Below are positions 1 through 27,996 of a stretch of 27,996 bases of DNA, piece by piece (the first letter of the stretch is position 1; each line of letters begins with the position of its first letter). The translations under genes were made by a program, and so were the position numbers. Source of the stretch: a virus; the IMG/VR virus record IMGVR_UViG_3300046656_000193, positions 1 through 27,996 of that record; one strand, written 5' to 3'. The notes beneath the pieces are model-generated. The model saw only the letters and a program-made list of their open reading frames with translations. It did no database searches and was not told where the DNA came from.

Positions 1-242
1 CGGATGAGTTCGTCGCGCTCGATATCGTAATCAGCGCCCATCACGACCGCTGTCACGGAGAAGCGGTCTACGTTCAACCCGAGGCTTTGCGTTGTGTGGT
101 GATCGCTGTTCGGATACTCGTGAACCGTTCCGCGATTGCCGCCTTCGCGCTGGTCTTGCGCCAGGTAAAACTTGACGCCACGAAAGCTAGACTGCGCGCC
201 AGGGCCAGGGCTGATGCGTCGGAATCGTTCGTGGAAGGTCAC
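1..242 (-). CDS. DNA circularization protein N-terminal part (Mu gpN-like), partial
   Basis: Eighty codons are present before the window ends. The reading begins VTFHERFRRI and contains SSFRGVKFYL, VHEYPNSD, LGLNVDRFSV and GADYDIERDELI. This is the pattern of the DNA_circ_N domain: a hydrophobic strand, HE[FY]P, an L-G strand, then GxDY...RD.LI. In Mu-like phages this protein (gpN/gp43) follows the tape measure and belongs to the tail hub or baseplate region. The start is a GTG whose bases overlap the tape-measure TGA (GTGA), so translation is probably coupled. The C-terminus lies outside the window. Confidence 0.8.
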   Translation of the reverse strand, partial: MTFHERFRRISPGPGAQSSFRGVKFYLAQDQREGGNRGTVHEYPNSDHHTTQSLGLNVDRFSVTAVVMGADYDIERDELI

Positions 243-2242
243 AGTGAACCTGGCATGTTCGGGCCTGACGAAGTGGAGATGCGCGCGCCGCGTGACTTCT
301 TGACTGCGGCAGTGGCCGTGGCGCTGCCGTCAGAGCTCACCTTCACGTCCACCTTGATCTCGCCGTCTACAGGCATCTTATCGAGCCCGCGTTTGCTGGA
401 CCGTTTGACTTCTTCGCCGAGCAGCGAGTCGACGATGTGTTCAGAAATGGTTCTGCCAGTTTGGCTAGCAGACCATTCATTGAGGCCATAACCAACAGCA
501 CCGCCAACAAGTCCAGCGGTGCCAACCAAGGCCGCTCCGCCAGCGACAAGCCCGGCCGTAGCGAGCGCTCCGCCGCCTGCCGCGGCAGCGGTTCCGGCTG
601 CCCCTGCTGCGCCCGCAGCGGCTGTGGCAGCAGCCCCACCGCCAGCGAGTTTCGAGGCTAGACCAATGCCGCCAGTCACTGCGCCGCCTACGCCGATGGC
701 GCTTGCCCAAAGTGATAGCGTCCCAAACGACTTCTCCAGCGAGTTGCTCGCTTTCGACAATGCCAACACCTGAGCGTTGTAGTCTTTCAGGTTCGCGATG
801 GTGTCGTTCTGCATCTCGATGGCCTGGCGTTGCATGTCGAGCACGCCAGAAGATTCGAACTTTGCCATCTGTCCAGTCGTGAAATCGCGACCACCCTGAG
901 CTTCGACGCCAGCGATTGTCGAGATGTCTACAGCTCCATCCTTGCCAGCTTGCACGCGGCGATACGCCGAAATGAGCGCCATGATGGCTTTGTTCGGGAT
1001 GATGTCTGTGCCGAATATTTCAGCGCGCACGCCTTCTTTATTGAACTTCTTACTGTCAGCAAGCGTCGACACGATGTTGGACATCGATCGTCCGCGCACG
1101 TCAATACCGGTGCGCTGTTTGATTTCTTTGATGTGGGTGGGGTTGCCCATGAACGCAACCAACCGTTCAACCATCGTCGCCGTCTCTGCTGAGCCAGCAC
1201 CGAGCGTGCCAGCTGCTTGAGATGTGCCGAGAAACTCATTCAACCCGGCCATGCCTTGCATACCTGTTGACTGTTGGAATATGCCAGCGACAGACGCGAA
1301 GTCTCGCGCGAAGTCCTTGACCTCGATGCTGCCTTTGTTGGCCGACTGGATCATCTTGTATCCAGCGTCGATGGCTTCCTTTCCAGTCAGACCAAACGCT
1401 TGCTTGATGTAACCAAGTGCCGTGGCGAATTCGGCAGTGTCAGATCCTGATGCCTTCGCCATCTTGGAGATTTCTTCCAAGTTGTTTGCAAAGAACTTCA
1501 GGTCATTGAACTTTGCTTGGCCGCTCTCCAGCACGCCTACGAGTTCATCTGGTCCCTTACCAGATGCCATCGCAGCGCTCATCACTTGCGACTGCACGGT
1601 GGCTGTTTGCCGGTCATCGAGCCCAGCCTGCCCGCTCACCTGGATCAAGCGCTCACGGAAGTCGTTCGCTTTCTGCACGCGCGTTGCTACGTCGTCTGTG
1701 CCAGTGATGCCGCGAGCTGTGCCCATGGCGGCCATCCCGCCAGCCATGACTCCGCCAACTACAGCGCCAACAGCACCGCCGGCTCCGCGAATCGTCCGGC
1801 GCGTTGCGTCTTGTCGCGTTCGAACCGACTTCTCTTCGTCACGCAAACGCTTGTCAGCTTCGCGCGCCGCATGCTTCGTAACACGCTCTTCTGCGCGCAT
1901 GCGAACGTCGGCGCTTTTCTGCGCAAGCCTCGCCCAATGAAGCGACATCTTGTCAGCTTCACGCTTTTGCGCTTCAGCCGCGCGCGTCGCGGCCTTCGCT
2001 GCGTCTTGCTCTGCCTTTGTGCGAGCCTTGGCGGTCTGGTCTGCCGCGCGCTTCAGCGCAGCTGCGGCCTGTTGAGCCGACCGTATCTTGTCGCGCTCTG
2101 CTTTTTGCGCCGCCTTCGCAGTCTCAGCAAGCGCCTTCTTCTCTGCTTGTGCTGCAGCGTCAGTCTCGCGTCGCGCTCCACGGATCGTGCGCTGAACTTC
2201 GCTCGCTCCGATAAGCTCGATTTTCACGCGAGCATTCGCCAC
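239..2242 (-). CDS. tail tape measure protein
   Basis: 667 residues, the longest gene here, placed between the frameshifted chaperone and the DNA_circ_N protein as in Mu-like tails. Residues 1 to about 150 are Ala/Lys/Arg/Glu-rich and strongly predicted coiled coil. A Gly/Ala hydrophobic stretch follows at about 152-175, and a second long Ala/Gly-rich segment lies at about 515-600. The middle carries the TMP-like module with phrases such as SGQAGLDDRQTATVQSQVM and FGLTGKEAIDAGYKMIQSAN. The protein should set tail length and be threaded through the tube. Start ATG lies 7 bases after the stop of the frameshifted chaperone. Identification rests on length, composition and synteny. Confidence 0.9.
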   Translation of the reverse strand: MANARVKIELIGASEVQRTIRGARRETDAAAQAEKKALAETAKAAQKAERDKIRSAQQAAAALKRAADQTAKARTKAEQDAAKAATRAAEAQKREADKMSLHWARLAQKSADVRMRAEERVTKHAAREADKRLRDEEKSVRTRQDATRRTIRGAGGAVGAVVGGVMAGGMAAMGTARGITGTDDVATRVQKANDFRERLIQVSGQAGLDDRQTATVQSQVMSAAMASGKGPDELVGVLESGQAKFNDLKFFANNLEEISKMAKASGSDTAEFATALGYIKQAFGLTGKEAIDAGYKMIQSANKGSIEVKDFARDFASVAGIFQQSTGMQGMAGLNEFLGTSQAAGTLGAGSAETATMVERLVAFMGNPTHIKEIKQRTGIDVRGRSMSNIVSTLADSKKFNKEGVRAEIFGTDIIPNKAIMALISAYRRVQAGKDGAVDISTIAGVEAQGGRDFTTGQMAKFESSGVLDMQRQAIEMQNDTIANLKDYNAQVLALSKASNSLEKSFGTLSLWASAIGVGGAVTGGIGLASKLAGGGAAATAAAGAAGAAGTAAAAGGGALATAGLVAGGAALVGTAGLVGGAVGYGLNEWSASQTGRTISEHIVDSLLGEEVKRSSKRGLDKMPVDGEIKVDVKVSSDGSATATAAVKKSRGARISTSSGPNMPGSL

Positions 2243-2248
2243 TGGATG

Positions 2249-2832
2249 TCACTTTCTGACTAGGAGCTTCTCCCAGTCGTTACGGCACTGCATGAAGTAG
2301 GCTACTTGGGTGTTGGTTGCATCGAGCGCAGAACGGCAGCCGTAGAAAGCAACAATCTCAACAGCGAATCGCGATCGAGTGTCATCAAACGGCCTGCCGC
2401 GTCGGGTTTTCCCAAGTGAGCGACCAGCTCTTGAACCTCCTCCTCGGGTAAATGCGAGAGAGGGTCAACAGCGTATTGATGGTTCGCATAGAGCGCAAAC
2501 AACTGAGTAACAAGTGGAGCGTCAAGCCCGCGAACGTCGTCTAGGCTATCGAAAAACTGATCAGGGAAGTCTGAGTTTTTGCTGTCAGGGTCGACAAACG
2601 CCTTAAAAATGACGTTGCGGCTGATGGCAAGGTCTAGAATCTCAGGGTCGATAAACACGTCTGCGCGACGCTCTTTGACGTACGCCTGAGCGTCCAGTCT
2701 GCACTGGTCCATCTCGGAGCTGGTCAGCGACCTGACTCCGCATTCGCCACCATTGCCACCGGGGAACGTGTAACGAGCGAACGCCCTGCGGCCTGCCAGG
2801 GCGAGCGCGAACAGCTCAGAATTGAACTTCAC
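2249..2832 (-). CDS. tail assembly chaperone, -1 frameshift product (gpG-GT type)
   Basis: Shifting back one base at GGGAAAA, the -1 frame stays open for 52 codons beyond zero-frame codon 142 and ends at TGA, seven bases before the tape-measure start. The join is 2407-2832 plus 2249-2407 and gives 194 residues. The extension looks like real protein (TRRGRPFDDT, RFAVEIVAFYGC, VAYFMQC, NDWEKLLVRK), with the aromatic and Trp residues typical of such tails. In lambda and Mu, the fixed ratio of short to long chaperone is needed for tail assembly. I found no convincing downstream stem-loop here. Confidence 0.8.
2302..2832 (-). CDS. tail assembly chaperone, short (zero-frame) product
   Basis: 176 residues between tube and tape measure, the place of Mu gp41 or lambda gpG. 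These chaperones bind the tape measure during tail assembly and are not part of the virion. The protein is acidic, starts MKFNSELFALALAGRRAFAR and ends LRSMQPTPK before TAG. The gene contains GGGAAAA at plus 2407-2413, in phase as G-GGA-AAA at codons 141-142. This gives a longer -1 frameshift product, listed separately. Most ribosomes are expected to make this short form. Confidence 0.85.
   Translation of the reverse strand: MKFNSELFALALAGRRAFARYTFPGGNGGECGVRSLTSSEMDQCRLDAQAYVKERRADVFIDPEILDLAISRNVIFKAFVDPDSKNSDFPDQFFDSLDDVRGLDAPLVTQLFALYANHQYAVDPLSHLPEEEVQELVAHLGKPDAAGRLMTLDRDSLLRLLLSTAAVLRSMQPTPK
2407..2413 (-). promoter_or_regulatory. slippery heptamer GGGAAAA for -1 frameshift
   Basis: On the coding strand the chaperone reads TTG GGA AAA CCC. 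G-GGA-AAA fits X-XXY-YYZ in the correct phase, and both tRNAs can re-pair in the -1 frame. The position near the 3' end of the chaperone, and the open -1 frame running to just before the tape measure, make programmed frameshifting the simplest reading. Confidence 0.8.
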
Positions 2833-2841
2833 TGGTCAACC

Positions 2842-3210
2842 TCAGGTTGGATCTGGACAGGGGTTTCCTTCGATCAACATCGAGAAGCGACCGTTTGAGC
2901 TCGAAATAGTCACAGGGTCGCCGGACCGAAACGCATCAACGATGAGGTAGGATTGGCCGGGAACGTCCGAGATGATTTCGACCGTCGCGCCAGTCAATTC
3001 GTTGAGAATCTTCATCGTGAATCCGGCCGTAACGAGCCCTTCGAACTTCACGCTCGCTGGCATGAGCTTCGCGTTGCGCTGGTTGATAGAATCGTCTGCA
3101 ACCTCGGCCGTGACCTGGTAGCCGCCAACCGAAAGGTCAACGGAGTCAGGCACAGTCTTGACGAGCTTCGAGTTGATTTTGAGCTTTACGTTGCCGCGTA
3201 CTTTTGCCAT
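2842..3210 (-). CDS. tail tube protein (Mu gpM-like)
   Basis: 122 residues, close to the Mu tube protein length, directly downstream of the sheath gene. It starts MAKVRGNVKLKINSKLVKT and has the short beta-strand pattern of the tail-tube family, including KFEGLVTAGFTMKILNELTG, GATVEIISDVPG, SYLIVDAF and GRFSMLIEG. It should polymerise into the inner tube inside the contractile sheath. The gap to the sheath stop is about 20 bases. Assigned by synteny and strand pattern. Confidence 0.88.
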   Translation of the reverse strand: MAKVRGNVKLKINSKLVKTVPDSVDLSVGGYQVTAEVADDSINQRNAKLMPASVKFEGLVTAGFTMKILNELTGATVEIISDVPGQSYLIVDAFRSGDPVTISSSNGRFSMLIEGNPCPDPT

Positions 3211-3231
3211 TCGTCATCTCCCTCGGCGCGT

Positions 3232-4713
3232 TCAGCGCAAGAAGTCCAAACGCGTCTTGGTGATGTGCAGCCGGTTCACGAGGTCAGGCACGCCGATCAT
3301 GTCGAAGCCATCTTCAGTGCGCTCGACTTCGATGTCTGCTGTGAACTGGTCGGGGTTCTCGATCCAGCCTTGCGAGTATGCCCAGACCGCGCGCGCGCGT
3401 CCCGCGAACTCAGCGCGAATCGTTGCTGGCGTGATGATTGGCAGCCCTGGCGCGTACGATGTGCCATCAGCCGCGTGCATGAAGTCAGGGTACTTCGCGC
3501 CAAGATACGTGCGCCAATCGTAGCGTATTGCCGCGAGCAAGAACGGCACCTGGATGTCGCGATACTTGCTGTCCGCGTTGCCGTTCGCGTCGGTCTGATA
3601 CGTGGTGACCAGGCGCTCGATACGGCACTTTCCGCTGGAGTCGACCGTGTAAGTCGACACGCCTTCGGCAAGCAATTGTTGACGCTCGCTCGCTTCAAAC
3701 TCATCACCAAGAACAGGCGCGAGCATGCAGTCGATTGCGGTGCCACGAAGCGGTTGGCCAGGGTGTGTCTTGAGCGCATGGGCCGCAGCAACCCCAGCCG
3801 CTGCAATCCACGGAGGGGTCGGAGAGAGCCCCGAGCCGAAGTCGGTCGACAACGCGTTGTTGCGCGAGTCGCCGAGCGTCGTGAGCGTGCCGAGCGATCC
3901 GTAAGCGCCGTAAAACTGATGGCACTCGCGCTGCACAACCGGGCCCCAACGACGGGTCATCTCAGTTTCGAACGCGGTCAACGTAGTTGCGTCGGTCCAC
4001 TGGTTGACGAGATGCGAAATGTGCGTATCGCCAATGGCGCCGATCGCAGTGGCAACCGATGGATTAGTCGCGCCTGAGGCAAACGCGGTAATCGCAAGCG
4101 AAACTCCGGTTGGTAGTTGCTCGCCAGTGAAATACGAATGCAAGCACTTGAGCGAGTTGCCTTGCGTGCCATCATTGCGCGCAGTCAGAGTCACGACGCC
4201 AACGAGATTGGTCGCTTGGACCGTGCGATATGGGTCAGCGTTGACGGCTGCGACGATGGCTGCGGCAATCGTCGTAACCGTATCGCCAGCCGCGCACGCA
4301 ACCGAGTATTTACCGCGCAGCGTCGCGCCTACCCAATACGGCGCGATGTACAACGCGATCGTGCCGGCTAGGTTCGAGCTGACGGTAACCGTGATGGTCG
4401 CAGTTGCGGGCACGCCGCTCGCATCGTCTGTCACGCCGATGACGTACATCTCGATGCTCGGGTAGACCGTCTTGGCAACGGCCACCATCTCAGCAGCAGG
4501 AGAACCAACGCCAGCCGCGTACTCCGCGTCAGCCGCGCTGAAGCAGCGGTAAGGCACGCTCGTGGCGATGGCACCGGTAGACAGGCGCGAACCCACAATC
4601 GTCATGCGGCGTGGGAGCTCAGGAGTCGAGGATGTGGCGCGGTTGCCGTTGACCTCGGTGTAGTTGCCGGGCACGAGGTAGTTGCTTGGAATGCCCTGAA
4701 AAACAATCGTCAT
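3232..4713 (-). CDS. contractile tail sheath protein (Mu gpL-like)
   Basis: 493 residues, matching the usual Mu gpL length. The N-terminus reads TIVFQGIPSNYLVPGNYTEV with an early PRRMTIVGSRLSTG, typical of Mu-type sheaths. The C-terminal part includes DYDWRTYLGAKYPDF-like sequence, AEFAGRARAVWAYSQGWIEN and RLHITKTRLDFLR, the strands that link neighbouring sheath subunits. The start overlaps the stop of the upstream DUF2635-like gene as ATGA, so translation is coupled. The sheath makes this a myovirus-type tail. Confidence 0.92.
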   Translation of the reverse strand: MTIVFQGIPSNYLVPGNYTEVNGNRATSSTPELPRRMTIVGSRLSTGAIATSVPYRCFSAADAEYAAGVGSPAAEMVAVAKTVYPSIEMYVIGVTDDASGVPATATITVTVSSNLAGTIALYIAPYWVGATLRGKYSVACAAGDTVTTIAAAIVAAVNADPYRTVQATNLVGVVTLTARNDGTQGNSLKCLHSYFTGEQLPTGVSLAITAFASGATNPSVATAIGAIGDTHISHLVNQWTDATTLTAFETEMTRRWGPVVQRECHQFYGAYGSLGTLTTLGDSRNNALSTDFGSGLSPTPPWIAAAGVAAAHALKTHPGQPLRGTAIDCMLAPVLGDEFEASERQQLLAEGVSTYTVDSSGKCRIERLVTTYQTDANGNADSKYRDIQVPFLLAAIRYDWRTYLGAKYPDFMHAADGTSYAPGLPIITPATIRAEFAGRARAVWAYSQGWIENPDQFTADIEVERTEDGFDMIGVPDLVNRLHITKTRLDFLR

Positions 4714-4925
4714 TGGCTACCGCCCTTGTCTGCAGATTTGACCACTGCACTCGGCTTGTCCGCTCCGAGAAACGTCAAGTCGCCGTGGCGATCCAGGTTG
4801 CGCCAGTAGGGGCCGTCCTCAACGAACTTGCCCTCTTCAGGCAATCGCACTTGGGGAGAACCACCCTTCATCGCGGGGTCGGGAATCATCATGCCGGGCT
4901 TCGGCACTACGAAAACTTTCGGCAT
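4710..4925 (-). CDS. DUF2635-like small tail-associated protein (Mu gp38 position)
   Basis: 71 residues starting MPKVFVVPKPGMMIPDPAMK. The pattern of V-x-P-x-PG near the start, then DP, then LPEEG, then YWRNLDRHGDLT matches the DUF2635 family that lies just before the sheath in Mu-like phages. I chose the internal ATG at 4925 because the family begins with this motif; the longer reading adds a basic stretch (MMLPTKSPWRKRHRSH) unlike the family. The stop overlaps the sheath start (ATGA). The molecular role of this family is not established. Confidence 0.85.
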   Translation of the reverse strand: MPKVFVVPKPGMMIPDPAMKGGSPQVRLPEEGKFVEDGPYWRNLDRHGDLTFLGADKPSAVVKSADKGGSQ

Positions 4926-4932
4926 GTGGCTC

Positions 4933-5517
4933 CTATGGCGTTTGCGCCAGGGTGATTTCGTCGGAAGCATCAATAACCCCGTCCTTAGGAGCGAGGTCGT
5001 ACCTTGTGATGAGCTTGGTGAACGCCAAGATGTCGTCAGACTCGGCAGGCGGCAGCACGAGCAATTGGCGCCATTGCACGGCCCAAATCAGCGCGCTTTT
5101 GGCCTCGGCCGTTCCCTCGTACAACGGGATGACGCGCGCGCGTTCGGCTTTATCTCTGTAGTCGAGATCTTCGAATCCAGTGCCTTCATCCCACGCGCTT
5201 TTGGCTACCACGTGTAGAATCTCAGGCAGCAGACCGAGCATCACTTGCCCACGCGGTAAAGCGCTCGGACCAGTGTCGTCTTTCGCAACGATGTACACGC
5301 TCCACATACCGAGAATGTCCACTTCGTCTGCAGACCAGTCCCACTCTTCCGATCCGTTGAATGCGACCCGCAAGCCGATGGCCGTGTTTTTTATGCACGG
5401 CGTGATGTGTTCTGGCTGGAGAGTGGAGAACTCGTGCTCTTGGATGTACTCGTCGCCAAGAGACAACGCGGCGCGTAGTCGGTCAACGATGGCGGCGCGC
5501 ATCAGCAATATGGACAT
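4933..5517 (-). CDS. Mu gp37-like (DUF1834-type) tail completion protein
   Basis: 194 residues starting MSILLMRAAIVDRLRAALS. It sits between the gp10/gpG-like protein and the DUF2635-like protein, the position of Mu gp37. The middle shows alternating strands, VDILGMWSVYIVAKD and LIWAVQWRQLLVL, as in proteins at the tail-head joining end that measure about 200 residues. The function as a tail terminator or completion protein is inferred from synteny; sequence recognition is only moderate. Confidence 0.65.
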   Translation of the reverse strand: MSILLMRAAIVDRLRAALSLGDEYIQEHEFSTLQPEHITPCIKNTAIGLRVAFNGSEEWDWSADEVDILGMWSVYIVAKDDTGPSALPRGQVMLGLLPEILHVVAKSAWDEGTGFEDLDYRDKAERARVIPLYEGTAEAKSALIWAVQWRQLLVLPPAESDDILAFTKLITRYDLAPKDGVIDASDEITLAQTP

Positions 5518-5520
5518 TGG

Positions 5521-6009
5521 TCAGTCTTTCGTGAATCCAGCCTGGATGAACGCCAACTCGACAGCTTTCGGCACAAGCTCGTCTGCGAAATGAGGCAGTA
5601 CTTTCTGCACTGCGTTGTGCAAAAAGTTGGTCGCCTTCGTGCCAGGGTGATCGACTCCACCAGCGAACGCGAATCCGCCTGCAACGGGGAAACGAAGCGA
5701 GCGCTTGTAACGCGGTTCGATGCGATGCGGGCGCGTGCCCTTCTCAACGTACTGAGCGTAAGCAGCGCCTGCTGACACCGTGGCTGACAAGTCATTGCCG
5801 AGCACGCTGCCAGTTGGGCCAACCGCCTCGATGGAGTTCGTGAGTAACCCGGTGCGGTCCTTGTAATCGTGGTTCGCGCGCGCCTCATCAGCGGCGTTCT
5901 GCGCGGCTTGCCAGACGGCGTGCTTCAGGTTGCGCTCCAGCGTTTCTTCGACTCCCTTGAACACGCGTGCGAGCGATTCGAGGCTGTGAAGGTTGCGCCT
6001 GGCTGCCAT
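5521..6009 (-). CDS. HK97 gp10-like / Mu gpG-like virion morphogenesis protein
   Basis: 162 residues. The phrase AAYAQYVEKGTRPHRIEPR followed by GVDHPGTKATNFLHNAVQ is the recognised core of the HK97-gp10/Mu-gpG family (Y-A-x-YVExGTR-PH...HPGTKxxxFL). Members act at the head-tail interface. The N-terminal third is helical (LARVFKGVEETLERNLKHAV). Three bases separate its ATG from the stop of the preceding connector gene. Confidence 0.82.
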   Translation of the reverse strand: MAARRNLHSLESLARVFKGVEETLERNLKHAVWQAAQNAADEARANHDYKDRTGLLTNSIEAVGPTGSVLGNDLSATVSAGAAYAQYVEKGTRPHRIEPRYKRSLRFPVAGGFAFAGGVDHPGTKATNFLHNAVQKVLPHFADELVPKAVELAFIQAGFTKD

Positions 6010-6012
6010 GGC

Positions 6013-6423
6013 TTATCCTCGACTGAGTCGGACAGACAGAGACGACGTGGTCGCTCCAGCGCGGACGCTCGGTTGCAGCGACGTCATCTCCTGGGAAAAC
6101 AACTTGTCGAATCGAGCAGCCTGTTTACTGAACGGGCCCTCTTCGTAGGTGATCGCGCCGCCGTAAAGCATGCTTAGCGTGCGGTATGCGACCGCCACCT
6201 TGAGCTCACTGGGCACGAGAAGGTCAGTCTCTCGAATCGGCGGGCGACGTCGCGCAAGCCCCTCGAGAATGAAACGCAGCGCGTTCTGACGGCCAATCAG
6301 CGCCGTCTTGTTGTCATCGTCATCCAGCCATTCAGCAGGGATGATTTCGGTAAGGTTGCTGCGGCCGAGCGTGTACTCTTCGAGAGTCGCGTCGGTGCAG
6401 ATATCGTCGACGTCAAGACTCAT
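6013..6423 (-). CDS. head-tail connector protein (Mu gp36 / gp6-like position)
   Basis: 136 residues starting MSLDVDDICTDATLEEYTLG. It is largely helical, with the segment RQNALRFILEGLARRRPPI followed by SELKVAVAYRTLSMLYGGAI, like small adaptor proteins that dock under the portal. It overlaps the stop of the upstream capsid-proximal gene as ATGA. Role assigned from position and size; the family is not certain. Confidence 0.6.
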   Translation of the reverse strand: MSLDVDDICTDATLEEYTLGRSNLTEIIPAEWLDDDDNKTALIGRQNALRFILEGLARRRPPIRETDLLVPSELKVAVAYRTLSMLYGGAITYEEGPFSKQAARFDKLFSQEMTSLQPSVRAGATTSSLSVRLSRG

Positions 6424-6923
6424 GACAATCCCAGCTCTTCAGAGATGAAGCGACGCAATCGCGGAAGCTTCCAACTCTGGTCTAGATTGCCCAGCTTCTC
6501 GGCGACAACACGAGCCTCACGCTCGTCGAGCTTCGCCAAATCGGACATGGTCGCAGGGAACTCTTGAGCAGCGACAGGCGACGCGATCACCGGCTCGACC
6601 GTCTCGATGGTGACATCGAGTTGAGCCGCTGCGATGGCCTTCGCTTCTTCAAGAAGTTTGACGGGAACTTTCACCGTTGTCGCAGGTTGGAATCGCGACA
6701 AGTCGCCGATCTCGCACGTGTCGCCTTCAACGCGCCACGCGCCGTCGACTAGCATGTTGCTCACAAGTCGGAAGAGCATCCGGCCCAGCATTGGGCCGGA
6801 CACTCCATTCTCAAACGTCGTGTTGAAAAAGCTGTCTGAGATGGCATCCTTCAAGATTGCTCGCCACATGCCACCTGGCATTCCGCCTTCGTCACGCGGC
6901 AAATCGTCCAGAGAAATAGCCAT
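6420..6923 (-). CDS. hypothetical capsid-proximal protein with C-terminal SAP-like basic helix
   Basis: 167 residues from ATG at 6923. The start is set by AAAGGAG nine bases upstream; a longer frame reaching 7010 would run into the end of the major capsid gene. The N-terminus (DDLPRDEGGMPGGMWRAIL) looks acidic then helical. The C-terminus KLGNLDQSWKLPRLRRFISEELGLS has a short basic helical segment. The gene lies between capsid and connector and overlaps the next gene by ATGA. Possibly a head completion factor, but I do not recognise the family. Confidence 0.7.
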   Translation of the reverse strand: MAISLDDLPRDEGGMPGGMWRAILKDAISDSFFNTTFENGVSGPMLGRMLFRLVSNMLVDGAWRVEGDTCEIGDLSRFQPATTVKVPVKLLEEAKAIAAAQLDVTIETVEPVIASPVAAQEFPATMSDLAKLDEREARVVAEKLGNLDQSWKLPRLRRFISEELGLS

Positions 6924-6940
6924 CTCAGAAGCTCCTTTGT

Positions 6941-8200
6941 TCAGACCGTGACGAGTTCGGAAGCGCGGCCAATCGCCAAAGGCGAGCCCACGCCGAATGC
7001 GCCGTACCACTCCACACGCGTGCGGGCAGCAGGCTTACCCTCGACTTGGCCCACATCGTACAGCTGGAATCCGCCGATGCGCGCTGCGTAAGGGTCGAGG
7101 TTGACGTTGGCCATGTCGCCGCCAGCTTGCACCACACCGTGGAATCCGATGCGAGGCGCGAGGCTGACCAAGTACACGCTCGAAAGCGTCGACACGCTCT
7201 TGGTCTCGGTCGAAGGGATGTCGTCGACTTGGAGGATCGGGACGCCGCCGTATGCGGGCATCTCTTGCATGCCAATCTTGCCGTCAGGTCCGATGACCTC
7301 AACGGCCATACGATCGCTGATGCTGGCACCGCGCGCGAGAGCGAGGTACTTGCGCTTCAGCTTGGCGTTCATCAAGAAGAAGCGATTTTCCTTGATCTTC
7401 ACCTTCTCGAGCAGCAACTCATCGAGCGCGTCGAACGAGAGGGCGTCGCCAGACGCTCCAGACGACACGCGCGTCTGCGCGAGAGACGTGAGCTTCGCGA
7501 GGCCGTCAGGTTCGTTGTTCGAGGACGTGAACGCGAGGTTGCACTCGCCGTTTGCCGTCGCGTCGGACACGTCGATCGTGACGTAAACCGACTTCGAACG
7601 GTTGAAGGAGTAGAGCGTCGCGCTGCCGTCTGCCGCGATGGCAACGTTCGCGCCATAGTCGATATCGCCAGGCGCACGATACGCCCAGAACGTACCAGTA
7701 TGCGTGTAGCGCAAGGTGCCAGGCCCTTGAAGGACGCTGTCTTGCCCGCCGCTCGGCACTGCGCCGTCGACCGCAAGACCAGGCGTGAGCGTCGCGTTGC
7801 TCACGACATAACCAGTCACGTTCGATCCGGTGATCATCTTCTGCTGAATCAGCTGGCCAGCAGCCTTGAGCTTCTGGGAGAGCTGCCAAGCAGTCGGGTC
7901 GCCGTTCGGGTTGCTCAGGTTCTTCGTGTAGTTGTACACGTCCATATCGCTTGAAATCAAGCGAAGCGGCGCAGCGAGTTGGTCGCCGAGCGACGTCGAC
8001 TCGGTGATGCTCGACGCGTTGAGCGCGACGAACTCAGCCGATGCCAACGCGCCCTCACGAACGAAGTCGTGAGAGGTGCCAACCGTCTCGATGAACGGCA
8101 GACGTGCGATCAATTCGTTGGTCGTGCAAACCGCTTTGAATACGCCAGCGGCAAGCGGGTTTCGGGCGAGTGAGCTCGCTCCGAGGTACGTATACGCCAT
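6941..8200 (-). CDS. major capsid protein (HK97-fold type)
   Basis: 419 residues directly after the scaffold gene, preceded by GGAGG with nine bases to ATG, a strong site suiting a highly made protein. The N-terminus (MAYTYLGASSLARNPLAAGV) contains a flexible arm. The middle has LDELLLEKVKIKENRFFLMN and KYLALARGASISDRM, the spine-helix-like region. A C-terminal block follows with IPILQ-like VPILQVDD, VYLVSLAP and GFQLYDVGQVEGKPAARTRV, as in the P-domain and A-domain of phage capsids. Assigned from length, synteny and this pattern. Confidence 0.85.
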   Translation of the reverse strand: MAYTYLGASSLARNPLAAGVFKAVCTTNELIARLPFIETVGTSHDFVREGALASAEFVALNASSITESTSLGDQLAAPLRLISSDMDVYNYTKNLSNPNGDPTAWQLSQKLKAAGQLIQQKMITGSNVTGYVVSNATLTPGLAVDGAVPSGGQDSVLQGPGTLRYTHTGTFWAYRAPGDIDYGANVAIAADGSATLYSFNRSKSVYVTIDVSDATANGECNLAFTSSNNEPDGLAKLTSLAQTRVSSGASGDALSFDALDELLLEKVKIKENRFFLMNAKLKRKYLALARGASISDRMAVEVIGPDGKIGMQEMPAYGGVPILQVDDIPSTETKSVSTLSSVYLVSLAPRIGFHGVVQAGGDMANVNLDPYAARIGGFQLYDVGQVEGKPAARTRVEWYGAFGVGSPLAIGRASELVTV

Positions 8201-8221
8201 ATCGATACTCCTCCGCTATTC

Positions 8222-8246
8222 GCGGGCTTTTCCCCGCCGAAGCGGG
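8222..8246 (-). promoter_or_regulatory. overlapping alternative RNA hairpins before the capsid gene
   Basis: On the transcribed strand the scaffold/capsid gap contains CCCGC-TTCG-GCGGG, a five-pair stem closed by a UUCG tetraloop. This is followed by GAAAAG and a second CCCGC. The central GCGGG can pair with either CCCGC, so the two hairpins exclude each other. The GGAGG ribosome site of the capsid gene follows about 8 bases after the second arm. It may stabilise the capsid message or tune initiation; no U-tract follows, so it is not a typical terminator. Confidence 0.45.
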
Positions 8247-8247
8247 A

Positions 8248-9057
8248 TCATCGTTTGCGATTGTTCAACCCGGCTGACAGCAGACCTTCCGCTGACATAT
8301 CCGCGTTGTTTACAATCCCGCCACCGCCATTCGGTGACTTCTGTCCACCACCAGCCGGGACTGTCCCAGCGGCGAGATAAGTTCGGTCGCTCAAGAATTG
8401 AGCGGCTGCTTCGGCGACTGTCTTGTGTGCGACTCCGCCGTATTCGATGCTGACAACCTTACCGTCGTCATCGAGTTCCATCTTCGCTTCGGTGCGGAAG
8501 ATGCGAATCGCGTCCGCGCGAGCAGACGACAACACCTTGGAGACGTCCAGACCCTCGCCTAGCGCAGCGTCTTCCATCTTCGTGCGATGCTTCTTTTCGG
8601 CCGCTTCAGCGCGCTGTTCAGCGGCCGTAAGCTTCGTGGTCAGCTCATCGCGTTCTTGCTGGATGCGTTTGGCAGCCTTCTCGGCCGCAATCTTCTCACG
8701 CTCATCGGCAGACTTGCCCTTGAGCTCCAGCTCTTCAAGGCGCTTCGTGAGCTCTAACTGAGCATCTTCAGCGGCCTTGTTTTTCGCCTTCAGATCGTCG
8801 TAGTCAGCGAACTTCTTGCGTTCGTCGGCGAGCCTTTGGCCGAGCACTTTGTCGAGGTCTGCTTGCGTGAACGTCTTCTCTGGAGGAGCCGGAGGCTTAT
8901 CGCCACCACCACCACCACCACCACCACCACCACCACCACCACCACCACCACCACCACCACCACCGCCGGGCGGGTCTTCTGGTGAGTAAAGCGGTCCTTG
9001 CGGAGAACGAGACAGAGCACGAGCGAGAAACAGACTCCTGCGGTTCTTGCGATTCAT
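8248..9057 (-). CDS. capsid scaffold protein with 22-Gly tract
   Basis: 269 residues placed just before the capsid gene. After a basic N-terminus comes an unbroken run of 22 glycines at residues 31-52, then FTQADLDKVLGQRLADER. That FTQ-x-D-[LV]-D-x-x-[VL]-x-x-RL-x-x-ER pattern marks many phage scaffolds. Residues about 85-165 are a highly charged coiled coil (AEDAQLELTKRLEELELKG, AEKKHRTKMEDA). A short C-terminal segment after a Gly-rich linker may bind capsid subunits. No protease motif is visible in it. The ribosome site is weak (GGTGA). Confidence 0.8.
   Translation of the reverse strand: MNRKNRRSLFLARALSRSPQGPLYSPEDPPGGGGGGGGGGGGGGGGGGGGGGDKPPAPPEKTFTQADLDKVLGQRLADERKKFADYDDLKAKNKAAEDAQLELTKRLEELELKGKSADEREKIAAEKAAKRIQQERDELTTKLTAAEQRAEAAEKKHRTKMEDAALGEGLDVSKVLSSARADAIRIFRTEAKMELDDDGKVVSIEYGGVAHKTVAEAAAQFLSDRTYLAAGTVPAGGGQKSPNGGGGIVNNADMSAEGLLSAGLNNRKR
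8905..8964 (-). repeat. (GGT)20 trinucleotide microsatellite in scaffold gene
   Basis: Twenty perfect tandem ACC units on the plus strand (GGT on the coding strand), flanked by one GGC on each side, encode the 22-glycine tract. All units use the same codon, unlike the mixed Gly codons elsewhere, which points to replication slippage. Length changes would stay in frame. Confidence 0.95.
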
Positions 9058-9126
9058 ATGTCACCGTGCGCGTCGACAGGGCGTCCTTACCCCCATCAGC
9101 CGACGATCGACGGGGAGACGTAAACT

Positions 9127-9411
9127 TTAGAGCTCAGCGACTTTTGCTTCGATTTCATCGGCGAGCTTTCGCAGGCCGGTAACCGCTAGCATCGAGACCC
9201 GCTTCTGCTCTTCGATATCCAGGCCAGGCCGGAACTGCCCGGCATATCCTCGATCTCCATCGGTCAAGATGACCACGAAAGCTCCGTAGCCGAACTGACC
9301 GTGGAGAGCTTCTTCCGCCGCGAACTCGGCGAGCGACACGGCCTGACTGCGAATCCAACGGGCCATGACAGACTCAGGCTCTTTGTCTTGCGTGACCAGC
9401 GTCAGGCTCAT
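9127..9411 (-). CDS. hypothetical protein in head module
   Basis: 94 residues starting MSLTLVTQDKEPESVMARWI. It is predicted helix, then FGYGAFVVILTDGDRGYAGQF (strand-turn-strand), then an acidic helix ending LADEIEAKVAEL. The start overlaps the stop of the minor head gene as ATGA. The 69 bases after it, before the scaffold start, hold no gene. I do not recognise the family; position suggests an accessory head assembly role. Confidence 0.7.
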   Translation of the reverse strand: MSLTLVTQDKEPESVMARWIRSQAVSLAEFAAEEALHGQFGYGAFVVILTDGDRGYAGQFRPGLDIEEQKRVSMLAVTGLRKLADEIEAKVAEL

Positions 9412-10343
9412 TTTTTCACCGATGTATTCAGCTTCTGGAATGGCCGCTTCATCTTCGCGCGGTCAGCTGCAATCACCGCGCGCGCGTCAACAGCGCGACC
9501 GCGGGCTTTCGCGAGTTTCGGTTTTTCCAGAAGCTTGTGTACAGGCTTGAAGTTGCTCGCACCTGGTTCAAGCACTCTCCGGCCGCTCTCAACCAGTCGA
9601 GCCCGTGTCGGACCAACGATTGCGCGCCGAGTGTCTGCAGACTGGCCGCGAAGCCAATCCTCAGCACTCTCCCGCTTGCCTGACAACCAAGGCTTAGGCG
9701 GTTCTTCTGTGCCGCGCGCTTTCGCGATCTCGCGGTCTTGATAGTACGGGTCGGATATGGCGGCTTCGAAACACATGCATAGCGGATGCCTCCCTGGAAC
9801 TCTGTCGACAGGATATCCGCCAGGGCCTAACCCGAACATGTCTGTAGCCGCGTAAACATCACAAACGTCGGCGCGCGGATGGCTACCCGAAAGGGTCCAC
9901 CTTATGCCGTGCACCCATGGCTGTTTGGCCATGCTCGCGCGCGCTGACTCTCGCGCTGCTTGCATCGCTTCGGTCCGGGCTATCACACGCGTTTGGTATC
10001 GCGCCTTGTCGAGCACCCATCGGTCTACGAGCCCGTCAATCTGAGCAGGCTTCGCGGTTCCCAGTCGTCGCACGAGTTCGCGCGTTGAGCTTTGAATCGT
10101 GTACTCACCATGCGCCAGGTCGGCACCTTGCCCGAGCCTTGCGACCTGCGACTGCCAGCGCTTCACCGTTTTGGCGTACAGGCCAGGGTCATCAGCGCGC
10201 GCCTTCGCAGCGGCTGTGAGCTCTTCAACGTAACGAGGCAAATGAACAATAGGTGCGTCCAAATCGAGAAGCCTCTCGGCCGTCATCGTCAGACTCTCAC
10301 CCGTTTTGATGCTCGCCTCGATCGTCGCGCGCATCTCTTTCAC
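9408..10343 (-). CDS. minor head / head morphogenesis protein, Mu-F domain part
   Basis: 311 residues if started at the GTG at 10343. The core is IARTEAMQAARES (about 121-133), IRWTLSGSHPRADVCDVYAA (147-166) and PGRHPLCMCF (183-192). This is the Phage_Mu_F/SPP1-gp7 signature: ARTE, then S-x-x-HPR-x-DVCD, then HP-x-C-x-C. These proteins sit with the portal in the prohead. No ribosome site precedes the GTG, and the same frame stays open upstream with plausible protein as far as the slippery CCCTTTA. The true product is therefore probably the frameshift fusion listed separately. Confidence 0.8.
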   Translation of the reverse strand: MKEMRATIEASIKTGESLTMTAERLLDLDAPIVHLPRYVEELTAAAKARADDPGLYAKTVKRWQSQVARLGQGADLAHGEYTIQSSTRELVRRLGTAKPAQIDGLVDRWVLDKARYQTRVIARTEAMQAARESARASMAKQPWVHGIRWTLSGSHPRADVCDVYAATDMFGLGPGGYPVDRVPGRHPLCMCFEAAISDPYYQDREIAKARGTEEPPKPWLSGKRESAEDWLRGQSADTRRAIVGPTRARLVESGRRVLEPGASNFKPVHKLLEKPKLAKARGRAVDARAVIAADRAKMKRPFQKLNTSVKK

Positions 10344-10381
10344 TGCTGCCGCGTCGGCCTTGTGGATGCGCTTGGATACGC

Positions 10382-10804
10382 TTAGACCGTCGACCGAATA
10401 GCCACCTCGGATTTGCTTGGATGCCGTAGCGATAGCGTCTTGGCGCGTCGCAAACGGCGGTCTAAAGGGCGACTGGAAGCATCCACCTCCCCGGTGCCAT
10501 AGACTGCGTCGAAGGTCTCGCGGTCTATTGTCCGCGCTGTGTGAGCAGCGTTCTTGATGGCGTCCTCAATCACGCGGACGCGCTCGGCCTTGGTCGCTCC
10601 GAAATTCTTCTCGAGAATCTCCTTGATTTGCTTGACGCTGTAGCCGGTAGCTTTCAAGTCGCGCTTGATTCCGGCTGCAATCTGGTCGTAAGACTTGGAG
10701 ATGAGCGCATCGTGCTCATTCACTACCGCGAGCGCGCGCTTGCGGACGAGTGTCGAGACGTACTCAGACACTGTCGACGCGTGCTGGAACGTCTTTTTGG
10801 CCAT
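10382..10804 (-). CDS. N-terminal part of minor head protein (zero-frame, 140 aa)
   Basis: 140 residues starting MAKKTFQHASTVSEYVSTLV. It is helical and ends with an unusually basic tail (RPLDRRLRRAKTLSLRHPSK) that looks like out-of-frame translation. The tail begins exactly after the slippery heptamer at codons 113-114. The -1 frame beyond that point reads RPPFATRQDAIATASKQIRG and joins the Mu-F-type ORF. I read this ORF as the short product of a frameshifted gene. Its ATG overlaps the upstream stop as TGATG. Confidence 0.75.
   Translation of the reverse strand: MAKKTFQHASTVSEYVSTLVRKRALAVVNEHDALISKSYDQIAAGIKRDLKATGYSVKQIKEILEKNFGATKAERVRVIEDAIKNAAHTARTIDRETFDAVYGTGEVDASSRPLDRRLRRAKTLSLRHPSKSEVAIRSTV
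10423..10469 (-). promoter_or_regulatory. slippery heptamer CCCTTTA plus downstream stem-loop
   Basis: The coding strand reads CGC CCT TTA in zero frame, so C-CCT-TTA is a canonical X-XXY-YYZ site (plus 10463-10469). Four bases later, GCCGT pairs with ACGGC (10454-10458 with 10423-10427), with inner pairs GCGA/TCGC and GCG/CGC and a CCAAGA loop. Heptamer, short spacer and stem are the three elements of -1 programmed frameshift signals. Confidence 0.65.
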
Positions 10805-11055
10805 CAGATTCTCTTGAGTCTTTGCTCGGCCACATACATCAGCCGTTCGACTTCCGACTTGGTCTCAAGGACCGGCTTCGATGTCGTATCACCATCCACC
10901 AGGACGATGGCCGCCCCGTCGTACTCAGACTGAAGCACCAGGTCTATCTTTGATGCTCGAACCGAGAACGCGCCGATAGTAGGCGAGTGAAGCTCTATCA
11001 AACCGCTCGGAATCGGAAACTTCCGATCGTTTGTGCCAACAAGAGGTTTTGCCAC
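10804..11055 (-). CDS. small hypothetical protein, FlbD-like strand pattern
   Basis: 83 residues starting (GTG) MAKPLVGTNDRKF. The segment GLIELHSPTIGAFSVRASKI, then VLQSEYDGAAIVLVDG, then LETKSEVERLMYVAEQRL, resembles the short beta-beta-beta-helix arrangement seen in FlbD/LytTR-like small proteins. The resemblance is by eye only. The start abuts the portal stop (TAAGTG), and the stop overlaps the minor head start (TGATG), so it is translated within the head operon. Confidence 0.6.
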   Translation of the reverse strand: MAKPLVGTNDRKFPIPSGLIELHSPTIGAFSVRASKIDLVLQSEYDGAAIVLVDGDTTSKPVLETKSEVERLMYVAEQRLKRI

Positions 11056-12666
11056 TTACGCGCTCACTTCGTTGTCGTCGCCATCGTCTTCAGTCTGGTC
11101 CTGATTATCAGGAACACCAGCCCGCGCAACCTCGCGCTCAGCGGCTTGGTCTTGCTCCGATTGGTCGCGGATGGCGTCGAGCTCATCGCTGATAATCTCG
11201 CGCGTCTCAGTGGGCAGATTCGGCAGCATGCGCGTGATGAGGCGCGACTTGATTTCACGCTCGGCTGTCGCGCCAAGCTTCAGGCCCATCGCGTCGAGCG
11301 CGGCCTGAATCTCCATCGCAGGGTCTTCGACCGAGAAGTCTGTCGGAGCCGTGACCTTGGTGGACTCGGCATCGGCAACAGACAGCAGACGTCCGACAAG
11401 GCGCAGCGCTTCTTGTTCGTCGCGGCAGAAGTTGCCAGCCATGCCAGCAAGCCGCTTGTTTGTTGGCTCGAACTCGTAACCGCGCGCCACGCCCGAGGCT
11501 GACTTGGCCCCCGTGGGGGTTGCGTATTCGATGTTCGCGATGCGGTAAATCTCGCGCACCGTCACTTCGAGACGCTTCTCGAGAGCCTCAGCTACGCTCG
11601 CCGGAGGGGCAACGTAGTGGAGCATCATGTTCGAATTCATCGGAATCTTGATGGCCGAACCGTTGCCGCCGACCAGTTCCCCGATATCCGTATCGGAGTC
11701 CTCGACAGGAATACCGAGCGTCGCGAACACTTGGCCGCGCACGTGGTCGTCCATCTCGGATTCGAGATTGAACAAGCGACGCGCGATAACCGCTAAGTCC
11801 GCAACCGAACTCATTCCGCGCACGCTATCGTCCGGCGTTGCCTTCGATCGGAACACGATGAGAGGGACGCATCCCATGCCATGGAGACGAATCGGCTCCA
11901 CGGTCAGAGTTGCCTCGTTGTTGCCGGACTGCGTAACCACGTAAGTCTCAACGCGGTCTGGATACCACAACGAGTAGCGCTCTTCGTTGATCGCTGCGCC
12001 AAGTAGCCCATCACGACGCGTACGGATGACGCAAATCTTGACTGCCTGAACTTTGCCATCGTCGCTGGCGTACCAGTCGAGAATGTTGATGGGAAGCAGC
12101 GGAATCGCGCGAACACGTCGGCCTAACTCAACCTCGCGGGCCTTGCTGACCTCGCCGACCGCGTCCTCGCCGACCGTATCGAACACGACCGGCATCCAGC
12201 CGAGCAACGAAGCGCGTGGGCGAATCGTGTCGCGAATCCAGTCCTGCCAAGGCGTATTTTTCGCGTCGACGTTCTCCTGCCATTCCTCGACTGCAGCCGG
12301 AACCATCTCGTAGTTCGTGTCGGCTTTGTTGAGGTAGCTGATCAGGATATCGTGGATGGGGCCCACGTAGTTTTTGTAGTGCGCAACGTTCACGCGCTGC
12401 TGGAACTTCTTGTCATCCTCGCGCGAGAACTGGTCGAGGTACGTATTGAAATTCAACCCAACGCCAGGCGGCGCGCTCGCTGATACAACGTTGGCGTAAG
12501 CCTCAGCGGCCCACCCAAGTTGGCTGACTTCTGTTGGGCCAATGCGACCTCGAAAGCCGCCAGTGCCATATGCCGAGTCGATGAGGAACTTGTGCCAGCA
12601 TGCCTCTTGGGCGTAGTCCGCGCGCGTGGAGCGGAGTGCTTTGATGAACTCCGCGTCAGTTGGCAT
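11056..12666 (-). CDS. portal protein
   Basis: 536 residues right after the large terminase. The N-terminal third has FNTYLDQFSREDDKKFQQRV and VAHYKNYVGPIHDILISYL, the early helical region common in portals. The middle contains VVFDTVG, LPINILDWY and RLHGMGCVPLIVFRSK. The later part has LFNLESEMDDHVRGQVFATL, then GSAIKIPMNSNMMLHYVAPP, then LEVTVREIYRIANIE, the clip/stem/crown order of portals. The C-terminus is acidic. Portals form the dodecameric DNA gate. Assigned by synteny and overall pattern. Confidence 0.85.
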   Translation of the reverse strand: MPTDAEFIKALRSTRADYAQEACWHKFLIDSAYGTGGFRGRIGPTEVSQLGWAAEAYANVVSASAPPGVGLNFNTYLDQFSREDDKKFQQRVNVAHYKNYVGPIHDILISYLNKADTNYEMVPAAVEEWQENVDAKNTPWQDWIRDTIRPRASLLGWMPVVFDTVGEDAVGEVSKAREVELGRRVRAIPLLPINILDWYASDDGKVQAVKICVIRTRRDGLLGAAINEERYSLWYPDRVETYVVTQSGNNEATLTVEPIRLHGMGCVPLIVFRSKATPDDSVRGMSSVADLAVIARRLFNLESEMDDHVRGQVFATLGIPVEDSDTDIGELVGGNGSAIKIPMNSNMMLHYVAPPASVAEALEKRLEVTVREIYRIANIEYATPTGAKSASGVARGYEFEPTNKRLAGMAGNFCRDEQEALRLVGRLLSVADAESTKVTAPTDFSVEDPAMEIQAALDAMGLKLGATAEREIKSRLITRMLPNLPTETREIISDELDAIRDQSEQDQAAEREVARAGVPDNQDQTEDDGDDNEVSA

Positions 12667-12670
12667 CGAA

Positions 12671-14242
12671 CTAGAACCCCGGCAGTTGGACTCGTTGGAA
12701 CTTCTGGGCAGGCTTCGAGCGCACCGCGAACGCGATGACCCAGCTCACGAAGCGGTCGTCTTTCGACCCATCCTTCTTGCCCTTGTTGCGCGCTTCGACC
12801 TTGCCCTTTTCGTTGCGTACGAGCGTCTTGCACTCGCTGACCATCTCTCTGTCTTGCGTGGTCACGATGCCAGTGCGTATCGCAGCGCCGAGGTTGTCGA
12901 ACATCACCGGCCTGGTGACCAGGTCTGTCAGCCAGCCAAGCTTTTGGTCGTCGGGCGAAAACACCTTGCCCACTGGGTAGTGAGCCTCGTGAACGATGGC
13001 GCGCAAGGCAGCATGGCCGTGGTTATTACGCTCAGGCGCGAGCCTTGCCATGCCGTACATCTTGCCGACCACAGCCATAGCCAGGCCGAAGTCGCCTGGC
13101 TCCACACTATCGGACCAGTACGTCGCGACCATCTTCGCTGACTCTTCTTCGATCACCGTCATCGTCGACGCATCTGACCCAGTGCCTTCAGACACGTCGC
13201 CTCCTACGATGTAGCGCTTGGCCGAATCGTAGGTCTGCCACACTGCCAGGTCGCCGAGATGTTTGGCCATGCCAGACTTACCGTCAGACCATCGCAGCGG
13301 CGTGTAACTCTTCGGCTCGCGGCAACCGTCTGACAATCTGTCAATCACATCTGGCTCAAAGTACGAACGACCGGCCACACGGAAGCAGCTGTCAGCGTCG
13401 ATTGGGTACTCTTGCAGCGTGCGGTCAATACCCCACTCGGGAGCGTCGACCTTCAAACGCCACCAGCGAATCTGCTGATCGTCGCAGCCAGCCTCGCGCA
13501 GCTTCTCTTCCCACTTGTCTCGAGGCGATGGGTCGAAGGACTCGCGCTCGCGGTCATGGATTGGAGCGCGGTAATGCTTGTGCTCGAACCACGGGAAGAA
13601 GTGCAGCTTGTAGCCGCCGCGCTGAAAACGAGCAGCCTGGACCATCTCGTAAAAGAGCCCACCAGCGCCGTTGGCGGTCGACTCGATGATGATGTCTTCG
13701 GCCAACTCAGCCGCTGCGCTCATAGCCGTCCAAGTGTCCGCAGCCGCTCCCCAGAAGGCTATCTCAGTTGCGTGCAGCCGGTGAATGGTGCCCGAGCGGC
13801 CCTTCTTCTGAGCGCTCGCCGAAGTCGACCCACTCTCGACGATGCGCACTGCCGAATCGAGATCCTTGAAAACCAGCTCTGTTTTGTTCGAGTAGAGCGT
13901 GGCCGGCAATAGGCCTATCGTCTTCAACCCCATCGCCATCGTGCGCAGGTTGAGAAATAGCTGATCTTTGATCTTATCGTCGTGGACGATAACCTGAACG
14001 TTCACACCCTTGCGCGTTATCGCAAAGTGCAGGTCGCGCGCGAGCTCCATCGTTGTGAAGCCGATTTGGCGGCCTTTGATCGTGATGTCGCGACCCGATC
14101 GCATCTGTTCAAACTTGCGCTGCTCGCCATGCCAGCGAGACCAGTCGAACTTCACTAGCCCGCCAGCTTTAGTCTTGATGTCGAGCAACGCGCAGAACGA
14201 AGGGAAGTCGCCGAGTATCTCAGCCAGCTCTTCCGCGTTCAC
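12671..14242 (-). CDS. terminase large subunit (ATPase and nuclease)
   Basis: 523 residues with both motor and nuclease motifs. The Walker-A-like loop is IKGRQIGFTTME (about 55-66). The Walker-B/catalytic Glu is in HRLHATEIAFW, with E160 the likely general base. Motif III is IIESTANGAG (185-194). The RNase H-like nuclease shows GGDVSEGTGSDAS (D349), APERNNHG (E404) and DDRFVSWVIAF (D496/D497). It cleaves concatemeric DNA and drives it through the portal. The start follows the small subunit stop by four bases. Confidence 0.93.
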   Translation of the reverse strand: MNAEELAEILGDFPSFCALLDIKTKAGGLVKFDWSRWHGEQRKFEQMRSGRDITIKGRQIGFTTMELARDLHFAITRKGVNVQVIVHDDKIKDQLFLNLRTMAMGLKTIGLLPATLYSNKTELVFKDLDSAVRIVESGSTSASAQKKGRSGTIHRLHATEIAFWGAAADTWTAMSAAAELAEDIIIESTANGAGGLFYEMVQAARFQRGGYKLHFFPWFEHKHYRAPIHDRERESFDPSPRDKWEEKLREAGCDDQQIRWWRLKVDAPEWGIDRTLQEYPIDADSCFRVAGRSYFEPDVIDRLSDGCREPKSYTPLRWSDGKSGMAKHLGDLAVWQTYDSAKRYIVGGDVSEGTGSDASTMTVIEEESAKMVATYWSDSVEPGDFGLAMAVVGKMYGMARLAPERNNHGHAALRAIVHEAHYPVGKVFSPDDQKLGWLTDLVTRPVMFDNLGAAIRTGIVTTQDREMVSECKTLVRNEKGKVEARNKGKKDGSKDDRFVSWVIAFAVRSKPAQKFQRVQLPGF

Positions 14243-14246
14243 GTCG

Positions 14247-14747
14247 TCACTCCTTTTGTTCGGCCTGCCGCTTGCGCTTCAGCTCAAGAATCTTGAACGC
14301 CTCATCGCGCAGCGCACTCATCGAATCACCCGGGCTCTCGCCCACTGTGATGTCGTGCAGCGTCTTGGCAGCTTTCGTCCCGCTGTTCACCAGCTTCGAA
14401 ACATCGTCGGCCGCACGTTCGTTCATGCCCTCGACAGCATCAACGATGAGCTTGTCGACGATGCCTATCCACTTCCGCAACATACCAGTGACGAGTGGCA
14501 CGCTCTTCTGCGCTTCACTCGCCGCCACACTTCGAGCGGCCTCTCGGCGTTCGTCGGTCTCCTCATTGAGAAAACGACCAACAGCTCCGTAGCTTACGTC
14601 GCACCCGAGTTTACGAAGCTTGTCCGCGATGTCTCGGTATCCAAGCCCAGTCGCCGCTAGCTCACGGACAAGCGCCTCGTTACCAGACGATCGAATCTTG
14701 TTGGGCCTACCAGGAGTGATAGTTCCTGGTTTGTGTCCGATGCCCAT
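14247..14747 (-). CDS. terminase small subunit-like protein
   Basis: 166 residues immediately upstream of the large subunit. The N-terminus after TITPGRPNKIR contains a helix-turn-helix, LVRELAATGLGYRDIADKLR followed by VSYGAVGRFL, suited to recognising the packaging site. The remainder is helical, including MLRKWIGIVDKLIVDAVEGM, with a charged C-terminal tail EILELKRKRQ-like (KILELKRKRQAEQKE) that could contact the large subunit. The ribosome site before ATG is weak (GGAAGAAG about 13 bases away). Confidence 0.8.
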   Translation of the reverse strand: MGIGHKPGTITPGRPNKIRSSGNEALVRELAATGLGYRDIADKLRKLGCDVSYGAVGRFLNEETDERREAARSVAASEAQKSVPLVTGMLRKWIGIVDKLIVDAVEGMNERAADDVSKLVNSGTKAAKTLHDITVGESPGDSMSALRDEAFKILELKRKRQAEQKE

Positions 14748-14782
14748 TGGTTTACGTCTTCTTCCAAAATGTTACGTAACAG

Positions 14783-14977
14783 CTATCGCGCCCCTCTGGC
14801 CTCGACAACTCTTGCTCGGCTGCGGTCCTTGCACTTTGCCGCGAGTGCTGCGATTGCGAGCTTAGCGCGTTCGCCGACCTCGACTTCGCTTGCGGTCGCT
14901 TGGCGGATGCAGTCGGGGCAAAGGCAGATGTCTCGCTGGCATCCCATGCGTTCACCCCTCGTGGCCGGCGAGGACAT
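14783..14977 (-). CDS. small Cys-rich hypothetical protein
   Basis: 64 residues starting MSSPATRGERMGCQRDICLC. Four cysteines in the spacing C-x4-C-x-C-x2-C lie near the start (MGCQRDICLCPDCIRQA), a possible metal site, followed by a helical part. A competing frame of similar length overlaps it (rejected below). Ribosome site is weak. It sits between the long intergenic region and the small terminase. Confidence 0.45.
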   Translation of the reverse strand: MSSPATRGERMGCQRDICLCPDCIRQATASEVEVGERAKLAIAALAAKCKDRSRARVVEARGAR

Positions 14978-15021
14978 TAGCTGTCACTCTAACCGGTACC
15001 CCTTGACCCTAGCATACTAGC

Positions 15022-15040
15022 TAGTCGTTTCGACCGACTA
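15022..15040. promoter_or_regulatory. inverted repeat TAGTCG-N7-CGACTA in the intergenic region
   Basis: TAGTCG (15022-15027) and CGACTA (15035-15040) are exact reverse complements around TTTCGAC. A second short palindrome-like stretch, CTAG-CATA-CTAG, lies just beside it (about 15009-15020). The gap between the accessory and structural operons (14978-15227) holds no gene I can support. The repeat could be an operator or a packaging-related site; nothing proves either. Confidence 0.4.
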
Positions 15041-15145
15041 ACTCAACTGCGCATGTGCCATATTTGCGCGGTATGCGTTTTTGACACGCCACACACGCCA
15101 AGAGTAGCGACCGACGGGCTTCTCGTCTTGCTTGCCACCAAGAGG

Positions 15146-15177
15146 TTAATAGGCGGCATTGGGTTTTTTGATGTCAA
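15146..15177 (-). promoter_or_regulatory. possible promoter for the structural operon
   Basis: On the minus strand a perfect TTGACA (plus 15172-15177) precedes TATTAA (plus 15146-15151), with a 20-base spacer longer than the ideal 17. It lies in the only long gap and points toward the terminase and capsid genes. The spacer makes this weak; a phage-specific promoter is equally possible. Confidence 0.25.
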
Positions 15178-15227
15178 TCGTAAACGTACGTGGCTTTGAT
15201 ATCGTTGGCTTACTGGCGTATGCTACA

Positions 15228-16151
15228 TCACTTCATTTTCTCTGTTTTGGTGAGTTTCGCCATCTCGTACATGCTATTCACTATGTGGTTCCACACGCGC
15301 TTTTCAGCAGCCTTCAACTCGGCAATGCGGTGATCAGGGTGCTCCTGTTCGTACGCGGAGAGGAGGATCCCGAGCATCTCCAGCCTGTCGTACTCGACCG
15401 TTCCCTCTTCAGGCACCTTTTCAAGCAACGCATCGGCTTCATGCATCGCCGCTGCATGCTCTTCCTCTGTGTGAATGGGCTTGAGTTTCTGGCGTCCGAT
15501 ACCATCGCTGCGCCATTGGTCGCATGCCGCTGCCATCGCCAGCACACCAGCCCAAGCTTGCCACGTTCGTAGGGATTCTAGGCGGCGCAGGCCGGCGTCC
15601 GCGTCGAACATGCGCACGCGATCGAAATGCAGTTCAGTCACACCACTCCTCACGAGGTGGTGCTCTGCGCAAATAACGCCGTGTCCCCAAACGTTTTCGG
15701 CGTACCCGATCGCAAGCGCTAAATCCTCGTAGTCGCGTCGCCACTGATTGCGTCGTTGCACCATCGCCATCGCCACCAGCCCTTGCCACGCCTGCCAGGT
15801 GAGCTGCGATTCGAGCCGACGACAGCGGCGCCACTCCTCGCTCAGGCTGGCCTCGTAGGCGTCGACACGTCGATCAACGATCGCGTAGGCTGCCAATGCG
15901 CACCACGTGTCCCAAACGCGCTGCGACTCGAGACGCCGTGAGTTGCGATAGAAATCGTTGTTGTCTTCTATCGATTTGAACAATAAACGACGCGTTGATT
16001 TCAACTTCTGTCGCATCTCAGCAAGCGCCACAAGCGCGCCCCAGTGCTGCCACAACGCGGCCATGGAGGCGCGGCGGTTGGCTCTCTGAAGCGCTCGCTG
16101 AAGCGAATGCACCTCGGTTATCGAGTCGAACAATCGATCGCCTACGGACAT
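15228..16151 (-). CDS. Trp-repeat protein ending in a HigA-like segment
   Basis: 307 residues. Four copies of a motif RRLES-x3-W-x2-W-x2-L-x-A-x-A start at about 26, 72, 111 and 189 (RRLESQRVWDTWCALAAYA, RRLESQLTWQAWQGLVAMA, RRLESLRTWQAWAGVLAMA). A degenerate fifth lies near 150 (AENVWGHGVICAEHHLVR), giving a 39-residue period. Residues 223-276 (LKPIHTEEEHAAAMHEADAL ... EYDRLEMLGILLSAYEQEHP) match the N-terminal part of HigA-type antitoxins by eye, but the usual DNA-binding domain is absent. AGGAGG touches the ATG directly; GTGGAG ten bases upstream may serve instead. Confidence 0.75.
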   Translation of the reverse strand: MSVGDRLFDSITEVHSLQRALQRANRRASMAALWQHWGALVALAEMRQKLKSTRRLLFKSIEDNNDFYRNSRRLESQRVWDTWCALAAYAIVDRRVDAYEASLSEEWRRCRRLESQLTWQAWQGLVAMAMVQRRNQWRRDYEDLALAIGYAENVWGHGVICAEHHLVRSGVTELHFDRVRMFDADAGLRRLESLRTWQAWAGVLAMAAACDQWRSDGIGRQKLKPIHTEEEHAAAMHEADALLEKVPEEGTVEYDRLEMLGILLSAYEQEHPDHRIAELKAAEKRVWNHIVNSMYEMAKLTKTEKMK

Positions 16152-16155
16152 CCTC

Positions 16156-16347
16156 CTACGCCTCCACTCCCGTCATGCTCACCCAATGCCGCGCGCCGTC
16201 TTTGTCGACGAGCACCCTGTATGGCGTCGCGCCCATGACCTTCGCGACCAGCAACGCCTCGCGCTCGGTTACGTGGGGCTCGAGTATGCAAGCGTCGCCA
16301 TCTCCAGCTACGCCGTAGCCAACGAACTCTATGTATATCGGCTTCAT
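16156..16347 (-). CDS. small hypothetical protein
   Basis: 63 residues starting MKPIYIEFVGYGVAGDGDAC. Predicted strand-helix-strand, with TEREALLVAKVMGATPYRVL and a final DGARHWVSMTGVEA strand. Its ATG overlaps the upstream stop as ATGA. Small proteins with an EREA-x3-A helix and a final aromatic strand are common in phage accessory operons. I do not recognise a function. Confidence 0.65.
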   Translation of the reverse strand: MKPIYIEFVGYGVAGDGDACILEPHVTEREALLVAKVMGATPYRVLVDKDGARHWVSMTGVEA

Positions 16348-16739
16348 CGCAGCGCCTCCTCTGCAGCGAGCTTGGCGGCTTCGTAGCTAGCGACTCGGCC
16401 GCCTTGTGAATAAACCGCGTACCAACGCCACTGGCCTTCGTAGAACTGAACACGCCCGACAGCTGGATCGCAGCTCGGCTCTTCGCCAATAACGTACCAC
16501 TTACTGTTGACGAACAGCGTTGGAGCATAGCGCAACACGAAGCACGAAGCGGCCGGCACGAAGTCGCGCGCTTGCCCGCGATAAACGCCGTACGATGGTC
16601 CGAGGGCTTTTAGACGAACGCACAAGACTGGAAACGGCTCGCTATCGACAACAGCGCCGAACACGTAGCCAGGACTAGGCTCGTACAGCACCACATCGCC
16701 GGGTTTCCATGGATGGACGTGAGCTTCTTCTGGCGTCAT
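16344..16739 (-). CDS. hypothetical phage protein, beta-rich
   Basis: 131 residues from ATG at 16739. The start is chosen because it overlaps the upstream stop (ATGA); the longer frame begins inside the upstream gene. The N-terminal half is beta-rich (HPWKPGDVVLYEPSPGYVFG, PVLCVRLKALG) like a small barrel. The C-terminal half has KWYVIGEEPSC, then GQWRWYAVYSQGGRVASYEA and a closing Ala-rich helix. Function unknown. Confidence 0.7.
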   Translation of the reverse strand: MTPEEAHVHPWKPGDVVLYEPSPGYVFGAVVDSEPFPVLCVRLKALGPSYGVYRGQARDFVPAASCFVLRYAPTLFVNSKWYVIGEEPSCDPAVGRVQFYEGQWRWYAVYSQGGRVASYEAAKLAAEEALR

Positions 16740-17359
16740 CGCTTTGCCTTTCGAAAACTCACTACCCAAACCCAAGGATTGATATCCCAAGGATGCTTCT
16801 TGCCGATCGAAGTTTCAGCCCATTCGTTCGCGAACTGATAGCGACAATTCCCCATTTTGATCATGGCTGGAATGTAACCGACAGGGCCATCTTCATCGCA
16901 ACCTTCAGACCGCGCATCATCCTCAGTGATGTCCTGCAATCGCTCGACGCGGACGTCGGTCACATCCAGCGTGAGACGCGAAGCCCAACGCGGCATGCTG
17001 ATGGACGGTTGCCACCTGATACCTGAGTTTTCGTGCGTACCGTCTGCGCGGTAGTAGGGGCCGTGGTTGCTACCTAGCACGTCTTCTGTCTGGGTGCGTA
17101 TCTGTCCGATAGACTCAGCGTCGTGCGCCCACGTCTCGCGCACCCATAAACCATCGCCACGATGGTATCTAACCGGCACCAAATCTGGCGGAGCGGAAAA
17201 CAGTAATTCGTGCGGATCCATCGCCTGGCCATCGACCCGCGACGATGGGTCAACTTTGATGATCCTACGCATCTGCGTTTTCTTGCCATCCAAGACGGCG
17301 CGGACTTCTGCTCCAGAGAGCACGATCGGATGCGTTTTCTTTTCTTCAGCGTAACTCAT
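16736..17359 (-). CDS. ASCH-like phage protein
   Basis: 207 residues of a family often seen in temperate phages. The order is HPIVLSGAEVRAVLDGKKTQ-MRR, then RYHRGDGLWVRETWA, then YYRADG, then WQPSISMPRWASRLTLDVTD, then VRVERLQDITEDDARSEG, and finally NPWVWVVSF. This strand order with GD-x-LWVRETW and RLQDI resembles the ASCH/PUA-like fold, which suggests RNA or nucleic acid binding. It overlaps genes on both sides by ATGA. The family role in phages is not known to me. Confidence 0.75.
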   Translation of the reverse strand: MSYAEEKKTHPIVLSGAEVRAVLDGKKTQMRRIIKVDPSSRVDGQAMDPHELLFSAPPDLVPVRYHRGDGLWVRETWAHDAESIGQIRTQTEDVLGSNHGPYYRADGTHENSGIRWQPSISMPRWASRLTLDVTDVRVERLQDITEDDARSEGCDEDGPVGYIPAMIKMGNCRYQFANEWAETSIGKKHPWDINPWVWVVSFRKAKR

Positions 17360-17562
17360 CTCTTCACCCTTTTCATCGGCTTCCTGGCCGCGATCATCGC
17401 CTCAACGTCTGAAATCGGTATCCGCCAGTGGGCGCCTTGTTTGCCCGTCGTAAACGCGTGCTCGAACATGCCGGCCTCGCACATGCGACGTACCTTATCG
17501 ATGCCGTAGCCGAGCAACGCGCCCGCTTCTTTGGTCGTGACGTATCGCGGTTTGATTTGCAT
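17356..17562 (-). CDS. excisionase-like helix-turn-helix protein
   Basis: 68 residues. The sequence YVTTKEAGALLGYGIDKVRR, then MCEAGMFEHAFTTGKQGAHW, then RIPISDVEAMI is the MerR-like/HTH_17 pattern of excisionases and small phage regulators: helix, recognition helix, wing with a W-R-I strand, then a helix starting DVEAMI. It likely binds DNA, as an excisionase or a regulator. The stop overlaps the ASCH-like gene start (ATGA). No integrase is in the window. A 31-base gap precedes it. Confidence 0.8.
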   Translation of the reverse strand: MQIKPRYVTTKEAGALLGYGIDKVRRMCEAGMFEHAFTTGKQGAHWRIPISDVEAMIAARKPMKRVKR

Positions 17563-17593
17563 TCAACCGCGTATAGCACGCATTTAGCGCACG

Positions 17594-17908
17594 TCACTCA
17601 ATGCGCTCGTAGACGACGTCGCGGACAAGCCACGTGCGAGCTTCCGCGCGTGCAATACATGATGGCACTTGTGTTCCATCAACGAACACGGGCTCGCCTG
17701 CTATCCATCGGTCCAATGCCTCGCCTGGTGTGATGCGGACGTACGTGGTGTACTTCGCCGGCGGGTAGCGTTTTTCGAGATACGCCACATCGGCGATGAA
17801 CGCGCTTCCCCGCAGAAGCGTGATTGCCCGGTTGAACGCGTCTCGCTCGTAGTCGGTCAACAAATCATCACGCTCGAAGTCCACTCGCTTCGTTCCGATT
17901 TCTGACAT
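17594..17908 (-). CDS. hypothetical protein with TDYER motif
   Basis: 104 residues starting MSEIGTKRVDFERDDLLTDY. I chose the ATG at 17908 rather than 17923 because it overlaps the upstream stop as TGATG and has GGAGG eight bases before it. Predicted helical N-terminus (ERDAFNRAITLLRG), then strands in KYTTYVRITPGEALDRWI and a final TWLVRDVVYERIE. The TDYER segment is shared with the 60-residue neighbour. Unknown function. Confidence 0.65.
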   Translation of the reverse strand: MSEIGTKRVDFERDDLLTDYERDAFNRAITLLRGSAFIADVAYLEKRYPPAKYTTYVRITPGEALDRWIAGEPVFVDGTQVPSCIARAEARTWLVRDVVYERIE

Positions 17909-18123
17909 CACAACATCCTCCATTCAGGGCGCTCTCTGGCGGCCCATTGTTCGTACATTTTCTGTCTTACCGTTTGCTGATAACTCACGACCGTCTCGCC
18001 GCTCACCATCGCTTGCTTCATCGGTATCGCTCGGCAGCAGGTCGTGCAAATCTTACCCGAGTGAGTGTAGCTGGGTGGCGAACCTGAAGCGTACGGTCGC
18101 TTGCACGATGGACACGAGGTCAC
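17908..18123 (-). CDS. small zinc-ribbon-like protein
   Basis: 71 residues starting MTSCPSCKRPYASGSPPS. Two CxxC pairs, CPSC near the start and CTTC at about residues 27-30, form a likely four-cysteine zinc site, followed by a basic helical tail (SYQQTVRQKMYEQWAARERP). Starts by ATGA overlap with the upstream gene. It could bind nucleic acid, but nothing specific shows this. Confidence 0.7.
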   Translation of the reverse strand: MTSCPSCKRPYASGSPPSYTHSGKICTTCCRAIPMKQAMVSGETVVSYQQTVRQKMYEQWAARERPEWRML

Positions 18124-18302
18124 GGCGGGCCACCTGGGTAGTTGTCGTCGAGCCAGATGAGAAGTTTGGTGACAACAGTCATCATGCCAACCAGCTGGTC
18201 AGCGGCCATCTCGTGGTACTGCCAATCAGCCTCGCCAACGTACGTTGCCTCGTAGTCGGTCAACGCTTTGATCGCGGTCTGCACTCGCTCGTAGTCGGTC
18301 AT
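18120..18302 (-). CDS. small hypothetical protein
   Basis: 60 residues starting MTDYERVQTAIKALTDYEAT. It is helical and acidic, ending LLIWLDDNYPGGPP. The start at 18302 overlaps the SLOG gene stop by ATGA, which decides against a longer frame that reads through the SLOG gene. Two copies of a TDYE phrase and the same 14-base DNA word (CTCGTAGTCGGTCA on the plus strand) link it to the gene ending at 17594. Confidence 0.65.
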   Translation of the reverse strand: MTDYERVQTAIKALTDYEATYVGEADWQYHEMAADQLVGMMTVVTKLLIWLDDNYPGGPP

Positions 18303-18709
18303 CGCATCCACTCCGGCATTGGTTGTATGTGAATCACAAGGCCCTTGTTCCAGGCCCGGCGAACGCAGTCCCATGTGCCCACTGACTCGGGCGACGGGAA
18401 GGCAATTAGATGGTCGCCTGGAGAGCATGAATCGATCATGAGTTGGTTGCGCTCAGGGCCCGCGCGCCGACCTTTCGACCAGTCAGCAGGGAAGACGACG
18501 ATGTTTCTGACGCACTCACTCGCCCATTGTGCGCCGATACGGTCTACGCCATCGCAACCGCCATGAACGAGCACAGGCAATTCGCAGTGGTCATTCCACC
18601 ACGTATTCAGGCCTTCGAGTACGTAGTCAGTTAGTCGAGCGTCATACTCGCGCTGCTTCACGGCGTCATCGAATCGACGCCTGCGCGTGCCGGTGATTAC
18701 GAGTCTCAT
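18299..18709 (-). CDS. SLOG family protein (YspA-like, DUF2493-type)
   Basis: 136 residues. MRLVITGTRR opens a Rossmann-like strand. Then LVHGGCDGVDRIGAQWA (about 48-63), VVFPADWSKGRRAGPERNQL (71-90), HLIAFPSPESVGTWDCV (100-116) and a final strand follow. This is the YspA/SLOG pattern (HGG-x-x-GxD, FPADW...GPxRN, AFP...GT). SLOG domains bind nucleotides or nucleotide-derived ligands. A housekeeping nucleotide role and a role in phage-host signalling are both possible. GAGGAG precedes the ATG. Confidence 0.85.
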   Translation of the reverse strand: MRLVITGTRRRRFDDAVKQREYDARLTDYVLEGLNTWWNDHCELPVLVHGGCDGVDRIGAQWASECVRNIVVFPADWSKGRRAGPERNQLMIDSCSPGDHLIAFPSPESVGTWDCVRRAWNKGLVIHIQPMPEWMR

Positions 18710-18710
18710 C

Positions 18711-19664
18711 TTACTCCTCGATCTCGTAGATTACGTCTTCGTTGTGAACTGCCACGAGTACTGCTTCGTTGTAACCGCGGGCGCGTGCGTCGACGCCGTC
18801 ACGATACACGACCTTCTTCGCCATCATCGCGTCCACAGCCTCGCCGAGCGTGCACTTGCGGCGAGGCTTGGCGACCGGTGGCGGAGGCGCGAGACGATCG
18901 ATGATACTGGTGAAGCAGGTGCCTTTTAGTGGTTCGTAGAGAGTCCGAATCTTCTCGACGTATGCGCGCTCTTTGGCCGTGAGCTTGTCGACGTACGCAG
19001 CGCCATCAGACTTCGGTGATTTCGTTGTCAGACACTTGCCGAGTTTCTCATCGATCACATCACCGAGTTTCACGGCGTTCCAATCGATCTTCACTCGTTC
19101 GCGCTTCTTGACCGGCTTCTTCACCGCAGATTTCTCAGCGACCGGCGCGTCGCCGAACCACGGAGAGCGCTGCCCGAGCGTCGTCACGACGTCGAGGTAG
19201 AGGTGAGTGCTCGCTCCTTCAAAGCGAAAAGGGTGTGGGCTGTCGAAGGGGTGACCATGTCCGATCTGCGCGCTTTTTCCGAAGTACCGCGACGGGGCGA
19301 GGCCTGTCGTTGCCCCGATCACCTCACCACCGCGCGCCAGGTGCTCGTTGCACTCCGCGGCAGTCGGGCACTTCGGCTCTTTTGTGACGGTGTAGCCGTT
19401 CTTGAAGCCGTCGATCGAGCACAGGGTTTTCGGGGTCGGGTTGCCGATCCGATTACCCGTACCATCTGCCGGCCGCACGAGCAGGACTGCGCTCAACATC
19501 CTGCCAGGGTGAGCGATGACGAAATACGTCCGGTTGCTCTCCCACTGCGTGACCTCGCCACCTGCGCGCAGCACGGCCAGTGCGAGCCAGCCGGAGACTG
19601 ACACGGCCACCTCACCGCCAGCCATCACGATCCGGTACGCCTCTTTGCTGTCGACTTTTCTCAT
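18711..19664 (-). CDS. multi-module hypothetical protein with DUF2829-like and IDW-repeat segments
   Basis: 317 residues. Short modules of the form EA-x4-x-x-GG-x-V recur: SKEAYRIVMAGGEVAVSVSG (6-25), TAAECNEHLARGGEVIG (101-117) and CTLGEAVDAMMAKKVVYRDG (271-290). They are weakly like the DUF2829 type (FGEALEALKAGKKVxRxGW). Residues 191-213 (VKIDWNAVKLGDVIDEKLGK) match the first half of the HTH repeat found at 24367-27996. A Lys-rich linker (180-190) and a Pro-rich linker (259-266) separate modules. Function unknown. Confidence 0.7.
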   Translation of the reverse strand: MRKVDSKEAYRIVMAGGEVAVSVSGWLALAVLRAGGEVTQWESNRTYFVIAHPGRMLSAVLLVRPADGTGNRIGNPTPKTLCSIDGFKNGYTVTKEPKCPTAAECNEHLARGGEVIGATTGLAPSRYFGKSAQIGHGHPFDSPHPFRFEGASTHLYLDVVTTLGQRSPWFGDAPVAEKSAVKKPVKKRERVKIDWNAVKLGDVIDEKLGKCLTTKSPKSDGAAYVDKLTAKERAYVEKIRTLYEPLKGTCFTSIIDRLAPPPPVAKPRRKCTLGEAVDAMMAKKVVYRDGVDARARGYNEAVLVAVHNEDVIYEIEE

Positions 19665-19873
19665 GGCCTTCCTCTCGCTGCCAGCCTTGCCAGCGCTGTT
19701 ATTTCTTGTTGGTACACCGCGCGCAATTCGTCGCGCTCGGACAGAAGCAACTCACCCAGCTCGCGCTCGGCATGAGCGATGCTGATCCCGTACCAAGGCG
19801 CCTTTGTGGTCGCATCGAGGCGCGCCTGGTCGCGCGCGTAATCTTGAATTTGACGGGCACGATGGCGGGTCAC
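19661..19873 (-). CDS. small helical hypothetical protein
   Basis: 70 residues starting MTRHRARQIQDYARDQARLD. It is almost wholly helical and charged, with AERELGELLLSERDELRAVY suggesting a coiled coil. It overlaps both neighbours by ATGA. No family recognised. Confidence 0.6.
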   Translation of the reverse strand: MTRHRARQIQDYARDQARLDATTKAPWYGISIAHAERELGELLLSERDELRAVYQQEITALARLAARGRP

Positions 19874-20211
19874 TCAGGCAACCCAAGCAACGCGCGCGCT
19901 TGATCGATTGCTTCGATAGTCACCAGGCACTTGCGATGCGCTTGAACGTCGCGCACAAACCTGTCCCAAGCTTCATTCAGCGCAACCTCTTGTTGGTACG
20001 CGGCGTGGTCTGGATAGACGCGCGGACGACAACCTGTGTAGCTACGCTCCGGCTCGTTGGTTGTTTTGTCGATTCTGAATTGAACGAATTCGGGACTGAC
20101 GAGTCTGGCGATCGATACCCATTTGCGTCCCACAGCCGAGACAACTCCTTGATACGGCGGCGTCCGACCTTCTCTGACCACGTAAACTTGCTGACCAACT
20201 TCGTACTTCAT
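19870..20211 (-). CDS. hypothetical phage protein, SH3-like N-terminus
   Basis: 113 residues. The first half, MKYEVGQQVYVVREGRTPPY then GVVSAVGRKWVSIA, looks like a small KOW/SH3-type barrel seen in many phage accessory proteins. The second half is helical (YQQEVALNEAWDRFVRDVQA ... IEAIDQARALLGLPE). Start overlaps the upstream stop by ATGA. Function unknown. Confidence 0.7.
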   Translation of the reverse strand: MKYEVGQQVYVVREGRTPPYQGVVSAVGRKWVSIARLVSPEFVQFRIDKTTNEPERSYTGCRPRVYPDHAAYQQEVALNEAWDRFVRDVQAHRKCLVTIEAIDQARALLGLPE

Positions 20212-20414
20212 GGAATTCCCCTCCAGGTTCTTGCCGGCTTATCCCACCATTGCGGGAAAATTTGATCCCACGTATCGCCTTTGGCTTTCCACACGCGACG
20301 TGCGCCATTGCGCTTCTCGCGCGCTACCAGCGCCTCGTCTGACGAGTCTGCAATCGCAAACGTCTGCTCGCGGCCTGACATGTACTCGATGCGATAGCGA
20401 TGATCGGGGCCCAT
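20208..20414 (-). CDS. small hypothetical protein
   Basis: 68 residues. It opens MGPDHRYRIEYMSGREQTF with two predicted strands and a helix (DSSDEALVAREKRNGARRVW), then a Trp-rich end (WDQIFPQWWDKPARTWRGIP). The ATG follows the protease gene stop by three bases, with GGAG just upstream. No family recognised. Confidence 0.65.
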   Translation of the reverse strand: MGPDHRYRIEYMSGREQTFAIADSSDEALVAREKRNGARRVWKAKGDTWDQIFPQWWDKPARTWRGIP

Positions 20415-20417
20415 CTC

Positions 20418-20888
20418 TCACTCCTCCGTTTCGATGCCGGCCACTGCTAGCAGGTGCTCGCGTTGCTCGTCTGACATGCCCATCACACTCGGCGCAATGT
20501 ACATGAAGTTGCCGGTGTCAGCCACGTGCGCAAGGCCAGCGGCATGCCCCATCTCATGCATCACTTGGATGAGCTTCGTGCGCATGAGCAACTGGATTTG
20601 CACGCCACGACGATCGCGATGCGTGACTGCGCCTACTGTCATTTTGCCTACTGGCTTCAGCGAATCGACGATGGTCACGTTCGCGACGCCATCGATGTAG
20701 CCGTTGCCCGTGCTCGGCGACACCGTGAACACGTCCTCGCCTACGAGCGCGTTGAGCTGGTCGGCTGCCTCGAAAATCATCTCGGCCTTCGCAGCTGCCT
20801 TGGGGCCAATACCAATCTCCGTGGTCATCGTGCGGTCAACGCAAGCGGTCAACAGGAGAGCGAGACAGATGATGGCGATTCGCGACAT
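20418..20888 (-). CDS. putative lipoprotein metzincin-type zinc protease
   Basis: 156 residues. A lipoprotein signal, MSRIAIICLALLLTAC, has a lipobox ending at Cys16. The catalytic site is HEMGHAAGLAH (111-121), which fits the metzincin HExxHxxGxxH with three zinc-binding His and Glu112. A following NFMYIAP (127-133) could be the Met-turn with M129. The upstream VTIVDSLKPVGKMTVGAVTH region looks like the beta-sheet of a small matrixin/astacin-type domain. It would act in the envelope or outside the cell. It could be a conversion gene affecting host surface or lysis. Fifty-three gene-free bases precede its ATG. Confidence 0.8.
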   Translation of the reverse strand: MSRIAIICLALLLTACVDRTMTTEIGIGPKAAAKAEMIFEAADQLNALVGEDVFTVSPSTGNGYIDGVANVTIVDSLKPVGKMTVGAVTHRDRRGVQIQLLMRTKLIQVMHEMGHAAGLAHVADTGNFMYIAPSVMGMSDEQREHLLAVAGIETEE

Positions 20889-20941
20889 GAGACAATCGTA
20901 CAGGGACGCGAATCGCTTGTGCGAACTATTTGTGCGTACAG

Positions 20942-21061
20942 TTAGCTAGCCCACGTGTCGACCAACAGCGCGTCGAATCGGAAGTCTCTCGACACTATGG
21001 CCTTGACGGCATTACATGCTTTCTGAGCGCGTGCGAATCCGCGTGTTTTGATCGTGCTCAT
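20942..21061 (-). CDS. 39-residue basic micro-protein
   Basis: Sequence MSTIKTRGFARAQKACNAVK then AIVSRDFRFDALLVDTWAS, ending at TAA. It is too short for usual ORF cut-offs, but the ATG overlaps the stop of the upstream gene as ATGA, like its neighbours. It is basic at the start and amphipathic later. Function unknown. Confidence 0.55.
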   Translation of the reverse strand: MSTIKTRGFARAQKACNAVKAIVSRDFRFDALLVDTWAS

Positions 21062-21243
21062 ATCTTGCGACTCCCTTGTTTGCTTCTACGTTCGGCCATC
21101 AATCTATCGACCATCGCCTCAGCCTCTGGATCGATAGGCAGTATCGGCGGATGCTTTTCGCGCTCCGCGTGGATGCCAGCAAGGCGGCCCAGCTCGTAAG
21201 CTTCGCGCATGAGGCGCTCGGCATCGTCTTTCGTGATGGTCAC
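21058..21243 (-). CDS. small hypothetical protein with REAYELG motif
   Basis: 61 residues starting MTITKDDAERLMREAYELGR. The REAYELG-x-x-x-x-x-x-E segment is a helix frequent in phage accessory proteins and is repeated in the next gene upstream. The C-terminal part is charged and helical (AEAMVDRLMAERRSKQGSRK). It overlaps both neighbours by ATGA. Confidence 0.65.
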   Translation of the reverse strand: MTITKDDAERLMREAYELGRLAGIHAEREKHPPILPIDPEAEAMVDRLMAERRSKQGSRKI

Positions 21244-21713
21244 GTCTTCTCCAATAGCGTCAACAATGCGGCTGGATTGATTGAAATGCGCGCGTCCACC
21301 GCAGACTTCAACACCTCGACAAGATCCATGTAGCGCTTATCGTTGTCTGCCTCGTACGCGGATTTGATGATTTTCTCCCACGTCGCGCGAATCTCCTGCT
21401 GAACGTCAGCGTCGATTTGACACCATTCTCGCTTGAGACCACGGCGGTCTGAGATGTCGAATATAAGCGCGTCGACGGCTCGCAACGCTCGTTCTTCTGG
21501 CGCTATCAAACACGGGCTCACCGCCGCACGTTTGTCATCGTCCACTGCTTGCGATTCAGCAGGCACGTTTTCGATAGGGCGATGCACGCCCACCTCGATT
21601 GCTTCAGCTGCCTTGGCGTAGCCAATCGCGCGCAGGCATCCAACGACCATCTCCCGCTCGTGACGCTTGCCAAGCTCGTAGGCTTCGCGTAGTTTCTCGC
21701 GTATAACACTCAT
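21240..21713 (-). CDS. hypothetical helical protein with REAYELG motif
   Basis: 157 residues from ATG at 21713 (MSVIREKLREAYELGKRHER). An alternative GTG start lies three bases earlier. The ATG overlaps the upstream stop as TGATG. The N-terminal helix is close to that of the following gene, so the two may be related by duplication. The middle has RALRAVDALIFDISDRRGLK, then a helical end with VEVLKSAVDARISINPAALL. Function unknown. Confidence 0.65.
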   Translation of the reverse strand: MSVIREKLREAYELGKRHEREMVVGCLRAIGYAKAAEAIEVGVHRPIENVPAESQAVDDDKRAAVSPCLIAPEERALRAVDALIFDISDRRGLKREWCQIDADVQQEIRATWEKIIKSAYEADNDKRYMDLVEVLKSAVDARISINPAALLTLLEKT

Positions 21714-21934
21714 CACTTACCCTTTTTCCGCGCAATAGCCGCCGCGTGTCTTCTGGTTTGACGATTGCCGGCGCCGAGTGATGGCGCGACGCCAAGCTCC
21801 GATTGCAAACGCGACACAACCGCGCGAGCTCGCTCAAGCTCGTCTAGCTTCCAGTGACGGTCGAGTTGCTTTTTCGTGCACTTGCAATCGTATTCTTTTT
21901 GCCGGCAACAGTGGCACCAGTGCACTTCCCGCAT
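21713..21934 (-). CDS. small zinc-finger-like protein
   Basis: 73 residues from ATG at 21934 (TGATG overlap with the upstream stop). MREVHWCHCCRQKEYDCKC holds five cysteines and a histidine within 13 residues, a likely metal site. Then comes a helix (LDRHWKLDELERARAVVSRL) and a basic tail (NRQTRRHAAAIARKKGK) that could bind nucleic acid. Family not recognised. Confidence 0.65.
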   Translation of the reverse strand: MREVHWCHCCRQKEYDCKCTKKQLDRHWKLDELERARAVVSRLQSELGVAPSLGAGNRQTRRHAAAIARKKGK

Positions 21935-22341
21935 CACTTCACCATTTCCAGCGCCGTCTCAACCAGGCACGTTTTGTAGAGCCGTTTGTGCACCGCAATC
22001 AGACCAGCTGCAAGAAGTTCGAGCGAGATTTGACGGTCCTTCGCGTTGTGCGCATAGCCGTAATCAATTGCCTCGCCCGAGTGCTTCCAAAGCGGCGCCA
22101 TCAACGCGCTCTCAGTGTTCGGGTCTTTTCGCCACTCCGCATCGCCGTGATAGCGCGTGCGAACCGTGAACTCCGGCCTGAACTCGTGCACCGTCGCATG
22201 CAGCGCGTTGGCTAGGCAGTTCTGCGACACGGCCAACTCGGCCATTGCAAGCCAGTGCGAGATTGGACGGTTCGGACGGCTGGTCTGGCGTAAGCGGGTG
22301 AGCTTCGCGTGAAGATGTTCTGCTTCGTGTTGAGCGTTCAT
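21934..22341 (-). CDS. hypothetical helical protein
   Basis: 135 residues starting MNAQHEAEHLHAKLTRLRQT at ATG 22341, which overlaps the upstream stop by ATGA; the longer open frame is a shadow of the upstream genes. Contains RPISHWLAMAELAVSQNCLA and a C-terminal QISLELLAAGLIAVHKRLYK. No enzyme motif seen. Function unknown. Confidence 0.65.
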   Translation of the reverse strand: MNAQHEAEHLHAKLTRLRQTSRPNRPISHWLAMAELAVSQNCLANALHATVHEFRPEFTVRTRYHGDAEWRKDPNTESALMAPLWKHSGEAIDYGYAHNAKDRQISLELLAAGLIAVHKRLYKTCLVETALEMVK

Positions 22342-22571
22342 TTTTTCGGCGCCTTCGGCAACATCACGATGATCGTATCTGGATATTTCGAGCACGCGCA
22401 AATGTCGTGACCGTTGACGTTGCTCGCCGCACTTGACCATCGCTGTTGCTCTCTGCAGAGCTTGGAACAGCGCCACTCGCGGGCATCCTGCGGAGCGTAG
22501 AAAAGCGCTATGTACGCTGCGGACAAAAATAGCCCCGTAACAACAGCTGACGTTGGTCCGAATATCTTCAT
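22338..22571 (-). CDS. small membrane-anchored Cys-rich protein
   Basis: 77 residues starting MKIFGPTSAVVTGLFLSAAY. One N-terminal hydrophobic segment (about 8-26) acts as an anchor or signal. Behind it are four cysteines (EWRCSKLCREQ and HDICACSKYP), possibly disulphide-bonded outside the membrane. It overlaps the two-helix membrane gene upstream by ATGA. A part in lysis or superinfection exclusion is possible; nothing proves either. Confidence 0.65.
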   Translation of the reverse strand: MKIFGPTSAVVTGLFLSAAYIALFYAPQDAREWRCSKLCREQQRWSSAASNVNGHDICACSKYPDTIIVMLPKAPKK

Positions 22572-22759
22572 CTCGACCCCTTCTGCGCGCGGTACGCAAA
22601 CACTCCACACAGTGACGCACTCACTGCGTTGACGGCCGCGATAGGCGCGTGAAACGCAACCTCGCCAGCACTGAGCAGAAACAGGCTGCCCAGAGAAACA
22701 CCGGCCATCAGGCACCCGACGATGACCCAACATGCGCACTCGAGCGATGGTGGTCTCAT
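22568..22759 (-). CDS. small two-helix membrane protein (holin-like?)
   Basis: 63 residues with two hydrophobic segments, ACWVIVGCLMAGVSLGSLFL (9-28) and APIAAVNAVSASLCGVFAY (38-56), and a basic tail AQKGSR. Size and topology would suit a class II holin, but no endolysin is near, so this is only a possibility. The ATG overlaps the TGA that ends the interrupted gene upstream. Confidence 0.65.
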   Translation of the reverse strand: MRPPSLECACWVIVGCLMAGVSLGSLFLLSAGEVAFHAPIAAVNAVSASLCGVFAYRAQKGSR

Positions 22760-22974
22760 GGCTCTTCCTCAGAATAAATCACGTATGTACCATCTTCTGG
22801 AACGTGCTCGGCTACAACGTCATCAGGCCAAGCGCCGAGGGTCCAATCGGCTTACTGGATTAGACCTGTAGGATTGCTTCGGATAAGACCGCCGACTACG
22901 GAAAGCTTACGCGGGCAAGCGAGCAGGAACGCGTCAAACGCTTCTCGATGCGTGAAACATCGTTTGCGCTTCAT
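22756..22974 (-). pseudogene. small gene interrupted by an in-frame TAA
   Basis: The frame starts ATG at 22974 (TGATG overlap with the upstream stop) and reads MKRKRCFTHREAFDAFLLAC, then PRKLSVVGGLIRSNPTGLIQ, then TAA. It continues in the same frame as ADWTLGAWPDDVVAEHVPED then GTYVIYSEEEP, ending at a TGA that overlaps the next ATG. Both halves look coding and keep the operon's stop/start geometry at both ends. A point mutation to TAA, or stop-codon readthrough, would explain it. Confidence 0.55.
22852..22974 (-). CDS. 40-residue product of the interrupted gene
   Basis: If TAA at 22852-22854 is honoured, this is the translated part: 40 residues, basic at the N-terminus, with a hydrophobic helix (AFDAFLLACPRKLSVVGG). 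It begins with TGATG overlap. The 31 residues after the stop would then be untranslated or read through. Confidence 0.45.
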   Translation of the reverse strand: MKRKRCFTHREAFDAFLLACPRKLSVVGGLIRSNPTGLIQ

Positions 22975-23300
22975 CACTCAGGCTCCTGGATAGGACCGGC
23001 CCATTCATAGTCAGCCGGCCAACCGAACGCCATGTCATTTTCTTCGACCAGACACGTGAACGCTTTTGCCGCAGAGTGCCTTATCCAATACCTACCAGGC
23101 ACGCTTGGAGTTTTGTGCGTCCACTTCAGCCGCGTCGCGCCAAGAGCACGATCTGCGACAGCACGAGGCACCGTAGGAATGCTATCGATCACCTCAAGCA
23201 GGCCGCTTACCGTTTTGACGTCGACAACTCGCGCGCCCATCTCGATCAGAGCGCGCGCATCGGCCACGTAATCGCGATCAGGCATCTTCTGGCTACTCAT
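22974..23300 (-). CDS. hypothetical phage protein, C-terminal Trp/Pro strand motif
   Basis: 108 residues starting MSSQKMPDRDYVADARALIE (ATG 23300; a GTG lies three bases before). The AGGAG of the site overlaps the upstream stop. The N-terminal half is helix (GLLEVIDSIPTVPRAVADRA). The C-terminal half, WTHKTPSVPGRYWIRHS then ADYEWAGPIQEPE, is the P-x-x-PG-x-YW strand pattern common in small phage accessory proteins. Function unknown. Confidence 0.7.
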   Translation of the reverse strand: MSSQKMPDRDYVADARALIEMGARVVDVKTVSGLLEVIDSIPTVPRAVADRALGATRLKWTHKTPSVPGRYWIRHSAAKAFTCLVEENDMAFGWPADYEWAGPIQEPE

Positions 23301-23305
23301 CACTC

Positions 23306-24214
23306 CTACCTATCCGGCAACATGCCGCGCTTCGTAAGCTCTTCTGTTACACGCAATCGACCATGCCTTACAACAGCTTTCAACTCGCCGACTGACACGC
23401 TCAGGCGGTCCGCAAGCGCCTCGTACGTCGGCATCTCCGCGGGCTCCTTGGGTGATTTCGGCGCAGTTGCACCGGGCGTCCTGGACATCAACACGGCCAT
23501 GCATTGTGCCGCAGTCAACAATCGATGAGCGCCATCATCGTACGCCGCTTCAAGCGCCTGGCGCACGTGGACGATGTCATCTGCACGGCGCATTTGCGGG
23601 TCGTCTGGTCGCGATTGGCCGCTATCCGTGTTCAAGTCGCCTCGCTCTGCGCGCGCGAGCATAAAGCCTGTTGCGCTTGGCGCTGCGCGGTCGTGGGCCT
23701 CGTAGTTGGCAAGGTCGACCAGTGCGGCGTTCAACGTGCGCCATCGCGGCAAGGCGCGGTCTGGTTCGCTGCGCGTTACGTCGTGTCGACTGGGAGCGGC
23801 GTACTCCCAACGGACCATCGAGTCTTCGTGTTTGCAGACGTCGCACTGTTTGCAACGCGCATCGTAGGCGTCATCATCGTCTTGTGTGCCGTACATGGGC
23901 ACTGCCAACGGCTCGCCGTCTGTGGAGCTGCAGACTTGCGACCACTCGGCAGGCGACAAACGAGGTGGTGCGTCGGCTGTTGGATACGCAGTCGCTTGCG
24001 CAAACGCGCTCACAAGCTCGCCGCGAAACTCGACTTCGCCGATTGCCTTCGGACGCTTCTTCTCGGACGTCGACTGGCGCAAACGCTTGACGCAAAGACC
24101 GCACGTAACCAGCGCCATCTCTACTTCGGTTGGCACGTTGAGGTAGCCGCAGTAAGCACGGCGCAACGCGTGGCCGGGCGTGGAGGCGTCGAGGTGGATC
24201 TTGATGGGCTTCAT
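23306..24214 (-). CDS. putative regulatory protein with two Cys clusters and a C-terminal HTH
   Basis: 302 residues starting MKPIKIHLDASTPGHALRRA at ATG 24214, chosen because it overlaps the stop of the membrane micro-gene (ATGA). N-terminal cysteines (YCGYLN ... VTCGLCVKRL) may bind metal, and a second cluster RCKQCDVCKHE lies mid-protein. The C-terminus (MPTYEALADRLSVSVGELKA then VVRHGRLRVTEEL) looks like a helix-turn-helix of the sigma-region-4/Q-antiterminator kind. It could regulate phage genes; this is inference. Confidence 0.65.
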   Translation of the reverse strand: MKPIKIHLDASTPGHALRRAYCGYLNVPTEVEMALVTCGLCVKRLRQSTSEKKRPKAIGEVEFRGELVSAFAQATAYPTADAPPRLSPAEWSQVCSSTDGEPLAVPMYGTQDDDDAYDARCKQCDVCKHEDSMVRWEYAAPSRHDVTRSEPDRALPRWRTLNAALVDLANYEAHDRAAPSATGFMLARAERGDLNTDSGQSRPDDPQMRRADDIVHVRQALEAAYDDGAHRLLTAAQCMAVLMSRTPGATAPKSPKEPAEMPTYEALADRLSVSVGELKAVVRHGRLRVTEELTKRGMLPDR

Positions 24215-24285
24215 TTGTTGAATCCAACTGAGGCGCCGACCATGCTCACCATTATGAAAACGAAAAACACTAATACCGCCGCCAT
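24211..24285 (-). CDS. 24-residue single-helix membrane peptide
   Basis: MAAVLVFFVFIMVSMVGASV then GFNK, ending TGA. It is nearly all hydrophobic. It starts inside the end of the preceding 38-residue gene and stops in ATGA overlap with the next gene, the same coupling as its neighbours, which supports translation despite its size. Small phage membrane peptides can act on host pumps or lysis; its target is unknown. Confidence 0.5.
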   Translation of the reverse strand: MAAVLVFFVFIMVSMVGASVGFNK

Positions 24286-24386
24286 TCGATGAACGTTTTG
24301 AACACGCGCTCTGCGACCTCTGGAGAGTCGAATGGTTCCGACAATCGACGATACAAATCAGGATCTTCAATCATCGCGTCTTGCAT
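24270..24386 (-). CDS. 38-residue acidic micro-protein
   Basis: MQDAMIEDPDLYRRLSEPFD then SPEVAERVFKTFIEWRRY, ending TAG. A perfect GGAGG lies seven bases before the ATG, one of the best sites in this region. The start lies 20 bases inside the end of the upstream repeat gene. It is helical and amphipathic. Function unknown. Confidence 0.6.
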   Translation of the reverse strand: MQDAMIEDPDLYRRLSEPFDSPEVAERVFKTFIEWRRY

Positions 24387-24795
24387 TTTCGACCTCCAGC
24401 TTCGTTTCGTTAGCATGTTTTGCGGCCAAAATCATCGTCTTTCGATAGGACATAATGCTGCGTTTGCCGCGTTGCTCGCGCACTGTGGAGATGGCCACTC
24501 CATGTCGCTTGGCGATGTTCGCATCCGTGTCAGTACCGAGCCCTCCGTTGTCCCATTCGATCTGTACACGACTACACGCCACTCCAATGCGCAGCCGGTT
24601 TTGTGTCACTCGCTCACGACTGCAGCCAAGGTCAGCAGCCACCGCATCGTCTGTGTGCACGCCTAAACCTGGCACCGAGTGCCAATCGATATAGCGGCGG
24701 TCAGCGCGTGCACGCGGTTTACTGACTCGTGTCGGTTCGCTGGTTTCTGGCGGCATTGGCGCGCGCCGAGAAGGACTGAGTCTTACGTTTTTCAT
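24367..24795 (-). CDS. HTH-repeat protein, 2 units
   Basis: 142 residues starting MKNVRLSPSRRAPMPPETSE at ATG 24795 (ATGA with the upstream gene). After a Pro/Arg-rich, probably disordered, N-terminus come two repeat units at about 36 (IDWHSVPGLGVHTDDAVAAD) and 79 (IEWDNGGLGTDTDANIAKRH), each followed by a recognition-helix-like part (GCSRERVTQNRLRIGV; GVAISTVREQRGKRSI). A charged tail follows. Likely DNA-binding; last member of the array. Confidence 0.75.
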   Translation of the reverse strand: MKNVRLSPSRRAPMPPETSEPTRVSKPRARADRRYIDWHSVPGLGVHTDDAVAADLGCSRERVTQNRLRIGVACSRVQIEWDNGGLGTDTDANIAKRHGVAISTVREQRGKRSIMSYRKTMILAAKHANETKLEVENARRDD

Positions 24796-25352
24796 CGGGC
24801 CACCACAAACGGTTTGATTCCTAGCTTGCGGCGAGCACGGCCTATTCTCGACGCAGACACGCCGAGCTCGTTTGCAATCTCTGGATCTGGCTTGAGGCCG
24901 AGTGGAATCGTTGAGTAGTCGATATTCAAACACACGCTCTTCGGCGCAAACGCCGGGACACCCATCCGTCGGCGCACCATCGAGACCAGCGATCTATGAC
25001 ATCCGACCTCAACCGAAACATCGAAGTCGGAGCGCGTACCTAGACCAACACTCGACCAGTCAACGTCATCCAAAAGCGCGCAAAACGCCGCTATACCGAG
25101 CATCTTACGCGCACGCCATACGGTCGTTTCGCTCACCCCAATACGCTTGGCTATCGCGCCGTCTGTACGCCTTCCGAGTGGCTGCGTTGACCAGTCAATC
25201 TTGCTCGCTTCTTTGAATGACTTGATGCCTCTGATTTGCCTGTGCCATCGAATGGTATCTTTGTGGCGGCGCAGCAACTTGCCAAGCGCTGCGTCGGTCA
25301 TTTCTCCGAGTGGCACCGCGTTCCAATCGATATTCGTCCGCGCGCGCTTCAT
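24792..25352 (-). CDS. HTH-repeat protein, 4 units
   Basis: 186 residues starting MKRARTNIDWNAVPLGEMTD (ATG 25352, ATGA overlap). Units begin at 8, 52, 97 and 144. The best are IDWSTQPLGRRTDGAIAKRI with GVSETTVWRARKMLGI, and IDYSTIPLGLKPDPEIANEL with GVSASRIGRARRKLGI. The whole protein is repeats, with no other domain. Helix-loop-helix with a basic third helix suggests each unit is an HTH, making this a tandem DNA-binding protein. Spacings of 44-47 residues are regular. Confidence 0.8.
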   Translation of the reverse strand: MKRARTNIDWNAVPLGEMTDAALGKLLRRHKDTIRWHRQIRGIKSFKEASKIDWSTQPLGRRTDGAIAKRIGVSETTVWRARKMLGIAAFCALLDDVDWSSVGLGTRSDFDVSVEVGCHRSLVSMVRRRMGVPAFAPKSVCLNIDYSTIPLGLKPDPEIANELGVSASRIGRARRKLGIKPFVVAR

Positions 25353-26191
25353 GGCTGCGCCCTCATCGGCGGAATGCCGAGCTCTTGACGGCGGCGCCAT
25401 ATCGTCGACTCAGCGACACCGTGCTCGGCTGCCAGGACGTAGTCGAACTCTTTGCCGAGTCTGGCCAAGTCGACTGGTTTTCTGCGCTGGCGACGGCCGA
25501 TCGCCTTCACACGGCGTGCTGCGACTTTGCGGGTTGTGGTTTCGAGAAGCGCTGCCACCACCGCGTCAGAGTAAGACTGGCACAACTCCATAGCGCGCTC
25601 CCAGTCGACTTGCGGCGACTGCGGTTTGATCCCGGCCTTGCAGCGGTGGTACGAAATCGCGCCACGCTTGCAGCCGAGCTCTTCGGCCAACTCTGCGTTC
25701 GTCTTCTTCGCGTGCAAATCGATGGCGCTCCAATCGATTGAGTACCGCGCATGGGCCGCACGGGCTGGCGCGATGCCGAGCCGTTTGCGAAGCTTGCGTA
25801 TCGTCTGCTTCGTGCGGCCTGTCAGAGCGCCAACTTCGCCGTCTGGTTTTACACCGATGCCCATCGCTACCCAATCGATTTCAGCAGGCACAAACGCTTT
25901 GATGCCACGTCTCGCTCGGGCGTTGTGCACGACTGAACGCGCGCAGCCGAGGCGGTCCGCTATCACGCTGTCTGGCTCTTTGCCGAGTGGTTCTTTGGAC
26001 CAATCGTATCGGAACCGTGGCTCTGGCTTTGGGCGCTGTTTTGTGGACTTCGCGCGGCCAGAAGACGGCAGGCCGCGGTACATGCGCGCGCGCTCCACTT
26101 GGTACTTCGAATGGCCAGTTTCAGCGGCTATCACTCGATCGGACTTGGCGCCGAGCGCGATGGAGTCCCAATACTTGTCGGACGGCTGCAT
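25349..26191 (-). CDS. HTH-repeat protein, 6 units
   Basis: 280 residues, the longest member of the array. Units begin at about 7, 62, 105, 152, 195 and 240. Clear copies are YDWSKEPLGKEPDSVIADRL with GCARSVVHNARARRGI, and IDWSAIDLHAKKTNAELAEE with GCKRGAISYHRCKAGI. The first and second are separated by a basic Pro-rich linker (STKQRPKPEPRFR). The fifth and sixth are degenerate (VDWERAMELCQSYSDAVVAA; VDLARLGKEFDYVLAAEHGV). No catalytic motif. The ATG follows the upstream stop by two bases. Confidence 0.8.
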   Translation of the reverse strand: MQPSDKYWDSIALGAKSDRVIAAETGHSKYQVERARMYRGLPSSGRAKSTKQRPKPEPRFRYDWSKEPLGKEPDSVIADRLGCARSVVHNARARRGIKAFVPAEIDWVAMGIGVKPDGEVGALTGRTKQTIRKLRKRLGIAPARAAHARYSIDWSAIDLHAKKTNAELAEELGCKRGAISYHRCKAGIKPQSPQVDWERAMELCQSYSDAVVAALLETTTRKVAARRVKAIGRRQRRKPVDLARLGKEFDYVLAAEHGVAESTIWRRRQELGIPPMRAQP

Positions 26192-26193
26192 GG

Positions 26194-26862
26194 CTACTTA
26201 CCCGACGCTTTGATTGACGCCGTGAACGAGGGGATGCCTCGACGCGTCCGAGCCTCTCGCACGACCGATTCACTACAGCCACGCTCCTTGGCAATCGTCG
26301 TGTCGTAACGTTGACCGAGGTCTACCAGATCCCAATCAATGCCTTTGATGCTGCTTGGCACGCAAGGAGCTATACCGAGCGCCAAGCGGTGCATCCTGAC
26401 AGTCGATTTTCTGCAGCCGAGTTCAGCCGCCAAAGCTCTGTCTGTCCTCTTGCCGAGATCCACTTTCGACCAGTCGAGCGCGCGAATAGGCTCTTTGTAA
26501 GGTTCTATTCCGAGCTTGCGTCTGTGTTCTCTTACAGTTTCTTTTTTCATGCCGAATCGCTCTGCGATGGCGCCATCCGATTCAGTGCCTAGCCCGCATG
26601 CGTGCCAGTCTACCGTCTGCTTTGACGCTGCATACGGAGCAATCCCGCGCGCGCGCCTGGCCTTCCCGACTGCGTGCTTTGAGCATCCAGCTTCGGACGC
26701 AATCGTCTCGTCGCTTCTCGTGCCGAGGCCATATGGAGTCCAATCAAAGCCAGGTTTGATTTGGACGAACCGCATTTTTTGCTGCTCAACCTCGCGCTTG
26801 AGAACTTCAAGAAACGGATCTTTCTTTCGCGCGAGAGCGACTAACGGATGCATGTCATTCAC
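26194..26862 (-). CDS. HTH-repeat protein, 4 units
   Basis: 222 residues from a GTG at 26862, chosen because AGGAG lies seven bases before it and it sits at the upstream gene's end. ATG at 26853 or 26889 are alternatives. A charged helical N-terminus (PFLEVLKREVEQQKMRFVQI) precedes four very regular units at 39, 84, 129 and 175, for example VDWHACGLGTESDGAIAERF with GMKKETVREHRRKLGI, and LDWSKVDLGKRTDRALAAEL with GCRKSTVRMHRLALGI. The spacing is 45-46 residues. Confidence 0.8.
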   Translation of the reverse strand: MNDMHPLVALARKKDPFLEVLKREVEQQKMRFVQIKPGFDWTPYGLGTRSDETIASEAGCSKHAVGKARRARGIAPYAASKQTVDWHACGLGTESDGAIAERFGMKKETVREHRRKLGIEPYKEPIRALDWSKVDLGKRTDRALAAELGCRKSTVRMHRLALGIAPCVPSSIKGIDWDLVDLGQRYDTTIAKERGCSESVVREARTRRGIPSFTASIKASGK

Positions 26863-27169
26863 TGGTCTGCTCCTTTTTGTGGTGGCCATGAGCTTTGATT
26901 CCAAGCGCCTTGCGGGCGCTGTAAACAGTTGAATTCGAGCAACGCAGCAACACTGCCAATTGCAAATCTGGCATCTCGCCAAGAGGCTGTTTATGCCAAT
27001 CGATCAGCGTAGGCCTGCGCGGCGTGCACTTCGGAGCGACGCCAAGCGATTCTCGAAAACGCTTCACGAACGCGCGGTCTACGCCGTGTAGACGAGCGCA
27101 AGCGCTGTCGGACATCTGCCCTACGTCGCGACGTAGGTTGGCCATTACGAATTTGACAGCGGCTCTCAC
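26855..27169 (-). CDS. HTH-repeat protein, 2 units
   Basis: 104 residues starting MRAAVKFVMANLRRDVGQMS (ATG overlaps the upstream stop). The first unit is diverged (about 12-46: VGQMSDSACARLHGVDRAFV then KRFRESLGV), and the second is typical (56-95: IDWHKQPLGEMPDLQLAVLL with RCSNSTVYSARKALGI). The tail is His/Lys-rich. Probably a small DNA-binding protein. Confidence 0.75.
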   Translation of the reverse strand: MRAAVKFVMANLRRDVGQMSDSACARLHGVDRAFVKRFRESLGVAPKCTPRRPTLIDWHKQPLGEMPDLQLAVLLRCSNSTVYSARKALGIKAHGHHKKEQTSE

Positions 27170-27321
27170 AGCTTGAATTCCTCTTCGTACGGGTCAATCT
27201 CGCGGTCGGCGCGTTTGGCAGCTTGGACCAGCATCAACGCTCCGATGCCAATGGTCGCGCCTGAACTCAGCACGACCCAAAACCAGAACGCCGAATCGAT
27301 AACACGGAACAAACAGGTCAT
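27166..27321 (-). CDS. 51-residue single-pass membrane protein
   Basis: Starts MTCLFRVIDSAFWFWVVLSS at ATG 27321, which overlaps the upstream stop by ATGA; the longer frame is a shadow. One hydrophobic segment (about 11-33, AFWFWVVLSSGATIGIGALM), then an acidic cytoplasmic-type tail (REIDPYEEEFKL). It lies inside the HTH-repeat operon. Function unknown. Confidence 0.6.
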   Translation of the reverse strand: MTCLFRVIDSAFWFWVVLSSGATIGIGALMLVQAAKRADREIDPYEEEFKL

Positions 27322-27593
27322 GGCCTGACCTTTCGTTTCTTGAGCCTTGCGGCGTTGGCCTTGCCGACTTCGCAGCGCTTGCATGCGTCTTCGCGCGCGG
27401 CTTCGTGGCGAGCGGCGCATTGCTTGACCGCAAGACGGCAGCGGTAAGGTTTGCAGTCTTGGACTGAGACATCTACACCGAGACGAGACACGTTGAATTC
27501 ATCACCTGGCACAGATGCCAGGTTGCGAAGTTTGGCATCTTCCAGCCGCTGACTCGCGGCGATTTCTCGCACTGATTTCCAGAAATCGCTCAT
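27318..27593 (-). CDS. Cys-rich hypothetical protein
   Basis: 91 residues starting MSDFWKSVREIAASQRLEDA at ATG 27593 (ATGA overlap). The second half holds C-x4-C-x6-C ... H ... C-x2-C (DCKPYRCRLAVKQCAARHE and DACKRCEVGKA), a plausible zinc site, and ends in a strongly basic tail (ARLKKRKVRP). It may bind nucleic acid. Family not recognised. Confidence 0.6.
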   Translation of the reverse strand: MSDFWKSVREIAASQRLEDAKLRNLASVPGDEFNVSRLGVDVSVQDCKPYRCRLAVKQCAARHEAAREDACKRCEVGKANAARLKKRKVRP

Positions 27594-27996
27594 GCGTGAA
27601 CTTCTCTCTTTCGCGGCGGCGGTGGGCATTGTTTACACGTTACGGCAGACGTCGAGTGGCCCGAGTGACATGGCTCGCCGTGACCGCATCGATGGCCGAA
27701 TAGGCCGAACCAAACATCTTTCGCGTGCGTCACTGGAGCTGTCTGGCGGCACTCGCCGCACTTCTTGTAGACGATCGCGGCTACAGGCTTCGGCGCAAGG
27801 ATACGTGGCGTTTTTGGTGACGCCAGCGCGGTCGCTTTTCTTTTGACGCGCTCCATTTTAGCGATCGCAGCAATGCGATCTGTCGGCGCGCGAGGCAGCT
27901 CGAACATCGGAATTCGCATCTTGCGGCGCATCGCTGACACGGTAGACGAGTAGCATCCGACCATGCGCGCGATGTCCGAATCTGGCATTTCGCCGA
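27590..27996 (-). CDS. HTH-repeat plus zinc-ribbon protein, partial (N-terminus outside window)
   Basis: The open frame runs off the right edge: codons for GE precede an ATG at 27988, so the phrase GEMPDSDIARMVGCYSSTVS is the repeat signature and the gene starts outside. After that unit ends (AMRRKMRIPMFEL) comes a basic linker, then KKCGECRQTAP, HRCGHGEPCHSGH and VTCKQC, a Cys/His cluster fitting a zinc ribbon. Repeat and ribbon in one protein is not seen in the other members here. Confidence 0.75.
   Translation of the reverse strand, partial: GEMPDSDIARMVGCYSSTVSAMRRKMRIPMFELPRAPTDRIAAIAKMERVKRKATALASPKTPRILAPKPVAAIVYKKCGECRQTAPVTHAKDVWFGLFGHRCGHGEPCHSGHSTSAVTCKQCPPPPRKREVHA

Follow-up and report, generated by a model that had tools for sequence, protein, structure and literature searches.

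The window, by which we mean the whole stretch of 27,996 bases that was analysed, corresponds to positions 1-27,996 of the IMG/VR virus record IMGVR_UViG_3300046656_000193. All of the virion genes that we studied lie on the minus strand. A terminase-like gene (14242-12671) is followed by the gene for the portal protein (11056..12666; PHROG 145, 1.7e-43), a small gene of 83 aa (10804..11055), the head gene described below, a 94-aa gene (9411-9127), a scaffold-like protein (8248..9057; PHROG 206, 5.9e-10) and the major head protein (6941..8200; PHROG 212, 3.7e-33). Tail genes lie 3' of the major head protein gene, among them those for the tape measure protein and the tail sheath protein (3232-4713; PHROG 165, 2.4e-132). 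As a tail sheath protein is present, the window is, judged by its gene content, a fragment of a contractile-tailed phage. Between the tail tube and tape measure genes we also observed a gene (2302-2832, minus strand) that contains G GGA AAA in its own reading phase (2413-2407); its -1 frame extends for 54 codons, to 2251, and the tape measure gene starts at 2242. This candidate (2251-2832) is likely a classical tail chaperone frameshift of the G/GT type.

The head gene that follows the 83-aa gene was found to be divided between two reading frames. The zero-frame ORF, A, runs on the minus strand from an ATG at 10804, which overlaps the stop codon of the 83-aa gene, to a stop at 10382 (10382..10804; 140 aa). 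It contains an N-terminal helical domain and 26 codons past a slippery heptamer, C CCT TTA (CCCTTTA; 10463..10469, minus strand), which is in exact phase with A, where the original prediction had placed it. Frame B is -1 relative to A and is open from 10565 to 9408; its post-shift part (9408..10469, minus strand, stop codon 9410-9408) encodes the body of a MuF-like head-morphogenesis protein. Joining A up to the heptamer with B gives a product of 465 aa. Codon bias shifts between the two frames, from A to B, at about 10475-10445. When both strands of the window were scanned, CCCTTTA was present in a single copy; since 0.6 copies are expected by chance, the heptamer alone is no proof of a programmed event.

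Both halves appear to belong to one protein. The match to PHROG 1657 rose from 98 bits for B alone to 115 bits (6.8e-33) when A and B were joined, and the single-frame relatives L010/L083 and L012 align with both halves, through the junction. The N-terminal domain of A has a homologous counterpart in relatives. Structure prediction (mean pLDDT 76, six sequences) gave an N-terminal helical hairpin formed by residues 6-49 and 57-102, and the frame junction falls in a low-confidence linker directly past it. PDB fold searches with this hairpin and with the protein body returned no meaningful match. The window protein had no match to Pfam PF04233 or TIGR01641 above the curated cut-offs, while weak sub-threshold matches were obtained for the relatives L083 and L091. 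Because these cut-offs were not reached, we call the protein MuF-like and do not assign it to the curated families. Its gene occupies the MuF-like position, between the portal and the scaffold and major head protein.

We searched IMG/VR contigs for relatives in which frame A is open for 90 codons or more, frame B is -1 to it and a heptamer stands in phase at the corresponding position of the alignment. Nine distinct genes besides that of the window, from different metagenomes, were split alike with a -1 shift, and share about 43-53% amino acid identity with the window protein (48% for L009). The heptamer is CCCTTTA in six genes (the window, L009, L082, L161, L164 and L165), CCCTTTC in L078 and L087, CCCTTTT in L089 and CCCAAAA in L079. 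CCC is invariant across the junction in the DNA alignment, and the changes from TTTA to TTTC, TTTT and AAAA alter the encoded amino acids while retaining slipperiness. What is retained at the heptamer is thus slipperiness and not the amino acid. The frame switch is tightly bounded in L009, where A ends with a TGA at 290 and B opens at 271, confining the switch to 19 nt, and CCCTTTA lies within these, in phase at 274. Both the split and the slip site are conserved, which answers a check proposed in the original prediction and supports its reading of a programmed -1 frameshift with products of 140 and 465 residues.

The chance expectation for such sites is low. Elsewhere in the contigs of the shifted genes, long ORFs have one in-phase XXXYYYZ heptamer per 748 codons, and the CCCTTT or CCCAAA types were found in phase only 5 times in 38,894 codons. 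Six of the ten genes have TTA at the heptamer, whereas the remaining Leu codons of the ten genes, about 420, include just 2 TTA; L009 has no TTA in 1,750 codons apart from that of its heptamer. These figures should be read with the ten shifted genes being related to one another and hence not fully independent.

The same conservation bears on the simplest objection, namely that the true gene is in one frame and that one base was lost near the CCC and TTT runs during sequencing or assembly. Loss of one base from either run would give a -1 switch, and more distant relatives are indeed continuous. The switch is, however, seen at the same place in nine other genes from other samples and with differing heptamers, and the L082 split recurs in a second record, L081, from a different sample. 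As the split and heptamer are conserved in nine other genes, sequencing error is excluded as a general cause, contrary to the indel error that had been named as grounds for refutation, and we regard this explanation as extremely unlikely.

The shift is, among the relatives collected, confined to one lineage, because more distant relatives are single-frame and lack the heptamer. No comparable split was seen outside the shifted group among 131 non-redundant relatives, and the next closest relatives (L088, L010/L083, L090 and L084/L085) are all single-frame. In-phase GC-only heptamers in L033 and L054, and a pair around the site in L089, were attributed to chance. Single-frame homologues without the heptamer had also been named in advance as a refuting result; this describes the more distant homologues correctly, but it does not apply to the window, because the window's own lineage keeps both the split and the heptamer. 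The shifted genes group together in the tree (3 changes, vs 7.0 for shuffled labels), though they were not recovered as a single clade and several branches were unresolved. It is possible that the shift was gained once and then lost in some members, or that it has more than one origin.

L077, which falls within the shift clade as the sister of L164 and L165, is an exception: it keeps CCCTTTA and the Shine-Dalgarno-like element described below, yet its frame is read through the heptamer without a shift. A separate break in the frame lies some 100 nt 5' of the heptamer, at a point where roughly eight codons of L164/L165 are missing; the region concerned is 5870-6010 of L077. This could reflect two genuine changes or an error of assembly. 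Relatives were found via alignments of close pairs, followed by further scans; single-protein scans of viral contigs with A, B or portal as queries gave no relatives, and an alignment that included the distant homologues was too divergent for scanning. Database searches found no cultured phage or plasmid with the split gene.

We then considered how frame B could be reached. The original prediction held that the downstream ORF has no ribosome site of its own, and in agreement with this, the window has no ATG, GTG or TTG in frame B until 126 nt past the heptamer. The first such codon was found 84-141 nt past the heptamer in 6 of the 7 genes checked, and at 39 nt in the seventh, L089. Frame B opens only one codon 5' of the heptamer in L009 and L078, and seven codons 5' of it in L164 and L165. 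The residues directly past the heptamer are nevertheless conserved, despite there being no start codon there.

These observations can be set against an inherited frame break with no programmed slip, in which A and B would be separate proteins and B would be made by internal initiation or reinitiation, for example at a conserved Met about 135-144 nt past the heptamer. Most members do have this Met codon, and A often stops 26-29 codons past the heptamer. Initiation there would leave unmade the conserved residues between the heptamer and the Met (RIRGR, LSxSxR), and no Shine-Dalgarno sequence was seen by eye before the internal Met in the members inspected. Moreover, separate proteins would have no need to keep a slippery heptamer in phase, and the single-frame relatives make the joined protein. 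We consider separate proteins very unlikely, and favour a programmed slip that joins A to B.

Two candidate stimulators flank the heptamer. The first is a Shine-Dalgarno-like sequence, GGGGAGGTG (10484..10492, minus strand), 14 nt 5' of the heptamer, with the spacing counted from the base following GGAGGT. Published spacings for -1 shifts stimulated by a Shine-Dalgarno sequence are 9-14 nt (PMC5009743), and the 14 nt found in the window is within this range. The duplex of the window element with the anti-Shine-Dalgarno sequence was calculated at -15.5 kcal/mol, and about 0.1-0.25% of local positions are equally strong. GGAGGT is present at the 14-nt spacing in the window, L161, L164 and L165, and also in L077; the element is weak in L078, L079 and L082. 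Over the ten genes, the strength of the upstream element against the local background gave a Fisher combined p of about 1e-9, with related genes treated as independent.

The second candidate is a stem-loop (10423..10458, minus strand), with GCCGT/ACGGC and further inner pairs, which begins 4 nt 3' of the heptamer, matching the four-base spacer first proposed, and could be an accessory stimulator. It folds at -17.3 kcal/mol in the window (z -2.9), although 2.5% of all 42-mers on the same strand fold equally well. The stem-loop is not kept in L009, L087, L164 or L165; for L164 and L165, the window's nearest relatives, we obtained only -6.0 kcal/mol at this position. The stem-loop of the original prediction is thus present in the window but is not conserved in homologues. 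A downstream stem-loop or pseudoknot is a common stimulator of -1 frameshifts, though bacteria do not strictly require one. Combined over the ten genes, the downstream fold showed no convincing enrichment (p 0.012 with 42 nt and 0.80 with 70 nt), and after this test of ten loci the downstream hairpin was rejected as a conserved stimulator. An Rfam search at the slip site gave no match. The upstream Shine-Dalgarno-like element, rather than the stem-loop, is the better supported candidate for a conserved stimulator. The three genes in which this element is weakest (L078, L079 and L082) were observed to have fairly strong downstream hairpins (-23.1, -16.2 and -20.2 kcal/mol, respectively), and because of this we suggest that the two elements may be interchangeable, either serving as stimulator.

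The identity of the slipping enzyme was also considered. Transcriptional slippage at the site would produce a mixed mRNA population and can, in general, give mixed-frame products as well. Here the runs are only CCC and TTT, generally too short for efficient slippage by RNA polymerase, while the exact X XXY YYZ phase, together with a suitably spaced Shine-Dalgarno-like element, indicates ribosomal slippage, making slippage of the polymerase highly improbable, to the point of being negligible.

Taken together, we propose with strong confidence a programmed -1 ribosomal frameshift in the MuF-like head-morphogenesis gene. Ribosomes would initiate at 10804 and translate the helical domain at the N-terminus. 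On reaching C CCU UUA, a fraction of them would slip one base back, to CCC UUU, and read on in the -1 frame, yielding the usual full-length head protein of 465 aa. Ribosomes that do not slip would stop at 10382, giving a 140-aa protein that consists of the N-terminal domain and a short tail. Stimulation of the slip probably comes from the internal Shine-Dalgarno-like sequence 14 nt upstream, and downstream stem-loops may assist in some members. We infer that slippage takes place at C CCU UUA with stimulation of this kind, that most of the conserved sequence of the protein family is reached only through slipping, and that the short product serves a function. A reasonable guess is that it sets the ratio of N-terminal domain to full protein, at the portal or in the head.

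In L009 (1300-2193) and L079 (7000-8082), the -1 frame has a long C-terminal extension with an HExxH motif (HEEIH in L009, HEWGH in L079), which suggests that the MuF-like protein of these two members bears a metalloprotease-like cargo domain. A tentative and rather doubtful extension of the proposal is that one gene doses two head components: a free N-terminal helical domain, made in abundance and filling or plugging sites on the portal or capsid, and a full-length MuF-like protein, made sparsely; in L009 and L079 the slip would then set the number of cargo-bearing copies that enter the head.

The lambda-type tail assembly chaperone G/GT is an established case of a -1 slip in dsDNA phages. 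The head gene resembles it in having an X XXY YYZ -1 slip in a virion-assembly gene, with short and long products that would have a common N-terminus. It differs in that a MuF-like head gene between portal and scaffold is involved, the shift would be needed for the ordinary full-length protein of the family, and most of the protein lies past the shift. The split gene follows the portal and does not lie just before the tape measure gene, and so is not in the position of a G/GT chaperone; the candidate G/GT site of this phage is a separate one.

Frameshifting has been described in tail chaperones and in the major coat or head genes of T7/T3 (gene 10), Lactobacillus phage A2 and Listeria phages A118 and A500 (PMC5009743). 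As in these coat genes, two products would come from one phage head gene, but in T3 and A2 at least the shift extends a complete major coat protein, whereas the unshifted product here would be no more than the N-terminal domain of a minor head protein. Bacterial -1 frameshifts of the dnaX type likewise combine a heptamer with an upstream Shine-Dalgarno-like sequence and possibly a 3' stem-loop; here the gene is a phage structural gene, the heptamer is C-CCT-TTN or C-CCA-AAA, and the Shine-Dalgarno stimulator is a candidate known from sequence. MuF-like genes and VIP2 ADP-ribosyltransferases are among the unannotated predictions in the PRFect paper, which notes that elsewhere the two form one fusion gene (PMC10885494). 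The PRFect case reads as a different junction.

Our literature search, which covered mainly openly available papers, found no described frameshift in a minor head or MuF gene. This agrees with the earlier remark that frameshifting is unusual for this head protein, and novelty is provisional; the mechanism is known, and the gene is apparently new to it. A minor head protein obligatorily split by a conserved -1 site would join tail chaperones and major coat proteins as a third kind of virion component that is controlled by recoding. Such a split predicts an overlooked short protein and would account for annotators calling the gene broken or two ORFs. A further point of comparison is with the single-ORF PHROG 1657 or MuF (SPP1 gp7)-like proteins of Microcystis phage yong1, Marinitoga phage MPV1 and Nitratiruptor phage NrS-3, which are homologous head-morphogenesis proteins. 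In yong1 and MPV1 the gene order is as in the window, with a small gene in like position between portal and head protein, followed in MPV1 by scaffold and major head protein. Unlike the window gene, those of all three phages are a single continuous ORF without the heptamer, and these relatives, making the same protein in one frame, offer a natural comparison.

Follow-up and report, generated by a model that had tools for sequence, protein, structure and literature searches.

We analysed the entire IMG/VR virus contig IMGVR_UViG_3300046656_000193 (27,996 bases; hereafter the window) and found that six ORFs on its minus strand, G1–G6, carry copies of one small unit with a predicted helix-turn-helix (HTH) fold, namely 1, 2, 4, 6, 4 and 2 copies, respectively (Table 1). 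The count for G1 is a minimum because this gene runs past the end of the record; the phage genome in this record is incomplete. The genes occupy the last 3.6 kb (24367–27996) and lie upstream of, and on the same strand as, the structural module of a contractile-tailed phage, which fills the left half of the window and in which a PHROGs scan of the window proteins found tape measure, tail sheath, neck protein, major head protein, scaffold, portal and terminase. The first-pass annotation had described several adjacent genes of this kind; this holds for G2 to G6, which are consecutive, but G1 and G2 are separated by the two short ORFs G1b and G1c. No tRNAs were found in the window, scans for promoters and terminators gave matches at chance level only, and the four intergenic gaps contain no repeated target-like sites. 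Single-protein searches with G3 and G7 against viral contigs recovered no close relatives of the phage; the best terminase relative (36% identity) lies on a 16.6-kb contig, of which the 12.8 kb examined (L054) contain no units.

Table 1. Unit-bearing genes G1–G6 and the two intervening ORFs (LOGO, leave-one-gene-out)
Feature	Position	Strand	Units	Unit coordinates	Scores (bits)	Remarks
G1	27590..27996	-	1	27908-27994	25.5 (LOGO)	5'-truncated; Cys-rich C-terminal part, 7 Cys
G1b	27318..27593	-	0			short Cys-containing ORF; ATGA-coupled to G1
G1c	27166..27321	-	0			short ORF, one hydrophobic segment; ATGA/GTGA coupled
G2	26855..27169	-	2	27032-27127; 26888-27004	23.0, 51.4 (LOGO)	104 aa
G3	26194..26889	-	4	26632-26748; 26497-26613; 26362-26478; 26224-26340	47-54 each (LOGO)	231 aa (or start ATG at 26853)
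G4	25349..26191	-	6	26060-26176; 25892-26008; 25763-25879; 25619-25738; ~25493-25609 (degenerate); ~25364-25480	26.9, 52.2, 36.8, 28.8, 32.0; fifth unit not detected (LOGO)	280 aa
G5	24792..25352	-	4	25215-25331; 25083-25199; 24948-25064; 24807-24923	40-53 (LOGO)	186 aa; ATGA-coupled to G4; structure predicted
G6	24367..24795	-	2	24571-24690; 24445-24561	38.7, 31.3	142 aa; ATGA-coupled to G5

The unit is 39 residues long, is spaced about 43–47 residues and follows the consensus [IV]DW-x4-LG-x3-D-x2-IA-x3-G-x5-V-x3-R-x3-GI. To avoid circularity, each gene was scored with a profile from which its own units had been left out (leave-one-gene-out, six profiles in all); scored in this way, 18 units reach 23–54 bits, whereas the best score obtained when all window ORFs were residue-shuffled (50 sets) is 11.7 bits. 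The copy numbers given for the six genes at first pass were thus reproduced. About 19 units had been counted, of which 18 are clear, while the 19th, unit 5 of G4, is degenerate (−0.9 bits) and recognisable by position and residual residues only; since it falls below detection, the total is 18 clear units plus one degenerate one. Likewise, the regular spacing reported earlier is found in G3 (45, 45 and 46 residues) and G5 (44, 45 and 47), but the first step in G4 is 56.

Most of the joins between the genes are stop-start overlaps or near overlaps, and the ATGA-type coupling that had been noted for several members is indeed present at G4/G5 and G5/G6, with TGAATGA at G2/G3 and TAGCCATG at G3/G4. 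Given this translational coupling, the array proteins would be made together. One might also suspect that the array genes were originally fewer and longer, perhaps a single one, and were split by indels during assembly: single genes with up to 8–10 units occur elsewhere, and the unit-to-unit distances across G3/G4 (~164 bases) and G4/G5 (~149 bases) are one base off an in-frame linker. We consider such an artefact very improbable, as the joins are clean, purine-rich stretches precede several of the starts, each array protein starts or ends close to a unit boundary, and several independent errors would be required.

The units share ~38% identity, and this value is the same within genes as between genes; recent tandem duplication as their origin was rejected on this ground. 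Codon positions 1, 2 and 3 are identical in 49, 58 and 32% of the unit comparisons, respectively, which, together with the equal identities, indicates that the units are old and have been retained by selection at the protein rather than at the DNA level. Across the unit family, positions 24, 25 and 28 of the recognition helix belong to the four columns with the highest variability. Such variability, together with the differing unit counts of neighbouring co-translated genes, would be in line with a modular set along the lines suggested at first pass, in which each unit reads a few bases, the sites of the 2-, 4- and 6-unit proteins scale in length with unit number and the members compete with each other. 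However, among the window units the variability is spread over the whole surface, the recognition-helix positions being variable but not set apart, and the four intergenic gaps offer no candidate sites, so that a code of this kind seems doubtful; the decoy role put forward with it is likewise speculative.

In the six array proteins Pfam (E up to 10) gives only HTH-type families or sub-cut-off noise, in agreement with the near-absence of other domains noted previously. HTH_23 (PF13384) passes its cut-off of 24.6 bits in G5 (30.0 bits) and G4 (31.4 bits), the other array genes staying below it. Neither nuclease domains (GIY-YIG, HNH, EDxHD or LAGLIDADG) nor NUMOD profiles were matched in the six proteins in the same search, and PHROGs detected no nuclease domain in the 20 other window proteins scanned. 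Models specific for the unit are present in neither Pfam nor NCBIfam, and searches of the open-licence literature on tandem HTH arrays turned up no account of it. All six array proteins are strongly basic (pI ~10 or above).

An AlphaFold2 model of G5, built with 21 relatives, has a mean pLDDT of 87; in it every unit is predicted to begin with a single-turn helix at the Trp, after which two further helices form an HTH pair. This fits the homeodomain-like HTH superfamily indicated by the HTH_23 matches. The pTM is 0.52, so that the placement of the units relative to each other is uncertain and they are best regarded as separate beads. When single units were compared to known structures with VIA-align, the matches were DNA-binding HTH proteins (FapR, sigma-54, Mos1 transposase and gamma-delta resolvase), several of them from DNA complexes, with Z 5.9 for FapR and Z 4.7 for gamma-delta resolvase on DNA (rmsd 1.7 over 37 residues). 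Such modest Z-scores (up to 5.9) indicate a common small fold rather than a specific function. A Foldseek search with the whole G5 model gave no significant match, as expected for loosely linked small units, and searching the solved structures by sequence returned short HTH-motif matches only. The tri-helical DNA-binding module proposed at first pass is therefore supported by the predicted HTH pair and its structural matches, whereas the term tri-helical barely fits, the first helix being only 3 residues long. Given the predicted fold, the basic charge and the nuclease-fused relatives described below, the array proteins are likely to bind DNA.

The unit is widespread and not peculiar to the phage studied here. 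Beyond the window, we found it in more than 130 viral loci as well as in Pseudomonas plasmids and bacterial genomes, either standing alone (3–8 units) or fused to GIY-YIG, I-Bth0305I-type or, probably, HNH nucleases, polymerase inteins or helicases. In Vibrio phages it makes up the C-terminal half of GIY-YIG homing endonucleases adjoining terminase genes, and in a unit-bearing protein the GIY-YIG domain was found with an E of 3e-10 (L011 is an example of this type). In other phages (e.g. L029) the unit flanks a domain whose model matches the I-Bth0305I catalytic domain (probability 0.99, rmsd 3.0 over 83 columns), the model being of low overall confidence but reaching about 75–90 in the matched region. 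Further copies lie inside inteins interrupting DNA polymerase A (PolA), behind a ResIII-type helicase, and beside a sub-threshold HNH_3 domain, judging from which the unit is probably fused to HNH nucleases too. Standalone arrays are found in Pseudomonas plasmids (including pQBR103), Paraburkholderia, Verrucomicrobia and many uncultured phages, the largest comprising 8 units in viral ORFs and 10 in one Paraburkholderia ORF. Unit arrays in themselves are thus common, and the unit is also the DNA-binding part of several homing endonucleases.

These fusions also raise the question whether the arrays of the window are detached DNA-binding halves of homing endonucleases, which would guide a nuclease encoded elsewhere in the incomplete genome or mask sites from the homing endonucleases of competing phages. 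The association with GIY-YIG, I-Bth0305I-type and probably HNH nucleases and with PolA inteins speaks for it, as does the position of a 5-unit helicase between the portal and head-morphogenesis genes in L143, the one array-bearing locus that has portal and head-morphogenesis genes in common with the window phage. Nevertheless, we regard this origin and role as unlikely, since a nuclease is lacking both in the cluster (Pfam) and in the 20 other proteins scanned (PHROGs), 18 well-preserved units spread over six genes are unlike decaying relics, and the standalone arrays elsewhere occupy one fixed place, as would be expected of a resident rather than a mobile gene. In fact, an array gene is located in a similar gene block in seven loci of one phage group (L070, L071, L083, L087, L092, L106 and L146), the order in the best-covered ones being DnaB-like helicase, a small gene (phrog_8117 in the cases tested), array, small and large terminase subunits and portal. 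This synteny suggests a resident function of the standalone arrays near the early-late boundary.

The standalone array of L071 matches phrog_323, the family of D5-like transcriptional regulators, at 5.6e-16, whereas the matches of this profile to the window proteins are weak and partial (E 1e-4 for G3 and 0.0014 for G4). According to its record, D5 of phage T5 binds DNA and is needed both for DNA replication and for late transcription; its gene lies beside a DnaB-like gene. However, the unit was not detected in T5 D5, where the unit profile scored 6.2 bits at best over the full sequence, and true homology was accordingly rejected at the unit level. Because T5 D5 lacks the unit, the resemblance is limited to role and is not proof of kinship.

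Basic arrays might alternatively coat the phage DNA with little sequence preference and thereby compact it or shield it from host nucleases. The strong positive charge of all array proteins would suit such a function, and contact positions that vary between units are compatible with low specificity too. Yet sequence preference is presumably required of the relatives that are fused to homing endonucleases, and the high variability of positions 24, 25 and 28 suggests that different bases are read; we therefore consider DNA coating rather improbable.

What sets the window apart is the number of array genes found together. More than one unit-bearing ORF was present in only six of the viral loci examined, and more than two in none; as these loci (24 in the first scans, at least 105 in the second and 7 more in the third) each span only a few kb and further loci may exist beyond those listed in the second, the count is a lower bound on clustering. 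Six array genes at one locus are extreme and well outside the range seen in the viral loci examined. The original statement that no comparable system is known has to be restricted to this clustering, since proteins with the same unit are common in phages, plasmids and bacteria; unusual here is the occurrence of six array genes together, while the unit and arrays of it also occur elsewhere.

Among the most similar systems are the other standalone arrays of plasmids, bacteria and phages, which have the same unit in 3–10 copies, are nuclease-free and, where annotated, are called hypothetical; in contrast to the window cluster, they are single or scattered, with at most two unit-bearing ORFs per viral locus examined. 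The nuclease-associated modular DNA-binding regions (NUMODs) of phage homing endonucleases (e.g. I-TevI, I-HmuI and I-Bth0305I) hold long DNA targets of up to ~30 bp (PMC3943268). Like them, the unit is a small serial module, and in other phages it is joined to nuclease domains of the GIY-YIG and I-Bth0305I types; unlike them, the window cluster is without nuclease domain or Pfam NUMOD match, has many units of identical type per protein and comprises six clustered proteins. A precedent for the expansion of a family of small DNA-binding genes within one phage is Bacillus phage G, with ~35 zinc-ribbon copies and Myb-type HTH factors (PMC7824862), although the domain differs and adjacent multi-unit arrays are not present as far as that paper describes. 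TALE proteins, finally, read one base per repeat with near-identical repeats that differ in few residues, whereas the window units are much more divergent and vary over their whole surface.

We favour the reading that the cluster encodes six nuclease-free, co-translated and sequence-reading DNA-binding proteins, which may well be regulators of the phage. Whether they regulate phage gene expression we judge to be about an even call, based on the absence of catalytic domains, the co-translation, the location of the cluster upstream of the structural genes and the synteny of the standalone arrays. In each unit, a conserved turn at the Trp would lead into a short helix with the invariant LG...D..IA core at its end; after a Gly turn there would follow the recognition helix, which bears the invariant Arg and is capped by GI. 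Arranged in series, the recognition helices of consecutive units should follow the major groove one after another, giving a protein of n units contact with an extended duplex site. By occupying extended operator or promoter sites, the array proteins may well regulate transcription of the phage (or of the host) at the transition to the late structural genes, located downstream of the cluster on that strand. The unit itself is the one that phages fuse to homing endonucleases, where it would direct them to their sites; here it is present without the nuclease. A bolder and improbable extension is that unit number sets site length and that the co-translated members act jointly as a programmable system for regulation or site masking, with its origin in the homing-endonuclease targeting module; if true, such a system would be reusable for engineered targeting.

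Altogether, a unit without its own Pfam or NCBIfam model turns up repeatedly as the targeting portion of several nuclease families that are unrelated to one another, of inteins and of helicases, and in nuclease-free arrays of phages and plasmids. Should the units read DNA in series, they would represent a compact bacterial alternative to zinc-finger and TAL arrays, and the cluster, whose proteins range from 1 to 6 units within a single phage, offers a natural length series with which to address serial reading. It may also connect the targeting modules of homing endonucleases with the regulation of phage genes.

Outside the array cluster, a 317-aa ORF of the window contains the stretch KIDWNAVKLGDVIDEKLGK, which is similar to the first half of the HTH unit (compare IDWNAVPLGEMTDAALGK, the first unit of the four-unit array gene G5). 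As this stretch scores only 7.3 bits against the unit, it is possibly a remnant or a chance likeness. Repeats of other types are present in the window as well, namely three imperfect internal repeats (RRLES..W..W..L.A.A...R) in a 307-aa protein and a perfect CCA trinucleotide repeat of 20.7 copies in the scaffold protein gene; a small lipoprotein-like ORF carries the zinc-metalloprotease-type motif HEMGHAAGLAH.

Coordinates of the features in the window and in other viral loci
Locus	Positions	Strand	Feature
Window	8903-8964		CCA repeat
Window	15228-16151	minus	307-aa protein
Window	18711-19664	minus	317-aa ORF
Window	20418-20888	minus	lipoprotein-like ORF
L064	3-3329		PolA intein with HTH units
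L075	1-1746		PolA intein with HTH units
L143	2423-4756		helicase with HTH units

In two viral loci, three HTH units lie between the splicing blocks of inteins in family A DNA polymerase; a nuclease domain was not reported for these inteins. Matches to the unit were also found in the Pseudomonas silvicola plasmid record CP093282.1 (84,880 bases), which looks like a head-to-tail dimer, because they recur exactly 42,440 bases apart. In L143, another viral locus, five units are carried by a ResIII-type helicase, flanked by portal and head-morphogenesis genes that share ~32-34% identity with their counterparts in the window phage.
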